A stretch of 64,000 bases of DNA. It comes from Tersicoccus sp. Bi-70 (lineage in GTDB: Bacteria > Actinomycetota > Actinomycetes > Actinomycetales > Micrococcaceae). Within the stretch, counting starts at the first letter, position 1. Each line of letters opens with the position of its first letter. The stretch is taken from positions 310,001-374,000 of the forward strand of contig NZ_MIEU01000010.1 in NCBI RefSeq assembly GCF_001968825.1, in the 5' to 3' direction. Position numbers and translations under genes: made by a program. Under the pieces are notes generated by a model. That model worked only from the letters and a program-made list of their open reading frames with translations, did no database searches and was not told where the DNA came from. Below are positions 1 to 64,000 of the stretch, piece after piece.

Positions 1-562
1 CGAGTCCGTCGCCATCCAGCGCCGCCTGGACGCCCGCGTCGCGGCCGGCGAGGCGCTCACGCCCATCGAGGAGCAGACCCGCCGGCATGCGGCCCTCGTG
101 CAGCACGCGGTGCTCCTGGACCGGATCTTCCGCTTCGCCATCACCGGCTCGCGGGTGCGCAACTACGACGGGCTCGGCGGCCAGCTGCTCTTCGCCTGGC
201 TGCACCGCCGGCACGTGCTGGAGTGGTGCGACGTCGAGCTGAGCATCGACGAGAGCCGGGTCGCCGACGCGGTGGTCGAGCTCGGGGATGCCATCGACGC
301 GCTGTACTGGGAGTCGATCGACCGGCCGAAGACCGTGCACTGGTTGAAGGCCTACGAGCTGGTGGCGTCGGTGGTCACCCCCAACCCCGCCTCGGTGTGG
401 GCGACCGGGCTGCCCCGCGAGGTGCTGGCCGGCCCGCCGCGCGGCTACACGGATCTGGTGATGGACGACGAGTTCCCGCTCTCGATGTTCTTCGAGGCCC
501 TGGAGCGGAAGATGCGGACCGTGATCGCGTCGACCGCCGGGATCCGCGGTTCGGCGGCCTGA
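1..562 (+). CDS. C-terminal part of a DUF6421-like protein (5' end outside window)
   Basis: The reading frame is open from base 2 to the TGA at 560-562, giving about 186 residues of a longer protein whose start lies upstream. The product is soluble, rich in Trp, Tyr and acidic residues, with no membrane segment or motif I can tie to a reaction. It resembles the C-terminus of the actinobacterial DUF6421 family, which I recall next to short-chain dehydrogenases in related genomes; an SDR does follow here after about 110 bases. Function is unknown. The family assignment is from memory and tentative, but the coding call is firm because codon bias is strong through the whole frame. Confidence 0.7.
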   Translation, partial: ESVAIQRRLDARVAAGEALTPIEEQTRRHAALVQHAVLLDRIFRFAITGSRVRNYDGLGGQLLFAWLHRRHVLEWCDVELSIDESRVADAVVELGDAIDALYWESIDRPKTVHWLKAYELVASVVTPNPASVWATGLPREVLAGPPRGYTDLVMDDEFPLSMFFEALERKMRTVIASTAGIRGSAA

Positions 563-674
563 GGAACGACAGTCTGAGGAACGACGGTCTGACGCACGTC
601 CTGAGGTGATCCGGCGTCCGCCGACCGTGCGAGACGGACCGCGCGGGGCAGTCCGCATGGGAGAGGATGGAACG

Positions 675-1424
675 ATGAGCGACCGGGCCGACGCGACCGA
701 CGAGGGCACGCCCGACGAGGGCGCGACCGACGACACCGGTACGCCCGGGGTGGCCGGCCGGACCGTCCTGATCGCGGGGGTGACCAGTGCGTCCGGTCGC
801 GCCGCGACGCTCGCCCTGATCGCGGCCGGAGCCGTCGTCGTCGCCGCCGGGCGCGACGCGGAGAAGCTCTCGCCGCTCGCCGCGCTCGGGGCGCGCACCG
901 AGACGGTCGACCTGACCTCCGAGAGCGAGGTGACCGCTCTCGCCGATCGGCTGCACGACGACGGGGTGCGGATCCACGGCCTGCTCCACCTCGTCGGCGG
1001 CTGGCGCGGCGGCGGGGGGCTCGCCGGTCAGTCGGAGGCGGACTACCGCGCCCTGGAACACTCTTTCACCGCGCTGCGGCACGTCAGCCGCGCGTTCGAC
1101 GGCGACCTGCGGGCCTCGACCGCCGGCCGGCTCGCCATCGTCTCCTCGAGCGCCGTCGCCCGACCGCTCGCCGGGGGCGCCAACTACGCGGCGGTCAAGG
1201 CCGCGAGCGAGGCGTGGACGCGGGCGGTGGCCCAGGGGTACGCGAAGGCCGCACGTGACGCCGGTGAGCCCCTGCGAACGGCGGCCGTGATCATCCGCGT
1301 CACGGCGCTGGCCGGCCTGGAGGAGCGCCTCGCGGCCACCGTCGCCGGCCTCTGGGACGCCGACGCGCCCACTCTCAACGACACGACCCTCGACAACAGC
1401 ACGCTCGACCTCGGCACGTCCTGA
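675..1424 (+). CDS. SDR family NAD(P)-dependent oxidoreductase
   Basis: A 249-residue short-chain dehydrogenase. The nucleotide-binding turn GVTSASG is at residues 35-41, a Ser-rich catalytic strand (VSSSA) near 158, and the YxxxK pair (YAAVK) at Y171/K175. An acidic tail of about 27 residues precedes the Rossmann fold. The ATG at 675 was chosen because GGGAGAGGA lies just upstream. The C-terminal tail is Thr/Asp/Leu-rich with short repeats and is probably disordered. Substrate unknown. It lies between the DUF6421-like gene and an aldehyde dehydrogenase on the same strand, so co-expression is plausible. Confidence 0.85.
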   Translation: MSDRADATDEGTPDEGATDDTGTPGVAGRTVLIAGVTSASGRAATLALIAAGAVVVAAGRDAEKLSPLAALGARTETVDLTSESEVTALADRLHDDGVRIHGLLHLVGGWRGGGGLAGQSEADYRALEHSFTALRHVSRAFDGDLRASTAGRLAIVSSSAVARPLAGGANYAAVKAASEAWTRAVAQGYAKAARDAGEPLRTAAVIIRVTALAGLEERLAATVAGLWDADAPTLNDTTLDNSTLDLGTS

Positions 1425-1484
1425 CGCTCCCGCCGGCCGCCACCCCCCTCATCCCGACCGCATCCGTCCCCAGGAGGAACCACC

Positions 1485-2900
1485 ATGACGTCCCAGGTCC
1501 AGACCGGCCGATCCGACTCCACCCGGCTCGCCTACCGTTCGATCAATCCCGCCACGGGCGAGGTCCTCGCCGAGTTCCCGACCGCCTCCGACGAGGACGT
1601 CCGCAACGCGCTGACCGCCGCCGACGAGGCCTTCACCGCGTGGCGGCGCCGGACGATCGAGGAGCGCGCGGCCGTCGTCGCCCGCGCCGGGCAGCTGTTC
1701 GCGGAGCGGGCCGACGAGCTCGCGGCGATCATCACCGAGGAGATGGGCAAGCCGCTCTCGGAGGCCCGCGACGAGGTCGCCTTCTGTGCCGAGATCTTCG
1801 CCTACTTCGCGGAGCACGGCCCCGGCCTGGCCGCGGACCAGGAGATCACCGCGTCGGGCGGCGGCCGGGCCGTCATCCAGCGGCGTCCCGTCGGCGTGCT
1901 GCTGGGCATCATGCCGTGGAACTACCCGTACTACCAGGTGGCCCGGTTCGTCGCACCGAACCTGGTCACCGGCAACACCATCGTGCTCAAGCACGCCGAG
2001 AGCTGCCCGCGCTCCGCCCTGGCCCTGCAGCAGCTGCTGGACGACGCCGGGGTGCCCGCCGGGGCCTACGTCAACGTCTTCGCCTCCCACGAGGCGGTCG
2101 CGCAGATCATCGCCGACCCGCGCGTGCAGGGCGTCTCCCTGACCGGCTCGGAGCGCGCCGGGGCGATCGTCGCCGAGATCGCCGGCCGGAACCTGAAGAA
2201 GGTCGTCCTGGAGCTCGGCGGATCGGACCCCTACATCGTGCTCGACTCCGACGATGTCGCCGCGTCTGCCCGGGCCGCCTTCGCCACCCGGATGGGCAAC
2301 ACCGGTCAGGCGTGCAACTCGAACAAGCGGATGATCGTCACCGCCGACATCCATGACGACTTCGTCGCCGAGCTGACCCGGCAGGCGCAGGCGCTCACGC
2401 CCGGGAACCCGGCCGAGGACGCCCCGGACACGTACGCGCCGCTGTCCTCGCGTGCCGCGGCGGAGACGCTGGCCGCCCAGATCAAGGACGCGGTCGACGC
2501 CGGCGCCACCCTGCACGCCGGCGGAACCCTGGGCGACGGGCCCGGCGCGTACCTGGCCCCCGCCGTCCTCACCGGGGTCACCCCCGAGATGGCCGCGTAC
2601 CGGGAGGAACTCTTCGGCCCCGTCGCCGTCGTCTACCGCGTGGAGAACGACGACGAGGCGCTCGCCCTGGCCAACGACACCCCGTACGGGCTGGGCGGCG
2701 CCGTGTTCAGCACCGACACGGCGCGGGCCCGCCGGGTGGCCGAGGAGCTCGACTCGGGCATGGCCAACGTCAATGCCGCCGAGGCGGAGGGCGCGGGCAT
2801 GCCGTTCGGCGGGGTCAAGCGCTCCGGCTACGGCCGGGAACTCGGCCCGCTCGGCATGGACGAGTTCGTCAACAAGCGCCTGCTCTACGTCCAGGACTGA
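1485..2900 (+). CDS. aldehyde dehydrogenase, succinate-semialdehyde dehydrogenase type
   Basis: A 471-residue NAD(P)-dependent aldehyde dehydrogenase. The general-base glutamate is in LELGGSDP (E243) and the catalytic cysteine in GQACNSNK (C277); the PWNYP motif of the cofactor-binding domain is near residue 143. Sequence style and length match the succinate-semialdehyde dehydrogenase (Sad/GabD2-like) branch, which oxidises succinate semialdehyde to succinate in GABA breakdown. The exact substrate is inferred. A strong AGGAGG precedes the ATG. A 13-bp stem follows the stop, so the transcript probably ends before the importer operon. Confidence 0.88.
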   Translation: MTSQVQTGRSDSTRLAYRSINPATGEVLAEFPTASDEDVRNALTAADEAFTAWRRRTIEERAAVVARAGQLFAERADELAAIITEEMGKPLSEARDEVAFCAEIFAYFAEHGPGLAADQEITASGGGRAVIQRRPVGVLLGIMPWNYPYYQVARFVAPNLVTGNTIVLKHAESCPRSALALQQLLDDAGVPAGAYVNVFASHEAVAQIIADPRVQGVSLTGSERAGAIVAEIAGRNLKKVVLELGGSDPYIVLDSDDVAASARAAFATRMGNTGQACNSNKRMIVTADIHDDFVAELTRQAQALTPGNPAEDAPDTYAPLSSRAAAETLAAQIKDAVDAGATLHAGGTLGDGPGAYLAPAVLTGVTPEMAAYREELFGPVAVVYRVENDDEALALANDTPYGLGGAVFSTDTARARRVAEELDSGMANVNAAEAEGAGMPFGGVKRSGYGRELGPLGMDEFVNKRLLYVQD

Positions 2901-2925
2901 CGCTGTCCGCAGCCGCTCCGATCAC

Positions 2926-2970
2926 CGCAGGTCAGCGGCTAGCATGACGCCGGAGGGCCGCTGACCTGCG
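2926..2970 (+). terminator. 13-bp inverted repeat, probable terminator after the aldehyde dehydrogenase
   Basis: CGCAGGTCAGCGG at 2926-2938 is perfectly complementary to 2958-2970, with a 19-base loop. There is no U-tract, as is common in actinobacteria. Its position between the aldehyde dehydrogenase stop and the importer promoter region (TACGCT at 3001-3006) suggests termination. An operator is the alternative. Confidence 0.55.
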
Positions 2971-3056
2971 ATGGTGTCTCGATTTCCGGCACCACCGGGC
3001 TACGCTTGGTCGAAACTTCGCACCACCCCCAGTCACCCGAGGGAAGGGCAGCGGCG

Positions 3057-4208
3057 ATGACCACTGCGGTCGGCGAACCCATGATCCGGTTCCGTGAGGT
3101 CACCAAGACGTACGGCGGTGGCCAGCGGGCCGTGGACGATCTGACGATGGACATCGACCGGGGGCGGATCACCGTCTTCGTCGGGCCGTCGGGCTGCGGC
3201 AAGACCACGTCGCTGCGCATGATCAACCGGATGGTCGAGCAGACCAGCGGCACCATCACCGTGGACGGGCGCGACGTCGCCTCCGAGCCGGCCGCGCAGC
3301 TGCGCCGCTCGATGGGCTACGTGATGCAGTCCGCCGGGCTGATGCCCCACCGCACGGTGCTCGACAACATCGCCACGGTGCCGCGCCTGAACGGCGTGGA
3401 CCGGCGCGCCGCCCGGTCCCGCGCGTCGGAGCTGCTCGAGACGGTCGGCCTGGACCCGGCGCTCGCGAAGCGGTACCCGGCCCAGCTCTCGGGTGGTCAG
3501 CAGCAGCGCGTCGGCGTCGCCCGCGCGCTCGCCGCGGACCCGCCGGTGCTGCTGATGGACGAGCCGTTCAGCGCCGTCGACCCGGTGGTGCGCGACGAGC
3601 TGCAGGCGGAGCTGCTGCGGCTGCAGCGCGAACTGGCCAAGACGATCGTCTTCGTCACCCACGACATCGACGAGGCCACGATCCTCGGGGACAAGGTCGC
3701 CGTCTTCGCCGTCGGCGGCAAGCTCGCCCAGTACGCCACCCCGGAGGAGATCCTGCGGGCCCCCGCGAACGATTTCGTCGCCTCCTTCGTCGGTCGCGAC
3801 CGCGGCTTCCGGCACCTCTCCTTCACCGAGCCGTCGGGCCTGACCATCCACCCGGTCGACCCGACCGTGCTCTCGGCGGCCACCGGCGACGTCGCCCCCG
3901 GGTGGCGTCTGGTGGTCGACGACGCCGGCCGCCCGGCCGGGTGGCTCGGCCCGGACCAGCGCCCCGCCGGTGACCGGTTCACGTCCGCGGACCTGATCCC
4001 CGGCGGCTCCCTGTACCGGAAGGGGAACTCGCTTCGCAGCGCCCTGGACGCGTCGCTCAGCTCCCCCTCGGGCATCGGCGTGGCCGTCGACGACGCGGGG
4101 GTCGTGCGCGGCATCCTGCGCCCCGCCGAGGTGGTCGAGGTGATCGAACGCGACCGGGCCGGTCTGCAGGCGCGGGTTGCGTCCGGAGAGTCGGCGGTCC
4201 GAGGATGA
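3057..4208 (+). CDS. opuCA: osmoprotectant (betaine/choline-type) ABC transporter ATP-binding protein
   Basis: A 383-residue ATPase that powers uptake of compatible solutes such as glycine betaine, carnitine or choline. Walker A GPSGCGKTT is near residues 42-50, the signature LSGGQQQRV near 144 and Walker B VLLMDEP near 164, followed by an H-loop (VTHD). The C-terminal 120 residues are CBS-like, as in OpuCA/OpuAA, where such domains sense ionic strength. The ATG at 3057 is preceded by GAGGGAAGGG; an in-frame TTG at 3006 overlaps the presumed -10 and was rejected. It overlaps the next gene by four bases and heads a four-gene operon. Confidence 0.9.
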   Translation: MTTAVGEPMIRFREVTKTYGGGQRAVDDLTMDIDRGRITVFVGPSGCGKTTSLRMINRMVEQTSGTITVDGRDVASEPAAQLRRSMGYVMQSAGLMPHRTVLDNIATVPRLNGVDRRAARSRASELLETVGLDPALAKRYPAQLSGGQQQRVGVARALAADPPVLLMDEPFSAVDPVVRDELQAELLRLQRELAKTIVFVTHDIDEATILGDKVAVFAVGGKLAQYATPEEILRAPANDFVASFVGRDRGFRHLSFTEPSGLTIHPVDPTVLSAATGDVAPGWRLVVDDAGRPAGWLGPDQRPAGDRFTSADLIPGGSLYRKGNSLRSALDASLSSPSGIGVAVDDAGVVRGILRPAEVVEVIERDRAGLQARVASGESAVRG

Positions 4209-4855
4209 CCTGGGTCGCGGAGAACGCGCCCTACATCGCGCAGCTGACCGGCATCCACCTGGTGCAGTCGATCCTGCCGCTGGTGTTCGGGCTGATCATC
4301 TCGATCCCCATCGCGCAGCTGGCGAGGTTGAGCCGGCCGGTGTCGACCGTCATCCTCGGGGCCAGCTCGATCCTCTACACGATCCCCTCGCTGGCGCTGT
4401 TCATCATGCTGCCGGTCATCCTGGGCACCGGGGTCCTCGACCTGGCCAACGTCATCGTCGCCCTGACCATCTACGCGGTGGCACTGCTCGTGCGGTCCTG
4501 CGTCGACGCGTTCGGTTCGGTGGACGACACGGTGCGGCAGGCCGCCGTCGCGGTCGGTTACACGCCGGTGCGGCGCTTCTTCACCGTCGACCTGCCGCTG
4601 TCCATCCCGGTGCTGATCGCCGGGCTGCGGGTCGTGTCGGTCAGCAACATCTCGCTCGTCAGCGTGGGGGCGGTGATCGGCATCCCGAGCCTGGGGCTGC
4701 TGTTCACCGACGGCCTGCAGCGCGACTTCATGACCCCGCTGATCACCGGCATCGTCATCACGCTGCTGCTGGCGCTGGTGATGGACGCGATCCTCGTGCT
4801 GATCGAACGGGCCCTGACGCCCTGGACCCGAGCCCGGAAGGCGGTGCGCCCGTGA
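4205..4855 (+). CDS. osmoprotectant ABC transporter permease (OpuCB-like)
   Basis: A 216-residue integral membrane permease with about five hydrophobic helices and a BPD_transp_1-type loop around residues 115-135 (DDTVRQAAVAVGYTP), which contacts the ATPase. Its start overlaps the ATPase stop (ATGA), and its end overlaps the GTG of the second permease, so the three are translationally coupled. Two different permeases plus a separate binding protein is the OpuC/OpuB (ProW/YehW-like) layout, rather than the OpuA layout with a fused binding domain. Confidence 0.88.
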   Translation: MTWVAENAPYIAQLTGIHLVQSILPLVFGLIISIPIAQLARLSRPVSTVILGASSILYTIPSLALFIMLPVILGTGVLDLANVIVALTIYAVALLVRSCVDAFGSVDDTVRQAAVAVGYTPVRRFFTVDLPLSIPVLIAGLRVVSVSNISLVSVGAVIGIPSLGLLFTDGLQRDFMTPLITGIVITLLLALVMDAILVLIERALTPWTRARKAVRP

Positions 4856-5583
4856 CCACCTACACGTCCACGAGCATCATCGGGCAGACGTGGGAGTTCC
4901 TCACGGACCCGATGAACTGGACGGCCATGAACACGGCCATCCCGCACCGGATCGTCGAGCACCTCGGCTACTCGGCGCTGACCCTGGTGATCGCGGCGGT
5001 GATCGCGGTCCCGCTGGGGCTGTACGTGGGGCACACCGGGCGCGGCCGCCAGGTCGTCGTCGGCATCGCCGGCGCCCTGCGCGCGCTGCCGACCCTGGGG
5101 CTGCTGATCCTGTTCGTCCTCGTCCTCAGCGGGGACCTGCTGCCCCCCATCCTCGCGCTGGTCATCCTCACCATCCCGCCGCTGCTCGCCGGCACCTACA
5201 GCGGCATCGCCGCCGTCGGTGCGGAGACGAAGGACGCGGCCCGGGCGGTGGGCATGACGGAACTGCAGATCCTCTTCACCGTGGAGGTGCCCAACGCCCT
5301 GCCCGTCATCATCGGCGGCTTCCGCGCGGCGATCCTGCAGATCATCGCGACCGTCGCGGTGCTCGCCTACATCAACCTCGGCGGGCTCGGCCGGTTCCTG
5401 ATCGACGGCCTCGCCGTCCAGGACTACCCGCGGATGCTCGGCGGGTCCGTGCTCATCGCGGTCCTCGCCATCGCCGTCGACCTGGTGCTCGCGCTGCTCT
5501 CCCGCCTCGTCGTCTCCCCGGGCCTGCGGGCCGTTCCGGCCGTGCGACGCCGGCGGACGCGGCAGGAGCCGGCCGCCGCCTGA
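4852..5583 (+). CDS. osmoprotectant ABC transporter permease (OpuCD-like)
   Basis: A 243-residue membrane permease, the second of the importer. The GTG at 4852 overlaps the preceding stop and sits at the expected distance from the family N-terminus. It has about six hydrophobic segments and the ATPase-coupling loop ETKDAARAVGMTELQ in the middle. The C-terminus is a short Arg/Ala-rich cytoplasmic tail. It forms a heterodimer with the upstream permease in the OpuC model. Confidence 0.88.
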   Translation: MTTYTSTSIIGQTWEFLTDPMNWTAMNTAIPHRIVEHLGYSALTLVIAAVIAVPLGLYVGHTGRGRQVVVGIAGALRALPTLGLLILFVLVLSGDLLPPILALVILTIPPLLAGTYSGIAAVGAETKDAARAVGMTELQILFTVEVPNALPVIIGGFRAAILQIIATVAVLAYINLGGLGRFLIDGLAVQDYPRMLGGSVLIAVLAIAVDLVLALLSRLVVSPGLRAVPAVRRRRTRQEPAAA

Positions 5584-5677
5584 CCGTGCGACACTTCACC
5601 CAGACACGGGCGGCGCCGTCGTCCCGTTCCACCCGAGCCCGCCGCCGACCGGTACGGGCGCACCACGAGGAGAAACC

Positions 5678-6637
5678 ATGAAAGCCCTGTTCACCAGGGG
5701 GCGCGTCGCCCGCATCGCGGCGGCCACGGGGGCGCTGTCCCTGACCCTCACCGTCGCCGCCTGTGGCGCCGGGTCCGGTTCCAACCCGCTGCAGAACGGC
5801 GGCAGCTCGGCCTCGGCCGCGCCCGCCGACACCGTCGTGATCGGCTCCGCCAACTTCCCGGAGAGCCAGATCGTCGCCGAGATCTACGCCGGCGCCATCA
5901 ACGGGGCCGGGGCGAAGGCCTCGACGAAGCCGAACATCGGCTCCCGCGAGGTCTACATCAAGGCGCTCACCGAGGGCTCCATCGACGTCGTCCCGGACTA
6001 CTCGGGCAACCTGCTCACGTACTTCGACAAGTCCGCGACCCAGGTCAGCGCCGACGACATCGCCAAGGCCCTGCCCGGCAAGCTGCCGAGCGGGCTGAAG
6101 GCGCTGAACGCGTCGAAGGCCGAGGACAAGGACGCCATGGTCGTCACGAAGGCGACCGCGGAGAAGTACAGCCTCAAGAGCATCGAGGACATGGGCAAGG
6201 TCTGCGACCAGCTGACCATCGGCGGGCCGCCGGAGTTCCAGGAGCGCGCCTACGGCCTGCCCGGCCTGAAGTCCAAGTACAACTGCACGCCGAAGGCCTT
6301 CGAGCCCTACAGCGACGGTGGTGGCCCGGTCACGCAGAAGGCGCTGCTGGAGGACAAGGTCCAGGTGGCCGACATCTTCACGACCACCCCGGCGATCAAG
6401 GACAACGACCTGGTGGTGCTGGAGGACCCGAAGAACAACTTCATCGCCCAGCAGGTGCTGCCGGTGATCAAGGACGGCAAGCTCTCCAGCCAGGCCACCG
6501 ACGCGCTGAACAAGGTGTCGGCCCAGCTGACCACCGACGACCTGATCAACCTCAACCGGATGGTCTCGGGCGACGCGAAGACGAGCCCGAAGGACGCCGC
6601 CGCGCAGTGGCTCAAGCAGAAGGGCATCACCCAGTAG
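5678..6637 (+). CDS. osmoprotectant ABC transporter substrate-binding lipoprotein (OpuCC-like)
   Basis: A 319-residue extracellular lipoprotein that captures the compatible solute and delivers it to the permeases. The signal peptide ends in the lipobox VAAC (C27), followed by a Gly/Ser-rich linker. The mature fold begins with VVIGSANFPESQIVAEIY, typical of the OpuAC/ProX-like binding-protein family, where this region contributes to the ligand pocket. GAGGAGAAACC precedes the ATG. It is the last gene of the operon, about 95 bases after the permease and directly before a strong terminator. Confidence 0.9.
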   Translation: MKALFTRGRVARIAAATGALSLTLTVAACGAGSGSNPLQNGGSSASAAPADTVVIGSANFPESQIVAEIYAGAINGAGAKASTKPNIGSREVYIKALTEGSIDVVPDYSGNLLTYFDKSATQVSADDIAKALPGKLPSGLKALNASKAEDKDAMVVTKATAEKYSLKSIEDMGKVCDQLTIGGPPEFQERAYGLPGLKSKYNCTPKAFEPYSDGGGPVTQKALLEDKVQVADIFTTTPAIKDNDLVVLEDPKNNFIAQQVLPVIKDGKLSSQATDALNKVSAQLTTDDLINLNRMVSGDAKTSPKDAAAQWLKQKGITQ

Positions 6638-6665
6638 AGAATCACCCCTGAGGGCTGTTTCTGCT

Positions 6666-6727
6666 GAGAACGCCCGGGTCCGATCCGCGACAGGTGCCAC
6701 CGACCGCGGATTGGCCCGGGCGTTCTC
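6666..6727 (+). terminator. long hairpin terminator closing the osmoprotectant operon
   Basis: The outer arms GAGAACGCCCGGG (6666-6678) and CCCGGGCGTTCTC (6715-6727) pair perfectly over 13 bp. An inner stem of about ten pairs with one G-U extends it, around a 15-base loop. It starts 29 bases after the lipoprotein stop. Confidence 0.85.
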
Positions 6728-6784
6728 GCGTCCACGGCACGGCAACGCCGTCGTCGCGGCGGGGCTGCGTGGCAGGGTGAACGC

Positions 6785-8005
6785 ATGCGCACCTTCACCC
6801 AGTCCAGCAAGCTCGCCGATGTCCGGTACGACGTCCGCGGACCGATCCTGACCGAGGCCCAGCGACTGGAGGCGGAGGGACACCGGATCCTCAAGCTGAA
6901 CATCGGCAACCCTGCGCCGTTCGGGTTCGAGGCGCCCGACGCGATCCTCGTCGACATGATCCGCAACCTGCCCACCGCGCAGGGCTACAGCGACTCCCGC
7001 GGCATCTTCTCCGCCCGCACCGCCGTCTCGCAGTACTACCAGTCGCACGGGATCATGGACATCGGCGTCGACGACGTGTTCATCGGCAACGGCGTCTCCG
7101 AGATGATCACCATGGTGCTGCAGGCGATGGTGAACAACGGCGACGAGATCCTCGTCCCCGCCCCGGACTACCCGCTGTGGACCGGCGCGGTCTCCCTCTC
7201 CGGCGGCACCCCCGTGCACTACGTGTGCGACGAGGAGAACGACTGGAACCCGGATCTGGAGCACATCCGCTCCTTGATCACCGACCGCACCAAGGCGCTC
7301 GTGCTGATCAACCCGAACAACCCGACCGGCGCCGTCTACTCGCGGGAGATCGTCGAGGGCATCGCGCAGATCGCCCGCGAGCACGACCTGATCCTGCTCT
7401 CCGACGAGATCTACGAGAAGATCCTCTTCGACGGCTCGGTGCACCACCACACGGCGACGTTCGCGGGCGACGACGTGCTGACCTTCACCTTCTCCGGCCT
7501 GTCCAAGGCGTACCGGGTGTGCGGGTTCCGCAGCGGCTGGGTCGCCGTCTCCGGGCCCAAGCGCCGCGCGGAGAACCTGCTCGAGGGGCTCACCCTGCTG
7601 GCCAACATGCGCATGTGCGCCAACGTGCCCGCGCAGCACGCCATCCAGACCGCGCTCGGCGGCTACCAGTCGATCACCGACCTGATCCTGCCCGGCGGCC
7701 GGCTCAAGGAGCAGCGGGACCTGGCCTTCCGGATGCTCAACGACATGCCGGGCGTGAGCTGCCGGCAGGCCAAGGGGGCGCTGTACCTGTTCCCGCGGCT
7801 GGACCCGGAGGTGTACCGCATCGACGACGACGAGAAGTTCGTCATCGAGCTGCTGCGGGAGAAGAAGATCCTCGTCACCCACGGCACCGGCTTCAACTGG
7901 ATTGCCCCGGATCATTTCCGGCTCGTCACCCTGCCCGGCGTCGACATCCTCGAGGAGGCCCTCGGCCGGATCGGCGACTTCCTGGCCGACTGGCGCGAAC
8001 GCTGA
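6785..8005 (+). CDS. pyridoxal-phosphate aminotransferase, AlaA-like
   Basis: A 406-residue class I/II fold-type I aminotransferase. The PLP lysine is K241 in SGLSKAYR, the conserved NPNNPTG is near residue 177, and the substrate-binding arginine lies in HFRLVTLP near the C-terminus. The N-terminus (SSKLADVRYDVRGP) and overall length match AlaA, which makes alanine from pyruvate with glutamate as amino donor. The exact donor/acceptor pair is inferred from this resemblance. It is monocistronic, bounded by hairpins on both sides. Confidence 0.88.
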   Translation: MRTFTQSSKLADVRYDVRGPILTEAQRLEAEGHRILKLNIGNPAPFGFEAPDAILVDMIRNLPTAQGYSDSRGIFSARTAVSQYYQSHGIMDIGVDDVFIGNGVSEMITMVLQAMVNNGDEILVPAPDYPLWTGAVSLSGGTPVHYVCDEENDWNPDLEHIRSLITDRTKALVLINPNNPTGAVYSREIVEGIAQIAREHDLILLSDEIYEKILFDGSVHHHTATFAGDDVLTFTFSGLSKAYRVCGFRSGWVAVSGPKRRAENLLEGLTLLANMRMCANVPAQHAIQTALGGYQSITDLILPGGRLKEQRDLAFRMLNDMPGVSCRQAKGALYLFPRLDPEVYRIDDDEKFVIELLREKKILVTHGTGFNWIAPDHFRLVTLPGVDILEEALGRIGDFLADWRER

Positions 8006-8007
8006 CC

Positions 8008-8034
8008 GCGGCTCCCGGGTCTGCGCCGGGCCGC
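8008..8034 (+). terminator. GC-rich hairpin after the aminotransferase
   Basis: GCGGC-T-CCCGG pairs with CCGGG-CCGC around the loop GTCTGCG, with one bulged base. It lies just after the stop codon and directly before the presumed -10 TAGGCT (8039-8044) of the next gene. Confidence 0.5.
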
Positions 8035-8077
8035 TGACTAGGCTGGTCGCCAACCGGCGCGACGACGAAGGAGCACC

Positions 8078-9016
8078 ATGGCGAAGAAGAGCGCGAAGAA
8101 GAGCGACAAGAAGGCAGAGAAGAAGGCCGAGTCGAAGGCTGCCAGGAAGGCAGAGGACGGCGCGGCCCGGGTGAGCCTGCTGGGCGGGGACACCGCCGAC
8201 CTGCTGCGCGTGAAGCTCGGCTTCGACCTCGCCGCTCTGGACCCTCGGTCGACCCCCGGCTTCTCCGGCGACAAGGCCGCCGGGAAGGAGGAGCTGGACG
8301 CGGGGGTCCCCGAGCTCGCGAACCTGCAGGAGCGGTTGTTCGCCGCGTCGAAGGGCGGTGCCCCGGAGTCGGTGCTGCTCGTGCTGCAGGCCATGGACAC
8401 GGCCGGCAAGGGCGGCATCGTGCGGCATGTCGTCGGTGCCGTCGACCCGCAGGGCATCGCGTTGACGGCCTTCAAGGCGCCGACCGCCGAGGAGCTGCGC
8501 CACAGTTTCCTGTGGCGGGTGCGGCGGCAGCTGCCCACGCCCGGCAAGATCGGGGTGTTCGACCGCTCGCACTACGAGGACGTGCTCGTGCACCGGGTGC
8601 GCAAGCTGACCCCGCTGGAGACGATCGAGAAGCGCTACGACGAGATCAACGCGTTCGAGCGTCAGGTCTCCGCCGCGGGCACGCGGATCGTCAAGATCAT
8701 GCTCCACATCAGCCCGGAGGAGCAGAAGGCGCGGCTGGCCGAGCGGCTGGAGCGGCCGGACAAGCACTGGAAGTACCGTCCGGGCGACCTGGACGACCGG
8801 GCGCTGTGGCCCGACTTCCAGCAGGCCTACCAGATCGCCCTCGACCGCACGTCGACGGAACTGGCGCCCTGGTACGTGGTCCCGGCCGACCGGAAGTGGT
8901 ACGCCCGGCTCGCCGTGCAGCACCTGCTGCTGGAGACCCTGCGCGGCATCGACCCGCAGTGGCCGGCCGCGGAGTTCGACGTCGAGGCGGAGAAGGCGCG
9001 GCTCGCCGCCCTCTGA
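8078..9016 (+). CDS. polyphosphate kinase 2 family protein
   Basis: A 312-residue PPK2-family phosphotransferase that moves phosphate between polyphosphate and nucleotides. Walker A AMDTAGKGG is near residues 105-113 and the Walker B-like GVFDRSHYEDV near 159-169. Arginines in the lid (RLAERLERPDKHWKY) follow. The first 28 residues are almost only Lys, Ala, Ser, Glu and Asp, a basic tail resembling histone-like proteins and absent from typical PPK2 cores. AAGGAG lies seven bases before the ATG. Nucleotide preference (AMP, ADP or GDP) cannot be read from sequence. Confidence 0.88.
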   Translation: MAKKSAKKSDKKAEKKAESKAARKAEDGAARVSLLGGDTADLLRVKLGFDLAALDPRSTPGFSGDKAAGKEELDAGVPELANLQERLFAASKGGAPESVLLVLQAMDTAGKGGIVRHVVGAVDPQGIALTAFKAPTAEELRHSFLWRVRRQLPTPGKIGVFDRSHYEDVLVHRVRKLTPLETIEKRYDEINAFERQVSAAGTRIVKIMLHISPEEQKARLAERLERPDKHWKYRPGDLDDRALWPDFQQAYQIALDRTSTELAPWYVVPADRKWYARLAVQHLLLETLRGIDPQWPAAEFDVEAEKARLAAL

Positions 9017-9026
9017 CGGGCTCGGG

Positions 9027-9329
9027 TCAGTCCCGGTCGGCGTCCTCACGCGGGCGGGCCGCCTCGAGGCGCTGCTGCGCCCCGTGCAGCCACTGCTCGC
9101 AGCGGTTGGCCAGGGCCTCGCCGCGCTCCCACAGGGCGAGTGACTCCTCCAGGCTGGCGCCGCCGGCCTCGAGCCGGTTGACCACCGCGACGAGTTCCTC
9201 GCGGGCCTGCTCGTAGTTGAGCTGGTCGACGCCGTTCGCGTCGCCGTCGGTGGTGCCGGCGGCCTTCGACCCGGTGGAGCCGGATCCGGCTCCACCGGGT
9301 GCCGTGCTGGTGGGGGTGGCGTCACTCAT
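9027..9329 (-). CDS. xseB: exodeoxyribonuclease VII small subunit
   Basis: A 100-residue XseB. The C-terminal 65 residues hold the family core ([19 protein letters not shown] ... [14 protein letters not shown]). The first 35 residues are a low-complexity Gly/Ser/Thr/Ala tail, longer than usual for the family. With XseA it forms ExoVII, which degrades single-stranded DNA into oligonucleotides. Its start overlaps the end of xseA by eight bases, so the two are coupled. Part of the N-terminal tail is encoded by a 30-bp perfect palindrome. Confidence 0.9.
9270..9299. repeat. 30-bp perfect palindrome inside xseB
   Basis: Positions 9270-9299 equal their own reverse complement at every base, centred on GGATCC (9282-9287). 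The arm is CCCGGTGGAGCCGGA. It encodes Gly/Ser-rich residues of the XseB tail. It could form a cruciform or an mRNA hairpin just after the xseB start. Confidence 0.9.
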
Positions 9330-10812
9330 CGGGTTCTCCTGGGTCGTACTTGGGGCTGGGGGAGCTCATCGGGGGCGGGCCCTCGTCGGGCTCTCGCACC
9401 GCGAACACGCGGGCGCCGATCTCCCCGGCGGCCACGCGGATGCGGACCCGGTCGTCCGGCCGGGTCTGCGTGGACGAGCGGACGACGGCGCCGTCGGCCA
9501 GCTGGACGACGGCGTAGCCGCGGTCCAGGGTGTTCTGCGGTGAGAGGGAGCGCATCTGCGCGCGCAGGTGGGCGATGCGGTCGGTCGCCCGGTGCACGGC
9601 GATCTCGGTGGCGCGCCGGGCGCGGTGCCGCATCCGTTCGACGTCCTCGGTGCGCGCAGTGAGCATGGTCTCGGGCCGCAGCATCACGGGGCGGCTGCGC
9701 AGGCCGGCAAGCCGGTCGGTCTCCCGGTGCAGCAGCGACCGCACGGCCCGATCGAGCACCTGCCGCGCCTGGCCGATGCGGGCCAGCTCTTCGGCGACGT
9801 CGGGCACGATGCGCTTCGCGGCGTCCGTCGGGGTGGACGCCCGCAGGTCCGCGACGTCGTCGAGGATGGGCCGGTCCGCCTCGTGGCCGATGGCGCTGAC
9901 CACGGGGGTGCGGGCGGCGGAGACGGCCCGGACAAGGTCCTCGTTGCTGAACGGCAGCAGGTCCTCGAGGGAGCCGCCGCCGCGGGCGATGACGATGACG
10001 TCCACGTCGGGGTGCTCGTCGAGCTCGCGCAGGGCAGCGCTGACCTGCGCGACGGCGGTGACGCCCTGGACGGCCACCTCGCGGATCTCGAACTGCACGG
10101 CCGGCCACCGCAGGGCCGCGTTGCGCAGCACGTCCTTCTCGGCGTCCGAGTTCCGGCCGGTGATCAGCCCGATGCGGTGGGGCAGCCGGGGGAGTGGCCG
10201 CTTCCGCTCGGGGGCGAACAGGCCCTCGGCGCCCAGCGCCTGCCGCAGCCGCTCGATACGGGCGAGCAGGTCGCCCAGACCTACCGGACGGATGTCGCGC
10301 GTCTGCATGGACAACCGGCCGGTCTTCATCCAGAAGTCGGCCTTGAGCTGGGCGACCACCCGGGCGCCGCGCTCGAGCGGCACCGGCATCTGGTCCAGCA
10401 CCCGGCCGAGGACCGCCACGGAGAAGGACACCTCGGCGTCTGTGTCCCGCAGCGTCAGGTAGGTGACGTTGGCGCGCCGGTTGAGCTCGATGACCTGCCC
10501 CTCGACCCAGGCGAACGGGGCCCGGTCGATGTAGGTCTTCAGCTTCTGCGAGAGCACGCGCAGCGGCCACGGCGCGTCGGCGGACGTCTCGGCGGCGGTG
10601 GCCGGCAGGGTCGCGGGCGCCTGCTCGGCCCGGCCGTCCTCCCCGGCCGCGGGGCTCTGCCCGGCACCGCCGTTGCCCGGGTCCGCCGGCTCCAGCGCCG
10701 TCACCGTCACCCCGTCCACGGTCGCAACCGCACCACCGACCGTGGCGCGGTCGAGGCCGCGCGGCTCGGCGCCGGCATGCGGTGCCTCGGGCGACTGGCG
10801 GGATTGGCTCAT
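9322..10812 (-). CDS. xseA: exodeoxyribonuclease VII large subunit
   Basis: A 496-residue XseA, the catalytic subunit of ExoVII. The OB-fold single-strand-DNA-binding domain starts near residue 82 ([16 protein letters not shown]); the catalytic domain includes [15 protein letters not shown] and [17 protein letters not shown], with conserved [19 protein letters not shown]. An approximately 80-residue Ala/Pro/Gly-rich N-terminal extension precedes the OB fold. A TAAGTG hexamer six bases before the ATG would fit a leaderless transcript and supports the long start. xseB follows in the same operon. Confidence 0.92.
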
Positions 10813-10930
10813 GTTCTACACTTACCACCCACCGTCCCCAGAACTGCGGCCGCACGTCGGCATGCGGCGAACCTGTGGACAACGTGCGGCCGTGCACCGG
10901 CCCGTTCCGATCGTCGTCTCGAGGTTGCCC

Positions 10931-11794
10931 ATGGCCCGCACCGTGCTGTCCTTCCTGCTCGGCCTGGTCGCCGTCGTGCTGCTCCTGGCCGGCGTCAGCG
11001 CCACCGCCGTGCAGCGCACGGTCGTCGACACGGACGGGTTCGTGACGCTCACCTCCCCGCTCTCGTCCGACGCCGGGCTGCACGACCGGCTCGCCAGCAC
11101 GGTGGCCACGGAGGCGCGGAACCGGATCGCGCTGCCGGAGGGCCTCCAGGACGCCGCAGCCGGGGTGATCGACCGGGCCGCCCAGGCGCTGACGGAGGAC
11201 GTCGGCTTCCCCGCTGCCTGGGAGCGGACCATGCAGCGCAGCCACGATCTGAGCCTGGGCGCGCTGACGGACCCGTCCAAGCCGGACGCGCTCCAGGCCG
11301 ACATCCAGCCGATCGTCAGGCTGCTCGTGGACAAGGCCGCGGGCAGCCTCGGGGTGCCGCTGGACGGCTCGGTCATCTCCGACGACCCCGTCGTCGTCGA
11401 TCTCGGCGCCTCCCAGCAGGCGAGCGTCGCCGCCACCGTGGTCAGGGCCGCCGGCTTCGCGCCGGCGGCCCTCACCGGGGCGGCCGTCGCGGCGGTTCTC
11501 GCGCTGCTGGTCGCCCGTCGCCGCACGACGACACTGGCCTGGCTCGGCATCGGGGTGCTGGTGGGCACGGCGCTGCTCGTGGTGGCGGGACTGCTGGTCC
11601 AGGGTGCGGTCGCGAGTGGGCAGAACGCGCCGGGGCTGGGGGACTACCTGCGGTACCGGCTGGTCGGGGTGGCGTCCGGCGCCGCCGTGCCGTGGGCCGT
11701 GGGCCTGGCCGTCTGGGGCGCGGTGCTGCTGGCGGTGGGCGTCGTCGGCCGCCTCGTCGTCGGCCGGGCCGAAACCGGTTCAGCCCAGCGCTGA
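10931..11794 (+). CDS. membrane protein of unknown function with an extracellular domain
   Basis: A 287-residue protein I do not recognise as a named family. One N-terminal helix (about residues 5-27) is followed by an approximately 150-residue region without long hydrophobic stretches, predicted outside, then three hydrophobic helices at about 178-195, 205-225 and 255-280 and a short Arg-rich tail. The ATG at 10931 is the first methionine directly before the first helix; longer in-frame starts would run into the xseA promoter. It is divergent from xseA and precedes ispH by about 50 bases. Confidence 0.7.
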   Translation: MARTVLSFLLGLVAVVLLLAGVSATAVQRTVVDTDGFVTLTSPLSSDAGLHDRLASTVATEARNRIALPEGLQDAAAGVIDRAAQALTEDVGFPAAWERTMQRSHDLSLGALTDPSKPDALQADIQPIVRLLVDKAAGSLGVPLDGSVISDDPVVVDLGASQQASVAATVVRAAGFAPAALTGAAVAAVLALLVARRRTTTLAWLGIGVLVGTALLVVAGLLVQGAVASGQNAPGLGDYLRYRLVGVASGAAVPWAVGLAVWGAVLLAVGVVGRLVVGRAETGSAQR

Positions 11795-11833
11795 CGCGCC
11801 CCGCACCGACCGGGCCGGGCGGGCGGCCGCCCG

Positions 11834-11839
11834 TACGAT
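11834..11839 (+). promoter_or_regulatory. -10-like TACGAT upstream of ispH
   Basis: TACGAT ends six bases before the ATG at 11846, so a transcript from it would start at or next to the start codon (leaderless). The bases between are GGGGGC, which could instead act as a weak ribosome site. Confidence 0.45.
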
Positions 11840-11845
11840 GGGGGC

Positions 11846-12925
11846 ATGACCACCGCTGTCTCCGTGCCCATGCCGGTCGTGCCGCGCCGCCGTCGAACCC
11901 CCGAGGAGATCGCCGCGGTTCCGGTGGACGGTGACCGGAAGGTGCTGCTGGCGGCGCCCCGCGGCTACTGCGCGGGCGTGGACCGGGCCGTCGTCGCCGT
12001 CGAGAAGGCGCTCGAGCACTACGGGGCGCCCGTCTACGTGCGCAAGGAGATCGTGCACAACAAGCACGTCGTCAGCACGCTGCAGGAGAAGGGCGCGGTC
12101 TTCGTCGAGGAGACCGACCAGGTGCCCTCGGGCGCACTCGTCGTCTTCTCCGCGCACGGCGTCTCCCCGGCCGTCAAGCAGTCCGCCGTGGATCGCGATC
12201 TGCGCACCATCGACGCGACGTGCCCGCTGGTCACCAAGGTGCACCGCGAGGCCGTCCGCTTCGCCCGCGCCGGGGACCACATCCTGCTGATCGGCCACGA
12301 GGGCCACGAGGAGGTCGAGGGCACCTACGGGGAAGCGCCCGACGACACCACGGTGGTGAACAACCCCGAGGAGGCGCGCACGGTCGAGGTGGCCGACCCG
12401 GACCGCCTGATCTGGCTCTCCCAGACCACCCTGTCGGTGGACGAGACGATGGAGATCGTGACCATCCTGCGGGAGCGGTTCCCGAATCTGCAGGACCCGC
12501 CGAGCGACGACATCTGCTACGCCACCTCCAACCGGCAGGCCGCCATCAAGAAGATCGCGCCGGCCGCGGACCTGGTGATCGTCGTCGGATCGGCGAACTC
12601 GTCGAACTCGGTGCGCCTCGTCGAGGTGGCGCTCGAGTACGGCGCTCGTGCCGCCCACCGCGTGGACTTCGCCGAGCAGATCGACGAGTCCTGGTTCGAG
12701 GGCGTCGCTACGGTCGGCGTCACCTCGGGCGCCTCCGTGCCCGAGGTCCTGGTCCAGCGGGTACTGAGCCTGCTCGCCGAGTACGGCTACGGCGACGTCG
12801 AGGAGGTCGTCACCGCCGAGGAGGACATCCTCTTCTCCCTCCCCAAGGAGCTGCGCACCACGCTCAAGGCCGCCGGGGACGCCTCCCGCGGTCTCGGCGG
12901 TCGCGGCGGCCGGCCCACCGCCTGA
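11846..12925 (+). CDS. ispH: 4-hydroxy-3-methylbut-2-enyl diphosphate reductase
   Basis: A 359-residue IspH (LytB), the last enzyme of the MEP isoprenoid pathway, reducing HMBPP to IPP and DMAPP. The three cysteines that bind the [4Fe-4S] cluster are present: C42 in RGYCAGVD, C126 in ATCPLVTK and C224 in [10 protein letters not shown]. The conserved histidines ([17 protein letters not shown]) are also seen. The approximately 20-residue N-terminal extension and the Gly/Arg-rich C-terminus lie outside the core. It probably has its own leaderless promoter. Confidence 0.95.
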
Positions 12926-12951
12926 GCCGTCGCTTCGCCTCGTCCGATCCG

Positions 12952-13000
12952 CCCCGCGTCCGATCCACCCGCGTCCGACCAACCCCGCGTCCGATCCACC
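12952..13000. repeat. 18-bp direct repeat in the ispH downstream gap
   Basis: CCCCGCGTCCGATCCACC occurs at 12952-12969 and again at 12983-13000, with a partial copy (CGCGTCCGACC) between. It occupies most of the gap before the next gene. It may be slippage-derived, and no function is evident. Confidence 0.75.
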
Positions 13001-13017
13001 GCGTGAAGGAGTGCCGC

Positions 13018-13809
13018 ATGAGCTCGACCCCCGCCGCCCGCAGTGAGGTGGTCGCGCGCGCCGCGACCCTCGCCCGCCTGCACACCGAGCCCGGCATGCT
13101 GGTGCTGCCGACGGTGTGGGACGCCTGGTCCGCTCGCACGGCCGTCGACGCCGGCTTCACGGCGCTGACGATCGGCAGCCACCCGCTGGCCGACTCCCGC
13201 GGTCAGGACGACCACGAGGGCATGACGCTCGACGACGCGCTGGAGGGCATCGCCCGGGTCTGCGCCTCCGTCGACGTGCCGGTCAGCGCCGACGTCGAGT
13301 CCGGCTACGGCACCCCCGCCGCGGAACTGGTCGAGCGGGTGCTCGACGCCGGTGCCGTCGGCATCAACGTCGAGGACACCGTCCACCACGAGAACCGCGT
13401 CCGCTCCGTGCAGGAGCACGCCGACTACATCGGTCAGCTCCGGACTGCCGCCGACGTGGCCGGCGTCGAACTCGTGATCAACGCCCGGACCGACGCCTAC
13501 CTGCATTCCGACGAGTTCGCCGACCCGCTGAGCGAGGCCGTCACCCGGCTGCAGGCCTGCGTCGAGGCCGGCGCCCGGTCGGTCTACCCGGTGCGGGTCC
13601 CGGACCTGTCCTCCGTGCGCACCCTCGTCGACGCCGTGTCCGTCCCCGTCAACATCACCGCCAATCCCCGCACCGGCGCGCCCTCCGGGTCCATGGAGGA
13701 GCTGCGTGACGCCGGCGTGCGCCGGATCAGCTACGGGCCGCTCCTGCAGGCCGAGCTGACCCGGTCGATGAGTGAACTGATCCAGCCCTGGGCGCCCTCC
13801 GGGGCGTGA
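13018..13809 (+). CDS. PEP mutase / isocitrate lyase superfamily protein
   Basis: A 263-residue TIM-barrel enzyme of the PEP-mutase/methylisocitrate-lyase superfamily. Features include VPVSADVESGYG (metal-binding Asp region, near residue 90), AVGINVEDT (near 118) and NARTDAYL (near 160). Members cleave or form C-C or P-C bonds on 2-oxo or phosphonate substrates. The usual KKCGH loop of true isocitrate/methylisocitrate lyases is missing, so the reaction is undetermined. AAGGAG lies about six bases before the ATG. No neighbour indicates the pathway. Confidence 0.8.
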   Translation: MSSTPAARSEVVARAATLARLHTEPGMLVLPTVWDAWSARTAVDAGFTALTIGSHPLADSRGQDDHEGMTLDDALEGIARVCASVDVPVSADVESGYGTPAAELVERVLDAGAVGINVEDTVHHENRVRSVQEHADYIGQLRTAADVAGVELVINARTDAYLHSDEFADPLSEAVTRLQACVEAGARSVYPVRVPDLSSVRTLVDAVSVPVNITANPRTGAPSGSMEELRDAGVRRISYGPLLQAELTRSMSELIQPWAPSGA

Positions 13810-13920
13810 GGGTCGGCCCACTTTCTGGTGCCAGCTCGTCACTAGTTGCTCCATCTGGGCCCCAGAGAGGGTCGATGCGACAACTATTGGCGAACTGGCT
13901 CGCTTGTCGATCACGCCCGA

Positions 13921-14857
13921 TCACGCGGCGGTCGACTCCACCCCGTCGAGGGTCCGGCGGCACACCTCCGACCACGGCGTCGGCGCCAGGCCCAGCTCAC
14001 GTTCGGCGGCGCTGCTGTCCACGACGTACGGCCGGGCCTGGATGTAGCTCATCGTCGCCATCTCCCGCATGTCAACGTTGACCAGGCCCGCGGCCCGGAG
14101 CGCGACGCGCGGGATGCTGCTCATGCTCACCATCGGGTGGCCGCCCGCGGCGAGCACGTCGGCCAGCGCCTCGCGGTGGGTGCGCGGGGCGTTCGTCGGC
14201 GCGATCCACACCCCGCCCCCAGGTGTCCGGGCGGTCCGCCACGGCCACCAGCGTCCGGGCGACGTCGGCGACGTCGGTCCACGAGTGGGGCAGGTCCGGG
14301 TCGCCGACCACCCACGCGCGCCGTCCCCGCAGCGCGCCCGGCACGTCGCGGGTCAGATGCCCGTTCGCCCCGACGCCGGCACCGACGTAGTCCGACGCAC
14401 GGACCTCGACGACGGTGGCCCGCCCGGCGTCGTGCGCTGCCTTCGCCTCCGCCCACATCTGCGCGCGGATCCGCCCGTTCTTCTCCGTCGCCACGTCCGG
14501 CAGCTCCTCCGTCATCGGCACGTCCACCGGCCCGTAGGCATAGAGGCTCGAGGCCGTCACCAGGGTTGCTCCCGTCCGCTCGGCCGTGGTGAGCAGGCTG
14601 CCGGCCAGGGCGGGCCAGACGGTCTCCCAGGTGCCGTAGTGCGGGGGATTGGCGCAGTTGTAGAGGGCCGCTGCACCCGTCGCGAGCTCGGTGAGACGGG
14701 CGGGGTCGGCGGCGTCGGCGGCCACCCGGCGAACTCCGGGCAGCTCAGGACCGCGTCCACTGCGGGTGACGACGACGACGTCGTCGCCGCGCTCGGCCAG
14801 GAGCCGGGCGGTGTGGCGGCCGACCGGGCCCGCTCCGACGATCACCTGGGTGCTCAT
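13921..14857 (-). pseudogene. NAD-dependent epimerase/dehydratase with a frameshift
   Basis: The gene begins at 14857 with MSTQVIVGAGPVGRHTARLLAERG, a Rossmann-fold start, and runs in frame to about 14222. There the frame leaves the family sequence. Shifting by one base continues as WIAPTNAPRTHREALADVL and ends at the TGA at 13921-13923. The junction is the tract CCCCGCCCCC at 14211-14220 (G5CG4 on the coding strand), a typical slippage or base-calling spot. Restored, the product would be about 311 residues, a normal length. It is divergent from a TetR gene with two operators between. It may be a real pseudogene or a one-base sequence error; the intact bias on both sides favours an error or a recent event. 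Confidence 0.8.
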
Positions 14858-14886
14858 GAGTTCTCCTCGTATCGATGCTCCATGAA

Positions 14887-14949
14887 GAGAGCAGTGCTCT
14901 CGGTCGGTACGCTAGCGCGCCGCCGACACGTTGGCAAGAGCACTGCTCT
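14887..14949. promoter_or_regulatory. two palindromic TetR-type operators
   Basis: AGAGCA-N-TGCTCT occurs at 14888-14900 (N=G) and at 14937-14949 (N=C), both followed by CGGT, with centres 49 bp apart. They lie in the 133-base gap between the divergent SDR and TetR starts. The regulator encoded at 14991 is the obvious ligand, repressing both directions. Confidence 0.75.
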
Positions 14950-14990
14950 CGGTTGTTGCACCTGCTCTCTTTCGATGCGAGAGTGTCGGC

Positions 14991-15680
14991 ATGGCCGAAC
15001 CCTCGATCCACCGCACCGCCCGCGACATCGCCCGCGAGGAGATCACGCGCGCGATCGTGGCGGAGGGCCGGCGGCAGTTGACCGAGGTGGGACCGTCGGA
15101 GCTGTCCCTCAGGGCGGTGGCCCGGGAACTCGGTATGGTGTCCTCCGCCGTCTACCGGTACGTGCGCAGCCGCGACGATCTGCTGACGGCCCTGATTGTC
15201 GAGGTGTACACCGAGCTGGCCGAGGAGCTGACGGCGGCGGACCGGAGCGTCACCGACTGGACCCAGTTCCGCGCCCGGTGGATGGCCGTCGCCCGGCGAC
15301 TGCACCGCTGGGCGGTCGCGCATCCGTTCGACTACGCCCTCGTGTACGGGTCGCCGGTGCCTGGCTACCGGGCGCCGCGGGACACGGTGGCGCCGGCGGG
15401 CCGCGTGACGGGGGTGCTGCTGGGGCTGCTGGCCGAGGTGCAGGCGGCCGGTCGATCACCGGAGCCGCGGCCGGTGCCCCGGCCCGTGCACCGCGCCATC
15501 GCCGGCATGCGGCAGGTGACGGAGAACAGCATCGCCGACGACCTTCTGCTGCGCGGGGTGCAAGCGTGGGGTGCCCTGCTCGGCGCGATCAGCCTGCAGC
15601 TCTTCGGTCACCTGCACCGCGGCGTCGACGACTACGACGCGTGGTTCGAGGACACGGCCATGAGGATCTGCCCGGTCTGA
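14991..15680 (+). CDS. TetR/AcrR family transcriptional regulator
   Basis: A 229-residue regulator. The N-terminal helix-turn-helix covers about residues 20-65 (LSLRAVARELGMVSSAVYRYVRSRDDLL). The C-terminal domain contains HRWAVAHPFDYALVYGSPVPGY, characteristic of the TetR WHG ligand-binding group. The ATG at 14991 follows the second operator closely. It probably represses itself and the divergent SDR (frameshifted in this sequence). Ligand unknown. Confidence 0.88.
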   Translation: MAEPSIHRTARDIAREEITRAIVAEGRRQLTEVGPSELSLRAVARELGMVSSAVYRYVRSRDDLLTALIVEVYTELAEELTAADRSVTDWTQFRARWMAVARRLHRWAVAHPFDYALVYGSPVPGYRAPRDTVAPAGRVTGVLLGLLAEVQAAGRSPEPRPVPRPVHRAIAGMRQVTENSIADDLLLRGVQAWGALLGAISLQLFGHLHRGVDDYDAWFEDTAMRICPV

Positions 15681-15759
15681 CACGTCCGCGGTGGACTCGC
15701 TCGGCTGAATGAGGCGGAACGCACAGCCCCGGGCGCTGCACAATCCCGTTCATGACGAA

Positions 15760-15799
15760 GGCGCCCCGGGCCGTCGTGAACGACGATCCGGGGCGCCTC
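15760..15799. terminator. bidirectional hairpin between convergent genes
   Basis: AGGCGCCCCGG (15760-15770) pairs with CCGGGGCGCCT (15789-15799), and an inner CGTCGT/ACGACG stem extends it. It lies between the TetR gene and the convergent DUF2382 gene and can serve both. Confidence 0.75.
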
Positions 15800-15830
15800 G
15801 TGTCGTGCTGGTGGCGCGAACGCCGGTCGG

Positions 15831-16754
15831 TCAGCGGTTGCCGTCGACCTTGCCGTCGACGTTGCCGTCGATCGAGCCGTCGGTGTCCGTCTCGATCTCT
15901 TCCTTGCGCACCTGGTCGCTGACCGTCGTGGTCTCCTCGACGGTCTCCTTGCCGACGCGCACGCGCTCGACCGGGACGACCTCCTTCTCGATGACGGGGC
16001 GCTCCTCGTGGAGGATCACCTCGTGCTCCTCGTCGGAGAGCTCCGGCCCGGCCTCGGCGGCACCGCGGTTGGCGTCGGTGATCGGCTCGCGCTCGAGGGT
16101 GACCTCTTCCCGGGTGACCGGCACCTGAACGGTCTGCTGCTCGGTGACGACGTGCTTGCGCAGGCGCACCCGACCGGTCTCGACGTTCTCGGTACCCACG
16201 CGGAGCCGCTCCTCGGAGCGGGTCATTGCCTCGTCCGTGGTAGGGCCGGAGGTGTCGTGGCCGACGGTGCCGGCCGTGTCCGTGTTGGTGTCCGAGTAGC
16301 GGTCACCGGTCACGCCGGCGGACCGCTCGTCCACGCCACCGACCAGGCCGGCCGGGCGCTCGTCCACGTCACCGGTCATCGTGCCCGTGGTGGTCTCGCC
16401 GGTACGGGTGCGATCGTCGTTGGCGTCGCCGCCCGCCTGGGTCAGGCCGTAGTGGCGGTAGAGCTCCTGCTCCTCCTCGGGGGAGAGGTGGTCCTGATCG
16501 GCGTCGACGCGCGGAGCGTCGGAGACCAGCTGCTTGTCGAACGGCACGCGCAGGCCGCGCTCGTCCAGATCGGCGTTGCGGATCGGCACGAAGGTCTCCT
16601 TGGTGCCGAAGAGGCCGGTGCGGACGGTGACCCACTCGGGCGAACCGCTCTCGTCGTCCAGGTAGACCTGCCCGACGTCGCCGAGACGGTGGTCGTCGTT
16701 GGTCAGCACGTCAGCGCCGAACAGGGTGGAGATCGCGTTCTTGTCGATAGCCAT
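15831..16754 (-). CDS. PRC-barrel and DUF2382 domain protein
   Basis: A 307-residue soluble protein. A PRC-barrel-like domain occupies about residues 13-75, a low-complexity Thr/Asp/Gly linker 105-175, and DUF2382 178-290 (SEERLRVGTENVETGRVRLRK ..., written with conserved VxVPVxREEV). The linker holds a tandem repeat, DERPAGLVGG / DERSAGVTGD, and the end repeats DGxxDGN. Such proteins are common in desiccation-tolerant actinobacteria and are linked by annotation to stress responses; no reaction is known. The ATG at 16754 has AAGGAG upstream. It lies downstream of, and co-oriented with, the channel-like gene. Confidence 0.82.
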   Translation of the reverse strand: MAIDKNAISTLFGADVLTNDDHRLGDVGQVYLDDESGSPEWVTVRTGLFGTKETFVPIRNADLDERGLRVPFDKQLVSDAPRVDADQDHLSPEEEQELYRHYGLTQAGGDANDDRTRTGETTTGTMTGDVDERPAGLVGGVDERSAGVTGDRYSDTNTDTAGTVGHDTSGPTTDEAMTRSEERLRVGTENVETGRVRLRKHVVTEQQTVQVPVTREEVTLEREPITDANRGAAEAGPELSDEEHEVILHEERPVIEKEVVPVERVRVGKETVEETTTVSDQVRKEEIETDTDGSIDGNVDGKVDGNR

Positions 16755-16809
16755 GGAGCTTCTCCTTCGGATAGGGATGTTGCGGAAGGTGGTGGGAACC
16801 GATGTTCCC

Positions 16810-16843
16810 GGCGGGCCGAGTCGGATCTCCGTCTCGGCCCGCC
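16810..16843 (-). terminator. hairpin between the channel-like gene and the DUF2382 gene
   Basis: GGCGGGCCGAG (16810-16820) and CTCGGCCCGCC (16833-16843) pair over 11 bp around a 12-base loop, 27 bases after the end of the channel-like gene. It may terminate or attenuate transcription into the DUF2382 gene. Confidence 0.6.
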
Positions 16844-16869
16844 GTTTCACGCGTGGGGCCAGGATCCGC

Positions 16870-17667
16870 TCAGCGGTGCTGGTTGTCGCGGACGGCGCCG
16901 CCGCCGTGGCCGTTGCCGGACTGGTTGGCCGCCGACTTGGCCTTCTGGCCGGCCGACTTGGCCTGCTGCTCGACGCTCGGGGCACGGTCGGCTTGGGCGC
17001 GCAGACGCGGGGCCTCGTCCTCGACCTTGTTCAGGTACGAGTCCCAGCGGGACTGCATGGGCTTGATCAGACCGCCGCCGACGCCGACGACGATCACGCC
17101 GCCGATGGTGGCGAGCACGGTGATCAGGATCGGCGTCGTCACGGTGGTGGCGATGCCCACCTGGTTGAGCGCGGCGATGATGCCGAAGCCGAGGATGAAG
17201 ACGGCGGCGATGTTGGCCAGCGCCTTGCCGTAGGAGAGGCCGCCCAGGGTGTTCTGGATCAGCGTCTTGACGGCTGCGGCAATCGCGGCGGTGATGATCA
17301 CGATGATGATGGCGACGAAGGCAGCCGGCAGGAAGGCGATGATCGCCGTCAGGATGTTGCTGATCGGGTTCGGGCCGAAGGCGCTGAACGCGAGCTGCAG
17401 GGTGAACAGCATGATCGCGTAGAAGACGAGCTTGGCCAGGATGTCACTCGCGTCGAACTTCGAGTGCTGCAGCGCCCGGCCGATGCCGCCGCGCTCGATG
17501 GCGCGGTTCAGGCCCACACGGTCGAGGAGCTTCGCGATGGCACGGGACAGCACCTTGGCGACGATCCAGCCGATGATCAGGATGACGAGGAACAGCAGCA
17601 GCGCCGGCACGAACGTCGCGATGGCAGTCCACGCAGCGCTCAGGCCGTTGGTCAGGGAATCAGTCAT
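16870..17667 (-). CDS. mechanosensitive-channel-like membrane protein (conserved TM helix family)
   Basis: A 265-residue membrane protein with an N-terminal helix (residues 18-40), then helices near 78-100, 105-135, 150-170 and 175-205. Gly/Ala-rich helices and the repeated [L/I]-D-R-V-G pattern resemble the TM-helix repeat (CmpX/MscS-related) family. The last 60 residues are a Gln/Ala/Lys/Gly-rich cytoplasmic tail. It probably responds to membrane tension or osmotic stress, by family analogy. It faces a TetR gene across a gap holding two operators, so repression by that regulator is likely. Confidence 0.78.
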   Translation of the reverse strand: MTDSLTNGLSAAWTAIATFVPALLLFLVILIIGWIVAKVLSRAIAKLLDRVGLNRAIERGGIGRALQHSKFDASDILAKLVFYAIMLFTLQLAFSAFGPNPISNILTAIIAFLPAAFVAIIIVIITAAIAAAVKTLIQNTLGGLSYGKALANIAAVFILGFGIIAALNQVGIATTVTTPILITVLATIGGVIVVGVGGGLIKPMQSRWDSYLNKVEDEAPRLRAQADRAPSVEQQAKSAGQKAKSAANQSGNGHGGGAVRDNQHR

Positions 17668-17750
17668 GTCCAGCTTTCAGGTCGGTGTCTCGCCGGTCGG
17701 CGACCGGTCGAGCTGGGGAGATCGACGGGGCGTTCGCGACGACCCGTCAA

Positions 17751-17800
17751 TGACTTACGACGTAAGTCACTTTCTCATTGCCCCGAGCTTACAAGCTAAG
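17751..17800. promoter_or_regulatory. paired CTTA-N5-TAAG operators
   Basis: TGACTTACGACGTAAGTCA (17751-17769) is a 19-bp palindrome around one central base. A second CTTA-N5-TAAG dyad is at 17788-17800, 34 bp away centre to centre, sharing the TAAGTCA flank. Both lie between the channel-like gene and the divergent TetR gene, as expected for autoregulation. Confidence 0.75.
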
Positions 17801-17913
17801 TCAAATGATGCAAAGCAGGCTGATCAAACTGTATGCCGTGCATCGTCCGAGGTCGAGGGCTAGGGTCGAACGAAAGGACAGCCGCATCCGACCGGACGGG
17901 AAGGTGATCACCG

Positions 17914-18639
17914 GTGGCGAAGCAAGGCGGGTCCACGGAGGAGAAGGCCAGCACGCGACGGCCGCTCAGCCGCGATCGCGTGGTTCAGGAGGCCATCGCC
18001 TTCATCGACGAGCGCAGCATCAATCAGCTGACCATGCGCTCCCTCGGTGCCCGCCTCGGCGTCGAGGCCATGTCGCTGTACCGCTACGTCAACGGTCGGG
18101 AGGATCTGCTGGAAGCCATCGTCGCGGCCCTGGTGAATCGCGTCGAGGCGACGCCGCCGGCTGGTCACGAGCTGACGACGGACTGGCACGGCTATCTGCA
18201 GTGGATGGCGCACTCGGTGCGTGACATCGCCCTCGAGCATCCCGCCATCTTCCCGTTGATGGCGACGCGTCACCCGGCCGCCGCCTGGTTGCGGCCGCCG
18301 CTGCGCAGTCTGCGGGTGGTCGAGGAGTTCCTCGCTGCGCTGCTCGAACGGGGCTTCACCGAGGATCGCGCGGTCGAGGTCTACCGGGTGTTCACCAGTT
18401 TCCTGCTGGGGCAGCTGCTGCTCGAGGTCGCCCAGCGGGGGGTGTCCACGGCACCGGCCGAGGAGCCGCTCGACGAGGGGGACGCGGACCTGCCGAACCA
18501 GGACGAGGACCTCGACCTGTCACAGTTCCCGCTGGTCGCCCGCCTGCGGCCGCTGCTCTCGGAGGACCACTCCGACGAGGAGTTCGAGCGCTCCCTCGAG
18601 GCGCTGCTGGACCGGCTGGACCTGCTGTTCACCCAGTGA
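17914..18639 (+). CDS. TetR family transcriptional regulator
   Basis: A 241-residue regulator. The helix-turn-helix spans about residues 20-65 (LTMRSLGARLGVEAMSLYRYVNGREDLL). A TetR_C-type ligand domain follows, with an acidic insertion near 185-205 (EEPLDEGDADLPNQDEDLD). The GTG at 17914 was chosen for distance to the DNA-binding domain; GGACGGGAAGG lies upstream. It likely controls the divergent channel-like/DUF2382 genes through the operators at 17751-17800. Confidence 0.87.
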   Translation: MAKQGGSTEEKASTRRPLSRDRVVQEAIAFIDERSINQLTMRSLGARLGVEAMSLYRYVNGREDLLEAIVAALVNRVEATPPAGHELTTDWHGYLQWMAHSVRDIALEHPAIFPLMATRHPAAAWLRPPLRSLRVVEEFLAALLERGFTEDRAVEVYRVFTSFLLGQLLLEVAQRGVSTAPAEEPLDEGDADLPNQDEDLDLSQFPLVARLRPLLSEDHSDEEFERSLEALLDRLDLLFTQ

Positions 18640-18659
18640 CCCGGTGACCCGGTGACCCG
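18636..18659. repeat. three tandem copies of GTGACCCG
   Basis: The 8-mer GTGACCCG is repeated three times without gaps, and the first copy contains the stop codon of the TetR gene. Slippage in it would alter only the 3' untranslated region. Confidence 0.8.
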
Positions 18660-18735
18660 GTGGCGCAGGGCGCTGGCTACCTCGGCTACTCATGACGACC
18701 GTGCCGGCCGGCGCGTCCACAGCCGATGTGGTGTC

Positions 18736-19971
18736 TCAGCCGGTGCGACCCAGTTCTCGCCGCTCCGGCTGGTCGCCGTCGACGGCTGACGTCTCGGCTT
18801 CGTCCCGCAGGAACTCCACCGCCGTGAGCGTGCGCGGGGTGGTCTCGATGCCCTCCGGGCTGAGCTGTTCGGACCGGACGATGGTGGGGTCGAGGTCCGC
18901 GATCCTCCGTGCCGTGACGAACACGCGGCTCTCCAGCGAGCCGATCATCGTGTTGTAGCTCTCCACCGTGCGCCGCAGCGAGGTGCCCATGGCGGCCAGG
19001 CTCTTGCCGGTGGAGCCGAGCCGGTCGTACAGCTGCTGGGACAGCGTGAACAGTTCGCGGGCGTTCTCCGCGAGCGACTCCTGCCGCCACGAGAACGACA
19101 CCGCCTTCAGGGCCGCCAGCAGGGACACCGGTGAGACCAGCGCCACCTGCCGGGAGGCGGCGTGGTCCAGTAGCCCGGCGTCGGCGGTGAGCGCCGCCGC
19201 GAGGGCCGACTCGGCGGGCAGGAAGCACAGCACCAGTTCCGGGCTCTCCGCGCGACCCTCCCAGTACTTCTTGCCCGCGAGGGCGTCCACGTGGGCGCGC
19301 ACGGCCTTGGCGTGCTTGGCCATCCACGCCGCGCGCTCGGCGTCGTCGTCGGCTTCCTGCGCCTCGAGGTAGGAGGACAGGGGAGCCTTCGCGTCGAGGA
19401 CGAGCTCCTTGCCACCGGGCAGGGCGACGACCATGTCCGGCCGCTGCAGCACCCGGACGCCATCGGCGTCGGTCCGCTCGCCGTGTACCTGCTCGGTGAA
19501 GTGCACGTGGGGCAGCATGCCGGCCGCCTCGACCACCCGGCGCAGCTGAGCCTCGCCCCACATGCCCCGTGCCGAGGTCGACCGCAGCGCACCGGCGAGG
19601 GAGGACGTCGCCACCTGCAGCTCGCCGTTCGCGGTCCGCGCGTCCCGCAGCGCCTCGTGGATGCCGCCGTACTGCTCGGCCCGCTCGCGCTCCATCACCC
19701 GGACGTGCTGCTCGACGGCGGCGAGCTTCTCCTGCACCGGGGCCAGGGCCCGGAGGACGTCGAGCTGTTCCCGGTTGTGCGCGTCGGACGCCACGGCCCG
19801 CTGTTCGAGCTGCCGGCAGGCCTCGCGGGCCTGCGCCAGTTCGAGACCGAGGGCGTGCGCGCGGGCGTCACCCGCACCCGCGGTGGAGGCCCGGCGGGCG
19901 ACGGCGAAACCGAGGCCCGCACCGATCACGAGGGTCAGCAGGGCCAGCAGCAGAGCGGCGAGAACGTCCAT
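18736..19971 (-). CDS. rmuC: DNA recombination protein RmuC
   Basis: A 411-residue RmuC. An N-terminal membrane helix (residues 4-27) is followed by a coiled-coil region (about 45-130), then the nuclease-like core with RGMWGEAQLRRVVEAAGM, RPDMVVALPGGKELVLDAKAPL and SPVSLLAALKAVSFSWRQE. RmuC is thought to limit inversions at short inverted repeats and resembles restriction-endonuclease folds. It is divergent from ychF. Confidence 0.92.
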   Translation of the reverse strand: MDVLAALLLALLTLVIGAGLGFAVARRASTAGAGDARAHALGLELAQAREACRQLEQRAVASDAHNREQLDVLRALAPVQEKLAAVEQHVRVMERERAEQYGGIHEALRDARTANGELQVATSSLAGALRSTSARGMWGEAQLRRVVEAAGMLPHVHFTEQVHGERTDADGVRVLQRPDMVVALPGGKELVLDAKAPLSSYLEAQEADDDAERAAWMAKHAKAVRAHVDALAGKKYWEGRAESPELVLCFLPAESALAAALTADAGLLDHAASRQVALVSPVSLLAALKAVSFSWRQESLAENARELFTLSQQLYDRLGSTGKSLAAMGTSLRRTVESYNTMIGSLESRVFVTARRIADLDPTIVRSEQLSPEGIETTPRTLTAVEFLRDEAETSAVDGDQPERRELGRTG

Positions 19972-20099
19972 GTGTCCACGGTCTCACCGGCCACCGACAG
20001 AACTCGTGAGGCCGGTCTGAAGTCGTCGGCGGTCGAGCGGACGAAGGTGCTCGGTGCACGGTCACGTCGTCGCCGACGGAACGCGTGGCGGTCCGCCCG

Positions 20100-20105
20100 T
20101 AGAAT
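20100..20105 (+). promoter_or_regulatory. -10-like TAGAAT upstream of ychF
   Basis: TAGAAT ends eight bases before the GTG at 20114, giving an almost leaderless mRNA. No Shine-Dalgarno sequence is visible. An ATG at 20104 is out of frame. Confidence 0.5.
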
Positions 20106-20113
20106 GGACGACC

Positions 20114-21199
20114 GTGGCTCTCACTATCGGTATCGTCGGTCTGCCCAACGTCGGCAAGTCCACCCTCTTCAACGCGCTGACGCGCAACCAGGTGCTCGCC
20201 GCGAACTACCCGTTCGCGACCATCGAGCCGAACATCGGGGTGGTGAACCTGCCGGATCCGCGCCTGGACCAGCTCGCCGAGCTGTTCTCGTCGGCGCGCG
20301 TGATGCCCGCGACCGTGTCTTTCGTCGACATCGCCGGCATCGTCAAGGGCGCCAGCGAGGGGGAGGGCCTCGGCAACCAGTTCCTCGCCAACATCCGCGA
20401 GGCGCAGGCGATCGCCCAGGTGGTGCGCGTGTTCGACGACCCGGACGTCATTCACGTCGACGGCAGGATCGACGCCGCCTCCGACATGGAGACCATCAAC
20501 ACCGAGCTGATCCTCGCCGACCTGCAGACCCTCGAGAAGGCGCTGCCGCGGGTCGAGAAGGAAGTGAAGATCAAGAAGCGGGACGCCGCCGAGCTCGCCG
20601 AGCTGCAGAAGGCGCAGGCCGTGCTGGAGCGCGGTGGCACGATCTTCTCCTCGATCGACTCCGACAAGCTCGAGATGGAGCACCTGCGGGAGCTGAGCCT
20701 GCTCACGGCCAAGCCGTTCATCTACGTGTTCAATGCTGACGCCGATGTCCTCGCCGACGAGGCGAAGCGGAAGCAGCTGGCCGACCTGGTGGCCCCGGCC
20801 GACACCGTGTTCCTCGACGCGAAGCTGGAGTCCGAGCTGGTGGAACTCTCCGAGGAGGAGGCCCGCGAGATGCTCGAGATGGAGGGGCAGACCGAATCGG
20901 GCCTGGGCCAGCTCGCGCGCGTCGGCTTCCACACCCTCGGGCTGCAGACCTACCTGACGGCGGGGCCGAAGGAAGCGCGCGCCTGGACGATCAATGCCGG
21001 CGACACCGCGCCCCAGGCCGCGGGCGTCATCCACACCGACTTCCAACGCGGCTTCATCAAGGCCGAGATCGTCTCGTTCGAGGACCTGGTGGACGCCGGG
21101 TCAATGGCGGAGGCGAAGTCCCGCGGCAAGGTCCGCATGGAGGGCAAGGACTACGTCATGCACGACGGCGACGTGGTGGAGTTCCGCTTCAACGTGTGA
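20114..21199 (+). CDS. ychF: redox-regulated ATPase YchF
   Basis: A 361-residue Obg-family P-loop NTPase. GLPNVGKSTLFNAL (G1) is near residues 8-21, DIAGIVKGASEGEGLGNQFL (G3 region) near 70, and the TGS-like C-terminus ends in DGDVVEFRFNV. YchF binds ribosomes and prefers ATP to GTP. The GTG at 20114 gives the canonical N-terminus (MALTIGIVGLPNVGKST). Its last codons overlap the left copy of a 19-bp direct repeat bounding a foreign insert, but the protein itself is complete. Confidence 0.95.
   Translation: MALTIGIVGLPNVGKSTLFNALTRNQVLAANYPFATIEPNIGVVNLPDPRLDQLAELFSSARVMPATVSFVDIAGIVKGASEGEGLGNQFLANIREAQAIAQVVRVFDDPDVIHVDGRIDAASDMETINTELILADLQTLEKALPRVEKEVKIKKRDAAELAELQKAQAVLERGGTIFSSIDSDKLEMEHLRELSLLTAKPFIYVFNADADVLADEAKRKQLADLVAPADTVFLDAKLESELVELSEEEAREMLEMEGQTESGLGQLARVGFHTLGLQTYLTAGPKEARAWTINAGDTAPQAAGVIHTDFQRGFIKAEIVSFEDLVDAGSMAEAKSRGKVRMEGKDYVMHDGDVVEFRFNV
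21168..21186 (+). repeat. left copy of a 19-bp direct repeat (candidate attachment site)
   Basis: GCGACGTGGTGGAGTTCCG within the last codons of ychF. The identical 19-mer recurs at 23217-23235, just where the A+T-rich segment ends. Confidence 0.75.
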
Positions 21200-21383
21200 T
21201 CTGAGAGCTCGCAATCCCTACGGCTCTGGTGGCGTGCTCACGTAACCATCCGCCATCGGAGTGTCAGAGCAAGTCTTGAGGTCGACCGTGCTATGAATCT
21301 CGTAAAGGACTCCGTCAAGGAGTCGAATTATTGTGATGCAAGATAGGATCATTGGAGATTGACTGTATTAAGAGGGGGTAATC

Positions 21384-22343
21384 TTGCATCGTCGCAGCGT
21401 GGGGCTCACTGCTCTGAGTCGAAGAGTCGCCAAGAAGCAGGATCGAGGTAAACTCGATGCGGTGAATGGTGTAGACCTACTCCACGGCTTTTTCGGATGG
21501 GTAACCAATCTTGATCCGATCCGCGACGACGACAAAGGGTCGTATGTAAGAGTTGCTGATGTGGTACCGGCAGGGCGATCCGTGTTAGTGACCGTCGAAG
21601 CTGGCCGCTTTGGTGAGCCTGGGAACACTTGGGAAGTTTACACCCATTCACTATCACACACTCGCACGAGCAACGAAGCCACCGTTCAACGAAGTCGATT
21701 GCTCTTTATTCTGCCTGTAGCCTCTACTGTAGGTATATTCGCCGTTGAGTCGGTCGCAGGATCGGCGGGAGGCGCTGCGCTCGTCGATAAATTCAAGGCG
21801 GCGTGTCTATCGCGCTGGGATAAAGACTATTGGCCTCTGGATCGCATCTACGAGAAAGAGGACTGGTTCGCTCTATCCGAATTGAAGCAATTGACGGCGG
21901 TTTACCACAGATGGTCGCGGGACATCGGCGATGGTTCCCAGCCGCGGCGCGTGGTAGGGAGGCTAGAGCGCCATCTCTACCCTGTGGAGGGCGAAGCATC
22001 CCTGCCGAAGCGACTCTGGGATGAGATCCGGCGAGGAGACATGACTGCCTCCTCAATTATTGGTTCAGAGATCGATGACGGGGGCGACGATCCGGATGCA
22101 GTGCTGGCCCAAGTCAGCAGCCACGGACGTACGAAGCAGATCGAGCTTGGGAACCATCGGACGCCTACCGTCCGAGAGGTGCTGTCGGACGCGGGCGACC
22201 CGCCACCTGCGGATCACGAGTTCGTCGAGCGATGCAGGCTCATCGCGGATGAGCACTACCAGGGGATGACAGGCAAGGCGCTTCCCGTGGATACTGTCAG
22301 TGGGGACTGGGACGATGACGCCCTGAACTCAACTTGGGAGTGA
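21384..22343 (+). CDS. soluble protein of unknown function, first gene of the island pair
   Basis: A 319-residue protein starting at TTG (21384) with AGAGGGGG five bases upstream. No membrane segments. The N-terminal 20 residues are basic. A segment at about 106-140 (LLFILPVASTVGIFAVESV ...) is followed by GSAGGAALVDKF, in a middle domain of alternating strands, and the last 110 residues are acidic. I do not recognise a family. The arrangement (a soluble protein of about 300 residues coupled to a small four-helix membrane protein) resembles phage lambda RexA/RexB, and the middle segment is loosely reminiscent of RexA. That is an inference from architecture only. Base composition differs strongly from the flanks. 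Confidence 0.75.
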   Translation: MHRRSVGLTALSRRVAKKQDRGKLDAVNGVDLLHGFFGWVTNLDPIRDDDKGSYVRVADVVPAGRSVLVTVEAGRFGEPGNTWEVYTHSLSHTRTSNEATVQRSRLLFILPVASTVGIFAVESVAGSAGGAALVDKFKAACLSRWDKDYWPLDRIYEKEDWFALSELKQLTAVYHRWSRDIGDGSQPRRVVGRLERHLYPVEGEASLPKRLWDEIRRGDMTASSIIGSEIDDGGDDPDAVLAQVSSHGRTKQIELGNHRTPTVREVLSDAGDPPPADHEFVERCRLIADEHYQGMTGKALPVDTVSGDWDDDALNSTWE

Positions 22344-22349
22344 GTGTCC

Positions 22350-22883
22350 ATGATCACCGTAGATCGCGAGTCAAATCCAGTCACTGAGCGAGCCCATCGG
22401 CGAATGCCCAACTACGCGTCGACTTACCGGCATTTTCTTTCCCGCGCGATCTTGTGGTCGCAAGTTGCGACGCACCTAATCTTGCCGCTCTTTGTCTTCG
22501 CGCTGGCGTTATACGCAAATCTTCAACTTCGATTCGTGTCTCAGGTAACCGCAGGTATCGCAATCCTTGCCGGTTTTCTCTTTACCCTGTTGGTTTTCAT
22601 TTTTCAACTACGTGCTGACGTTGGGCAGTCGACCACCATGGGCGTGAACGTCGCGCTCAAACGACTAATTGACGAATTGTTTGTTACCGTTGGTCACGCT
22701 ATCATAGTTTCCGTGACCTTGGTGGGCTGGTTGATGTATCTGTCTACAACAATGCAAAATGAAGGTGACCCACTGCCAGCGGCGGTGTCGGCACTAATTT
22801 GTCTGGCGACCTCTCACCTTATCGCCTTGTTGTGGACAATTACCAAGCGAACTCGAGTGGCATACGGCGAGCTTCTTCACTGA
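22350..22883 (+). CDS. small four-helix membrane protein, second gene of the island pair
   Basis: A 177-residue membrane protein with hydrophobic helices at about 36-58, 62-86, 110-131 and 143-164 and short hydrophilic ends. No known motif. The ATG at 22350 has GGGAG nine bases upstream; a GTG at 22344 directly after the preceding stop is an alternative, and either way the genes are tightly coupled. A four-helix protein partnered by a soluble protein would fit an abortive-infection membrane effector such as RexB (also four helices). This is a hypothesis; a transporter or structural partner is possible. Confidence 0.75.
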   Translation: MITVDRESNPVTERAHRRMPNYASTYRHFLSRAILWSQVATHLILPLFVFALALYANLQLRFVSQVTAGIAILAGFLFTLLVFIFQLRADVGQSTTMGVNVALKRLIDELFVTVGHAIIVSVTLVGWLMYLSTTMQNEGDPLPAAVSALICLATSHLIALLWTITKRTRVAYGELLH

Positions 22884-22886
22884 AGT

Positions 22887-23060
22887 ATGAGATCAGCGTA
22901 CAGTGCTGCGGCACTTCTTGGTTTCGTTTTGAGCGAGTGCGTTCGTAGCTCTGGCGCGGAAGGCGGCCAGCGCAATAGATCGCGACCAAAGCGATGGTTG
23001 TCTGTATACGATCGAAAACTACGTGAGATTGCTGAGCATGTTTTCACGCCTAGTTCCTAG
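22887..23060 (+). CDS. possible 57-residue ORF downstream of the island pair
   Basis: An ATG three bases after the membrane-protein stop opens a 57-residue frame ending at TAG (23058-23060). The N-terminus is hydrophobic (AAALLGFVLSEC) and the rest basic (RNRSRPKRW). There is no ribosome-binding site and no similarity I recognise. The stop lies in the dyad GCCTAG-N3-CTAGGC (23048-23062). It may be chance. Confidence 0.25.
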   Translation: MRSAYSAAALLGFVLSECVRSSGAEGGQRNRSRPKRWLSVYDRKLREIAEHVFTPSS

Positions 23061-23345
23061 GCATTACTACAAGTACGCCGAATCGGGCGATCGCATGGCT
23101 ACGTGAGCTTTCGGAGCAGGTCTTTGCAGGCCGAGATGATCTAGTTCGGTGGACGTCGGGTCGAAGGCGGAAGACAAATCCTGAGCGGTAAGTGAAGGCC
23201 CGCGCCGTGTATGAATGCGACGTGGTGGAGTTCCGGTGCAGCGGGGTTGCCTGGCCTCCTAGGGCCGACGACAAAGGGGCTACCCGACTGGAATCGCCTG
23301 CTCCTCGTCATTGTCCTGAGTGCTCAGGGTCGTCAGAGCCCGGTT
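23061..23345. other. non-coding right end of the island and its junction
   Basis: No convincing gene on either strand. Base composition returns to GC-rich after about 23190. Upstream of the right repeat, the frame reads KARAVYECDVVEFR, which resembles the YchF C-terminus (DYVMHDGDVVEFR). The right junction may therefore hold a decayed copy of the ychF 3' end. Confidence 0.55.
23217..23235 (+). repeat. right copy of the 19-bp direct repeat
   Basis: Identical to 21168-21186 and read in the same codon phase (DVVEFR). Bases after it (GTGCAGC) differ from those after the left copy (CTTCAAC). Confidence 0.75.
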
Positions 23346-24164
23346 TCAGTTGCCGTGGGCCTCCACCGACACCGGCTGCCACTCGTTCCACGTGGCCAGG
23401 CGTGATTCGTAGTCCTTCGTCGCGATGCCCAGCGGCGCCTTGCCGAAGAAGATGCGCAGGGGCGGGTTCTCCGCGTCGACGACCTTGAGGATCGCGCTCC
23501 GGGTGGCCTTCGGGTCGCCCGGGTTGTTCGCGGAGGGACGGCTCGCCGCCGCCTCACGCACCGAGGCGTACTCCTCCATCTCCTCGCTGTGCGTGGCGGA
23601 CGGACCGGACCAGTCGGTGGAGAACCCGCCGGGCTCGATCAGCGTCACCTTGATGCCGAAGCCGGCCACCTCCTGCGCCAGCGACTGGGAGAAGCCCTCC
23701 AGCGCCCACTTCGATGCGTGGTACGCGCCGACGGTCGGGAAAGCGCTGATCCCGCCGATGCTGGACACCTGGATGATGTGCCCCGACCCCTGCTCGCGCA
23801 TGATCGGAAGGGCCGCTTGGGTGACCCAGAGCGCACCGAAGAGATTGGTCTCCAGCTGCGCCCGGACATCCGCCTCGGCCAGCTCCTCGATCATGCCGAA
23901 GTGCCCGTAGCCGGCGTTGTTGACGACGACGTCGAGGCGGCCGAAGTGCTCGGCGGCCTGCTGGACGGCCGCGACGTCGGCATCCCGCTCCGTGACATCG
24001 AGCTGGATCGGCAGGAAGGTATCGCTGTACTTCTCGGCGAGGTCGCGGATCGTGTCGAGCTTGCGCGCGGTGCCGGCGACGTTGTCGCCTCGCTCCAGGG
24101 CCGCTTCGGCCCACTCCCGCCCGAAGCCCTTGGATGCCCCCGTGATGAACCAGGTCGTGGTCAT
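23346..24164 (-). CDS. SDR family oxidoreductase
   Basis: A 272-residue classical short-chain dehydrogenase. TGASKGFG is at residues 8-15, NNAGYG near 86, the catalytic Ser in QVSSIGGISA near 138, and YHASK near 151-155. The substrate loop and the C-terminus (APLGIATKDYESRLATW) resemble actinobacterial SDRs annotated as oxidoreductases of unknown substrate. The ATG at 24164 is preceded by AAAGGAC. It lies directly to the right of the island junction. Confidence 0.88.
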   Translation of the reverse strand: MTTTWFITGASKGFGREWAEAALERGDNVAGTARKLDTIRDLAEKYSDTFLPIQLDVTERDADVAAVQQAAEHFGRLDVVVNNAGYGHFGMIEELAEADVRAQLETNLFGALWVTQAALPIMREQGSGHIIQVSSIGGISAFPTVGAYHASKWALEGFSQSLAQEVAGFGIKVTLIEPGGFSTDWSGPSATHSEEMEEYASVREAAASRPSANNPGDPKATRSAILKVVDAENPPLRIFFGKAPLGIATKDYESRLATWNEWQPVSVEAHGN

Positions 24165-24268
24165 GGTGCTGTCCTTTCGATCGTGTACACGCTGTCTCTC
24201 TGGCGCCAACGCGCGACCACGGCGAAGACTTCCCCGTGACCCGATCTCGTCCGTGACAGGATTGGGCC

Positions 24269-24820
24269 GTGGCCTCGATCCAGACCCTCAGCGACGCGGA
24301 CCGGCGCACCATCGCCCGCTGGGCGGCGGCCTGCGCCGAGCGGGTGCTCCCGCTGGTCGACGTCGAGCCCGCCGCCCTGGACCAGGTGCACGACGCTGTC
24401 ACGCGCACCCGGGCCTACAGTGCGGGGGAGAGCACGGCCGCCGAAAAGATCGCCCAGCGGATGATCGCGGTCAAGGCCGCGAGCAGGGCGAGCACGCCCG
24501 CCGGTGCGGCCGCCGCCCGCTCGGCCGCGCAGGCCTCGGGCGTCGCCCACCTCGCCGCGCACGCGCTCGGTGCGGCCGCCTACGCCGTCAAGGCCGTCTC
24601 CCTCGCCCACCCGGGGTCCCCGGAGGCGGAACAGGCGGAGATCCGCTGGCAGCTCGAGCACCTCACGGCCGACGAGCGCGCCGTGCTCCGACGCCTCCCG
24701 GCCCTGGGCGCCGACTCGTCCGGCCCACTCGGGCCGGGGCTGCTCGCCCGCGGCATCCTGGGGGACGTCATCCGCCGGATCCAGGCGGAGGTCGGCAGCG
24801 GCGACGCGGTGGTCGAATGA
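24269..24820 (+). CDS. Imm-5-like putative immunity protein
   Basis: A 183-residue all-alpha, Ala-rich protein with WAAACAERVLPLVD near the N-terminus and repeated Ala-rich helices (AAHALGAAAYAVKAV) in the middle. This matches the pattern of proteins annotated as putative immunity proteins (Imm-5-like domain). No toxin gene is adjacent, so the immunity role is only by family name. It starts at GTG and its stop overlaps the next ATG (ATGA), coupling it to an acetyltransferase. Confidence 0.65.
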   Translation: MASIQTLSDADRRTIARWAAACAERVLPLVDVEPAALDQVHDAVTRTRAYSAGESTAAEKIAQRMIAVKAASRASTPAGAAAARSAAQASGVAHLAAHALGAAAYAVKAVSLAHPGSPEAEQAEIRWQLEHLTADERAVLRRLPALGADSSGPLGPGLLARGILGDVIRRIQAEVGSGDAVVE

Positions 24821-25314
24821 GACCGGAGCCCACCGCGAGGATCAGCCTGCGTGCTCTCCGCCTCGAGGACGCATCAGTGATGGCCGAGGTGCTGGCGGAC
24901 CCGTCCCTCTACGCATTCACCGGCGGCGAGCCGCCGACGGTCGAGCAGTTGCACGATCGGTACGCCGCACAGCTGCGCGGAGGACCCGCCGGCGGCGGCG
25001 AACGATGGGTGAACCTGATCGTGCTCCAGGGCACGCAACCGGTCGGATACGTCCAGGCCACCATCCCGGACGACGACGGGCCGGCCACGATCGCCTGGGT
25101 GATCGGCCGGCCGTGGCAGGTGCGCGGACTCGCCTGGCGGGCGGCGTCCCTGCTCCTGGCCGAGCTGGCGGATCTCGGGGTGACCCGGGTGATCGCCCAC
25201 ATCGACCCGGCGCACGAGGCGTCCCGTCGCGTCGCCGCGCGGCTCGGGCTGGAACCGACGTCCGTGGCCGTCGACGGGGGAACCCGGTGGGTGGGCAGCA
25301 CCGGCGCTCCCTGA
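24817..25314 (+). CDS. GNAT family N-acetyltransferase
   Basis: A 165-residue GNAT protein of the RimJ/L-like kind: ISLRALRLEDASVMAEVLAD at the start, WVIGRPWQVRGLAWRAASLLLAEL as the acetyl-CoA-binding region near 92-115, and a C-terminal VIAHIDPAHEASRRVAARLGL. It transfers acetyl groups from acetyl-CoA to an amine, but the acceptor is unknown. Coupled to the upstream immunity-like gene by a four-base overlap. Confidence 0.82.
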   Translation: MRPEPTARISLRALRLEDASVMAEVLADPSLYAFTGGEPPTVEQLHDRYAAQLRGGPAGGGERWVNLIVLQGTQPVGYVQATIPDDDGPATIAWVIGRPWQVRGLAWRAASLLLAELADLGVTRVIAHIDPAHEASRRVAARLGLEPTSVAVDGGTRWVGSTGAP

Positions 25315-25353
25315 GCGGCCACTGCTGGGCAGAGACGCGTGAGACGACGCAGC

Positions 25354-25794
25354 TCACTCCGCGCGCGGCCGCCGGCGGGCTTGCTTGACCTCGGCCCGCT
25401 GCCGTTTCGCCTCGAGCCGACGCCGTCGGGAGCCGCGGGTCGGCCTGGTCGGCCGGCGCGGGATCGGCGGTGCCGCCGCCTCCCGCAGGAGCGCCGCGAG
25501 ACGCTCGCGGGCCGCGGTGCGATTGCGGTATTGCGAGCGGTGCTCGGAAGCCTCGACGGTGAGGACGGTGCCGGCGAGCCGGCCCGCCAGTACCCGGAGC
25601 AGACGTGCACGCAGCACGTCGTCCAGCGCCGTGGTGGCGGCCAGATCCAGGCTCAGCTGCACCCGCGAGTCGGCCGTGTTCACGCCCTGCCCACCCGGGC
25701 CGGACGCATGGGAGAAGCGCTCGACCAGGTCCGAGCCGGGCACCACGAGCCCGTGCGGCACGCCGGGCCCGGGCGGCACCTGCAGATCGTCCAT
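25354..25794 (-). CDS. arfB: alternative ribosome-rescue factor ArfB (YaeJ-like)
   Basis: A 146-residue class I release-factor-like peptidyl-tRNA hydrolase. The GGQ motif is in SGPGGQGVNT near residue 40, followed by the RF catalytic-domain pattern (DSRVQLSLDL ...). The C-terminal tail from about 120 is Arg/Lys-rich (RRRRLEAKRQRAEVKQARRR), the part that in ArfB inserts into the empty mRNA channel of a stalled ribosome. There is no codon-recognition domain. The ATG at 25794 gives the normal family length. Confidence 0.9.
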   Translation of the reverse strand: MDDLQVPPGPGVPHGLVVPGSDLVERFSHASGPGGQGVNTADSRVQLSLDLAATTALDDVLRARLLRVLAGRLAGTVLTVEASEHRSQYRNRTAARERLAALLREAAAPPIPRRPTRPTRGSRRRRLEAKRQRAEVKQARRRPRAE

Positions 25795-25855
25795 CGTCCC
25801 AGTGTGACCGCTCCTGAGCGCGGACGAGGCAGCAGAGACCGATCGTCCAACAGAA

Positions 25856-25884
25856 CAAGTACTTGCCAAAGTGGAAAATACTTG
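25856..25884 (+). promoter_or_regulatory. candidate operator: alternating AAGT/ACTT half-sites
   Basis: CAAGTACTTG (25856-25865) is a perfect palindrome. A second AAGT-N7-ACTT dyad is at 25869-25883, and TACTTG recurs at 25879-25884. It sits about 45 bases before a small operon that ends with a winged-helix regulator, the likely ligand. A -35-like TTGCCA at 25863-25868 overlaps it. Confidence 0.6.
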
Positions 25885-25927
25885 TCACACTGATTGCATG
25901 AAACGTCGAGACCTCGAGGAGAGCACC

Positions 25928-26152
25928 ATGACCATCACGGCGACCAACGACAGGCTTCGCTACACCCGGATCGGTCTCGCCGTGGCCGCCGTGGTGATCT
26001 CGGTGGTCGGCATCACCCTGATCGTCGCCGGCATCGTCACCGGTCAACCCGGCCTCAGCGTGGTGGCGTCCTCCAGCATGGCGGCCGGGGGAGCCTCCCT
26101 CGCCGCTGGCTACAGCACGTACCGGACGTCTCGCCGGCGAGCGATCCGATGA
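25928..26152 (+). CDS. small two-helix membrane protein
   Basis: A 74-residue protein with two hydrophobic stretches at about 15-37 and 42-60 and a basic C-terminus (TSRRRAIR). The family is not recognised. The ATG at 25928 has GAGGAG about six bases upstream; an in-frame ATG at 25898 would add ten residues without a ribosome site. Its stop overlaps the next gene, making it first in a three-gene operon. Confidence 0.7.
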   Translation: MTITATNDRLRYTRIGLAVAAVVISVVGITLIVAGIVTGQPGLSVVASSSMAAGGASLAAGYSTYRTSRRRAIR

Positions 26153-26613
26153 CGGACGAGACGACGGGTCCGGTGCGGCGCGCCGGGGACCCGGCGCAGG
26201 AGGCGAGCATGCGGGAGGAGGCGGCGATCGCCGCGGTGACGGCCCGCCGGGCGACGATGCTGACCCGCGCTCGTCGTCACCTGGGCTGGTTCTCGACGGT
26301 TCTGGCCCTGCTGATCGGTGCCGCCCATACCGTGCCCGTGGTGTTCCCGCCGCAGGCGTCCCTGCCCGCGTTCCTGGTGGCCATGGGCCTCTGGGTGGTG
26401 GCGGTGCTGCTGCTGACCTACGCGTACCTGCGCACGCGTTCCGCCACCCCGCGCGGTGGCGGGCGACGCTACACGGTCGGCCTTCTCGTCACGATGGCGC
26501 TCTACCTCGCTGGCCTGGCCCTGACGCCGTGGGAGACGTGGCCCGTCGCCATCCTGATCGGGCTGCTGATTGCCGCGCCCCTCACGATTGCCGGCTGGTG
26601 GCGACGCACGTGA
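26149..26613 (+). CDS. four-helix membrane protein of unknown function
   Basis: A 154-residue protein. An approximately 45-residue cytoplasmic N-terminus is followed by helices at about 46-66, 72-94, 106-124 and 130-150. Not a recognised family. It overlaps the genes on both sides by four bases (ATGA and GTGA), so the three products are made together. The regulator downstream suggests a conditionally expressed membrane function. Confidence 0.7.
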   Translation: MTDETTGPVRRAGDPAQEASMREEAAIAAVTARRATMLTRARRHLGWFSTVLALLIGAAHTVPVVFPPQASLPAFLVAMGLWVVAVLLLTYAYLRTRSATPRGGGRRYTVGLLVTMALYLAGLALTPWETWPVAILIGLLIAAPLTIAGWWRRT

Positions 26614-26909
26614 GCACCCATTCCCGCCATCGCCTCAACGACCACTTCACGAACCCCATCCGGCTCGCCCTGATGGCCACCCTCGCCGGTGTCGACGAGG
26701 TCGACTTCAAGACGCTCAAGGAGACCGTCGACCTCACCGACTCCGCTCTGTCCAAGCACGCCGGGGCCCTCGAGCAGGCCGGATACGTCGCCATGCGCAA
26801 GGGCTTCATCGGCAAGCGGCCTCGCTCCTGGCTGTCCCTCACTCCCGACGGGCAGAAGGCGCTCACCGAGCACGTGGCAGCTCTGCGGGAGATGACGACG
26901 GGGCTCTGA
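26610..26909 (+). CDS. winged-helix transcriptional regulator (MarR/HTH_27-like)
   Basis: A 99-residue DNA-binding protein starting at GTG. NPIRLALMATLAGVDEVDF and the recognition-helix region LTDSALSKHAGALEQAGYV, followed by the wing KGFIGKRPRSWLSLTPDG, match the small winged-helix regulators found at the end of short membrane-protein operons. It probably binds the AAGT/ACTT dyads at 25856-25884 and autoregulates the operon. Confidence 0.85.
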   Translation: MSTHSRHRLNDHFTNPIRLALMATLAGVDEVDFKTLKETVDLTDSALSKHAGALEQAGYVAMRKGFIGKRPRSWLSLTPDGQKALTEHVAALREMTTGL

Positions 26910-26952
26910 CCAGCAGCGGTCTGGAACCGCGGCCGCGGTGGCCGGCGCATCC

Positions 26953-28125
26953 TCACTCTCGGATGGCGTCCTCCTCGCGCTCGTGCGGGGTCCGCTCGTC
27001 GCGGTCCGGATCGACGGCGTTCTCGCGGCGCGGGTCACCGCTCATGCTGGAGAGCTCGTTCGACGGGGTTGCCTCGTCGCGCCAGCGCAGCAGCGCCCCG
27101 ACGCCCTCGGGGATGGCGACGACACCGTCCTCGAGCGCGAAGACGCCGGCGTCCGTCGCGATGGCCTGCCGGATCATCTCCTCGATGTTCTCGGGTTCCT
27201 GGCCGACGACGAAGAGGAGCTCGTCCACCTGCCCGCGGCCGAGAGCCTCGCCGACCTCGCTGATGCCGGCCACCGACTCACCGCCGCGCTGCTGGTTCTC
27301 GTGGAACTGGCCTGCCAGGTCACGCTGCCGCTGGTCGATGAACTCCTGCGTCACGCGCTCGAGCTCCTCCCGGAAGGACGCGCGTTCCATGCTGACGCCC
27401 CGCGTCCCGCCGGAGACGACCTGCAGCCGGGCCCGCGCCTCGGTGCCGAGCTCATCCTTCAACAGCGCGGTCGCCCGCACGTCCCCGGTCAACAGCACCA
27501 TGTCGGGCTTGTGCTTCATCACGATCGCGTCGACCTTCTTCGCGACGGCTTCTGCGTTGCGCTCCCAGGAATCCTCCACCCGGGCGTCGAAGTTCCGGGC
27601 CCGCCACCCGTGCTGTGCGCCGCCACCGGCGCTCGCCTTGTGCAGCTCGTCGTGCCCGCCGTCCACGCGGGACTCGCCGTCCAGGTCGTTGTGCGACCGG
27701 GCGATCACCGGGTTCTCCGGCGCTCGCAGGTGCAGGTCGGCGCCTGCCCGGTCCACCTCGATGAGCAGCTGGCTCACCGCGTAGGGCGTGAGCTGGACCA
27801 GCGGTAGCAGCACCGGCGTCGGGCCGAACGAGGAGCCGTCCTCCCGGGGCGGGACGGGGAGCACGCGGTCGAGGAGGATCTCGCGCGGGGACGCGATGAT
27901 CGCCCGGCCGTGACGCCCGCCGATGGACGACGGCGCGAGCACGGTGTCCCCGATCTCCTCGAGCAGCTCGTCGGCGACACCGGCGGAGGAGAGGCGAGAC
28001 CGGCACTGGTTCCAGCGGGTGGACAGCTCGGTGGCCGCGGTGGGATCGGTTCGCGTCGTGTCGAGGTGGACCGAGATGAAGGGCCCGGCGTCCTCGAGGG
28101 CGGGTTTCAACCATGGCAGTTTCAC
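26953..28125 (-). CDS. Rv2629-like protein (bacterial eRF1-like / Vms1-type family)
   Basis: A 390-residue soluble protein starting at GTG (28125) with AGGAGG upstream. The N-terminal domain opens KPALEDAGPFISVHLDTTR, typical of the Rv2629 family. The central region (ERNAEAVAKKVDAIVMKHKPDMVLLTGDV) and the C-terminal region (VDELLFVVGQEPENIEEMI ... DAGVFALEDGVVAIPEGVGALLRW) resemble eRF1 domains 2-3. A canonical GGQ is not present; GGAQHGW near residue 195 is the closest. Family work suggests roles in ribosome hibernation or peptidyl-tRNA hydrolysis; the reaction here is uncertain. The acidic/basic C-terminal tail is low complexity. Confidence 0.75.
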   Translation of the reverse strand: MKLPWLKPALEDAGPFISVHLDTTRTDPTAATELSTRWNQCRSRLSSAGVADELLEEIGDTVLAPSSIGGRHGRAIIASPREILLDRVLPVPPREDGSSFGPTPVLLPLVQLTPYAVSQLLIEVDRAGADLHLRAPENPVIARSHNDLDGESRVDGGHDELHKASAGGGAQHGWRARNFDARVEDSWERNAEAVAKKVDAIVMKHKPDMVLLTGDVRATALLKDELGTEARARLQVVSGGTRGVSMERASFREELERVTQEFIDQRQRDLAGQFHENQQRGGESVAGISEVGEALGRGQVDELLFVVGQEPENIEEMIRQAIATDAGVFALEDGVVAIPEGVGALLRWRDEATPSNELSSMSGDPRRENAVDPDRDERTPHEREEDAIRE

Positions 28126-28283
28126 GGTGACCTCCTGGTTGCTCGACGAGCGGCGACGGAGCCCATGCCCGGCAGCGTCGCCGCTGGGGGTTGTCCCACC
28201 CTTCCACTCGGCCGGGGCCGGTACAAGAGCGGCGCTCGAGCCGCCCGGTCTGAGACGCTGGGAGCACGTACTCGAGGGCAGAG

Positions 28284-29159
28284 GTGACCACGACCATGCA
28301 CGACCTGACCTCCGCATCGTGGGAGACCGAGGACATCGACGTCGACGCGTACCTGCACCGGCTCGGCGTCGAGCGTGACGCTCCCGGCCTCGACCTGCTG
28401 GAACGGATCCACGCCGCCCACGTGCGGGCGTTCCCGTTCAGCAACGTCGACGTGCTGCTGCGTCAGCACCCCGGCGTCGCCCCGGCCGCGATCACCGAGA
28501 AGCTGGTACGCCGCGGGCGTGGCGGCTACTGCTTCGAGCACGCCCAGCTGATGGCGGCGGCGCTGGAGGACCTCGGCTACCCGGTCACCCGGCGGCTCGG
28601 CCGGGTGCACGCGCCGGAGAACGGCCGCACCCACCTCACCCTGCACGTGGGCGTCGAGGGCAGGACGTACCTGGCCGATCCCGGCTTCGGGCTGAGCATC
28701 ACCGGGCCCCTCGAGGTGGCCGACGGCGCGGAACGGCACGAGTGGACGGGCGTATACCGCCTGGAGCGGCAGTCGATCGACGGCGTCGAGCACTGGCTGC
28801 TCCGCCGCAACGGCGAGTTCGCGCACCTCACGGACACCCTGCGGGTGGTGCCCCGGGACGTCCGCTCCGCGCACCTGACCACGTCGACCGACGCGTTCGG
28901 CAGCACGTTCCTGCGCCGGCTCGTCGTCAGCCGCTTCACCGAGGACGGGCACGTGACGATCACCGAGAGCACCCGGACCACGCGCCGGCCCGGCCGCGAC
29001 ACGGTGCAGGAGCGGCTCGGGCCGCGCGAGGCGGTCGACGCGGCGCGAGCGCTCGACGTCGATCTGTCCGACGCCGAGGCCGAGCGGCTGCACGCCATCC
29101 TCGCCGGGTGGCAGCAGGACCGCGAAGCGGCCGCCGGTGCGCCGGCTGCGCGCCAGTAG
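28284..29159 (+). CDS. nat: arylamine N-acetyltransferase
   Basis: A 291-residue (from GTG 28284) or 287-residue (from ATG 28296) NAT. The catalytic triad is visible: C83 in RGGYCFEHAQ, His in THLTLHV near 122, and Asp in LADPGFG near 137. The AFPFSN signature is near residue 50. It transfers acetyl groups from acetyl-CoA to arylamines and hydrazines. GAGGG precedes the GTG and GAGGTG the ATG, so the start is uncertain by four codons. The rhodanese gene follows by ten bases. Confidence 0.92.
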   Translation: MTTTMHDLTSASWETEDIDVDAYLHRLGVERDAPGLDLLERIHAAHVRAFPFSNVDVLLRQHPGVAPAAITEKLVRRGRGGYCFEHAQLMAAALEDLGYPVTRRLGRVHAPENGRTHLTLHVGVEGRTYLADPGFGLSITGPLEVADGAERHEWTGVYRLERQSIDGVEHWLLRRNGEFAHLTDTLRVVPRDVRSAHLTTSTDAFGSTFLRRLVVSRFTEDGHVTITESTRTTRRPGRDTVQERLGPREAVDAARALDVDLSDAEAERLHAILAGWQQDREAAAGAPAARQ

Positions 29160-29169
29160 AGTGCCCAGC

Positions 29170-29613
29170 ATGACCGACACGACCCCCACGACCGACGAGC
29201 TCGTCGCCCACTTCGCGGGCAAGCTCGCGTTCGAGATCGACCCGACCGACGTGCACCATGAGCGGGAGGCCGGTGCCCGGTTCGTCCTGATCGACTCGCG
29301 GGGCGACGCCGCGTGGGCGCAGGGACGGATCAGCGGCGCCGTGCACCTGCCGACGGCGCAGATCGCGCACCGCGCGCCCGCCGAGGTGCCGCTGGACACT
29401 CCCGTCATCACCTACTGCTGGGGTCCCGGGTGCAACGGGGCGACCCGCGCCGCCCTCGAGTTCGCCCGCCTCGGCTACCAGGTGAAGGAGATGATCGGCG
29501 GCTTCGAGTACTGGGCGCGCGAGGGCTTCCCCGTCGAGGACGACCACGGCCCGGTGCACCGCGACATCGACCCGCTCACCTCCGCCGTCGCGACCGTCAC
29601 CTGCGACTGCTGA
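29170..29613 (+). CDS. rhodanese-like domain protein
   Basis: A 147-residue single-domain rhodanese. It has the RFVLIDSRGDAAWAQGRISGAVHLP entry motif and an active-site loop YCWGPGCNGATR with C88 as the probable persulfide-forming cysteine; a Cys-Asp-Cys lies at the C-terminus. Sulfurtransferase or phosphatase-like activity is possible. It is closely spaced after the NAT gene and probably co-transcribed. Confidence 0.85.
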   Translation: MTDTTPTTDELVAHFAGKLAFEIDPTDVHHEREAGARFVLIDSRGDAAWAQGRISGAVHLPTAQIAHRAPAEVPLDTPVITYCWGPGCNGATRAALEFARLGYQVKEMIGGFEYWAREGFPVEDDHGPVHRDIDPLTSAVATVTCDC

Positions 29614-29649
29614 GACCGGTCTCTCTGAGGGCTCGTCTCAAGGCTCGCC

Positions 29650-30333
29650 TCAGCCGAGGCGGTCCAGCCGCGCGGCGAGGCCGGGCAGATCCGGCGCCTC
29701 GACGTCCGGCGGGCTCAGGTACGACGGGTAGGCACCGCCGTCCCGGTTGATCCAGGCCGTGCGCAGGCCCGCCGCGTGCGCCCCGTGGATGTCCCACGGG
29801 TGGACCGCGACGAGCAGCATCCGCTCCGGCGCGGTGCCGCAGACCTCCGCCGCGTACGCGTAAGAGGCTCCGGCCGGTTTCCACGCCGGAGCGTCCTCGA
29901 CGCTGAGCAGCCGGGTGAAGGCGTCGAGGATGCCTGCCCGCTCGAACAGGTCCCGGGCCACCGCGGTCGCCCCGTTGCTCAGCGTCACCAGCTGCGCGCG
30001 GGAGCGCAGGGCCCGGATGCCCGGCATGACGTCGGGTTGCACGTCGAGCGCCTGCATCGCGCCCATGATCGACGCGACGGCGTCGCCGACATCCTCGACG
30101 CGGCGGGCCGTGAGCAGCCGGGCGGCGCTGTCCTGCGCGATCTCCGCGAACGGCACGTTGTCGTTCGTCAGCGCGGCGGCGAACCCGTCCCGCAGGATGC
30201 CGGCGAACCAGATGGCCGCCAGCTCCTCCGGGGCGCCGACCGCGGCGAAGGCCGCCCCGAGGGGCGCCATGTCGGAGAGCGTCTCGTTGACGTCGAAGAC
30301 GATCGTCTCCACGTTCCTGGGGCCCGCGCTCAT
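29650..30333 (-). CDS. haloacid dehalogenase, type II
   Basis: A 227-residue HAD-superfamily hydrolase. Motif I is FDVNETLSD (nucleophile Asp near 14), motif II LVTLSNGA near 118, motif III lysine in APAWKPAGASY near 150, and LLVAVHPWDIHGAHAAGLRTAWINR carries the last acidic residues. This matches L-2-haloacid dehalogenases, although many members have other small substrates. The start overlaps the end of the upstream acetyltransferase by four bases. Confidence 0.85.
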   Translation of the reverse strand: MSAGPRNVETIVFDVNETLSDMAPLGAAFAAVGAPEELAAIWFAGILRDGFAAALTNDNVPFAEIAQDSAARLLTARRVEDVGDAVASIMGAMQALDVQPDVMPGIRALRSRAQLVTLSNGATAVARDLFERAGILDAFTRLLSVEDAPAWKPAGASYAYAAEVCGTAPERMLLVAVHPWDIHGAHAAGLRTAWINRDGGAYPSYLSPPDVEAPDLPGLAARLDRLG

Positions 30334-30674
30334 GCCGTCGGCTCCGCGCTCGGCACGGCCGCCCGGTGTTCCGGCCGGGCGGCGACCACCCCGGGCTGCT
30401 CGGAGTGCTTGCTCAGCCACGATGTGACGTAGGGGCACACCGCGACGATGCCGATGCCGGCGCGCGCCGTGTCGGCCACGGCCTGCCGGACGAGCGTCGA
30501 GGCCAGTCCCTGACCGGCGTGGTCCTCGTCCACGGTCGTGTGGAAGAAGATCCGCTCGGAGCCGCCAGGCCCGTCGAAGGATACCCAGGACGCCCGGCCG
30601 ACGACGGCGCCCTCGTCGAGCAGCTCGTAGCGTCCGCGGTCCGGGTTGTTCTTGACGATGATGTCGGCGTCCAT
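30330..30674 (-). CDS. GNAT-fold acetyltransferase, YjdJ-like
   Basis: A 114-residue small acetyltransferase: NNPDRGRYELLDEGAVVGRASW, FFHTTVDEDHAGQGLASTLVRQAV (acetyl-CoA loop) and VCPYVTSWLSKH, the pattern of the YjdJ/Gcn5-like-2 family. Substrate unknown. The ATG at 30674 leaves 56 bases to the upstream pirin gene. It is coupled to the haloacid dehalogenase gene by overlap. Confidence 0.85.
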   Translation of the reverse strand: MDADIIVKNNPDRGRYELLDEGAVVGRASWVSFDGPGGSERIFFHTTVDEDHAGQGLASTLVRQAVADTARAGIGIVAVCPYVTSWLSKHSEQPGVVAARPEHRAAVPSAEPTA

Positions 30675-30730
30675 GGTGGTGGCCTCCGTACGAGGGGGTC
30701 GGGGATGGTCGGGCAGGGGAGTGGGGTAGT

Positions 30731-31747
30731 TCAGCCGCGTGGTCGCAGGCGGACGGTCGGCAGGTCGGGGGCGGGCAGCGGGTCGGGTTGCCCCGGCGGG
30801 TAGGGGCCGAACCGCTCGACAGCGCTGTCGACGTCGGCACCGGGGCCGGCGGAGACGCCGACGCCGATCTCCGCCTGCCAGGCCGCGCGGAAGGCGGCGA
30901 TCTCCTCGTGGGTGCGGCCGACGAAGTTCCACCACATGACGATCTGCTCACCGAGCGGGACGCCGCCGATCAGCACCGCCCGGACCGGCCGCTCCCCGGC
31001 CGCCAGCTCGATCAGGCTCCGTCCCGCCGGCAGATACGCCAGGTGGTCCTGCGGCAGGGCGGTGCCGTCCACGTCCAGGTCCCCGGCGTCGAGCAGAACG
31101 CCGTGCTCGAAGGACTCCTCGACGTCCAGGATCAGTCGGGTTGCCGGCCGCAGCAGCAGCTCGGCGGCGAGCAGCGGGGGCGTGTGCGTCACCACCGGAG
31201 AGGTCGAGCCGGCGAGGGAGCCGAGGTGCACCCGCAGCTCGGTGCCCTCGACCGGGCGCACGGGGTCGGGTGTGTAGTGCGCGAAGGAGGGCGGCCGGTG
31301 CCGGGTGGCATCGGGCAGGGCGTACCAGAGCTGCACGCCGTGCAGGGTCGTGGTGTCCGCGGTCGAGTACTCCTGGTGAGAGATCCCACGGCCGGCGATC
31401 ATCAGATTCGCCTCGCCCGGCCGCACCAGCGCCGCGTTGCCCGCGGAGTCCAGATGCTCGATGCCTCCGGTGAACAGCAGGCTCACCGTGGCCAGTCCCG
31501 TGTGCGGATGGCGGGCCACGCGCATGCCGCCGGACGCCGACACCCGGTCCGGGCCGTAGTGGTCGGCGAAGCACCACGAGCCGATCAGGGAACGGCGGCG
31601 CTGCGGCAGGGTCCGCCGCACGTTCATCGCCCGCGGGCCGCCGAGTGGCACGTCCCGGGGTTCGAGCAGCTGGACGGGGACCGGGCCGTCGGCCGTGGTC
31701 GCCCTGGTGCAGAGGATCTCCTGCGGGTCCGTCTCGAGGTTGGTCAT
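30731..31747 (-). CDS. pirin family protein
   Basis: A 338-residue bicupin. The N-terminal cupin includes FADHYGPDRVSASGGMRVARHPHTGLATVSLLF (metal-binding His residues) and GRGISHQEYS; the second cupin begins near 165. Bacterial pirins of this type are Fe-dependent and some act as quercetinases or stress regulators. Function here is not determinable. The C-terminal 35 residues are Pro-rich. Probably the first gene of a three-gene minus-strand operon. Confidence 0.87.
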   Translation of the reverse strand: MTNLETDPQEILCTRATTADGPVPVQLLEPRDVPLGGPRAMNVRRTLPQRRRSLIGSWCFADHYGPDRVSASGGMRVARHPHTGLATVSLLFTGGIEHLDSAGNAALVRPGEANLMIAGRGISHQEYSTADTTTLHGVQLWYALPDATRHRPPSFAHYTPDPVRPVEGTELRVHLGSLAGSTSPVVTHTPPLLAAELLLRPATRLILDVEESFEHGVLLDAGDLDVDGTALPQDHLAYLPAGRSLIELAAGERPVRAVLIGGVPLGEQIVMWWNFVGRTHEEIAAFRAAWQAEIGVGVSAGPGADVDSAVERFGPYPPGQPDPLPAPDLPTVRLRPRG

Positions 31748-31853
31748 ACCGGGTCCGAGCGGTCGAGGAGGAAACGGTCGTGGGTGGGCATGGGCGGCCT
31801 CCTCGTCGCGGTCGTGACCTCATGGTCCAGCACACGGGATCGACGCGGCCGGG

Positions 31854-32468
31854 TCAAGCCGACCCCGGATCCAGCGTCCGGCGCATGACCAGCCGCGGCA
31901 GCCCGTTGGCCTCCGCCTCCGTGATGCCGATGACGGCGAACCCGGCGCGCTCGAACATGGACCGGGTGCCGACGAACAGGCGCGCGTTGTCCATCCGAGG
32001 GGCGTCCTCCCCGCGAGGCGTGTCCACCGGGTAGGCCTCGACGGCGGGCGCCCCCTCGGAGCGCGCCCAGGCGACGGCACCGTCGATCAGCCGGGCCGTG
32101 ACGCCCTGCCGCCGGTGCCCCGACCGGACGATCAGGCACACGATCGACCAGACCGGCACGTCGTCCACCGGCCGGATCAGCCGCGAGGCGGCCAGCCGCG
32201 GGATGTCGGCGCGCGGCCCGAGATTGCACCAGCCCACCGGCTCACCGTCCCGGTAGGTCACGACGCCGGGCGGGGTGCGGGCACACAGGGCGCGCATCGC
32301 GGTCTCCCGGTCTCCGCCGCCGAGCTCGCGCACGTCCTCGGCACGCAACCGGGGAGAGACGCACCAGCACGCGCGCACCCGGCGGCTCGGGTTGACGATG
32401 TCGGCGAAGTCCTCGAACCGGTCCGGGGTGACGGGATGGGTGCTCCATGTCATCGCGCGGTCCGTCAT
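31854..32468 (-). CDS. GNAT family N-acetyltransferase
   Basis: A 204-residue protein with the GNAT core in its middle: VWSIVCLIVRSGHRRQGVTARLIDGAVAWA (acetyl-CoA binding) and GVVTYRDGEPVGWCNLGPRAD before it. The N-terminus holds a C-W-C motif (RACWCVSP) typical of a GNAT subgroup. The ATG at 32468 has GGGGAGGA upstream. Substrate unknown; monocistronic. Confidence 0.83.
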   Translation of the reverse strand: MTDRAMTWSTHPVTPDRFEDFADIVNPSRRVRACWCVSPRLRAEDVRELGGGDRETAMRALCARTPPGVVTYRDGEPVGWCNLGPRADIPRLAASRLIRPVDDVPVWSIVCLIVRSGHRRQGVTARLIDGAVAWARSEGAPAVEAYPVDTPRGEDAPRMDNARLFVGTRSMFERAGFAVIGITEAEANGLPRLVMRRTLDPGSA

Positions 32469-32584
32469 CGGGTCCTCCCCTGTCGCAGCGGCGGTGGGAC
32501 CGACTGTAGCGGGACCGTCCGACGGTGTCGCGTGCCACGGCCGCCGCCGGAATAGCGCCCGGCTCGATGGCCGTTGTGCCCAGC

Positions 32585-33508
32585 ATGCGAGCAATGACCT
32601 ATGACCGGTACGGAGACAACGCTGTTCTCGAGCTCACGGAGCTCCCGACACCGAAGGTGGGGCCGGGGCAGATCCTCGTGCGGGTGACCCGCGCGTCGGT
32701 CAACCCGGTGGACTGGAAGGTGATGGCCGGTGGCCTCGACGCCATGATGGACGCCCACTTCCCGGTGGTGCCGGGCTGGGACGTCGCCGGCGTCGTCGAG
32801 CAGATCGGGCCGGACACCCCCGAGTTCGCGGTCGGGGACCGGGTGGCCTCCTACGGCCGGAAGATGGTCGTCTCCGGGGGCACCTTCGCCGAGTATGTGA
32901 CCCTGCCGGCCGAGTTCGCCACCATGATCCCGGACGGGGTCACCGACGACGCCGCGGCCGCGCTGCCGCTGACCGGGCTCACCGCGAAGCGCAGCATCGA
33001 GGCCCTCGACCTGAGCGACGGGGACACCGTCCTCATCCACGCGGCCTCCGGCGGCGTCGGCTACCTCGCCTCCCAGCTGGCCCTGGCGAAGGGCGCCACC
33101 GTGATCGGCACCGCCTCCGAGGCGAACGCGGGCAAGCTCACCGCCCTCGGCGTCACGCCGGTCGCCTACGGGGACGGCCTCGAGGACCGGGTGCGGGAGA
33201 TCGCTCCCGACGGCGTCGACGCCGTCGCGGACTACATCGGCGACGTCCTCGACGTCACCCTGGCCGTGCTCACCGAGGGCGGCCGCCACGTCTCCATCAC
33301 GGACCCGGCCGTCACCGAGCACGGCGGCCGGTGGCTCTGGGTACGCCCCGACGCGGCCGGACTGGCCGAGCTGCTGCGCCTCGTCGACGCCGGTGAACTG
33401 ACGCTCGACATCGACCGCACCTACCCGCTGGACCAGGTGGCCGAGGCGTTCCGCGTCAGCCAGGCCGGCGAGGCGAAGGGCAAGCTCCTCATCGACGTCA
33501 CGCGCTGA
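32585..33508 (+). CDS. NADP-dependent oxidoreductase, zinc-independent MDR (quinone-oxidoreductase-like)
   Basis: A 307-residue medium-chain dehydrogenase. The N-terminal GroES-like domain starts MRAMTYDRYGDNAVLELTELPTPKVG; the Rossmann domain has HAASGGVGYLASQLA near residue 150 and a short substrate loop. No zinc-binding cysteines are seen. Members reduce quinones or enones with NADPH. An upstream ATG at 32567 is possible, but the family N-terminus fits 32585. It is divergent from the acetyltransferase gene. Confidence 0.88.
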   Translation: MRAMTYDRYGDNAVLELTELPTPKVGPGQILVRVTRASVNPVDWKVMAGGLDAMMDAHFPVVPGWDVAGVVEQIGPDTPEFAVGDRVASYGRKMVVSGGTFAEYVTLPAEFATMIPDGVTDDAAAALPLTGLTAKRSIEALDLSDGDTVLIHAASGGVGYLASQLALAKGATVIGTASEANAGKLTALGVTPVAYGDGLEDRVREIAPDGVDAVADYIGDVLDVTLAVLTEGGRHVSITDPAVTEHGGRWLWVRPDAAGLAELLRLVDAGELTLDIDRTYPLDQVAEAFRVSQAGEAKGKLLIDVTR

Positions 33509-33535
33509 GCCGGGCCGCTCACGCGCCGAGCCGGC

Positions 33536-35797
33536 TCACGGCGACGGGGTGGCCGACGGGAGCGTGAACGGATCGGTGCCGCCGGAGGACCCGGTGCCGC
33601 CGGAGGACCCGGTGCCGCCCGACGCGTCGGTGCCCGCGGTCTGATCGGTGATGGACGCCGGCCCGTCGCCGATGAGCCGCTGCGGTGGCGCGTCGAACTC
33701 GCCGTGGTCGTACAGGCCGACGGCCTTCTGCATGTACGAGGCCCACTGCGGCCCGGCGATGTAGGCGCCGTCGACCGCAGGATAGAACTTCCCGTTGATC
33801 GTGACGTTCTGCCCGGGGTGGCTGGGGCCGCCGTTGAACGGGTCGCCGAAGAAGGACGCGGTGGCCAGGCCCCGCGTGTAGCCGACCACCCAGGTCTGGT
33901 TGTTGAACTGGTTGGTGCCGGTCTTCGCGGCGGCGGGCACGGACAGCTTCTGGGGGATCAGCAGCCCGGAGCCCTTGGTGAGCACGTCCTGCAGGACGTT
34001 GGTGACGCCCTTGGCGACGTCCGGGTCAAGGGCGCCCGCGTGGCACGTCGGGCTCTGCCCGCCGATCCGTTTCCCCTGCGCGTCGTCCACCTCGGAGATG
34101 GCGATCGGGGTGCAGTAGGTGCCGTCGGCCGCGAAGGTCGCGAACGCGTTGGCCATCACCAGCGGGGCGACGTTCTGGCTGCCGAGGATGTTGCCGAGCG
34201 TCGAGAGGTCGATCTTGTCCCCGGCCTGGTTGCCCCGGTGCAGCCCGATCTCGTCCGCCACGCGCTGCACGTCGCAGACGTCCTTCAGCCCGGCGAGCGA
34301 CGCGAAGGTCGCGGTGTTGATCGAGTTGTAGATGCCCTCGCGGACAGTCATCGGCCGGTAGTGGGTGTCGTCGTCGTTCTGCAGATCGGTCGAGCCGGAC
34401 ACGGAACTGTCGAAGAAGCCCTTGACCGGCGTGCACGTGGTCTTCCACGGATAGTCCGGCGCGTAGCGCCGCTTCGAGGCATCCACGACCTGGTTGGTGG
34501 CCTTGCCCTCGGACAGCCACGCCGCCAGCGTCGCGGGCTTCATGGTCGAGCCGGGCGCCATGCCGCCCACGCCACCGAGCGGATTGCCGCTCTCGTCGGA
34601 GGCGTCGACGTTGAAGTTGTAGACCGAGACGAGATCCGACCCCTGCCCGGCGAGCTGCCGGGAGTTCTGCGCCATCGCCAGCACCTTGCCGGTGCCGGGC
34701 TGGACGGTGACGAGCGACGACCCCCACTTTGACTCGTGGGCGCCGGTCGTCGCGTCGGCCTGCTTCTGCGCGGGAGCCTGCAGCCGCGGGTCGAGCGTCG
34801 TCCTGATGGTCAGCCCGCCGCTGAGCAGCCGGTCGATCCGGTCCTGCGTCGTCGCGCCGTACGCCGGGTCGTTCTCGATCTGGTGGACGACCCAGTCGCA
34901 GAAGTAGGCGGCCTGGCTGGCGTGCTGGCAGCCCTGCCGCGGCGGGCTGAGCTGGAGCTTCAGCGGGGTGGCGACGGCCGCGTCGTGCTGGGCGCGGTCG
35001 ATGGCGCCGTGCTGGAGCATCGCGTCGAGCACGAGGTTGCGCCGCGCCAGGGCCCGCGCCGGGTGAGCCGTCGGGTCGTAGTAGCTCGGCCCGTTCACGA
35101 GCCCGGCGAGCAGGGCGGCCTGGGGGAGGTTGAGGTTCTTCGCGTCGGTCGAGAAGACGTACTGGCTCGCGGCCTGGATCCCGTAGGTGTTGCCGGAGAA
35201 CGGGGCGATGTTGAGGTAGCCCTCGAGGATCTTGTCCTTGCTCATGCGCTGCTCGAGCGAGATCGCGAGCTTCATCTCGCGCAGCTTCTCGCCGACGCTC
35301 TTCTGGCCGTTGAACACGACGTCGGTGCCCTTGCCCTCGGCCGCGAGGTTGGCGTTCAGGACGTTGGTCACGTACTGCTGGGTCAACGTCGAGGCGCCCT
35401 GGTGGCCGCCGCCGGCGTCGCTGACGAACGCGCGGAGGATGCCCATCGGGTCCACACCGCCGTGCTCGTAGAAGCGGTAGTCCTCGATGGCGACGATCGC
35501 CTTCTGGATGGTCGGCGCCATGGCACTGAGGGGAACGTCCACGCGATTCTGCGCGAACAGGGTGGCGATCGGGGAGCCGTCGGCCGCCAGGACGCGGGTC
35601 ACCTGGCCCGGCGGCGGGGACTGGAGCTCGTTCGGCAGGCTCGTGAGGAACTGCGTCGATCCGTCCGTGACTGAGCCGGAGACGGCGGCGGCCGGCACCA
35701 TGAGGGCGGCGACGAGGACGCCGCACAGGGCGCTGACGCCGAGGAAGGCGAGGAACCCGGAGCCGACGGCGGCCAGCTCGCGGCCGATGCGGCTCAT
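33536..35797 (-). CDS. bifunctional penicillin-binding protein (glycosyltransferase and transpeptidase)
   Basis: A 753-residue class A PBP that polymerises and cross-links peptidoglycan. After a membrane anchor (about residues 12-40) comes the GT51 domain with E105 in EDYRFYEHGGVD and the QGASTLTQQYVTN motif. The transpeptidase domain has S417-x-x-K420 (GSTMKPA), SIN at 492-494 and KTG at 625-627. The C-terminus is a Gly/Ser/Thr tail built from a repeated DNA unit. All catalytic motifs are intact. Monocistronic, with an approximately 120-base gap upstream. Confidence 0.93.
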   Translation of the reverse strand: MSRIGRELAAVGSGFLAFLGVSALCGVLVAALMVPAAAVSGSVTDGSTQFLTSLPNELQSPPPGQVTRVLAADGSPIATLFAQNRVDVPLSAMAPTIQKAIVAIEDYRFYEHGGVDPMGILRAFVSDAGGGHQGASTLTQQYVTNVLNANLAAEGKGTDVVFNGQKSVGEKLREMKLAISLEQRMSKDKILEGYLNIAPFSGNTYGIQAASQYVFSTDAKNLNLPQAALLAGLVNGPSYYDPTAHPARALARRNLVLDAMLQHGAIDRAQHDAAVATPLKLQLSPPRQGCQHASQAAYFCDWVVHQIENDPAYGATTQDRIDRLLSGGLTIRTTLDPRLQAPAQKQADATTGAHESKWGSSLVTVQPGTGKVLAMAQNSRQLAGQGSDLVSVYNFNVDASDESGNPLGGVGGMAPGSTMKPATLAAWLSEGKATNQVVDASKRRYAPDYPWKTTCTPVKGFFDSSVSGSTDLQNDDDTHYRPMTVREGIYNSINTATFASLAGLKDVCDVQRVADEIGLHRGNQAGDKIDLSTLGNILGSQNVAPLVMANAFATFAADGTYCTPIAISEVDDAQGKRIGGQSPTCHAGALDPDVAKGVTNVLQDVLTKGSGLLIPQKLSVPAAAKTGTNQFNNQTWVVGYTRGLATASFFGDPFNGGPSHPGQNVTINGKFYPAVDGAYIAGPQWASYMQKAVGLYDHGEFDAPPQRLIGDGPASITDQTAGTDASGGTGSSGGTGSSGGTDPFTLPSATPSP
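33575..33619. repeat. 18-bp tandem repeat in the PBP C-terminal tail
   Basis: GGTGCCGCCGGAGGACCC occurs at 33575-33592 and 33593-33610, followed by a half copy to 33619. It encodes the repeating Gly/Ser/Thr tail (GSSGGT units); copy number could vary without a frame change. Confidence 0.85.
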
Positions 35798-35920
35798 CGG
35801 GTGGTGCGCGGCCGGCGCGCGACATCGGTGCCCGCAGGCCGGAGGAGTTCGATCACATCACCGATCTCTATCGGGCCAAGCTCCACGGAAGCTGGACGCG
35901 CTCGTCCGTCGGCGTCACAC

Positions 35921-35951
35921 TCGCCCCGGATCGCGCGTCGATCCGGGGCGA
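35921..35951 (-). terminator. perfect hairpin terminator after the DoxX gene
   Basis: TCGCCCCGGATCG (35921-35933) pairs over 13 bp with CGATCCGGGGCGA (35939-35951) around the five-base loop CGCGT. It lies 24 bases beyond the DoxX stop on the minus strand. Confidence 0.88.
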
Positions 35952-35974
35952 GCGGCGGCCGCGATTCGACCGGC

Positions 35975-36553
35975 TCAGGCCGGGTCGGTCGAGCCCTCCT
36001 CGGCCGGGGTGACGGCCGACTCGGGGGTCGCGTCCGCGGCGAGCGCCTGCCGGCGGCGGTAGATCTGCACGCCGATGGCCACGGGGATGGCCGCGACGGC
36101 CACCGCCCGCATCCAGGGCCGGTCCAGCACGTGCCCGGTCAGCGCGTCCAGGGAGACCCGCCCGGGGCCACCCACCGCGAAGGAGGTGGCGGCGAGGCCG
36201 AGCACCGCCGGGTACTCGAGGCCGCCGTCCATCGCGAAGAACCCGTTCGGGGCGTGCACGCTCGCGGCGACGCCCATGGTCGTCGCGGCGGCCGCGCCTG
36301 CGGCGGGGGTCGCGAGACCGAGCGCCAGCGCGAGGCCCGCGCCGGCCTCACCGACACCGGCGAGCATGGCGCTGGTCTTCGCCGGGCGGAAGCCCATCGC
36401 GTGCATGCCCTGGCTGGTGCCTTCGATGCCGCCGCCGCCGAACCAGCCGAAGAGTTTCTGCGATCCGTGGGCGACCAGGACGCCACCCAGGCCGACCCGG
36501 AACAGCGTCCGGGCGGCGGTCGTGGAGGCGGAGGTGGTGCTGTCGTGGCTCAT
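35975..36553 (-). CDS. DoxX family membrane protein
   Basis: A 192-residue membrane protein with four hydrophobic helices (about 20-40, 58-95 as two, 115-150). The DoxX pattern is clear: RVGLGGVLVAHGSQKLFGWFGG, then GFRPAKTSAMLAGVGEAGAG. DoxX proteins are linked to oxidative-stress complexes in mycobacteria, but biochemical function is unsettled. The ATG at 36553 follows AAGGAA. It is divergent from the PAP2 gene. Confidence 0.86.
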   Translation of the reverse strand: MSHDSTTSASTTAARTLFRVGLGGVLVAHGSQKLFGWFGGGGIEGTSQGMHAMGFRPAKTSAMLAGVGEAGAGLALALGLATPAAGAAAATTMGVAASVHAPNGFFAMDGGLEYPAVLGLAATSFAVGGPGRVSLDALTGHVLDRPWMRAVAVAAIPVAIGVQIYRRRQALAADATPESAVTPAEEGSTDPA

Positions 36554-36622
36554 GAAAGGGTTCCTTCCGTCGGGATGGCTGCGGGTCGGACCAGCGTCCA
36601 GTCTACGGACGGCGGTGGACGA

Positions 36623-36665
36623 TTCTGGGCCGGTTCTTGGAGGCCGCCCCGCACGCTGGAGACAT
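36623..36665 (+). promoter_or_regulatory. OmpR-family-type promoter module, copy 1 (PAP2 gene)
   Basis: Two 11-bp direct half-sites, TTCTGGGCCGG (36623-36633) and TTCTTGGAGGC (36634-36644), then six bases, then GCACGCTGGAGACAT (36651-36665). The same design with identical spacing recurs at 39160-39202. Tandem 11-bp repeats are how OmpR-type regulators bind; a -10 of CACGCT (36652-36657) would start RNA at the ATG itself. Confidence 0.75.
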
Positions 36666-37401
36666 GTACCTGGACCGGACCCCGCACGACGCCACGGAAC
36701 GGGCGGCCAAGACCGCTGATCACGACGGACTCGTGCCCGCACCGGCGCCGCGCCTGGGGGTGCGGCTGCCCGTCGCCGTCACCGGCATCCTGATCGTCCT
36801 CATCGGTGGCCTGCTGCTGATGCACTCCGCGATCGATCTGCCGGTGGCCAGGGCGATCGACTCCCTCCACGTCGGCGGCGTGGCCGTGGTGACCGACGCC
36901 GTCTACAACGTCCTCGAGCCGGTCGGCGCGGTGCTGATCGCCGCGCTGGTCGCGTGCGTCGTGTGGTGGACCCGCCGCAGCCTGCGCGACGCGGTGGCCC
37001 TCGGCGTCACCGTCGCCGTCACCTGGCTGCCCACCGGGATCCTGAAGGCCGTGCTGGACCGGCCGCGACCGGACTCCGCGCTGCTCGCCCACCCGTTCTC
37101 GCCCACGCAGCTGGACGGGTCCTTCCCGAGCGGACACGTCGCGTTCATCACGGCGCTCGCGGCGACCCTCGTGCTGCTGACCGCGGGATCCCGGGCGCAG
37201 CGGACGATGCGGCTCGTGGCGCCGCTGGTGGCGCTGTTCGTCGTCGGCTCGATCCTGATCGACTCGGTACATTTCCCCACGGACGTGCTCGCCTCAGTGA
37301 TCTGGTCCCTGACCGTGGCCCCGCTCGTCTGGCTGCTCGTCGGGCGGGCGCTGGACCGCTGGTGGCCGGCCCGGCGTCAGGCGGGCGTGCCCAGCCGGTA
37401 G
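36664..37401 (+). CDS. PAP2-family phosphatase
   Basis: A 245-residue membrane phosphatase with about six helices. The three acid-phosphatase motifs are present: KAVLDRPRPD near 119-128, PSGH near 154-157, and SVHFPTDV near 205-212. Members dephosphorylate lipid phosphates such as undecaprenyl diphosphate or phosphatidate. The ATG at 36664 is probably leaderless. Its 3' end overlaps the convergent response-regulator gene by 25 bases. Confidence 0.9.
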   Translation: MYLDRTPHDATERAAKTADHDGLVPAPAPRLGVRLPVAVTGILIVLIGGLLLMHSAIDLPVARAIDSLHVGGVAVVTDAVYNVLEPVGAVLIAALVACVVWWTRRSLRDAVALGVTVAVTWLPTGILKAVLDRPRPDSALLAHPFSPTQLDGSFPSGHVAFITALAATLVLLTAGSRAQRTMRLVAPLVALFVVGSILIDSVHFPTDVLASVIWSLTVAPLVWLLVGRALDRWWPARRQAGVPSR

Positions 37402-38039
37402 CCGACGCCGCGCACCGTCTCGATCAGGTCCCGGTCCGTCTTGCGGCGCAGGTAGTGCACGTAGGTGTCCACGGTGCCCTCCTGCTCGCCGCGGTCGAAG
37501 ACGGCCGAGAGCAGATGCCGGCGGCTGAACGCCGTGTCCGGGTGGGCGGCGAGCACCGCCATCAGGGCGGTCTCCTTGTCGGTGAGCGTGATCCGTCCGC
37601 TGTAGGGGGACTCGACGGTGCCGTTCTCGGGGTAGAACGTCCAGCTGCCGATCGGCACCCCGGTGCCGCGACCGGAGTAGTCGCGGGTCAGGGCGCGCAG
37701 CCGTGCACCGAGCTCGTCGAAGTCGAAGGGCTTGACCAGGTAGTCGTTGGCCCCGGCGTCCAGCCCTCCCACCCGGTCGGCCACCTGGCCCAGCGCCGTC
37801 AGCAGCAGCACGGGCGTGGCGATGCCGCGCTGACGCAGCCACGCCACGAACGAGGCGCCGTCACCGTCGGGCAGCCGCCGGTCCACCACCATGACGGCGT
37901 AGAGGTCGCTCTCGGCGGCCGACCGTGCCGCCGCCAGGTCGACGGCCAGGGTCACGTCCCACGTCAGCGCCAGCATGTCCCGGGTCAGGGGGCCCAGCCG
38001 CGGGTCGTCCTCCACCAGCAGGAGCCGTGGCCCGCTCAT
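37377..38039 (-). CDS. OmpR-family response regulator
   Basis: A 220-residue regulator. Receiver domain: acidic pocket E10/D11/D12, phospho-acceptor D53 (VVDRRLPDGDG), K103 (YLVKPFDF). Winged-helix output domain from about 130 to 217, ending with DTYVHYLRRKTDRDLIETVRGVGYRLG, the OmpR/PhoB signature. It overlaps the kinase gene by four bases. The two identical direct-repeat promoter modules flanking the pair are its likely targets. Confidence 0.92.
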   Translation of the reverse strand: MSGPRLLLVEDDPRLGPLTRDMLALTWDVTLAVDLAAARSAAESDLYAVMVVDRRLPDGDGASFVAWLRQRGIATPVLLLTALGQVADRVGGLDAGANDYLVKPFDFDELGARLRALTRDYSGRGTGVPIGSWTFYPENGTVESPYSGRITLTDKETALMAVLAAHPDTAFSRRHLLSAVFDRGEQEGTVDTYVHYLRRKTDRDLIETVRGVGYRLGTPA

Positions 38040-39085
38040 CGCGTCCCCGCCGTCACGGCCGGACCCGACCCGGGGGTGCCCGCGCGCGGCAGCCGCAGCA
38101 GGAACGTCGTCCCGTCGGCCCCGGTGCGCTCGACCGCCACGGTGCCGCCGTGGCGGCCGACGACGTCGTGCACGAGGGCCAGTCCGATGCCGTGGGTGGA
38201 GCGGGTGGGTCCGGCAGCCGGGTCGGCGCCGGGCCCGTGGGCGAAGCGCTCGAACACGCGGTCGGGGGAGATGCCGCGGATGCCCGCACCCTGGTCGGTG
38301 ACCCGCACCGCCGCCCACCGCGCGTTGACGGTCGCGCTCAGCAGCACCCGCCCGCCTGCCGGCGTGTGCCCGATCGCGTTGTCGGTCAGCGCGGTCAGGC
38401 ACCGCTGCAGGGGCACCGCCGGCAGGGTGACGAGGGCGTCCGCCGGCTCGACGTCGAGCGTGACGCCCCGCTCGGCGGCGAGCACCCGCAGGTCACCGCC
38501 CACGCGGACCATGGTCTCGGCCAGGGAGGCGGGCGGCTCCCCGCCGGCCGTGCCCGCCGTCGTCTGCAGCAGGTCGTCGACGATGTCCACCAGGATGCGG
38601 GAGTCCTCCCGCAGTTCGGTCACGACGGGACGCAGTCGCGGGTCCTCGCCGACGAGGAGGTCGAGCTGCTGGACCCGGGCGTGCAGCACGGCCAACGGCG
38701 TCCGCAGCTCGTGACTGGCGTCGGCCACGAAGTTGCGCTGCCGGCGCAGGGACTCGGCCAGCGGCAGGGCGGCGCGGCGGGCGATCAGCGTGGCGGCCGC
38801 TCCCGCGAGCAGGATCGCGGCGATGCCGAGGACCACGGCCGCGACGGCGAGGTCCACGGGGTCCAGCGACACGAGGACGTGGTGGTCGCCCACCTCGCGG
38901 CCGCCGCCCGTGGTCGCCTTCCACCACACGTACCCGAACACGAGGGCGGCACCGGCGAACACGAGGACGGCGCAGAGCACGGCCACGCGGACGCCGATCC
39001 GCACGGCTGCGCGCCGGAACACGGTACGGTCCGGGTCCGCGGCGGGGGCGGTGACGCCGGTACCGGCGAGGTCGGCCTGAGGCAT
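38036..39085 (-). CDS. sensor histidine kinase
   Basis: A 349-residue kinase. Two membrane helices (about 30-54 and 78-101) bracket a very short extracytoplasmic loop of about 23 residues, so the signal is probably sensed in or at the membrane. H-box FVADASHELRTPLAVL with H125, N-box DNAIGHTP, G-boxes DQGAGI and THGIGLALVHD. The ATG at 39085 has AAGGAG upstream. A membrane- or envelope-related input would match the PAP2, DedA and DUF2127 genes around it. Confidence 0.9.
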   Translation of the reverse strand: MPQADLAGTGVTAPAADPDRTVFRRAAVRIGVRVAVLCAVLVFAGAALVFGYVWWKATTGGGREVGDHHVLVSLDPVDLAVAAVVLGIAAILLAGAAATLIARRAALPLAESLRRQRNFVADASHELRTPLAVLHARVQQLDLLVGEDPRLRPVVTELREDSRILVDIVDDLLQTTAGTAGGEPPASLAETMVRVGGDLRVLAAERGVTLDVEPADALVTLPAVPLQRCLTALTDNAIGHTPAGGRVLLSATVNARWAAVRVTDQGAGIRGISPDRVFERFAHGPGADPAAGPTRSTHGIGLALVHDVVGRHGGTVAVERTGADGTTFLLRLPRAGTPGSGPAVTAGTR

Positions 39086-39159
39086 GGGACGGCTCCTTCC
39101 TGGGGGCCACGCTAGTCGCGTCGGGAGGTGCCGGCCGGTGTCCAGACGGGTAGCGCGCA

Positions 39160-39202
39160 TTCTTGGAGGTTTCTCCGGGACCGCCGCGCACGCTGGAGAC
39201 AT
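39160..39202 (+). promoter_or_regulatory. OmpR-family-type promoter module, copy 2 (dedA operon)
   Basis: TTCTTGGAGGT (39160-39170) and TTCTCCGGGAC (39171-39181), six bases, then GCACGCTGGAGACAT (39188-39202), matching copy 1 in order and spacing. It lies between the divergent kinase gene and the DedA gene; RNA starting near 39200 would have a leader of about 60 bases. Confidence 0.75.
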
Positions 39203-39261
39203 CCACCGGTCGCGCCGTCGAACGCGCAGCGGCCGGACTTCGATCGAGGAGAGCGTGTCCC

Positions 39262-39930
39262 GTGAACGTCATCGAGTGGCTCCGGCACCTAATGGATGCC
39301 GGTTCCCTGCTGCAGGGATTCGGCCCGTGGGTGCTGCTGGGCATCGCCGTCATCGTCTTCATCGAGTCCGGGCTGCTGTTCCCGTTCCTTCCCGGCGACT
39401 CCCTGCTGGTCACCGCGGCCATCGTGCACGTGAGTCTGGGCCTGCCCGTCTGGCAGCTCGTACTCGTCGCCTCCGTGGCCGCCGTCGCCGGTGACCAGGC
39501 CGGCTATCTCCTCGGCCGCCGCTTCGGCGGACGGTGGTTCCGGCCCGACGCCCGCGTGCTGCGCACCGATCGTCTCGCGGCGGCCACCGCCTTCTTCGCC
39601 CGGCGCGGGCCGCTGGCGCTCGTGCTCGGCCGCTTCGTGCCGGTCGTGCGCACCTATGTCCCGCTGGCCGCCGGGACCGCCGGCATGGGCTACCGCCGCT
39701 TCGTCGGCTGGAACGTGCTCGGCGCGGTCGCCTGGGTGCTGAGCATGACGGCGGTCGGCGTGCTGCTCGGTGGCATCCCCGGGGTGGCGCACTCGATCGA
39801 CGCGGTGATGCTCGTGATCGTGGCGATGTCGGTGCTGCCGCTCGTGTTCGCCGCCGTGCGCCGCCGCATCACGAGCCGGCGGCAGGCCGCCCGGCAGCAG
39901 GCCCTCGCGGCCGGGGACGAGGCCGCATGA
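39262..39930 (+). CDS. DedA family membrane protein
   Basis: A 222-residue DedA/SNARE-associated-type membrane protein. The FIESGLLFPFLPGDSLLVTA motif is near residues 30-50 and the GRFVPVVRTYVPLAAGTAGM motif, with its essential arginines, near 120-140. Some DedA proteins are undecaprenyl-phosphate or lipid flippases and affect membrane homeostasis. The GTG at 39262 has GAGGAG ten bases upstream. It overlaps the next gene by four bases. Confidence 0.9.
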   Translation: MNVIEWLRHLMDAGSLLQGFGPWVLLGIAVIVFIESGLLFPFLPGDSLLVTAAIVHVSLGLPVWQLVLVASVAAVAGDQAGYLLGRRFGGRWFRPDARVLRTDRLAAATAFFARRGPLALVLGRFVPVVRTYVPLAAGTAGMGYRRFVGWNVLGAVAWVLSMTAVGVLLGGIPGVAHSIDAVMLVIVAMSVLPLVFAAVRRRITSRRQAARQQALAAGDEAA

Positions 39931-40487
39931 ACGACCGCCCCGTCTACGAGCGCGCGAACGACCGTCGCGAGACGACCGCCTCCGTCGTCTTCGTCCTCGG
40001 CATCCTCGGCAAGGCCGTCGACGGACTGATCGAGGTGGTCGCGGGCATCCCGTTGCTGGTCCTCTCGCCCGCCGCACTCGTCACGCTGAGCCAGGCCCTC
40101 ACAGCGGAGGAGCTGCGGCAGGACCCGCACGACCTGATCGCCAATCTGGTCGTCCACGGAGCCGCCCACCTGACCGGCACGTCCGCGAAGATCGGGGCCG
40201 TCTACCTGCTGTTCCACGGCATCGTGAAGCTGGCCATCGTCATCGCCCTGTTCGTGGGCACCCGGCGGATCTACCCGTGGGCGATGGGGGCGCTCGGCGT
40301 CTTCCTCGTCATCCAGCTCGTCCAGCTCGCCGTCGCGCCGAGCGTCGGGGTCGCCCTGCTGACCGTGCTGGACGGGCTGATCCTGTGGCTGACGTGGCGC
40401 GAATGGCGGCACGGCCGCTCCCTGCGCGACGCGATGCGCACCGTCCGGGCGCTGGCGCAGGCCCGGTACCGGCAGCGCGAGGTGTGA
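39927..40487 (+). CDS. DUF2127 membrane protein
   Basis: A 186-residue protein with four hydrophobic helices (about 20-45, 85-110, 115-132, 135-150). It matches the DUF2127 pattern: GILGKAVDGLIEVVAGIPLL and AVYLLFHGIVKLAIVIAL. Function unknown. Translationally coupled to dedA and therefore likely in the two-component regulon. A strong hairpin follows the stop. Confidence 0.82.
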   Translation: MNDRPVYERANDRRETTASVVFVLGILGKAVDGLIEVVAGIPLLVLSPAALVTLSQALTAEELRQDPHDLIANLVVHGAAHLTGTSAKIGAVYLLFHGIVKLAIVIALFVGTRRIYPWAMGALGVFLVIQLVQLAVAPSVGVALLTVLDGLILWLTWREWRHGRSLRDAMRTVRALAQARYRQREV

Positions 40488-40492
40488 GGTCC

Positions 40493-40548
40493 GGACACCA
40501 CCGGCGACCCGGCTGATTCACTCCCCCTGCCGGTCACCGGTGGTGTCC
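40493..40548. terminator. bidirectional hairpin terminator
   Basis: GGACACCACCGG (40493-40504) and CCGGTGGTGTCC (40537-40548) pair over 12 bp, with further inner pairs (GACC..GGC with GCC..GGTC). It lies between the convergent DUF2127 and VWA genes. Confidence 0.85.
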
Positions 40549-40553
40549 GCGCC

Positions 40554-42566
40554 TCACTCCCACTCGATGTCCCCGAAGGTCGAGCCGGTGCCGGGGTAGC
40601 GGTGTCGGAGGAACTCGCCGACGACGGCGGCCCCGAGGTCCTCCGGATCGGGGGAGACCAGGCGACCGTCCACCCGGTGCGCCATGGAGGCGAGGAACCG
40701 CTCCAGGCCCGGGTCGTCGCCGAGGCGGAAGAACGTCACCTCCGCACCGAGGCGCCCGACGCGGTCCAGCTCCGCCACGGTCGCCCGCACCGTCTCCGGC
40801 TCGGGCGGCCACGAGAACCACGCCTGGCCGTTGCCCACCAGGTGCGCGGTCGGCTCGCCGTCGGTGACGACGAGCAGCACCGGCTGCATCGTCGGGTGCT
40901 GCCGGAAGAACCGGGTGGCCAGCGTCAGCCCGTGGTGCAGATTGGTGCCCTGCTCCCGCATCGCCGAGAGTGCCGTCAACTCGCCGATGTCGCGCCGCTG
41001 CGCGTACCGGCCGAAGGTGACCAGCTGCAGCCGGTCACCGCGGAAGCGCGTGGAGACGAGGTGATGCAGGGCCAGCGCCGTGCGCTTCATCGGCACCCAG
41101 CGCCCCTCGGCCGCCATCGAGAACGACGTGTCCACGAGCAGGGCGACCGCCGCCTGGGTGCGGGCCTCCGTCTCGCGGACCTCGACGTCGCGCACGTCCA
41201 GTCGGATCCCGCCGGCGGGGCTGCCGCCCTCGGCGGCCACCCGGCCGATCGCGTTGGTCAGGGTGCGGCCCACGTCCCACGGCTCGATGTCGCCGAACTG
41301 CCAGGCCCGCGTCGAACCGGTCGCCTCACCGGCGGCGCCGGCCAGCCGGGTGTCGCGGCGGCCCTGTCGGCCGGAGAGCCGGCCGGCGGCGTCACGCAGC
41401 AGGGACTGGCCCAGCCGCCGCATCGCCTTCGGGGAGAGCTGCAGGTCGCCGTCGGCGCCGCGGCGCAGGTACCCGCTCTCCCGCATCGCGCGTTCGAGTT
41501 CGGCCAGGGTGCGTGCGGAGACCGCCGCCTCGTCACCGAGCTGCCGGGCGAGGGACTCGACGTCGACGTCGGAGAGCGTGGACCCGGCGTAGGACTGGGA
41601 GAGCTGTTCGGCGAGGGAGTCGAGTTCCGCGAGGTCCTGCAGGACGCCGGTCCCGTCGCCGAGTCCCAGGCCCTCCTGGCCCTCGAAACGCTCGGATCCG
41701 GTCCAGTCCTCGCCGGGCCGCAGGCCCTGCAGCGCGGAGTCGAGCCGGTCCAGCTGCGCCATCAGCTCGGGCGACCCGAACGCCTGGGCGGAGAGCGACA
41801 TCAGTTCCTGCCGCTGCTCGGCGCTCATGGACCGCAGCATCCGCTGGGCCGCGGCGGAGCGCTGCGCGAGGGCGTCGATGAGCTCGTCCACGTTCTGCGG
41901 GTTCTCCGGGAACGCGTCGCCGTGCTGCGCCATGAAGTTCTCGAAGTCCTCGGGGGTGTCCTCCCCGCGGGCGTGCTTCTCCAGCAGGTCGTTCAGGTCG
42001 GAGAGCATCTGCGAGATCGCCGCGCGGTCCTCGTCCGTGGCGTTCTCCATGGCCTGCTTCATGCCCGCGAACCGCTGGTCCAGCATCTCCCGGCCGAGCA
42101 GGTCCTTGATCTGCTCGTACGTCTGGCGCGCCTCCTGGGACTGCCAGTCGTAGTCGGCGAGCTCGTTGACCGCGGCCGCGGTGGAGGAGGGCAGGTTCTC
42201 CATCCGCATCTCACGGAACGCGCGGTCGGTGTTGTCCATCATCGCGTCGCGGACGAGCTGCTTGCGCTCCTCGAGGACGGCCTTGTCGAGCAGTTCCTTG
42301 ACCTGGTCGAGCGTGCCGCCGAGGCGGTGCTGCTTGAGCAGGTCCCGGCGCCGCTGCTGCACGCGGCCGGCGAGGTCGTCCAGGCCCTGCCGGTTGCGTC
42401 CGCCGCGGCGGAGGAACTCGCGCATCGCCTGCTCGGGGGAGTACCCGGACATGACGTCGTCGGCGATCGCGTCCAGGGCCTCGGCGAGGTCCACCGGGGG
42501 CGCGAGCGGGTCCGGCCCGCCCGCATACCGGCCGTAGCTGAAGGAGGACTGGTGGTGGCCCGGCAT
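40554..42566 (-). CDS. VWA domain-containing protein
   Basis: A 670-residue protein. The first two thirds are mainly helical and charged with Gln/Glu-rich segments. The C-terminal third is a von Willebrand A domain with MIDAS motif DTSFSM, a following TDGEPTAHL and a conserved Thr. It pairs with the AAA+ ATPase encoded ten bases upstream, like the BchD/BchI-style or MoxR-VWA pairs thought to remodel or metallate other proteins. Neighbouring genes do not reveal the client. Confidence 0.83.
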   Translation of the reverse strand: MPGHHQSSFSYGRYAGGPDPLAPPVDLAEALDAIADDVMSGYSPEQAMREFLRRGGRNRQGLDDLAGRVQQRRRDLLKQHRLGGTLDQVKELLDKAVLEERKQLVRDAMMDNTDRAFREMRMENLPSSTAAAVNELADYDWQSQEARQTYEQIKDLLGREMLDQRFAGMKQAMENATDEDRAAISQMLSDLNDLLEKHARGEDTPEDFENFMAQHGDAFPENPQNVDELIDALAQRSAAAQRMLRSMSAEQRQELMSLSAQAFGSPELMAQLDRLDSALQGLRPGEDWTGSERFEGQEGLGLGDGTGVLQDLAELDSLAEQLSQSYAGSTLSDVDVESLARQLGDEAAVSARTLAELERAMRESGYLRRGADGDLQLSPKAMRRLGQSLLRDAAGRLSGRQGRRDTRLAGAAGEATGSTRAWQFGDIEPWDVGRTLTNAIGRVAAEGGSPAGGIRLDVRDVEVRETEARTQAAVALLVDTSFSMAAEGRWVPMKRTALALHHLVSTRFRGDRLQLVTFGRYAQRRDIGELTALSAMREQGTNLHHGLTLATRFFRQHPTMQPVLLVVTDGEPTAHLVGNGQAWFSWPPEPETVRATVAELDRVGRLGAEVTFFRLGDDPGLERFLASMAHRVDGRLVSPDPEDLGAAVVGEFLRHRYPGTGSTFGDIEWE

Positions 42567-42576
42567 GGTGTGCTCC

Positions 42577-43974
42577 CTATCCGTAGACCGTCTCCCCGTC
42601 GCCGCTCTCCTTGGAGAGCTTGCGGGCGAGGTAGAGCCCCTCGAGGGCGAGTTCGATGGCGCCGGCCCGGTGGCCGGTGCCGCCGCCGTCCAGGCGGGCG
42701 GCGATGTCGTCGTAGAGCGTCGACCCGTTCAGCGCCGGCAGGGCGTCGAGGAACTCGGCGGCCGTGACCCGCTCTCCGGTGGTGATGGTGCGGCGGCCGT
42801 CGAAGGCCTCGACCAGGGGACCGAAGTCCAGGCCTCGGAAGTGCTCCCGCACGGCCTCGGCGGTCGCGGTGCGCAGCCGGTGCTCGAGGATGTCGCGCTC
42901 GCGGCCCTCCTCGCCGGACTCGAACTCGATCTTGCCCATCAGGACGTCGATCGCGGTCTCGAGGTCGACGAGCCGGGCGACGGGCTCGTCGCCGGCGCGC
43001 ACGGTGGCGCGGTGCCGGGCGGCGGCCGCGACGGTCTCGGCGCCGGCGATGGCGAAGCGGGCGGAGACGCCGGAGGCCTGGTTGATCTCGCTGGACTCGC
43101 GCAGCGCCCGGGTGAACCGGGCGAGGATCTCCATGATCACGTCCGGCACGTCGGCGGTCAGCGTCGCCTCCTGCCGGACGACGGCCACCTCGTCCTCGAG
43201 CTCGATCGGGTAGTGGGTGCGGATCTCCGCGCCGAACCGGTCCTTCAGGGGCGTGATGATCCGGCCGCGGTTCGTGTAGTCCTCCGGGTTGGCGGAGGCG
43301 ACGACGAGCACGTCCAGCGGCAGCCGCAGCACGTAGCCGCGGATCTGGATGTCGCGTTCCTCCATCACGTTCAGCAGGGCCACCTGGATGCGTTCGGCCA
43401 GGTCGGGGAGCTCGTTCAGGGCGACGATGCCGCGGTTGGCGCGGGGGACGAGCCCGAAGTGGATGGTCTCGGGGTCGCCGAGCCGGCGGCCCTCGGCCAC
43501 GCGCATCGGGTCGACGTCGCCGATCATGTCCGCCACCGAGGTGTCCGGGGTGGAGAGCTTCTCGACGTACCGCTGCTCGCGGTGCTGCCACGCGACCGGA
43601 AGCCGGTCGCCCTCGATCGCGGCCCGTGCCCGGGACTCGGCCGTGATCGGCTCGTACGGGTGCTCGTTCAGTTCCGAGCCCTCGATCACGGGCGTCCACT
43701 CGTCGAGCAGGCCGGTCAGGGTGCGCAGCAGGCGGGTCTTGCCCTGCCCGCGCTCACCGAGCAGGACGACGTCGTGCCCGGCGATCAGGGCCCGTTCGAG
43801 CTGGGGGATGACGGTGCGGTCGAAGCCGTGCAGGCCCGGCCAGGGGTTCTCGCCGGCGGCCAGGGCCGCCAGCAGGTTGTCGCGGATCTCTTCACGGAGG
43901 GTCTTCTGGACGTGGCCGGCGGCGCGCAGCTGCGCCACCGTGCTGATCTCGGGCTGCTCACTCACCTGATTCAC
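42577..43974 (-). CDS. AAA+ ATPase of the magnesium-chelatase / MoxR-like group
   Basis: A 465-residue ATPase (GTG 43974; GTG 43965 gives 462). Walker A is GERGQGKTRLL near residue 67, the Walker B region is NRGIVALNELPDLAERIQVALLNVMEE, with the BchI-type hairpin DIQIRGYVLRLPLDVLVVASANPEDYTNRGRI following. The C-terminal helical lid is long. Together with the VWA gene it forms a two-gene operon. Confidence 0.87.
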   Translation of the reverse strand: MNQVSEQPEISTVAQLRAAGHVQKTLREEIRDNLLAALAAGENPWPGLHGFDRTVIPQLERALIAGHDVVLLGERGQGKTRLLRTLTGLLDEWTPVIEGSELNEHPYEPITAESRARAAIEGDRLPVAWQHREQRYVEKLSTPDTSVADMIGDVDPMRVAEGRRLGDPETIHFGLVPRANRGIVALNELPDLAERIQVALLNVMEERDIQIRGYVLRLPLDVLVVASANPEDYTNRGRIITPLKDRFGAEIRTHYPIELEDEVAVVRQEATLTADVPDVIMEILARFTRALRESSEINQASGVSARFAIAGAETVAAAARHRATVRAGDEPVARLVDLETAIDVLMGKIEFESGEEGRERDILEHRLRTATAEAVREHFRGLDFGPLVEAFDGRRTITTGERVTAAEFLDALPALNGSTLYDDIAARLDGGGTGHRAGAIELALEGLYLARKLSKESGDGETVYG

Positions 43975-44061
43975 GCTAGACCCGTTGTCTCGAAACCCGG
44001 AAGGTCTGTTCACCGGTGGCGGAGTGCCGGCCGGTCGTGGCGGACCGTGGGCGGACGCGCC

Positions 44062-44067
44062 TACGCT
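44062..44067 (+). promoter_or_regulatory. -10-like TACGCT upstream of the phosphatase gene
   Basis: TACGCT ends six bases before the ATG at 44074, consistent with a leaderless transcript. No Shine-Dalgarno sequence is seen. Confidence 0.45.
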
Positions 44068-44073
44068 GCGACC

Positions 44074-44757
44074 ATGACGACCGGCGAGAATCCGACGGCA
44101 CCGACAGCACCCCAGGAACCGACTCCCGCGCCTCCCACCACCCTGGTCATCCTGGTCCGGCACGGGGCGACACCCACCACGGGCCGGCTGCTGCCCGGCC
44201 GGGCCCCGGGGCTGGGGCTGTCCGATCTCGGCCGCCAGCAGGCGGAGCGGGCGGCCGAGCGGCTCACCGCCCGCACGATCGACGCGCTCTACAGCTCCCC
44301 GCTGCAGCGCACCCGCGAGACGGCGCAGCCGACCGCCGAGCGCACCGGGTTGACCGTGTCCGAGGACGCCGGGCTGATCGAGTGCGACGTCGGGGAGTGG
44401 ACCGGGCAGGCGATCGCGGACCTGGCGAAGCTGCCCGAGTGGCACACCGTGCAGGCCGAACCCGACGCCTTCACCTTCCCGGGTGGCGAGAGTTTCGTGC
44501 AGATGCAGGACCGGATGGTCGCCGCCCTGGGCCGGATCCGGGATGCGCACCTCGGCGGGACGGTCGTCTGCTTCTCCCACGCCGATCCCATCCGCGTCGC
44601 GCTCGCCGACGCCCTCGGCACTCCGCTGAACCGGTTCCAGCGGATCAGCGTCGACCCGTGTTCGGTCTCGGTCATCTCCCACCAGGAGGGTCGTGACCCG
44701 GTGGTGCTGACGGTCAACTCGACGCAGTCGTCGCTGGCGGACTTGACGGCGTCATGA
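44074..44757 (+). CDS. histidine phosphatase family protein, MSMEG_4193-like
   Basis: A 227-residue phosphoglycerate-mutase-like phosphatase. A Pro/Thr-rich tail precedes VILVRHGATP (RHG motif, catalytic His near 33); SSPLQRTRETA near 79, the acid Glu in IECDVGEWTG and the second His in VVCFSHADPIRVALADALG follow. Length and ending match the MSMEG_4193 group, which in other actinobacteria sits with DUF3090 and SCO1664-type genes near mshC. Substrate unknown. Confidence 0.85.
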   Translation: MTTGENPTAPTAPQEPTPAPPTTLVILVRHGATPTTGRLLPGRAPGLGLSDLGRQQAERAAERLTARTIDALYSSPLQRTRETAQPTAERTGLTVSEDAGLIECDVGEWTGQAIADLAKLPEWHTVQAEPDAFTFPGGESFVQMQDRMVAALGRIRDAHLGGTVVCFSHADPIRVALADALGTPLNRFQRISVDPCSVSVISHQEGRDPVVLTVNSTQSSLADLTAS

Positions 44758-44862
44758 GCAGCATGGTGAGAAGCAGTGTCATCAGCAGCAGCGTCACGGG
44801 CCGTCACATGAGCGGCGCCACGATCGACACCCGGAGCATCCGGAGCATCCGGAGGCGCCCGC

Positions 44863-45591
44863 GTGCCCGCTGACGAGCGCGAGCTCGCGCTCCTGAACAG
44901 CGGCTCCGTCGAATTGCTCGGTCAGATCGCGCGCAGCAGCAACGAGACGTTCCTCGTCGAGGTGACCGACCCCGCCGACTCTGCCGGTGCGGAGCAGCGG
45001 ACGTCATGGGCGATCTACAAGCCCGAGCTCGGGGAGAAGCCCCTGTGGGACTTCGAGCCGGGGTTGTACCGGCGGGAGCGGGCGGCCTACCTGCTCAGCG
45101 CCGCGCTCGGGTGGGACCTGGTGCCGCCGACGGTGGTGCGCGAGGACGCGCCCTTCGGGGTCGGCTCGCTCCAGTGGTTCATCGAGTGCAACCTGTCCGA
45201 GCACTACTTCACGCTCGTCGAGGACTTCCCGCAGACGTACGACGACCTGCGGCGGATGGCGGTGTTCGACGTCGTCGCGAACAACACCGACCGCAAGGCC
45301 GGGCACGTGCTGCGCGGCACGGACGGGCGGATCTGGGGCATCGATCACGGCCTGTGCTTCGCGGCGCCGTTCAAGCTGCGCACGGTGATCTGGGACTTCG
45401 GTGGGGAACACATCGACGACGGCCTGCTCGAGGACATCGCCCCGCTGGCCGACGAGGTGCCCGCCGAGGTCGCCGAGCTGCTCGACGCCGCCGAGGTGCG
45501 GGCCGTGCAGGAGCGGGTGCAGGGACTGCTGATCCGGCAGACCCTCCCGATCGACCGGACCGGCCGCCGGTTCCCCTGGCCCCTGATCTGA
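44863..45591 (+). CDS. SCO1664 family protein (PI3/4-kinase-like fold)
   Basis: A 242-residue protein starting at GTG after GGAGG. Motifs resemble the phosphatidylinositol 3/4-kinase-like group: AIYKPELGEKPLWDF (Lys near 50), FDVVANNTDRKAGHVL (catalytic-loop-like Asp/Asn) and GIDHGLCFA (metal-binding Asp). Family role unknown. In related genomes a DUF3090 gene usually lies between the phosphatase and this gene; here the gap is only about 105 bases and holds no gene. The window shows no mshC downstream. Confidence 0.8.
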   Translation: MPADERELALLNSGSVELLGQIARSSNETFLVEVTDPADSAGAEQRTSWAIYKPELGEKPLWDFEPGLYRRERAAYLLSAALGWDLVPPTVVREDAPFGVGSLQWFIECNLSEHYFTLVEDFPQTYDDLRRMAVFDVVANNTDRKAGHVLRGTDGRIWGIDHGLCFAAPFKLRTVIWDFGGEHIDDGLLEDIAPLADEVPAEVAELLDAAEVRAVQERVQGLLIRQTLPIDRTGRRFPWPLI

Positions 45592-45712
45592 CCGCACTCC
45601 GTGGCGACTGCCGCGCGCTCCTGAGCACGGACGCGGGACCCCGCCGCTGACCTGCGCACACGTGCCCGCTCTTGTGACCCACGTCATCGTTCCGTACCCT
45701 GCTGTCAGCACA

Positions 45713-45751
45713 CGTGTTCAGTTATCGAATTACGTGTTCGATTATCGAACA
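45713..45751. promoter_or_regulatory. tandem operator-like sites before the aromatic hydroxylase
   Basis: TGTTCGATTATCGAACA (45735-45751) is a palindrome around one central base. A related CGTGTTCAGTTATCGAA lies at 45713-45729, exactly 20 bp (two helical turns) before CGTGTTCGATTATCGAA (45733-45749). The form resembles IclR-type operators of aromatic pathways. No such regulator is encoded nearby. Confidence 0.65.
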
Positions 45752-45811
45752 GCGCAGGTGCCGCTCGAGCGGATGCCGTCGCGCCAGATCACGACGATGT
45801 GAGGTCAACTC

Positions 45812-47707
45812 GTGCAGTTCCACCACCACGGCTACGTCTCGGGCGACCCGAGGATCCAGTCCGCCGCCGGCACCGGCATCGACCGGCCCGAGGAGCTCCC
45901 CGACGAGGTGGACGTCCTCATCGTCGGGTCCGGGCCCGCGGGCATGCTCGCCGCCGCCCAGCTCGCCCAGTTCCCCGGCATCACCACCCGCATGGTGGAG
46001 CGACGCGAGGGGCGGCTCGCGATCGGGCAGGCCGACGGCATTCAGGCCCGCAGCGTCGAGACGTTCCAGGCCTTCGGCTTCGCCGAGCGGATCATCGCCG
46101 AGGCCTACTGGATCACCGAGATGAACTTCTGGCGGCCGGGCACGGACGACCCGACGCAGATCGTCCGCGGTGGGCGTGCCGTCGACGACGAGTTCGGCAT
46201 CAGCGAGTTCCCGCACCTGATCGTCAACCAGGCCCGCGTGCTCGACTACTTCGCCGAGGTCGCCGCGAACGCCCCCAGCCGGCTGACGCCGGACTACGGC
46301 TGGGAGTTCCGCGGCCTGACCGTGGCCGACGAGGGGGACCGCCCCGTGACCGTGACCCTCGGCGGCGTCGGCGCCCGCGAGGGAACCGAACGCACCGTCC
46401 GCGCGAAGTACGTCATCGGCTGCGACGGTGCCCGCAGCAAGGTGCGGGAGTCGATCGGCTGCACCCTGTCCGGCGACGCCGCCAACCACGCCTGGGGGGT
46501 CATGGACGTCCTCGCCGAGACCGACTTCCCCGACATCCGCACCAAGTGCGCCATCCAGTCCCACACCGGCGGGTCCATCCTGCTGATCCCGCGCGAGGGC
46601 GGCTTCCTGTTCCGGATGTACGTGGACCTCGGCGAGGTGCCGGTCGACAACGCGGGCGCCGTGCGGAAGACCCCGATCGAGGAGATCATCCGCCGGGCCA
46701 ACGAGATCATGCACCCGTACACCGTCCAGGTGCGCGACGTCGCCTGGCACAGCGTCTACGAGGTGGGGCACCGGCTCACCGACCGGTTCGACGACCTGCT
46801 GCCCGACGTCGTCGGGACGCGCACCCCGCGCGTGTTCATCACCGGCGACGCCTGCCACACGCACAGCGCGAAGGCCGGCCAGGGCATGAACGTCTCGATG
46901 CAGGACGGCTTCAACATCGCGTGGAAGCTCGGGCACGTGCTCGAGGGGCGCAGCCCCGAGAGCCTGCTCTCCACCTACTCGGCCGAGCGGCAGGTGGTCG
47001 CGAAGAACCTCATCGACTTCGACAAGGAGTGGTCGTCGATGATGGCGAAGAGGCCCGAGGACTTCGCCGACCCGGCCGAGCTCGAGGACTTCTACGTCCG
47101 GACCGCCGAGTTCCCGGCCGGGTTCATGACCGAGTACACGCCGTCGCTGATCACCGGCGGGGCCACCCACCAGGAGCGGGCCGCGGGTTTCCCGGTGGGC
47201 AAGCGCTTCAAGTCGGCCCCCGCGGTGCGGGTGTGCGACACCAACCCGGTCCAGCTCGGCCACCTCGCCCGGGCCGACGGCCGGTGGCGGATCTACGTGT
47301 TCGCGGACGCGGCACCGGCGGGTGCGGCGGGCCCGGTGGCCGATCTGGCGCAGTGGCTCGGGACGGCGCCGGAGTCGCCCCTGGCGGCGACCCCCGACGG
47401 GGCGGACCCCGACGCGTGGTTCGACGTCAAGGTCGTCTACCAGCAGCCCCACCCGGAGATCGACATCAACGCCGTGCCGGCGGCCTTCCGGCCGCAGGTG
47501 GGCCCGTTCGCCCTGACGGACCTGTCGAAGGTGTTCGGTGTGAGCCCGAAGGCGGACATCTGGGAGGGGCGGGGCCTGGACCGGGAGGGCGTCGTCGTGG
47601 TCGTCCGGCCCGACCAGTACGTGGCCGCCGTGCTGCCGCTGACCGCAACGGAGGAACTCGGCGCCTTCTTCGCCCCGATCCTCGGGCGGGCCGTCAGCCG
47701 CGCCTGA
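45812..47707 (+). CDS. FAD-dependent aromatic hydroxylase (3-hydroxybenzoate 4-monooxygenase / phenol 2-monooxygenase type)
   Basis: A 631-residue class A flavoprotein monooxygenase. FAD-binding VDVLIVGSGPAGMLAAAQLAQF is near 33-54, the conserved DG motif (VIGCDGARSKVR) near 209, and GDACHTHSAKAGQGMNVSMQDGFNIAWKL near 348-376. A thioredoxin-like C-terminal domain (about 450-620) with KSAPAVRVCD at its start is typical of phenol hydroxylase and MobA. It probably ortho-hydroxylates a hydroxylated aromatic acid or phenol; the substrate is not certain. GAGGT precedes the GTG. Monocistronic, with a dedicated operator region. Confidence 0.87.
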   Translation: MQFHHHGYVSGDPRIQSAAGTGIDRPEELPDEVDVLIVGSGPAGMLAAAQLAQFPGITTRMVERREGRLAIGQADGIQARSVETFQAFGFAERIIAEAYWITEMNFWRPGTDDPTQIVRGGRAVDDEFGISEFPHLIVNQARVLDYFAEVAANAPSRLTPDYGWEFRGLTVADEGDRPVTVTLGGVGAREGTERTVRAKYVIGCDGARSKVRESIGCTLSGDAANHAWGVMDVLAETDFPDIRTKCAIQSHTGGSILLIPREGGFLFRMYVDLGEVPVDNAGAVRKTPIEEIIRRANEIMHPYTVQVRDVAWHSVYEVGHRLTDRFDDLLPDVVGTRTPRVFITGDACHTHSAKAGQGMNVSMQDGFNIAWKLGHVLEGRSPESLLSTYSAERQVVAKNLIDFDKEWSSMMAKRPEDFADPAELEDFYVRTAEFPAGFMTEYTPSLITGGATHQERAAGFPVGKRFKSAPAVRVCDTNPVQLGHLARADGRWRIYVFADAAPAGAAGPVADLAQWLGTAPESPLAATPDGADPDAWFDVKVVYQQPHPEIDINAVPAAFRPQVGPFALTDLSKVFGVSPKADIWEGRGLDREGVVVVVRPDQYVAAVLPLTATEELGAFFAPILGRAVSRA

Positions 47708-47719
47708 GCCCGTTCGACC

Positions 47720-47755
47720 ACGAGGGCCTCGCACCGGCCGGTCCGGGGCCCTCGT
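47720..47755. terminator. hairpin between the hydroxylase and the convergent glycosylase
   Basis: ACGAGGGCC (47720-47728) pairs with GGCCCTCGT (47747-47755). It lies 13 bases after the hydroxylase stop and can act on both strands. Confidence 0.7.
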
Positions 47756-47767
47756 CGTGTCCGCGAT

Positions 47768-48565
47768 TCACGCCTCCGGCTGGCAGCGCGGGCACCACCA
47801 GGTGCGGCGCTGGTCGGGGTCCCCGGTCACCTCGGCGCGCACCCGGACGAGGGTCCCGCAGCGCAGGCACGGCCGGTGCGCGCGGCCGGCCACCCAGTGG
47901 CGTTCGCCGCGGCGGGTGACGCCGGTCGTGGTCTGGAACAGGCCCGGCACGGTGGCCGACGCGTGCAGCGCCGTCGCCGCCGTCGCGATCAGCGCGGCGA
48001 CGTCGGTGGAACCCACCCGCCGCCACGGGTAGAGGCCACGCAGGAAGCACACCTCGTTGGCCCACAGATTGCCGAGGCCGGCGACGAGAAGCTGGTCGAG
48101 CAGAGCGGCGACGACGGGCCGGTCGGGGTCGGCGGTCAGGCGGCGTTCGGCCTCGGCGGCGTCCCAGTCGGGGCGCAGGGGATCCGGGCCCAGGTGCCCG
48201 ATCACCCGGTGCTCCTCCCGGGTGGGCAGCAGCTCGACGACGGGCAGACCGACGCCCCACGCCGTCGTTCCGCGCTCGGTGAGCATCCGCACCCGCACGT
48301 CCGGCTCGATCCGCCGGGGCAGGCGACGGCCGGGGCCGGTCACCGTCCACGAGCCGGTCAGCCGCAGATGGGTGTGGAGGGTGTCGCCGGAGTCGAACCG
48401 GGTGAGCAGGTGTTTGCCGTGGGTCTCGTGGCCGAGCACGGTGACCCCGGCGAGCCGGGTGCCCGCGGCGCGGCCGCCCCGCAGCTCCCCGCCGGTCAGC
48501 CGGGCGCCGTCGAGCCCGGCGCGCAGCCGGTCGGCGAGGCGGAAGACGGAATCACCCTCGGGCAT
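47768..48565 (-). CDS. Fpg/Nei family DNA glycosylase
   Basis: A 265-residue base-excision-repair glycosylase/AP lyase. The catalytic N-terminus is MPEGDSVFRLADRL (Pro2, Glu3), and the H2TH region includes VAALLDQLLVAGLGNLWANEV. The C-terminal zinc finger CLRCG ... WWCPRCQ is complete. PEGDS instead of PELPE points to the Nei branch (oxidised pyrimidines), as in mycobacterial Nei2. The ATG at 48565 gives the correct catalytic N-terminus. Confidence 0.92.
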   Translation of the reverse strand: MPEGDSVFRLADRLRAGLDGARLTGGELRGGRAAGTRLAGVTVLGHETHGKHLLTRFDSGDTLHTHLRLTGSWTVTGPGRRLPRRIEPDVRVRMLTERGTTAWGVGLPVVELLPTREEHRVIGHLGPDPLRPDWDAAEAERRLTADPDRPVVAALLDQLLVAGLGNLWANEVCFLRGLYPWRRVGSTDVAALIATAATALHASATVPGLFQTTTGVTRRGERHWVAGRAHRPCLRCGTLVRVRAEVTGDPDQRRTWWCPRCQPEA

Positions 48566-48705
48566 GCGGTCACGATAGCGGCCCGGGCCTGACGACGGCC
48601 GCGACGGCGTCGCGTCGATCCGCCCCACGGCCCGCCGGCGGCGACCGTCGCGACACGATCACAAGTCTGCTGACGATCGACTCGCTATCCCGGCCTGACA
48701 TGGGC

Positions 48706-48711
48706 TAGCCT
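48706..48711 (+). promoter_or_regulatory. -10-like TAGCCT upstream of fdhA
   Basis: TAGCCT ends six bases before the ATG at 48718, the same geometry as for ispH and the phosphatase gene. No ribosome-binding site precedes fdhA, so a leaderless mRNA is likely. Confidence 0.45.
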
Positions 48712-48717
48712 CGCTGC

Positions 48718-51700
48718 ATGGCGACGCGCAAGTTCCTGGGGTGGCCGGCGGCCCGGCAGTTGGCATCCGGCGACTGGCTCGGGCGTGGCCCGGCGGTGAC
48801 GTCCCCCCGCACGGAGAGTCTTAAATCCCGCACGACCACCGCCGACCGGGTGGTGCAGAGCGTGTGCCCGTACTGCGCCGTCGGGTGCGGCCAACGCGTC
48901 TTCGTCAAGGACGAGAAGGTCGTCCAGATCGAGGGCGATCCGGATTCGCCGATCTCGCGCGGCCGGCTCTGCCCCAAGGGCTCGGCGAGCGAGCAGCTCG
49001 TCAACTCGATCGGTCGGCAGACGACGGTCCTCTACCGCGCGCCGCGGGCCACGGAGTGGCAGAACCTGGACCTGGCCACCGCGGTCGACATGATCACGGA
49101 CCGGTTCCTCGAGGCCCGCCGCAAGGGCTGGCAGGACACCGACGACCAGGGCCGGCAGGTCCGCCGCACCATGGGCATCGCGTCCCTCGGCGGCGCGACG
49201 CTGGACAACGAAGAGAACTACCTGATCAAGAAGCTCTTCACCGCGGCCGGAGCCATCCAGGTCGAGAACCAGGCCCGTATTTGACACTCTTCCACGGTTC
49301 CCAGTCTGGGAACCTCGTTCGGACGTGGCGGTGCCACGCAGAGTCTGCAGGACATGGCCAACGCCGACTGCATCGTGATCCAGGGATCCAACATGGCCGA
49401 GTGCCATCCCGTCGGGTTCCAGTGGGTCGCCGAGGCCAAGGCGCGCGGCGCGAAGGTCATCCACGTCGACCCGCGCTTCACCCGGACCTCGGCGGTCGCT
49501 GACAAGCACGTGCCGATCCGCGCGGGCTCGGACATCGTCCTGCTTGGCGCCCTGATCAACCACGTGCTCACCAACGACCTCTGGTTCAAGGAGTACGTGC
49601 TCGCGTACACCAACGCCGCGACGGTCGTGAACAGCGACTACCGCGACGCCGAGGACCTCGGCGGTCTGTTCTCCGGGATCGACCCGGAAACCGGTCACTA
49701 CGACACCACCACGTGGGCATACGCCGACGGGGACGGTGACGGCGATGGCGGCGCCGGTGACTCGCACGGGTCGAAGGCGTCCGCGCGTGCCGCCGGCGAC
49801 GAGCACGGCAGCGGCGGTCCGCCGCTCGACGCGACCGACGCGATCCGCGACGACACCCTGGAGAACCCGTTCACGGTGTTCCAGATCCTCAAGCGGCACT
49901 ACGCCCGGTACACGCCCGAGATGGTGCAGCAGCTGTGCGGCATCTCGACGGAGGACTTCGCGTACCTGGCGAAGGCCATCACCGAGAACTCGAACCGCGA
50001 CCGGACCACCTGCTTCGCCTACGCCGTCGGCTGGACCCAGCACGGGACGGGGGCGCAGTACATCCGCACGGCGGCGATCCTGCAGCTGCTGCTCGGCAAC
50101 ATCGGTCGTCCCGGTGGCGGCATCATGGCGCTGCGCGGCCACGCGAGCATCCAGGGCTCCACGGACATCCCGACGCTGTTCAACCTGCTGCCGGGTTATC
50201 TGCCCATGCCGAGCGCCGGCACGCACGACACGTTCGAGGACTACCTCTCGGCCATCTTCACCAAGAAGCAGAAGGGCTTCTGGGGGAACGCGGACGCCTA
50301 CACCATCAGCCTGCTCAAGGCGTGGTGGGGCGACGCGGCGACGGCCGAGAACAACTGGGCGTTCGACTACCTGCCGCGACTGACCGGGGCGCACGGCACC
50401 TTCCAGACGCTGACGGCCATGCTGGACGACAAGGTCGACGGGTACTTTATCCTCGGCCAGAACCCGGCGGTGGGCTCCTCCAACGGGCGCATGCAGCGGA
50501 TGGCGATGTCGCACCTGAAGTGGCTGGTCGTCCGGGACCTGAGCCTGATCGAGTCCGCCACCTGGTGGAAGGACGGCCCGGAGATCGCGACCGGCGAGCT
50601 GCGCACCGAGGACATCGAGACCGAGGTGTTCTTCCTGCCCGCTGCGAGCCACGTCGAGAAGGCCGGCTCGTTCACACAGACCCAGCGCCTGCTCCAGTGG
50701 CGGCACCGCGCCGTCAGCCCGCCCGGCGACTGCCAGAGCGAGCTCGAGTTCTTCCACGAGCTCGGTCAGCGGCTGCGGGAGCGCCTCGCGAACTCCACCG
50801 ACGAGCGGGATCGGCCCCTGTTGGACCTGACCTGGGACTACCCGAAGGACGACCAGGGCGAGGTCGATCCGGAAGCGGTGCTCGCCGAGATCAACGGCCG
50901 GCACCTGACCGGTCCGGACGCCGGCAAGCCGTTGTCCGCCTACACCGAGATGAAGGCCGACGGCTCGACCGACGGCGGATGCTGGATCTACACCGGCGTG
51001 TACGCGGACGGGGTCAACCACGCCGCCAACCGCAAGCCCGGACGCGAGCAGGGTCCCGCGGCCCTGGACTGGGGCTGGGCGTGGCCGGCGAACCGCCGCG
51101 TGCTGTACAACCGTGCCTCCGCGGATCCGGACGGCAAGCCGTGGAGCGAGCGCAAGCGGTACGTCTGGTGGGACGAGGAGCAGGGCAAGTGGACCGGCGA
51201 CGACGTCCCGGACTTCCCGCCGGACCTCGCGCCGGACAGCCGTCCGGACCCCGAGGTCGGGGGTCCCGAGGCGCTCTCCGGTGATGACCCGTTCATCATG
51301 CAAGCCGACGGGAAGGGCTGGTTGTTCGCGCCCAAGGGCATGCTCGACGGCCCGTTGCCGACCCACTATGAGCCGCAGGAGTCCCCGGTCGTCAACGCGC
51401 TGTACCCGCAGCAGCGGGATCCGTCCCGGGTGATCTTCGACCGGCCGGAGAACATGAGCGCCCCCAGCGGGGACGAGCCGGGCGCCGCCGTGTACCCGTT
51501 CGTCTTCACCACCTACCGGCTGACCGAGCACCACACGGCCGGAGGCATGAGCCGCTGGCTGCCGTACCTGTCGGAACTGCAGCCCGAGATGTTCTGCGAG
51601 GTCTCCCCGGAGCTCGCCGAGGAGCGCGGCCTGGAGAACGGCGGCTGGGCGACGATCGTCTCCCCGCGCGCCGCGATCGAGGCCAAGGTGCTCGTCACCG

Positions 51701-52044
51701 ACCGGATGAAGCCGCTGCGGATCAGCGACCACACCGTGCACCAGATCGGCCTGCCGTATCACTGGGGGACCGGTGGCACCGGTGCCGTGGTGGAGGGCGA
51801 CGGGGCCAACGACCTGCTCGGCATCACCCTGGACGCGAACACGCAGATCCAGGACTCGAAGGTCTCGACCTGCGACATCCGGCCGGGACGACGGCCTCGC
51901 GGGCCGGAACTGCTGGCGCTGGTGGACGAGTACCGCGTCCGGGCCGGGGTCACCTCGGCGACCGGCAGCGAGCGGCTCTCGCCGCCCGCCGCTCGGTTGG
52001 CCCGGGCGCTCGACACCGGCGACGACGCGACGAAGGAGCACTGA
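48718..52044 (+). CDS. fdhA: formate dehydrogenase alpha subunit, selenocysteine-containing (in-frame UGA at codon 189)
   Basis: A 1108-residue molybdopterin/selenocysteine formate dehydrogenase oxidising formate to CO2. The frame is interrupted once by TGA at 49282-49284 and continues in the same frame to 52044. The UGA sits in NQARI-U-HSSTVPSLGTSFGRG, exactly where FdhA/FdnG proteins have the catalytic Sec followed by His. An N-terminal [4Fe-4S] site is formed by C50, C53, C57 and C85. A bis-MGD-binding domain (GSNMAECHPVGFQW, IHVDPRFTRTSAVADKHVPIRAGSD) and a C-terminal dinucleotide-binding domain follow. A Gly/Asp/Ser-rich insertion lies near codons 335-375. The N-terminus has no twin-arginine motif or hydrophobic stretch, so the protein should stay on the cytoplasmic side. 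The downstream fdhB start overlaps the stop by one base. Read conventionally, the gene would be mistaken for two fragments. Confidence 0.95.
49282..49314 (+). promoter_or_regulatory. Sec UGA codon and SECIS-like hairpin
   Basis: After UGA (49282-49284) come 11 bases, then GGTTCCC (49296-49302), loop AGTCT (49303-49307) and GGGAACC (49308-49314), a perfect 7-bp stem. Spacing and the loop (AGTCT against AGGUCU in E. coli fdhF) match bacterial SECIS elements read by SelB. The bulged U of the E. coli stem is not evident. Confidence 0.9.
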
Positions 52045-53096
52045 TGGGTCAGCTGGCCGGACCGACGAATCCCGCCGTCGATGCTCACTGGGACCACGTG
52101 CACGACCGCCGAGGTTTCTTCACGGACACCTCGATCTGCATCGGCTGCAAGGCCTGCGAGGTCGCGTGCAAGGAGTGGAACCACAATCCGCAGGACGGCA
52201 AGCTCGAGCTGACCGGCCAGTCCTACGACAACACGGGCGGGCTCGGCGCGAGCACGTGGCGCCACGTGGCGTTCGTCGAACAGGGCACCGAGCAGATCGA
52301 GAAGGCCCGGGAGTCGGGGCGCGCCCTGGTGTCCCTCGGCATGCCGCGGCTGGGACCGCCGGCGTCGACCCCCTCGACGCCGTCGATGGCGACCACGAGC
52401 GAGACCGCCCCGCCGAACACCGATCAGTTCCGCTGGCTGATGTCCTCGGACGTCTGCAAGCACTGCACGCACGCCGGCTGCCTGGACGTGTGCCCCACCG
52501 GCGCACTGTTCCGCACCGAGTACGGCACCGTGGTGGTCCAGGACGACGTCTGCAACGGCTGCGGCACGTGCGTGGCCGGATGCCCGTTCGGCGTGATCGA
52601 ACGGCGTGAGGACGGCACCGTCCTCGTGGCCGGGGACCGCAGCGGGCCCCCGGAGGAGCTGAAGAAGCGGGTCGGGAAGAAGGCGACGCGGGTCGCCACG
52701 CCGGGGGAGAAGCCCAAGGGCGGCGTCGCCCAGAAGTGCACCCTGTGCTACGACCGGATGGTCGACGACCAGACACCGGCCTGCGCGCAGGCGTGCCCGA
52801 CGACATCGATCAAGTACGGCGATCACGACGACATGGTCGAGACGGCGCGGGCCCGGGTGGCCCAGCTGCACGCCGAGGGTCGCACCGAGGCGCGCCTCTA
52901 CGGCGCCAACGAACTCGACGGGGTCGGCGGTACCGGGTCCGTCTTCCTCCTGCTCGACGAGCCCGAGGTCTACGGCCTGCCGCCGGACCCGCGGGTGCCC
53001 ACCGCCGATCTGCCGCAGATGTACAAGCGGGCCGGTGTGGCCGTGGTCGGCATGCTCGCCGCCACCGCCGTGGCGTTCCTGGGAGGCCGCCGATGA
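52044..53096 (+). CDS. fdhB: formate dehydrogenase iron-sulfur (beta) subunit
   Basis: A 350-residue ferredoxin-type electron-transfer subunit. Four cysteine clusters are seen: CIGCKACEVAC near 33-43, CKHCTHAGCLDVC near 138-150, CNGCGTCVAGC near 171-181, and CTLCYDRM with CAQAC near 233-252, giving four [4Fe-4S] sites as in FdnH/HybA-like proteins. A single C-terminal helix (VAVVGMLAATAVAFLGG) may anchor it to the membrane. It takes electrons from FdhA and passes them to the NrfD-type subunit; its stop overlaps that gene's start (ATGA). Confidence 0.93.
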   Translation: MGQLAGPTNPAVDAHWDHVHDRRGFFTDTSICIGCKACEVACKEWNHNPQDGKLELTGQSYDNTGGLGASTWRHVAFVEQGTEQIEKARESGRALVSLGMPRLGPPASTPSTPSMATTSETAPPNTDQFRWLMSSDVCKHCTHAGCLDVCPTGALFRTEYGTVVVQDDVCNGCGTCVAGCPFGVIERREDGTVLVAGDRSGPPEELKKRVGKKATRVATPGEKPKGGVAQKCTLCYDRMVDDQTPACAQACPTTSIKYGDHDDMVETARARVAQLHAEGRTEARLYGANELDGVGGTGSVFLLLDEPEVYGLPPDPRVPTADLPQMYKRAGVAVVGMLAATAVAFLGGRR

Positions 53097-54208
53097 GCAC
53101 GTCCGTCTATGACAGCTACCGGCCGCCTGAGCCCGCCCGCGGTCGTCGCCGGCGTGGCGGGGATCGTCCGGCGGACCGGCAGCCGCGTGACGGTGCCGGA
53201 CGGCGCGGCGGGTCCGAGGGCAACCGCGAGATGTCGATGGTGCCGGAGGCCGAGTTCACCTCGTACTACGGCCGGCCGGTGGTCAAGCCCGCGCCCTGGG
53301 GCGACGACGTCGCCGCCTACCTGTTCCTCGGCGGGGTCGCCGGCGGCTCAGGGCTGCTGGCCCTCGGTGGCCAGCTGACCGGCCGGGACGCCCTGCGCCG
53401 CAACGCCCGTCTGGGGGCGCTCGGCGCCGTCGTGGTCGGCGGCGTCGCGCTCGTGCGCGATCTCGGGCGCCCCGAACGCTTCCTCAACATGCTGCGCACC
53501 TTCAAGGTGACCTCGCCGATGAGCGTCGGCTCGTGGATCCTCAGCGCCTTCGGGGCGGGCATCGGCGTCGCCGCCGCCTCGGAGGTGGACCGGATGACCG
53601 GGTCCCGCCTGCCGCTCGGCCCGCTGCGGCGCGTGCTGCGTGCCGTCGAGGCTCCGGCCGGCGTCGAGGCCGCCGTGTTCGCCGGCCCGCTCGCGGCCTA
53701 CACCGCCGTCCTGCTGGCCGACACCGCGACTCCGACGTGGAACGACGCGCGGCACGAGCTGCCCTTCGTCTTCGTCAGTTCGGCGGCCCTCGCCTCGGGT
53801 GGGCTCGCGATGATCACCACGCCGGTCGCCGAGGCCGGCCCGGCCCGGATCTTCGCGCTGCTCGGCATCGCCGGAGACATCGCCTCGGTGCGGACCATGA
53901 AGGCGCGGATGGACCCGGTCGCGGCCGAACCGCTGCAGCAGGGTGCACCCGGCGTCATGCTCGACTGGAGCGAACGCCTGGTCCTCGCCGGAGTGGCGGG
54001 CACGCTGCTGGCCGGTCGCAGCCGCACGGTGGCCGTGCTGACGGGCACCGCTCTGCTGACCGCCTCGGCGCTGACCCGGTTCGCGACCCTGCACGCCGGC
54101 ATCGCGTCGGCCAAGGACCCGCGCTACACGATCGAGCCGCAGAAGCGGCGGCTCGCGGCCCGCCGTGCGGCCGGCATCACCGACGACGCGATCACGACCG
54201 TCGGCTGA
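53093..54208 (+). CDS. nrfD: NrfD/PsrC-type membrane subunit of formate dehydrogenase
   Basis: A 371-residue integral membrane protein. An approximately 75-residue Arg/Gly-rich hydrophilic N-terminus (YYGRPVVKPAPWGDDVAAYLFLGG at its end is the NrfD entry motif) precedes eight or so helices. LVRDLGRPERFLNMLRTFKVTSPMSVGSWIL is characteristic of NrfD/PsrC. Such subunits exchange electrons with quinone without heme, replacing the cytochrome b subunit (FdnI) of FdnGHI. Third gene of the operon, overlapping fdhB by four bases. Confidence 0.9.
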   Translation: MSTSVYDSYRPPEPARGRRRRGGDRPADRQPRDGAGRRGGSEGNREMSMVPEAEFTSYYGRPVVKPAPWGDDVAAYLFLGGVAGGSGLLALGGQLTGRDALRRNARLGALGAVVVGGVALVRDLGRPERFLNMLRTFKVTSPMSVGSWILSAFGAGIGVAAASEVDRMTGSRLPLGPLRRVLRAVEAPAGVEAAVFAGPLAAYTAVLLADTATPTWNDARHELPFVFVSSAALASGGLAMITTPVAEAGPARIFALLGIAGDIASVRTMKARMDPVAAEPLQQGAPGVMLDWSERLVLAGVAGTLLAGRSRTVAVLTGTALLTASALTRFATLHAGIASAKDPRYTIEPQKRRLAARRAAGITDDAITTVG

Positions 54209-54233
54209 CGCTCGACACCTACTGAGGGGCGGC

Positions 54234-55250
54234 TCAGCGCACCTCGATGCCCGCGCCGGGGACGGTGTGTCCGATGACGGGATGCCCGGGCAGCTCTCCG
54301 ACGACCAGCAGGCCGCCGGAGGTCTGGGCGTCGGCGAGCAGGAGCAGCTCGTCCTCGTCGATGCCGGCGGCGCTCCGCACGTGCGGACGCACCCAGTCGA
54401 GGTTGCGCTGGGTGCCCCCGGAGACGAACCCGTCCCGCAGCGCCTCCCGCGCGCCCTCGACCACCGGAACGGCCGCGGCGTCGATCACCGCGCCGACCCC
54501 GGAGGCCCGCATCATCTTGTGCAGATGACCGAGCAGCCCGAAGCCGGTGACGTCGGTCGCCGCGCGGACGCCGGCTGCCAGAGCCGCCTCCGAGGCGTCG
54601 CGATTGAGCGCGATCATGGTGGCGAGCGCGGCGTCGAACACCTCGCCGGTGCGCTTGTGGCGATTGTTCAGCAGCCCGACGCCGATCGGTTTGGTCAGCG
54701 TCAGCGGCAGGCCCGCCACGGCGGCGTCGTTGCGCAACAGGCGGTCCGGGTCGGCCACCCCCGTCACGGCCATGCCGTACTTCGGTTCCGGGTCGTCGAT
54801 CGAGTGCCCCCCGATCACGGGGCACCCCGCCTCGGCGGCGACCGCGAGACCGCCCTGGAGCACCTCGGTCATCAGGGAGAGGGGGAGCACGTCCCGCGGC
54901 CACCCGACCAGGTTGATCGCGACCACCGGTCGGCCGCCCATCGCGTAGACGTCCGAGAGGGCGTTCGCCGCGGCGATCCGGCCCCAGTCGTAGGCGTCGT
55001 CCACCACCGGGGTGAAGAAGTCGGCCGTCGAGAGCACGGCCAGGCCCTCCCGGACCAGCACCGCCGCGGCGTCGTCGCCGTCGTCCAGGCCCACGAGGAC
55101 GTTCTCGCCGCTCTGCCCGGTCAACCCGCGGACGGCCTCCTCGAGCTCGCCCGGCGGGATCTTGCACGCGCAGCCGCCACCGTGGGCGTAGCCGGTCAGA
55201 CGGACGGCCGGCTGCTCCCGGACGGAGGAGGAGGCGGGGGAGGAGCTCAT
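54234..55250 (-). CDS. selD: selenide, water dikinase
   Basis: A 338-residue SelD that makes selenophosphate from selenide and ATP. The catalytic segment AHGGGCACK aligns with the family HGAGCGCK, so C27 is the catalytic cysteine and K30 the essential lysine; it is a Cys, not Sec, version. ATP/Mg motifs include GLDDGDDAAAVL, STADFFTPVVDDAYDWGRIAAANALSDVYAMGG and GGHSIDDPEPKYG. It is convergent with the fdh operon and divergent from selC. Confidence 0.95.
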   Translation of the reverse strand: MSSSPASSSVREQPAVRLTGYAHGGGCACKIPPGELEEAVRGLTGQSGENVLVGLDDGDDAAAVLVREGLAVLSTADFFTPVVDDAYDWGRIAAANALSDVYAMGGRPVVAINLVGWPRDVLPLSLMTEVLQGGLAVAAEAGCPVIGGHSIDDPEPKYGMAVTGVADPDRLLRNDAAVAGLPLTLTKPIGVGLLNNRHKRTGEVFDAALATMIALNRDASEAALAAGVRAATDVTGFGLLGHLHKMMRASGVGAVIDAAAVPVVEGAREALRDGFVSGGTQRNLDWVRPHVRSAAGIDEDELLLLADAQTSGGLLVVGELPGHPVIGHTVPGAGIEVR

Positions 55251-55275
55251 GTCCCGAGCGTAGTCCCGGATTGAC

Positions 55276-55281
55276 TAGGGT
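55276..55281 (+). promoter_or_regulatory. -10-like TAGGGT for selC
   Basis: TAGGGT ends seven bases before the mature tRNA 5' end at 55289, so transcription would start almost at the tRNA. No convincing -35 is visible. Confidence 0.45.
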
Positions 55282-55288
55282 TGATCCC

Positions 55289-55383
55289 GGAGGCGTCCGG
55301 GTCCTGGTGGGCCCCCCGGTCTTCAAAACCGGTGAGACCGAGCATCTCGGTCTGGCGGGTTCGATTCCCGTCCGCCTCCGCCA
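55289..55383 (+). tRNA. selC: tRNA-Sec (anticodon UCA)
   Basis: A 95-base tRNA including encoded CCA. Acceptor GGAGGCG pairs with CGCCTCC (an eighth U-C position is mismatched); discriminator G80. The D stem is 6 bp, GGGTCC/GGGCCC, with the 4-base loop TGGT, as in bacterial tRNA-Sec. Anticodon stem CCGGT/ACCGG with loop CTTCAAA puts UCA at 55323-55325. The long variable arm AGACCGAG/CTCGGTCT has 8 bp. T arm GCGGG-TTCGATT-CCCGT. SelA and SelB are encoded directly downstream. Confidence 0.97.
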
Positions 55384-55425
55384 ACCACAACAGCGCGGCG
55401 AGCAGCACGCGGGTCAGGAGCACCG

Positions 55426-56775
55426 GTGGAGCAGACCGATCCCCGCCGCCTGATCCCGCGCACCGACCGGCTGCTGGCCCTGCCCGCGGTCGACGCGGCG
55501 CGTGACCGGCTGAGCGAGACGGTGCTGCTCGGCCTCGTCCGCGAGGTGCAGGATCGTGCCCGGCGCGGCGAGCTCGCCCCCGACCAGGTGGCAGAGACGG
55601 TCGAGGCCGCGGTCCGGTCTCGCACGGCGGCCCGCCTGCAGCCCGTGCTCAACGCCACCGGCGTCGTCGTGCACACCAACCTGGGCCGAGCCCCGCTCGG
55701 TCCTGCTGCAGTCGACGCGGTGCTGGCCGCCACCGGCTACGTCGACGTCGAGCTCGATCTGACCACCGGGGTCCGCTCCCGCCGCGGCGCCGGCGTCCGT
55801 GCGGCCCTGCTCGCCGCGTGCCCGGGCGCCGAGGACGCCCTCGTCGTCAACAACGGCGCCGCGGCCCTCGTTCTGGCGACCACCGCGCTCGCCGCCGGGC
55901 GGGAGGTGGTGATCAGCCGCGGGGAGCTGGTCGAGATCGGCGCCGGGTTCCGGCTGCCCGACCTGATCGCCTCCACCGGCGCCCGGCTGCGCGAGGTCGG
56001 CACCACCAACCGCACCCACCTGCGCGATTACGCCGACGCCGTCGGCCCCGACACCGGCTGCATCCTCAAGGTGCACCCGAGCAACTTCCGCGTCGAGGGA
56101 TTCACGGCCGGCACACCGCTGGACGAACTGGCGGCTCTCGCCGCCGAGCGCGGGGTGCCGCTGGTCGCCGACATCGGCAGTGGACTGCTGCGCCCGGACC
56201 CGGCGCTGCCCGACGAACCGGACGCCGCCACCACCCTGGCCGCGGGTGCGGACCTCGTGACCGCCAGCGGGGACAAGCTGCTCGGTGGCCCCCAGGCCGG
56301 GCTGCTGCTGGGCACGGCCGACCTGATCACCCGGCTGTCCCGGCACCCGTTGGCCCGTGCCGTCCGCGCCGACAAGCTGACGCTCGCCGCGCTCGAGGCC
56401 ACCGTCGCCGGAGGCGAGGCCCCGGTCACCCGGTACCGTCATGCCGATCCCGCCCGCCTGCGCGCCCGCACCGAGCAGATCGCCGCCGCGCTCGGCGCCC
56501 TGGTCGTCCCGCACGACGGCCGGGTGGGCGGCGGGGGCGCCCCGGGCGTGCCCCTGCCCGGCTGGGCGGTGCGCCTGGACGAGGCGGCCGCCGTGGCCCT
56601 GCGCACCGGCCGCCCCGCCGTGCTGCCCCGCGTGCACGACGGCGCGTGCCTGCTCGACCTGCGGTGCATCCCGGAGGCGGACGACGGGCGGCTGCTCGAC
56701 GCGGTGCGCGCGGCGCTCGCGACGCTGCCCGGTGCGACCCTGCCCGATGCGGCCCTGCCCGGTGCGGACCGATGA
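55426..56775 (+). CDS. selA: L-seryl-tRNA(Sec) selenium transferase
   Basis: A 449-residue PLP enzyme that converts Ser-tRNA(Sec) to Sec-tRNA(Sec) using selenophosphate. N-terminal RRLIPRTDRLLALPAVDAAR, NATGVVVHTNLGRAPL near 75, and the PLP lysine K284 in TASGDKLLGGPQAG, with KVHPSNFRVEGFT upstream. The GTG at 55426 has CAGGAG six bases before it. It starts 42 bases after selC and is separated from selB by ten bases. Confidence 0.96.
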   Translation: MEQTDPRRLIPRTDRLLALPAVDAARDRLSETVLLGLVREVQDRARRGELAPDQVAETVEAAVRSRTAARLQPVLNATGVVVHTNLGRAPLGPAAVDAVLAATGYVDVELDLTTGVRSRRGAGVRAALLAACPGAEDALVVNNGAAALVLATTALAAGREVVISRGELVEIGAGFRLPDLIASTGARLREVGTTNRTHLRDYADAVGPDTGCILKVHPSNFRVEGFTAGTPLDELAALAAERGVPLVADIGSGLLRPDPALPDEPDAATTLAAGADLVTASGDKLLGGPQAGLLLGTADLITRLSRHPLARAVRADKLTLAALEATVAGGEAPVTRYRHADPARLRARTEQIAAALGALVVPHDGRVGGGGAPGVPLPGWAVRLDEAAAVALRTGRPAVLPRVHDGACLLDLRCIPEADDGRLLDAVRAALATLPGATLPDAALPGADR

Positions 56776-56785
56776 CGCCGATCGC

Positions 56786-58624
56786 ATGACGACACCTCCG
56801 GCCACCCCGCACGGCGGATCGGGCCCGACCACGGCGGTGATCGCGACCGCCGGCCACGTCGACCACGGCAAGAGCACGCTCGTGCGCGCGCTCACCGGCA
56901 TGGAACCGGACCGGTGGGAGGAGGAACGCCGGCGCGGGCTGACCATCGATCTCGGCTTCGCGTGGACGGAGCTGCCGTCGGGGCGGGAGATCGCCTTCGT
57001 CGACGTCCCCGGGCACGAGCGCTTTCTCGGCAACATGCTGGCCGGGATCGGTCCCACGCCGGTGGTGCTGTTCGTGGTCGCCGCCGACGAGGGCTGGCAG
57101 GCCCAGTCCAGCGATCACCGCGACGCGGTGGCGGCCCTCGGCATCGACCGGGGGGTCCTCGTGCTCACGCGGGCCGATCGCGCCCCCGAGCGCGTGTTCG
57201 CGACGCTGAGCCAGGCGCGGGCCGAGCTGGCCGGGACGGGCCTGCGGGACGCTCCCGCCGTCGTGGTCAGCGCGGTGGACGGCACCGGACTGGACGAGCT
57301 GCGCGCCGCCCTCGACGCGGTGCTCGCCACCACCCCGGCACCGGTGACGACCGGCCGGCTGCGCCTGTGGGTGGACCGGGCGTTCTCCATCACGGGGGCG
57401 GGCACCGTCGTCACCGGCACCCTGCCCTCCGGGACACTCGCCGTGGGGGACCGGCTCGACCTCCTCCGGGCCGACGGCACGGCCGCCGTCCAGGTGCGCG
57501 GGCTGCAGAGCCGCGACGAGCCGCGGGAGGCCGTGCGCCCGGTGAGCCGGGTGGCGCTCAACCTGCGTGGTGTGACCCCGGCCGACGTGGGGCGCGGGGA
57601 CGCGTTGGTGACGCCGGGCGCCTGGCCGATCGCGGCCACCGTCGGCGTGCGGCGGACGAGCGGCGTGCCCCTCGGCGAGGCGCCGGACCAGGTGGTGGTG
57701 CACGTCGGCAGTGCCGCCGTCTCCGCCCGGCTGCGGTCCTTCGACGACGACCACGCGTGGCTCGCGCTGAGCCGTGCCCTCCCGCTGGTGCCGGGGGACC
57801 GGATGGTGCTGCGGGATCCGGGCGCGCACCGGGTGCTCGGCGGTGTCCTGCTGCTGGACGCGGACCCGCCGGAGTTCCGTCGCCGGGGCGACAGTGCGCG
57901 GTGGGCGGCGCGACTGGCCGCGATGACGCCGGGCGGTGATCCGCTCGACGAGGTCGCGGCCCGCGGCGCCGTGACCGTGTCGCACCTGCACCGGCTCGGG
58001 GTGATCCCCTCGGCGGACGAGGATCCGCCGGCCGGTGTGGTGGCACTGGGGGAGTGGTGGGTCCACGGCCCGGTGCTCGCCGGCTGGCAGCAGCGCCTGC
58101 GCGCCGCCGTCACCGCCCACCACGGGACCGACCCGCTCGCCGGCGGTCTGACGCACGGCGCCGCCCGGGACCTGCTCGCGCTGCCCGCCGGCGTCCCACT
58201 GGACCCGGTGGTCGTGGCGGCCGGCCTCGAACAGGAGGCCGGCCGGATCCGGCTTCCCGGCAGCCGCGGCGACCTGGGCGCCGCCGAGGCCGCCGTCGCG
58301 CGACTCGCCGCACGGCTGGCCGCTCGCCCCTTCCAGGCCCCGGAGGCCCACGACCTGACCGCCCTCGGCCTGTCCGTCAGGGACCTGGCCGCCGCCGAAC
58401 GCGCCGGGCGGATCATTCGTCTGCGGGATGGCATCGTGCTGCTGCCGTCGGCGCCGGCGCTGGCCATGCGGACGCTGGCCGGTCTCGCGCAGCCGTTCAC
58501 GACGAGCGACGCCCGTCAGGCGCTCGGCACCACACGACGCGTCGTGATCCCCCTGCTCGAGCACCTCGACGAGCGTGGCTGGACACGCCGTCTCGACGCC
58601 GGGCACCGCACCGTGGTGCGGTAG
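56786..58624 (+). CDS. selB: selenocysteine-specific translation elongation factor
   Basis: A 612-residue SelB that delivers Sec-tRNA to UGA at SECIS elements. G1 AGHVDHGKST at 22-31, switch II DVPGHERF near 73-80, and a TRAD sequence in place of the usual NKxD-type G4 near 120. EF-Tu-like domains 2-3 follow (TGRLRLWVDRAFSITGAGTVVTGTL), then C-terminal winged-helix domains (about 380-610) ending LDAGHRTVVR, which bind the SECIS hairpin. The ATG at 56786 gives the standard start. Confidence 0.95.
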   Translation: MTTPPATPHGGSGPTTAVIATAGHVDHGKSTLVRALTGMEPDRWEEERRRGLTIDLGFAWTELPSGREIAFVDVPGHERFLGNMLAGIGPTPVVLFVVAADEGWQAQSSDHRDAVAALGIDRGVLVLTRADRAPERVFATLSQARAELAGTGLRDAPAVVVSAVDGTGLDELRAALDAVLATTPAPVTTGRLRLWVDRAFSITGAGTVVTGTLPSGTLAVGDRLDLLRADGTAAVQVRGLQSRDEPREAVRPVSRVALNLRGVTPADVGRGDALVTPGAWPIAATVGVRRTSGVPLGEAPDQVVVHVGSAAVSARLRSFDDDHAWLALSRALPLVPGDRMVLRDPGAHRVLGGVLLLDADPPEFRRRGDSARWAARLAAMTPGGDPLDEVAARGAVTVSHLHRLGVIPSADEDPPAGVVALGEWWVHGPVLAGWQQRLRAAVTAHHGTDPLAGGLTHGAARDLLALPAGVPLDPVVVAAGLEQEAGRIRLPGSRGDLGAAEAAVARLAARLAARPFQAPEAHDLTALGLSVRDLAAAERAGRIIRLRDGIVLLPSAPALAMRTLAGLAQPFTTSDARQALGTTRRVVIPLLEHLDERGWTRRLDAGHRTVVR

Positions 58625-58675
58625 GCAGCGACCGTCCGTGCAGCGTCGGTCCGTGCCGCGTCCGCGGGGTGCGGG

Positions 58676-58969
58676 TCAGTTGCCGGAGTCGCCGCGACCC
58701 GTCTTGCTCTGCAGCCGGTCGATGTGCTCGGACGCCTGCGCCTTGGTCAGGTCCGCCGGCAGCTCCTCGCCGGCCTCGCGGGCGAGCGTGTCGAGGTAGC
58801 TGCGCTGTGCGCCGGTCATCGGCTCGTCGCCGGTGACCCACTGCTCGGGATCCTTCTCGGTGGTGTTCGCCTGCGGCGTGCTGGCGCCGATGGTCGGACG
58901 GTCCTCACCGGTGTCGGTGCCGGTTTCGGTGTTGTCGTTCTGGTCGGGCTGATTCGTCTGTTCGCTCAT
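58676..58969 (-). CDS. DUF3072 domain protein
   Basis: A 97-residue hydrophilic protein. The N-terminal half is an acidic/Thr/Gln/Asn-rich disordered region, and the C-terminal half has MTGAQRSYLDTLAREAGEELPADLTKAQASEHIDRLQ, the DUF3072 signature. Function unknown. It is convergent with selB. Confidence 0.85.
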   Translation of the reverse strand: MSEQTNQPDQNDNTETGTDTGEDRPTIGASTPQANTTEKDPEQWVTGDEPMTGAQRSYLDTLAREAGEELPADLTKAQASEHIDRLQSKTGRGDSGN

Positions 58970-59284
58970 GCGGGTCAGCGTAGCCCCGTCCTCCGACAGT
59001 CCGGCGGGCCACCGGACGGGCGGGGGACGAGGGCTGTCAGCCGGGGCGTGGACCGGCTCATCGACGGCGTGACCTGCGACAGCGTGCGACGTCGACGGAT
59101 GAACCCGAGGTCACAAGTTCATAACGACGCACGCTCGATCCGGACCCGGAAGCATCCGCGAAACAAACGCCCACTAGTCTGGGACAACATGTGAGACACG
59201 CCACTTACCGATCGGTACGGTAGTGTGTCCGCAGCCCGGGCAGTGTGTTGCGGGTCACTCAGAAAATTTCCATGAGGAGGCGGA
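58970..59284. other. 315-base intergenic region before the peptide-importer operon
   Basis: No gene seen on either strand. It holds a TAGTCT hexamer (59175-59180) as a possible -10, the 12-bp palindrome TACCGATCGGTA (59206-59217) as a possible operator, and AGGAGG shortly before the ATG at 59285. The likely promoter and control region of the downstream importer. Confidence 0.6.
59206..59217. promoter_or_regulatory. 12-bp palindrome, possible operator
   Basis: TACCGATCGGTA is perfectly self-complementary and followed by CGGTAGTGT. It sits 67 bases before the importer start and about 25 bases after the TAGTCT hexamer, a position where a repressor could block transcription. Confidence 0.45.
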
Positions 59285-61078
59285 ATGCGTGTCACGCGTA
59301 TTTCCAAAATCGTGGGGGCGGCTGCCATCGCAGCGCTCGCACTCAGCGCCTGCGGTGGCAACACCGGCGGCGGCAGCAACAACAACGCCACGTCAGGCGC
59401 CAGTAGCTCCGGCGGAGGGCAGATCACCGTCGCCGAGGTGAACGGATTCAGCTCGTTCAACCAGTCGACGGCGACCGGAAACTCCGACGTCAACGGCAAG
59501 ATCTGGCTGGCGACGCACTCCGGCTTCAACTACATCGACAAGGACCTGAAGGTCGTCAAGAACGACAAGTTCGGGAAGTACGAGAAGACCTCGGACAGCC
59601 CGCTGACGATCAAGTACACGATCAACGACGGCGTGAAGTGGTCCGACGGGACCCCGGTCACCGCCGATGACTTCGTCCTCGCGTGGGCCGTGTACTCGGG
59701 CTACTACGACGACGCGACCACCGACGACAGCGGCAAGGTCACCAAGGGCAGCCAGTACTTCAGCTACGCGGGTACGACGTCGGGCCTGAACAAGACGACG
59801 TTCCCCGAGGTCACGGAGGACCGCAAGTCCTTCACCATCAAGTACGACCAGCCGTACGCCGACTGGGAGATCGCGTTCAACGCTCCCGAGGTCCCGGCGC
59901 ACGTCGTCGCCAAGAAGGCCGGTCTGACGGACGCAAAGGCGCTGTCCGACCTGATGAAGCCGCTGCCCAAGGGCAATGTCGACAAGCCGGCCTCCCCGAA
60001 CGCGACGCTGAAGAAGGCGGCCGACTTCTACAACAAGGGCTTCGACTCGACGACGCTGCCGTCCGATCCCTCGCTGTACCTCTCGAACGGTCCGTTCATC
60101 GTCAGCGCGATCACCAACAACGAGTCGGTGACGCTGAAGAAGAACCCGGACTACACCTGGGGCAACATGCCGAAGGTCGACACCATCGTGATGCGGACCA
60201 TCGGTGACACCCAGGCGCAGATCCAGGCGCTGAAGAACGGCGAGGTCGACATCGCGGCCCCGCAGTCCTCCGCCGACACGCTCGAGGCGCTGCAGGCCAT
60301 CCCGGATGCCCAGGTGCAGAAGGGCGACCAGCTGGCGTACGACCACGTCGACATCAACCAGTACGGCTCGTTCAAGGACCCCGCCATCCGCGAGGCGTTC
60401 ATGAAGACGATCCCGCGCAAGGCGATCCTCGACGCGATCATCACCAAGCAGAAGCCGGACGCCAAGATCCTCGACTCGCAGATCTTCGTCCCGGCCCAGG
60501 AGGGCTACGCGAAGTCCGCTCAGGAGAACGGCTCGCAGAACTTCCAGGACGTCGACATCGACGGCGCCAAGAAGCTGCTCGCGGGCAAGACCCCGACGGT
60601 GCGGATCATGTACAACAAGGACAACCCGAACCGTGTCGACGCCTACACGCTGATCGCCAAGTCCGCCACCGAGGCCGGCTTCAAGGTGGTCAACAACGGC
60701 GCCGCCGCCAACGAGTGGTCCAGCAAGCTGGGCGACGGCACGTACGACGTGACGATCTTCGGCTGGACCAACCCGGGTGTGGGCGTCTCCGGCGTCCCGC
60801 AGCTGTTCGGCAGCGGTCAGGGCTCCAACTTCAGCAAGTTCTCCAACAAGGACGCGGACAAGCTGATGACCGAGCTGATCCAGACCACGGACACCGCGAA
60901 GCAGATCGAGCTGCAGCAGCAGATCGACAAGTACATCTGGGACAGCAAGTACGGACTGCCGCTCTTCCAGAGCGTCGGCGTCGAGGCGTTCAGCAGCCGG
61001 GTCACCGGTGGCGTGAACTACCAGCCGAACCAGTACGGCGTCTGGTGGGACGTCTGGGACTGGGCCGTCAAGTCCTGA
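59285..61078 (+). CDS. peptide-type ABC transporter substrate-binding lipoprotein
   Basis: A 597-residue SBP_bac_5 (OppA/DppA-like) protein. The signal peptide ends in LSAC with lipid-modified C23, followed by a Gly/Asn/Ser linker. The family signature region IKYTINDGVKWSDGTPVTADDFVLAWAVY is near 105-135. It binds oligopeptides or related solutes outside the membrane. AGGAGG precedes the ATG. The permeases follow, and a hairpin in the gap may set the higher binding-protein level. Confidence 0.9.
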   Translation: MRVTRISKIVGAAAIAALALSACGGNTGGGSNNNATSGASSSGGGQITVAEVNGFSSFNQSTATGNSDVNGKIWLATHSGFNYIDKDLKVVKNDKFGKYEKTSDSPLTIKYTINDGVKWSDGTPVTADDFVLAWAVYSGYYDDATTDDSGKVTKGSQYFSYAGTTSGLNKTTFPEVTEDRKSFTIKYDQPYADWEIAFNAPEVPAHVVAKKAGLTDAKALSDLMKPLPKGNVDKPASPNATLKKAADFYNKGFDSTTLPSDPSLYLSNGPFIVSAITNNESVTLKKNPDYTWGNMPKVDTIVMRTIGDTQAQIQALKNGEVDIAAPQSSADTLEALQAIPDAQVQKGDQLAYDHVDINQYGSFKDPAIREAFMKTIPRKAILDAIITKQKPDAKILDSQIFVPAQEGYAKSAQENGSQNFQDVDIDGAKKLLAGKTPTVRIMYNKDNPNRVDAYTLIAKSATEAGFKVVNNGAAANEWSSKLGDGTYDVTIFGWTNPGVGVSGVPQLFGSGQGSNFSKFSNKDADKLMTELIQTTDTAKQIELQQQIDKYIWDSKYGLPLFQSVGVEAFSSRVTGGVNYQPNQYGVWWDVWDWAVKS

Positions 61079-61127
61079 CCCGGTACTCCCGGTGACGGTC
61101 TTCGACCCGTCCAGGGTCTGATCGCGA

Positions 61128-61161
61128 GAGGCACCAGGGCCAGCAACGGTCCTGGTGCCTC
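61128..61161 (+). terminator. hairpin between the binding protein and permease genes
   Basis: GAGGCACCAGG (61128-61138) pairs with CCTGGTGCCTC (61151-61161) over 11 bp around 12 bases. Probably a partial terminator or processing site that lowers permease transcript relative to the binding protein. Confidence 0.7.
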
Positions 61162-61257
61162 CCGCGTTCTCCCCGAACCCGACCGTGGCGCTCGACGCCC
61201 GGCCACCCTCGTCACACGCCCCCCGGTGCTCGCACCGGTCCGACCCAAAAGGTCCCC

Positions 61258-62796
61258 ATGTCTGCCTACATCCTTCGGCGCCTGCTCGCCGCCGTGCTCA
61301 TCCTGCTCGGCGCGTCCTTCCTCGTCTATCTGCTGATGGCCTACTTCGGCGGGGATCCCCTCGCCGAGATCCGCGCCTCCAACAGCCCCACCAAAGAAGC
61401 GCAGATGAATGCCATCCGGCAGCAGCTGCAGCTCGACGTGCCGCCCCTGCTGCGGTACTTCCTCTGGCTCGGCGGCGCCGTCAAGTGCGTGGTGCCCGGC
61501 TCCTGCGACCTCGGCTCGAACATCAAGGGCCAGAACGTCAGCGACCTGCTCGGGGTCGCCGCGGGCAACACCATCCAGTTCGTCACCATCGCCTTCGTCC
61601 TCGCGATCGTCATCGGCGTCACCGTCGGCATCGTCACCGCGCTGCGGCAGTACAGCGGCCTGGACTACGCCGTCACCTTCGTCGCCTTCCTCTTCTTCTC
61701 CCTCCCCGTGTTCTGGGTGGCCGTCCTGCTCAAGGAGTTCGGCGCCATCGGGTTCAACAACTTCCTGGCGAAACCGAGCATCTCGATCACGACGATGATC
61801 GTGATCGGCGTGTTGATGGGGCTGGTCTGGGTGTTGATCATCCCCGGCACGTGGAAGCGGCGGCTCATCACCTTCGTCATCGCGACCGCCGTGACGATCG
61901 GCATCCTCGCCGTGCTCGTGGCCACCGACTGGTTCGCGGCGCCCGGTATCGGCCCCGTGATGATCACGCTGTGCGCCTTCGGTCTGGCCGTCGGATTCAC
62001 CGCGCTGATCGCGGGGCTGCGGAACCGGCGGGCGCTGGTCGCCTCGCTGATCACCGCCGCCGTGGGCGCCATCTCCTACTTCGTGGTGCAGCCGATCCTG
62101 AACGCGAACGGCAACCTGCCGACCGTGATCATGCTCGGCGTCGTGGGCATCCTCGTGGGGCTGGCCGCCGGCTGGTTCTCCGGCGGCTACGACCGGGCGC
62201 AGAACATGCGGGCCGCGGTCCTGACCGCGTTCGTCACGTCCGGTCTGATCCTGCTGGACCGGTTCATGCAGTCCTGGCCCGCGTACTACAACTCGCCGCT
62301 CGTGCACGGCCGCCCGATCTCCACGATCGGCTCGGAGACCCCGAACCTCAACGGCGACTTCTGGTTCACCGGCCTGGACAAGTACACGCACCTGCTGCTG
62401 CCGACCATCGCCCTGATCCTCATCTCCCTCGCGTCGTACACCCGGTTCTCCCGGGCCTCGATGCTCGAGGTGATGAACCAGGACTACGTCCGCACCGCAC
62501 GGGCCAAGGGCGTCAACGAGCGCACGGTCGTCGTCCGGCACGCGTTCCGCAACGCCCTCATCCCGCTGGCGACCGTGGTCGCCGCGGACCTCGGCGGCCT
62601 GATCGGCGGCGCCGTGATCACCGAGAACGTGTTCTCCTTCAAAGGCATGGGCACGCTGTTCATCGACGGCATCTCGCACAGCGACCCGAACCCGGTGATG
62701 GCGGTGTTCCTCGTCGTCGGCATCACCACCGTGGTGTTCAACCTGCTGGCCGACATCGCCTACTCGCTGCTCGATCCCCGCGTGAGGCTGACGTGA
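61258..62796 (+). CDS. peptide-type ABC transporter permease (OppB-like), unusually long
   Basis: A 512-residue permease, against roughly 310-340 in typical OppB/DppB. The N-terminal MSAYILRRLLAAVLILLGASFLVYLLM and the C-terminal EAA region (ASMLEVMNQDYVRTARAKGVNERTVVVRHAFRNALIPL) are canonical. Between about residues 175 and 345 lie four or more additional hydrophobic helices not found in the standard fold. No frameshift is needed to explain it. It forms a heterodimer with the next permease. Confidence 0.88.
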   Translation: MSAYILRRLLAAVLILLGASFLVYLLMAYFGGDPLAEIRASNSPTKEAQMNAIRQQLQLDVPPLLRYFLWLGGAVKCVVPGSCDLGSNIKGQNVSDLLGVAAGNTIQFVTIAFVLAIVIGVTVGIVTALRQYSGLDYAVTFVAFLFFSLPVFWVAVLLKEFGAIGFNNFLAKPSISITTMIVIGVLMGLVWVLIIPGTWKRRLITFVIATAVTIGILAVLVATDWFAAPGIGPVMITLCAFGLAVGFTALIAGLRNRRALVASLITAAVGAISYFVVQPILNANGNLPTVIMLGVVGILVGLAAGWFSGGYDRAQNMRAAVLTAFVTSGLILLDRFMQSWPAYYNSPLVHGRPISTIGSETPNLNGDFWFTGLDKYTHLLLPTIALILISLASYTRFSRASMLEVMNQDYVRTARAKGVNERTVVVRHAFRNALIPLATVVAADLGGLIGGAVITENVFSFKGMGTLFIDGISHSDPNPVMAVFLVVGITTVVFNLLADIAYSLLDPRVRLT

Positions 62797-62860
62797 TCAG
62801 CACCGCCCACCCGGAGTGGGCCCCGAGCACGCCGCAGGCCACGAACGCAAGGAAGTCCTC

Positions 62861-64000
62861 ATGAGCCGCACCGAGACGCAGACTCCACCGGAGCGCACCG
62901 AGAAGCCGGCCCCCGCCGAGGAGGCGACCAAGGGGCTGAGCCAGGGCCGGATCGTCGCCAAGAAGTTCCTCGGCCACACCGCAGCGGTCGCCTCGATCAT
63001 CGTCTTCCTGATCATCCTGCTGCTGTCGATCACGTCGCAGGGCATCGGCCCCATCCCGGGCTGGTGGCACTACGGTTTCGGCGACACCCCGCCGCTGGTC
63101 AACGGCGGCTCGCCGACCTGGAAGCTGCCCTTCGACTTCGGCGACCACCCGTTCGGTCAGGACCGCGTCGGCCGTGACCTGTTCGCCATGACGATGCGCG
63201 GCACGCAGATCTCGCTGTTCATCATGTTCACGATCGGCATCCTCGCCGGCGTGATCGGCATCATCGTCGGCTCCCTCGCCGGCTTCTTCCGGGGCTGGAT
63301 CGAAGCGATCCTGATGCGCCTGACCGACGTCTTCATCGTCATCCCCACCCTGATCGCCGCGGCGATCGTCGGCCGGGCCGGCGGCCAGAACGGCGTGCTC
63401 GTCCTCGGCATCTTCCTCGGCCTGGTCACCTGGATGCTGCTCGGACGCCTCGTGCGCGCCGAGTTCCTGTCCCTGCGGGAGCGGGAGTTCGTCGACGCCG
63501 CGCGGATCGCGGGTGCCTCGAACGCCCGGATCATCTTCAAGCACATCCTGCCGAACACGGTCGGCGTCATCACGGTCAACCTGACCCTGCTGATGAGTGC
63601 GGCGATCCTGACCGAGACGGCGCTGAGCTACCTCGGCCTGGGCGTCCGCGCGCCAGACATCTCGCTGGGCTCCCTGATCAGCCAGAACCAGGCGGCGTTC
63701 AGCACGCGGCCGTGGCTGTTCTGGTGGCCGGGCCTGTTCATCGTCGTCATCTGCCTCTGCATCAACTTCATCGGCGACGGTCTGCGCGACGCGTTCGACC
63801 CGCGGCAGAAGAAGTTCTCGCTGCGGTCGATCAAGCGCCTGAGCGCGGCGATGATGCTCAGCGGCCAGTCCTCGACCGGCTCGTTCGGCCAGTACGCGAC
63901 CGGCAGCCGCGCCGCGGTCAACGAGGTCGTCAAGGACGCCGCCGACGAGGACCGGTCACTGTCCGCGATCTCCCGCAGCGAGCGGGAGGCCGACGAGGAC
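62861..64000 (+). CDS. peptide-type ABC transporter permease (OppC-like), cut by the window end
   Basis: 380 codons are open from the ATG at 62861 (GGAAG upstream) to the last base. An approximately 35-residue cytoplasmic N-terminus precedes the first helix; HPFGQDRVGRDLFAMTMRGTQISL is the OppC/DppC signature, and the EAA loop REFVDAARIAGASNARIIFKHILPN is near 205-230. The transmembrane core ends near residue 310, and the rest is a Ser/Ala/Glu-rich cytoplasmic tail that continues past the window, longer than usual. An ATPase gene is expected next. Confidence 0.9.
   Translation, partial: MSRTETQTPPERTEKPAPAEEATKGLSQGRIVAKKFLGHTAAVASIIVFLIILLLSITSQGIGPIPGWWHYGFGDTPPLVNGGSPTWKLPFDFGDHPFGQDRVGRDLFAMTMRGTQISLFIMFTIGILAGVIGIIVGSLAGFFRGWIEAILMRLTDVFIVIPTLIAAAIVGRAGGQNGVLVLGIFLGLVTWMLLGRLVRAEFLSLREREFVDAARIAGASNARIIFKHILPNTVGVITVNLTLLMSAAILTETALSYLGLGVRAPDISLGSLISQNQAAFSTRPWLFWWPGLFIVVICLCINFIGDGLRDAFDPRQKKFSLRSIKRLSAAMMLSGQSSTGSFGQYATGSRAAVNEVVKDAADEDRSLSAISRSEREADED

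Follow-up and report, generated by a model that had tools for sequence, protein, structure and literature searches.

The closest described systems to the locus analysed here are the formate dehydrogenase (FDH) clusters of Corynebacterium aurimucosum and of A. chiangmaiensis, a species that we take to belong to the genus Actinomycetospora. Together with SelD, FdhA is the most widespread bacterial selenoprotein, and its linkage to the sel genes has been described (PMC1794560, PMC5029168); transfer of the selenocysteine (Sec) trait into two Arthrobacter is also on record (PMC5029168). In C. aurimucosum, a UGA-containing gene for the FDH alpha subunit, fdnG, is clustered with selABD and selC; this cluster belongs to another genus than that of our sequence and is described there at the gene level (PMC2830990). 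The FDH1 cluster of A. chiangmaiensis DSM 45062 holds a Sec-type FdhA1 (1078 aa), FdhB and FdhC, followed by selA and selB (PMC7176365). FdhA1, FdhB1, SelA and SelB of this strain were detected in the proteome at low abundance, and its removal of formate is selenium-dependent and needs selenite (PMC7176365).

We analysed a stretch of 64,000 nucleotides from Tersicoccus sp. Bi-70 (hereafter the window) in which an FDH gene with an in-frame TGA is likewise joined by sel genes. Unlike the window, the FDH1 cluster of A. chiangmaiensis is listed without selD and with a permease gene, and that strain has three Sec-FDHs (PMC7176365), as opposed to the single fdhA match in the 3.48 Mb genome of the window. 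The product of fdhA, we conclude, is almost certainly a molybdopterin formate dehydrogenase with Sec, inserted at UGA codon 189, as its catalytic residue. This reading is supported by the match to NCBIfam model NF041513, the non-standard residue found at this position in two solved structures, a covarying SECIS hairpin, the clustered sel genes and the co-occurrence with SelB. Given the clusters published for C. aurimucosum and Actinomycetospora chiangmaiensis and the surveys cited above, a Sec-FDH next to sel genes is a well-known arrangement, and the finding is correct but ordinary. A literature search for Kocuria with selenocysteine and formate dehydrogenase returned nothing.

The gene and its internal stop codon are located as follows.

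48718..52044, plus strand: fdhA, encoding the alpha subunit of formate dehydrogenase in 1108 codons, of which one is an in-frame TGA; matches NF041513 (1944 bits), PF00384, PF04879 and PF01568
49282..49284, plus strand: TGA codon 189 of fdhA, predicted selenocysteine codon; TGA in 118 of 129 loci and opposite X of 1KQF and 1H0H

The frame runs from the ATG at 48718 to a terminal TGA at 52042-52044, and its sole other in-frame stop is the TGA at 49282-49284. As the initial annotation had seen, this TGA at 49282 lies within intact family sequence in the same frame, with NQARI on its 5' side and HSSTVPSLGTSFGRG on its 3' side. The expected splitting by standard gene calling is apparent in the list of open reading frames (ORFs), where the gene appears as a 188-aa fragment (48718-49284) plus an ORF of 896 aa with a late start (49354-52044), and the anticipated product of about 120 kDa agrees with a computed FdhA mass of 121 kDa (Cys put at 189). 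The warning that the locus is easily misannotated stands in part: plain ORF calling does split fdhA, but NCBIfam has a dedicated model, NF041513, given which NCBI annotation may already handle the Sec codon. The remaining two forward frames of 48718-52044 contain 19 and 7 stops. GC content at codon positions 1/2/3 is 0.65/0.51/0.93 upstream of the TGA and 0.66/0.49/0.94 downstream, so that both parts of fdhA look coding in one frame.

Downstream of fdhA, the cluster comprises six further genes.

52044..53096, plus strand: fdhB, 4Fe-4S beta subunit; Fer4 families; TIGR01582 158.7 bits (cut-off 334.7)
53231..54208, plus strand: nrfD-type membrane subunit; PF03916 67.9 bits on 53180-54205; start codon uncertain, estimated
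54234..55250, minus strand: selD, selenophosphate synthase; TIGR00476 385 bits; open frame
55289..55383, plus strand: selC, tRNA-Sec with anticodon TCA; ARAGORN, and RF01852 79.7 bits on 55289-55379
55426..56775, plus strand: selA, L-seryl-tRNA(Sec) selenium transferase; TIGR00474 427 bits; PF03841
56786..58624, plus strand: selB, Sec-specific elongation factor with SelB winged-helix domain; TIGR00475 269 bits (cut-off 242); PF09107

The ATG of fdhB overlaps the fdhA stop (TGATG), and selD, selC, selA and selB all lie within 7 kb after fdhA. The N-terminal loop of SelD, GGGCACK, carries a Cys at what is presumably the Sec/Cys position. Neither the downstream selD-selC-selA-selB genes nor the SECIS hairpin figured in the initial annotation. 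Gene order was compared across 83 loci extending more than 9.3 kb beyond codon 189 (duplicates kept): 40 share the order of the window (fdhB, nrfD, selD on the minus strand, selA, selB), selB, selA and selD precede fdhB and nrfD in 11, and the remaining 32 are partial or rearranged. Among these 32, sel genes were not found in the examined stretch of five TGA loci and both TAG loci, and the seven TGC loci have fdhB and nrfD only.

In the proposed mechanism, SelA would use selenophosphate made by SelD to convert seryl-tRNA-Sec (selC) to Sec-tRNA-Sec, which SelB would bring to the ribosome. The C-terminal winged helices of SelB would bind a hairpin located 11 nt after the UGA, so that codon 189 would yield Sec and not a stop. 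Together with the FeS protein FdhB and the membrane subunit of NrfD type, the ~121-kDa alpha subunit would then form a complex expected to oxidise formate to CO2 and to pass the electrons to quinone. That the protein contains Sec, that SelB binds the hairpin, and that the enzyme is active and reduces quinone we infer from its homologs and from what is generally known. Alternatively, fdhA could have two products, the full-length selenoprotein when selenium is present and, when it is not, a 188-residue (21 kDa) fragment having a role of its own. Sec insertion competes with termination in general, with 30-40% recoding in vivo (PMC4513850), but the fragment would amount to the 4Fe-4S domain and the mere beginning of the catalytic domain, and no pointer to a function was found for it; we regard such a role as very unlikely.

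FdhA scores 1944.4 bits against NF041513 (formate_DH_Act; cut-off 1400) over residues 6-1074 of 1109, and 924.5 against TIGR01553 (Fdh-N alpha subunit), above the cut-off of 814.2. In the structure alignment with 1KQF and 1H0H, the two best solved relatives, codon 189 falls opposite X, a non-standard residue, within the motif QAR(I/V)-X-H. We take 1KQF to be E. coli Fdh-N (FdnG) and the X to be Sec in both structures. Further entries in the list of solved structures bear 'selenocysteine-containing' in their names. The likeness to E. coli Fdh-N extends over two long aligned stretches of the alpha subunit, in addition to the non-standard residue at the codon-189 position. An Asp/Gly/Ala-rich insert in FdhA (49720-49840, approximately residues 337-374) separates the two stretches aligned to 1KQF/1H0H.

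Enzymes of the Fdh-N type have a periplasmic alpha subunit with a Tat signal peptide and a cytochrome b gamma subunit. In the window, the third gene encodes a membrane subunit of the NrfD type (PF03916) in place of a cytochrome b gamma subunit, and FdhB remains below the cut-off of the Fdh-N beta model (158.7 against 334.7 for TIGR01582). By eye, with the N-termini of 45 of 123 rows read, the window FdhA shows no twin arginine with a run of hydrophobic residues behind it; the motif RRFL does occur at the N-terminus in two relatives (L002 and L003). To the eye, then, the window protein has no clear Tat signal, in which it may differ from E. coli Fdh-N; absence of the signal would place the catalytic subunit inside the cell.

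The identity of codon 189 was followed in 130 fdhA loci (30 loci from the family genomes, 20 chosen stretches and the best 80 of at least 587 confirmed candidates), one of which (L087) does not cover the codon. The 129 counted loci have TGA in 118 cases, TGC in nine and TAG in two; when identical 120-nt stretches are counted once, the numbers are 112, 9 and 2. Sense codons other than Cys or Sec in relatives, which the initial annotation had held to count against its reading, are absent from all 129 loci. The nine TGC genes (L031-L039) represent a second, Cys-type FdhA paralog, 64-65% identical to the window protein and present in g7 and g18, two genera that share a family with the window genome; three of these nine relatives are without SelB over the cut-off.

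The distribution of fdhA and SelB was examined in 197 genomes of the family, presumably the Micrococcaceae. An FdhA match at E 1e-100 is present in 59 and SelB over the curated cut-off in 53. Three of the 59 (G103, G149 and G161) have only the Cys paralog at this threshold, none of them with SelB over the cut-off. Sec-type fdhA is found in the other 56, including all 53 SelB genomes, and there is no SelB genome without it. Of these 56, 41 had codon 189 read directly, 14 others show a TGA within the match, and in the last (G124) the match covers only the part after residue 370. Three genomes carry Sec-type fdhA but no SelB over the cut-off (G021, G147 and G166): fdhA lies 84 nt from the contig end in G021 and 1446 nt from it in G147, while G166 is 71% complete, and SelB is probably missing from all three through assembly. 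Two apparent exceptions were ruled out. The TGAs seen in SelB-less genomes (one in G149, two in G161) do not mark UGA-type fdhA, these genes being Cys paralogs whose aligned stretch is stop-free, and the suspected second internal stop in G120 and G021 disappears, the G120 paralog having none in its aligned part and G021 the one at codon 189 only.

The hairpin that SelB would bind lies directly downstream of the TGA.

49296..49314, plus strand: apical hairpin of the SECIS, 11 nt downstream of the TGA; its 8-bp stem carries a GUC loop (49304-49306)

The window sequence matches the Rfam model SECIS_3 at 49279-49335 with 32.5 bits (E 7e-4), under the gathering score of 63, and its fold, taken alone, is unremarkable (z -1.5, equalled by 18 of 200 shuffles). 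The comparative evidence for the hairpin is stronger. Among 101 distinct relatives, 97.2% of the 808 pair cells are standard pairs and both sides are changed in 25 cells, values reached by 0 of 500 shuffles in either case. On weaker measures, there are three pairs with double changes (27/500 shuffles as high) and nine further pair types (35/500). The clearest compensatory changes are C-G to U-A in four sequences and U-A to C-G in 15, or to G-U in two; 16 of the 101 sequences lack the outermost pair. Versions of the hairpin slid along the alignment are 26-69% paired, but the -1 slide has 30 double-change cells against 25 in the true register, and the double-change count alone therefore does not separate registers. 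Within the hairpin, third codon positions show little variation (0 to 0.9 bits), as they do in the three codons leading to it from the TGA (0 to 0.5 bits), compared with mostly 0.9 to 1.9 bits in the next nine codons 3'.

The hairpin also follows the identity of codon 189. All 114 distinct TGA or TAG rows have 7-8 of the 8 pairs and the GU loop, as opposed to 4-7 pairs in the nine TGC paralogs. That it was lost in all Cys paralogs was ruled out: it is degenerate, with those 4-7 pairs left and a GU loop in one of the nine. A clean SECIS alignment of 101 sequences is now at hand for this actinobacterial FDH class. Searched with a model built from it, the window's own genome returned fdhA at E 4e-15; the remaining four matches, at E 2 or worse and one of them the fdhA hairpin on the opposite strand, disclose no other selenoprotein within the scope of this search, which scored 150 of 6939 first-look candidates and is blind to SECIS of other kinds.

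These comparisons bear on the possibility that the TGA is a disabling mutation or a sequencing error and fdhA a pseudogene, the picture that the two fragments of a plain ORF caller would give. The identical TGA recurs at the identical codon in 118 of the 129 loci, spanning many actinobacterial genera, coding bias continues past it, the SECIS covaries and sel genes adjoin fdhA, which makes a pseudogene highly improbable. What might have passed for a pseudogene is settled as a probable working selenoprotein gene with a full Sec gene set alongside.

The open frame across the TGA would also be explained if a tRNA other than tRNA-Sec, near-cognate or reassigned (one for Trp, say), decoded the UGA. 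However, a tRNA-Sec with TCA anticodon is located 3.2 kb downstream of fdhA, SelB is encoded, Cys is the only sense codon at position 189 among the 129 loci, and the terminal stop of fdhA is itself TGA; non-Sec readthrough is accordingly given very little credence. Further evidence that tRNA-Sec decodes codon 189 comes from the two TAG loci, which are from Geodermatophilus (L123:10538 and L127:10538). The recoding of UAG as Sec in FDH of Geodermatophilaceae is already published, the original work being Mukai 2016 according to PMC5330540. Their genes are of the same family as the window fdhA, with a hairpin that keeps all 8 pairs and the GU loop, and differ from it in pairing TAG with CUA where the window pairs TGA with UCA. 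The best tRNA-Sec matches of both Geodermatophilus genomes carry CTA in the anticodon loop, whereas the loop is TCA in the six TGA genomes compared, the window's included. This agreement between codon and anticodon (TAG-CTA, TGA-TCA) provides an independent check that codon 189 is decoded by tRNA-Sec. Within the two TAG loci and four others (L094, L099, L106 and L121), no tRNA-Sec reaches the Rfam gathering threshold; the six whole genomes have one tRNA-Sec over the cut-off each, elsewhere by coordinates. A second, weaker match barely clears the cut-off in each Geodermatophilus genome (48.2 and 47.5 bits); it has TGA in the loop, and we read it as a serine tRNA.

The long antisense ORF at 48685-52041 on the minus strand (1118 codons, no internal stop) can practically be dismissed as the true gene. 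Only 18 of 123 distinct rows, among them that of the window, keep the codon-aligned antisense frame free of stops, while the sense frame matches FDH in all 123; the ORF is consistent with a shadow cast by the high GC content of third codon positions (0.94). Spanning fdhA as it does, this ORF could be called in place of the gene.

Beyond the decoding of the UGA, the Sec-type genes stand out by their starts.

48706..48711, plus strand: leaderless-type start of fdhA; -10-like TANNNT hexamer (TAGCCT) 6 nt upstream of the ATG
55257..55262, minus strand: leaderless-type start of selD; TANNNT hexamer (TACGCT) 6 nt upstream of the ATG

Leaderless genes, on average 19% of the genes in Actinobacteria, are marked by a hexamer of this kind some 12 nt ahead of the start (PMC3160421). 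Our counts take in distinct loci with a match extending into the first 40 residues, and several start candidates were allowed per gene. TANNNT stands 6-7 nt ahead of a candidate start codon in 87 of 111 TGA-type fdhA, where shuffled upstream sequence would give 3.8, and in 46 of 57 selD, where it would give 0.9; these rows are related to one another, and the shuffle is the sole chance control. At the same spacing it precedes 0/116 fdhB, 0/113 nrfD, 1/56 selA and 0/25 selB, as well as 0/9 Cys-type and 0/2 TAG-type fdhA. With spacers widened to 4-9 nt, the hexamer is present in 89 of the 113 TGA and TAG rows of fdhA, against a shuffled rate of 9%.

A crude Shine-Dalgarno screen fires in all nine Cys-type fdhA, but also in 36 of 111 TGA-type fdhA when any candidate start counts; restricted to the start chosen in each of the 89 leaderless-like fdhA, it fires in 2. 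The same screen fires in just 32 of 113 nrfD and 8 of 25 selB. With some reserve, we favour the reading that in Actinobacteria the Sec-type fdhA and the divergent selD are leaderless and the Cys paralog sits behind a Shine-Dalgarno sequence, Sec decoding being tied to initiation free of a 5'-UTR. In M. tuberculosis, respiration and energy genes are almost without leaderless mRNAs (PMC3898074), and an FDH would thus be an unusual member of the leaderless set. The literature available on leaderless initiation, selenocysteine and formate dehydrogenase holds nothing evidently on a leaderless Sec-type fdhA, and the main text of an M. smegmatis transcriptome paper (PMC5741613) makes no mention of selenocysteine, formate or selD; the leaderless-type starts of Sec-type fdhA and selD may be new. 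If they are as proposed, expression of the selenoenzyme and of its selenium donor may be coupled to conditions favouring leaderless translation. The two genes, fdhA and the divergent selD, are the two heads of transcription units in the cluster.
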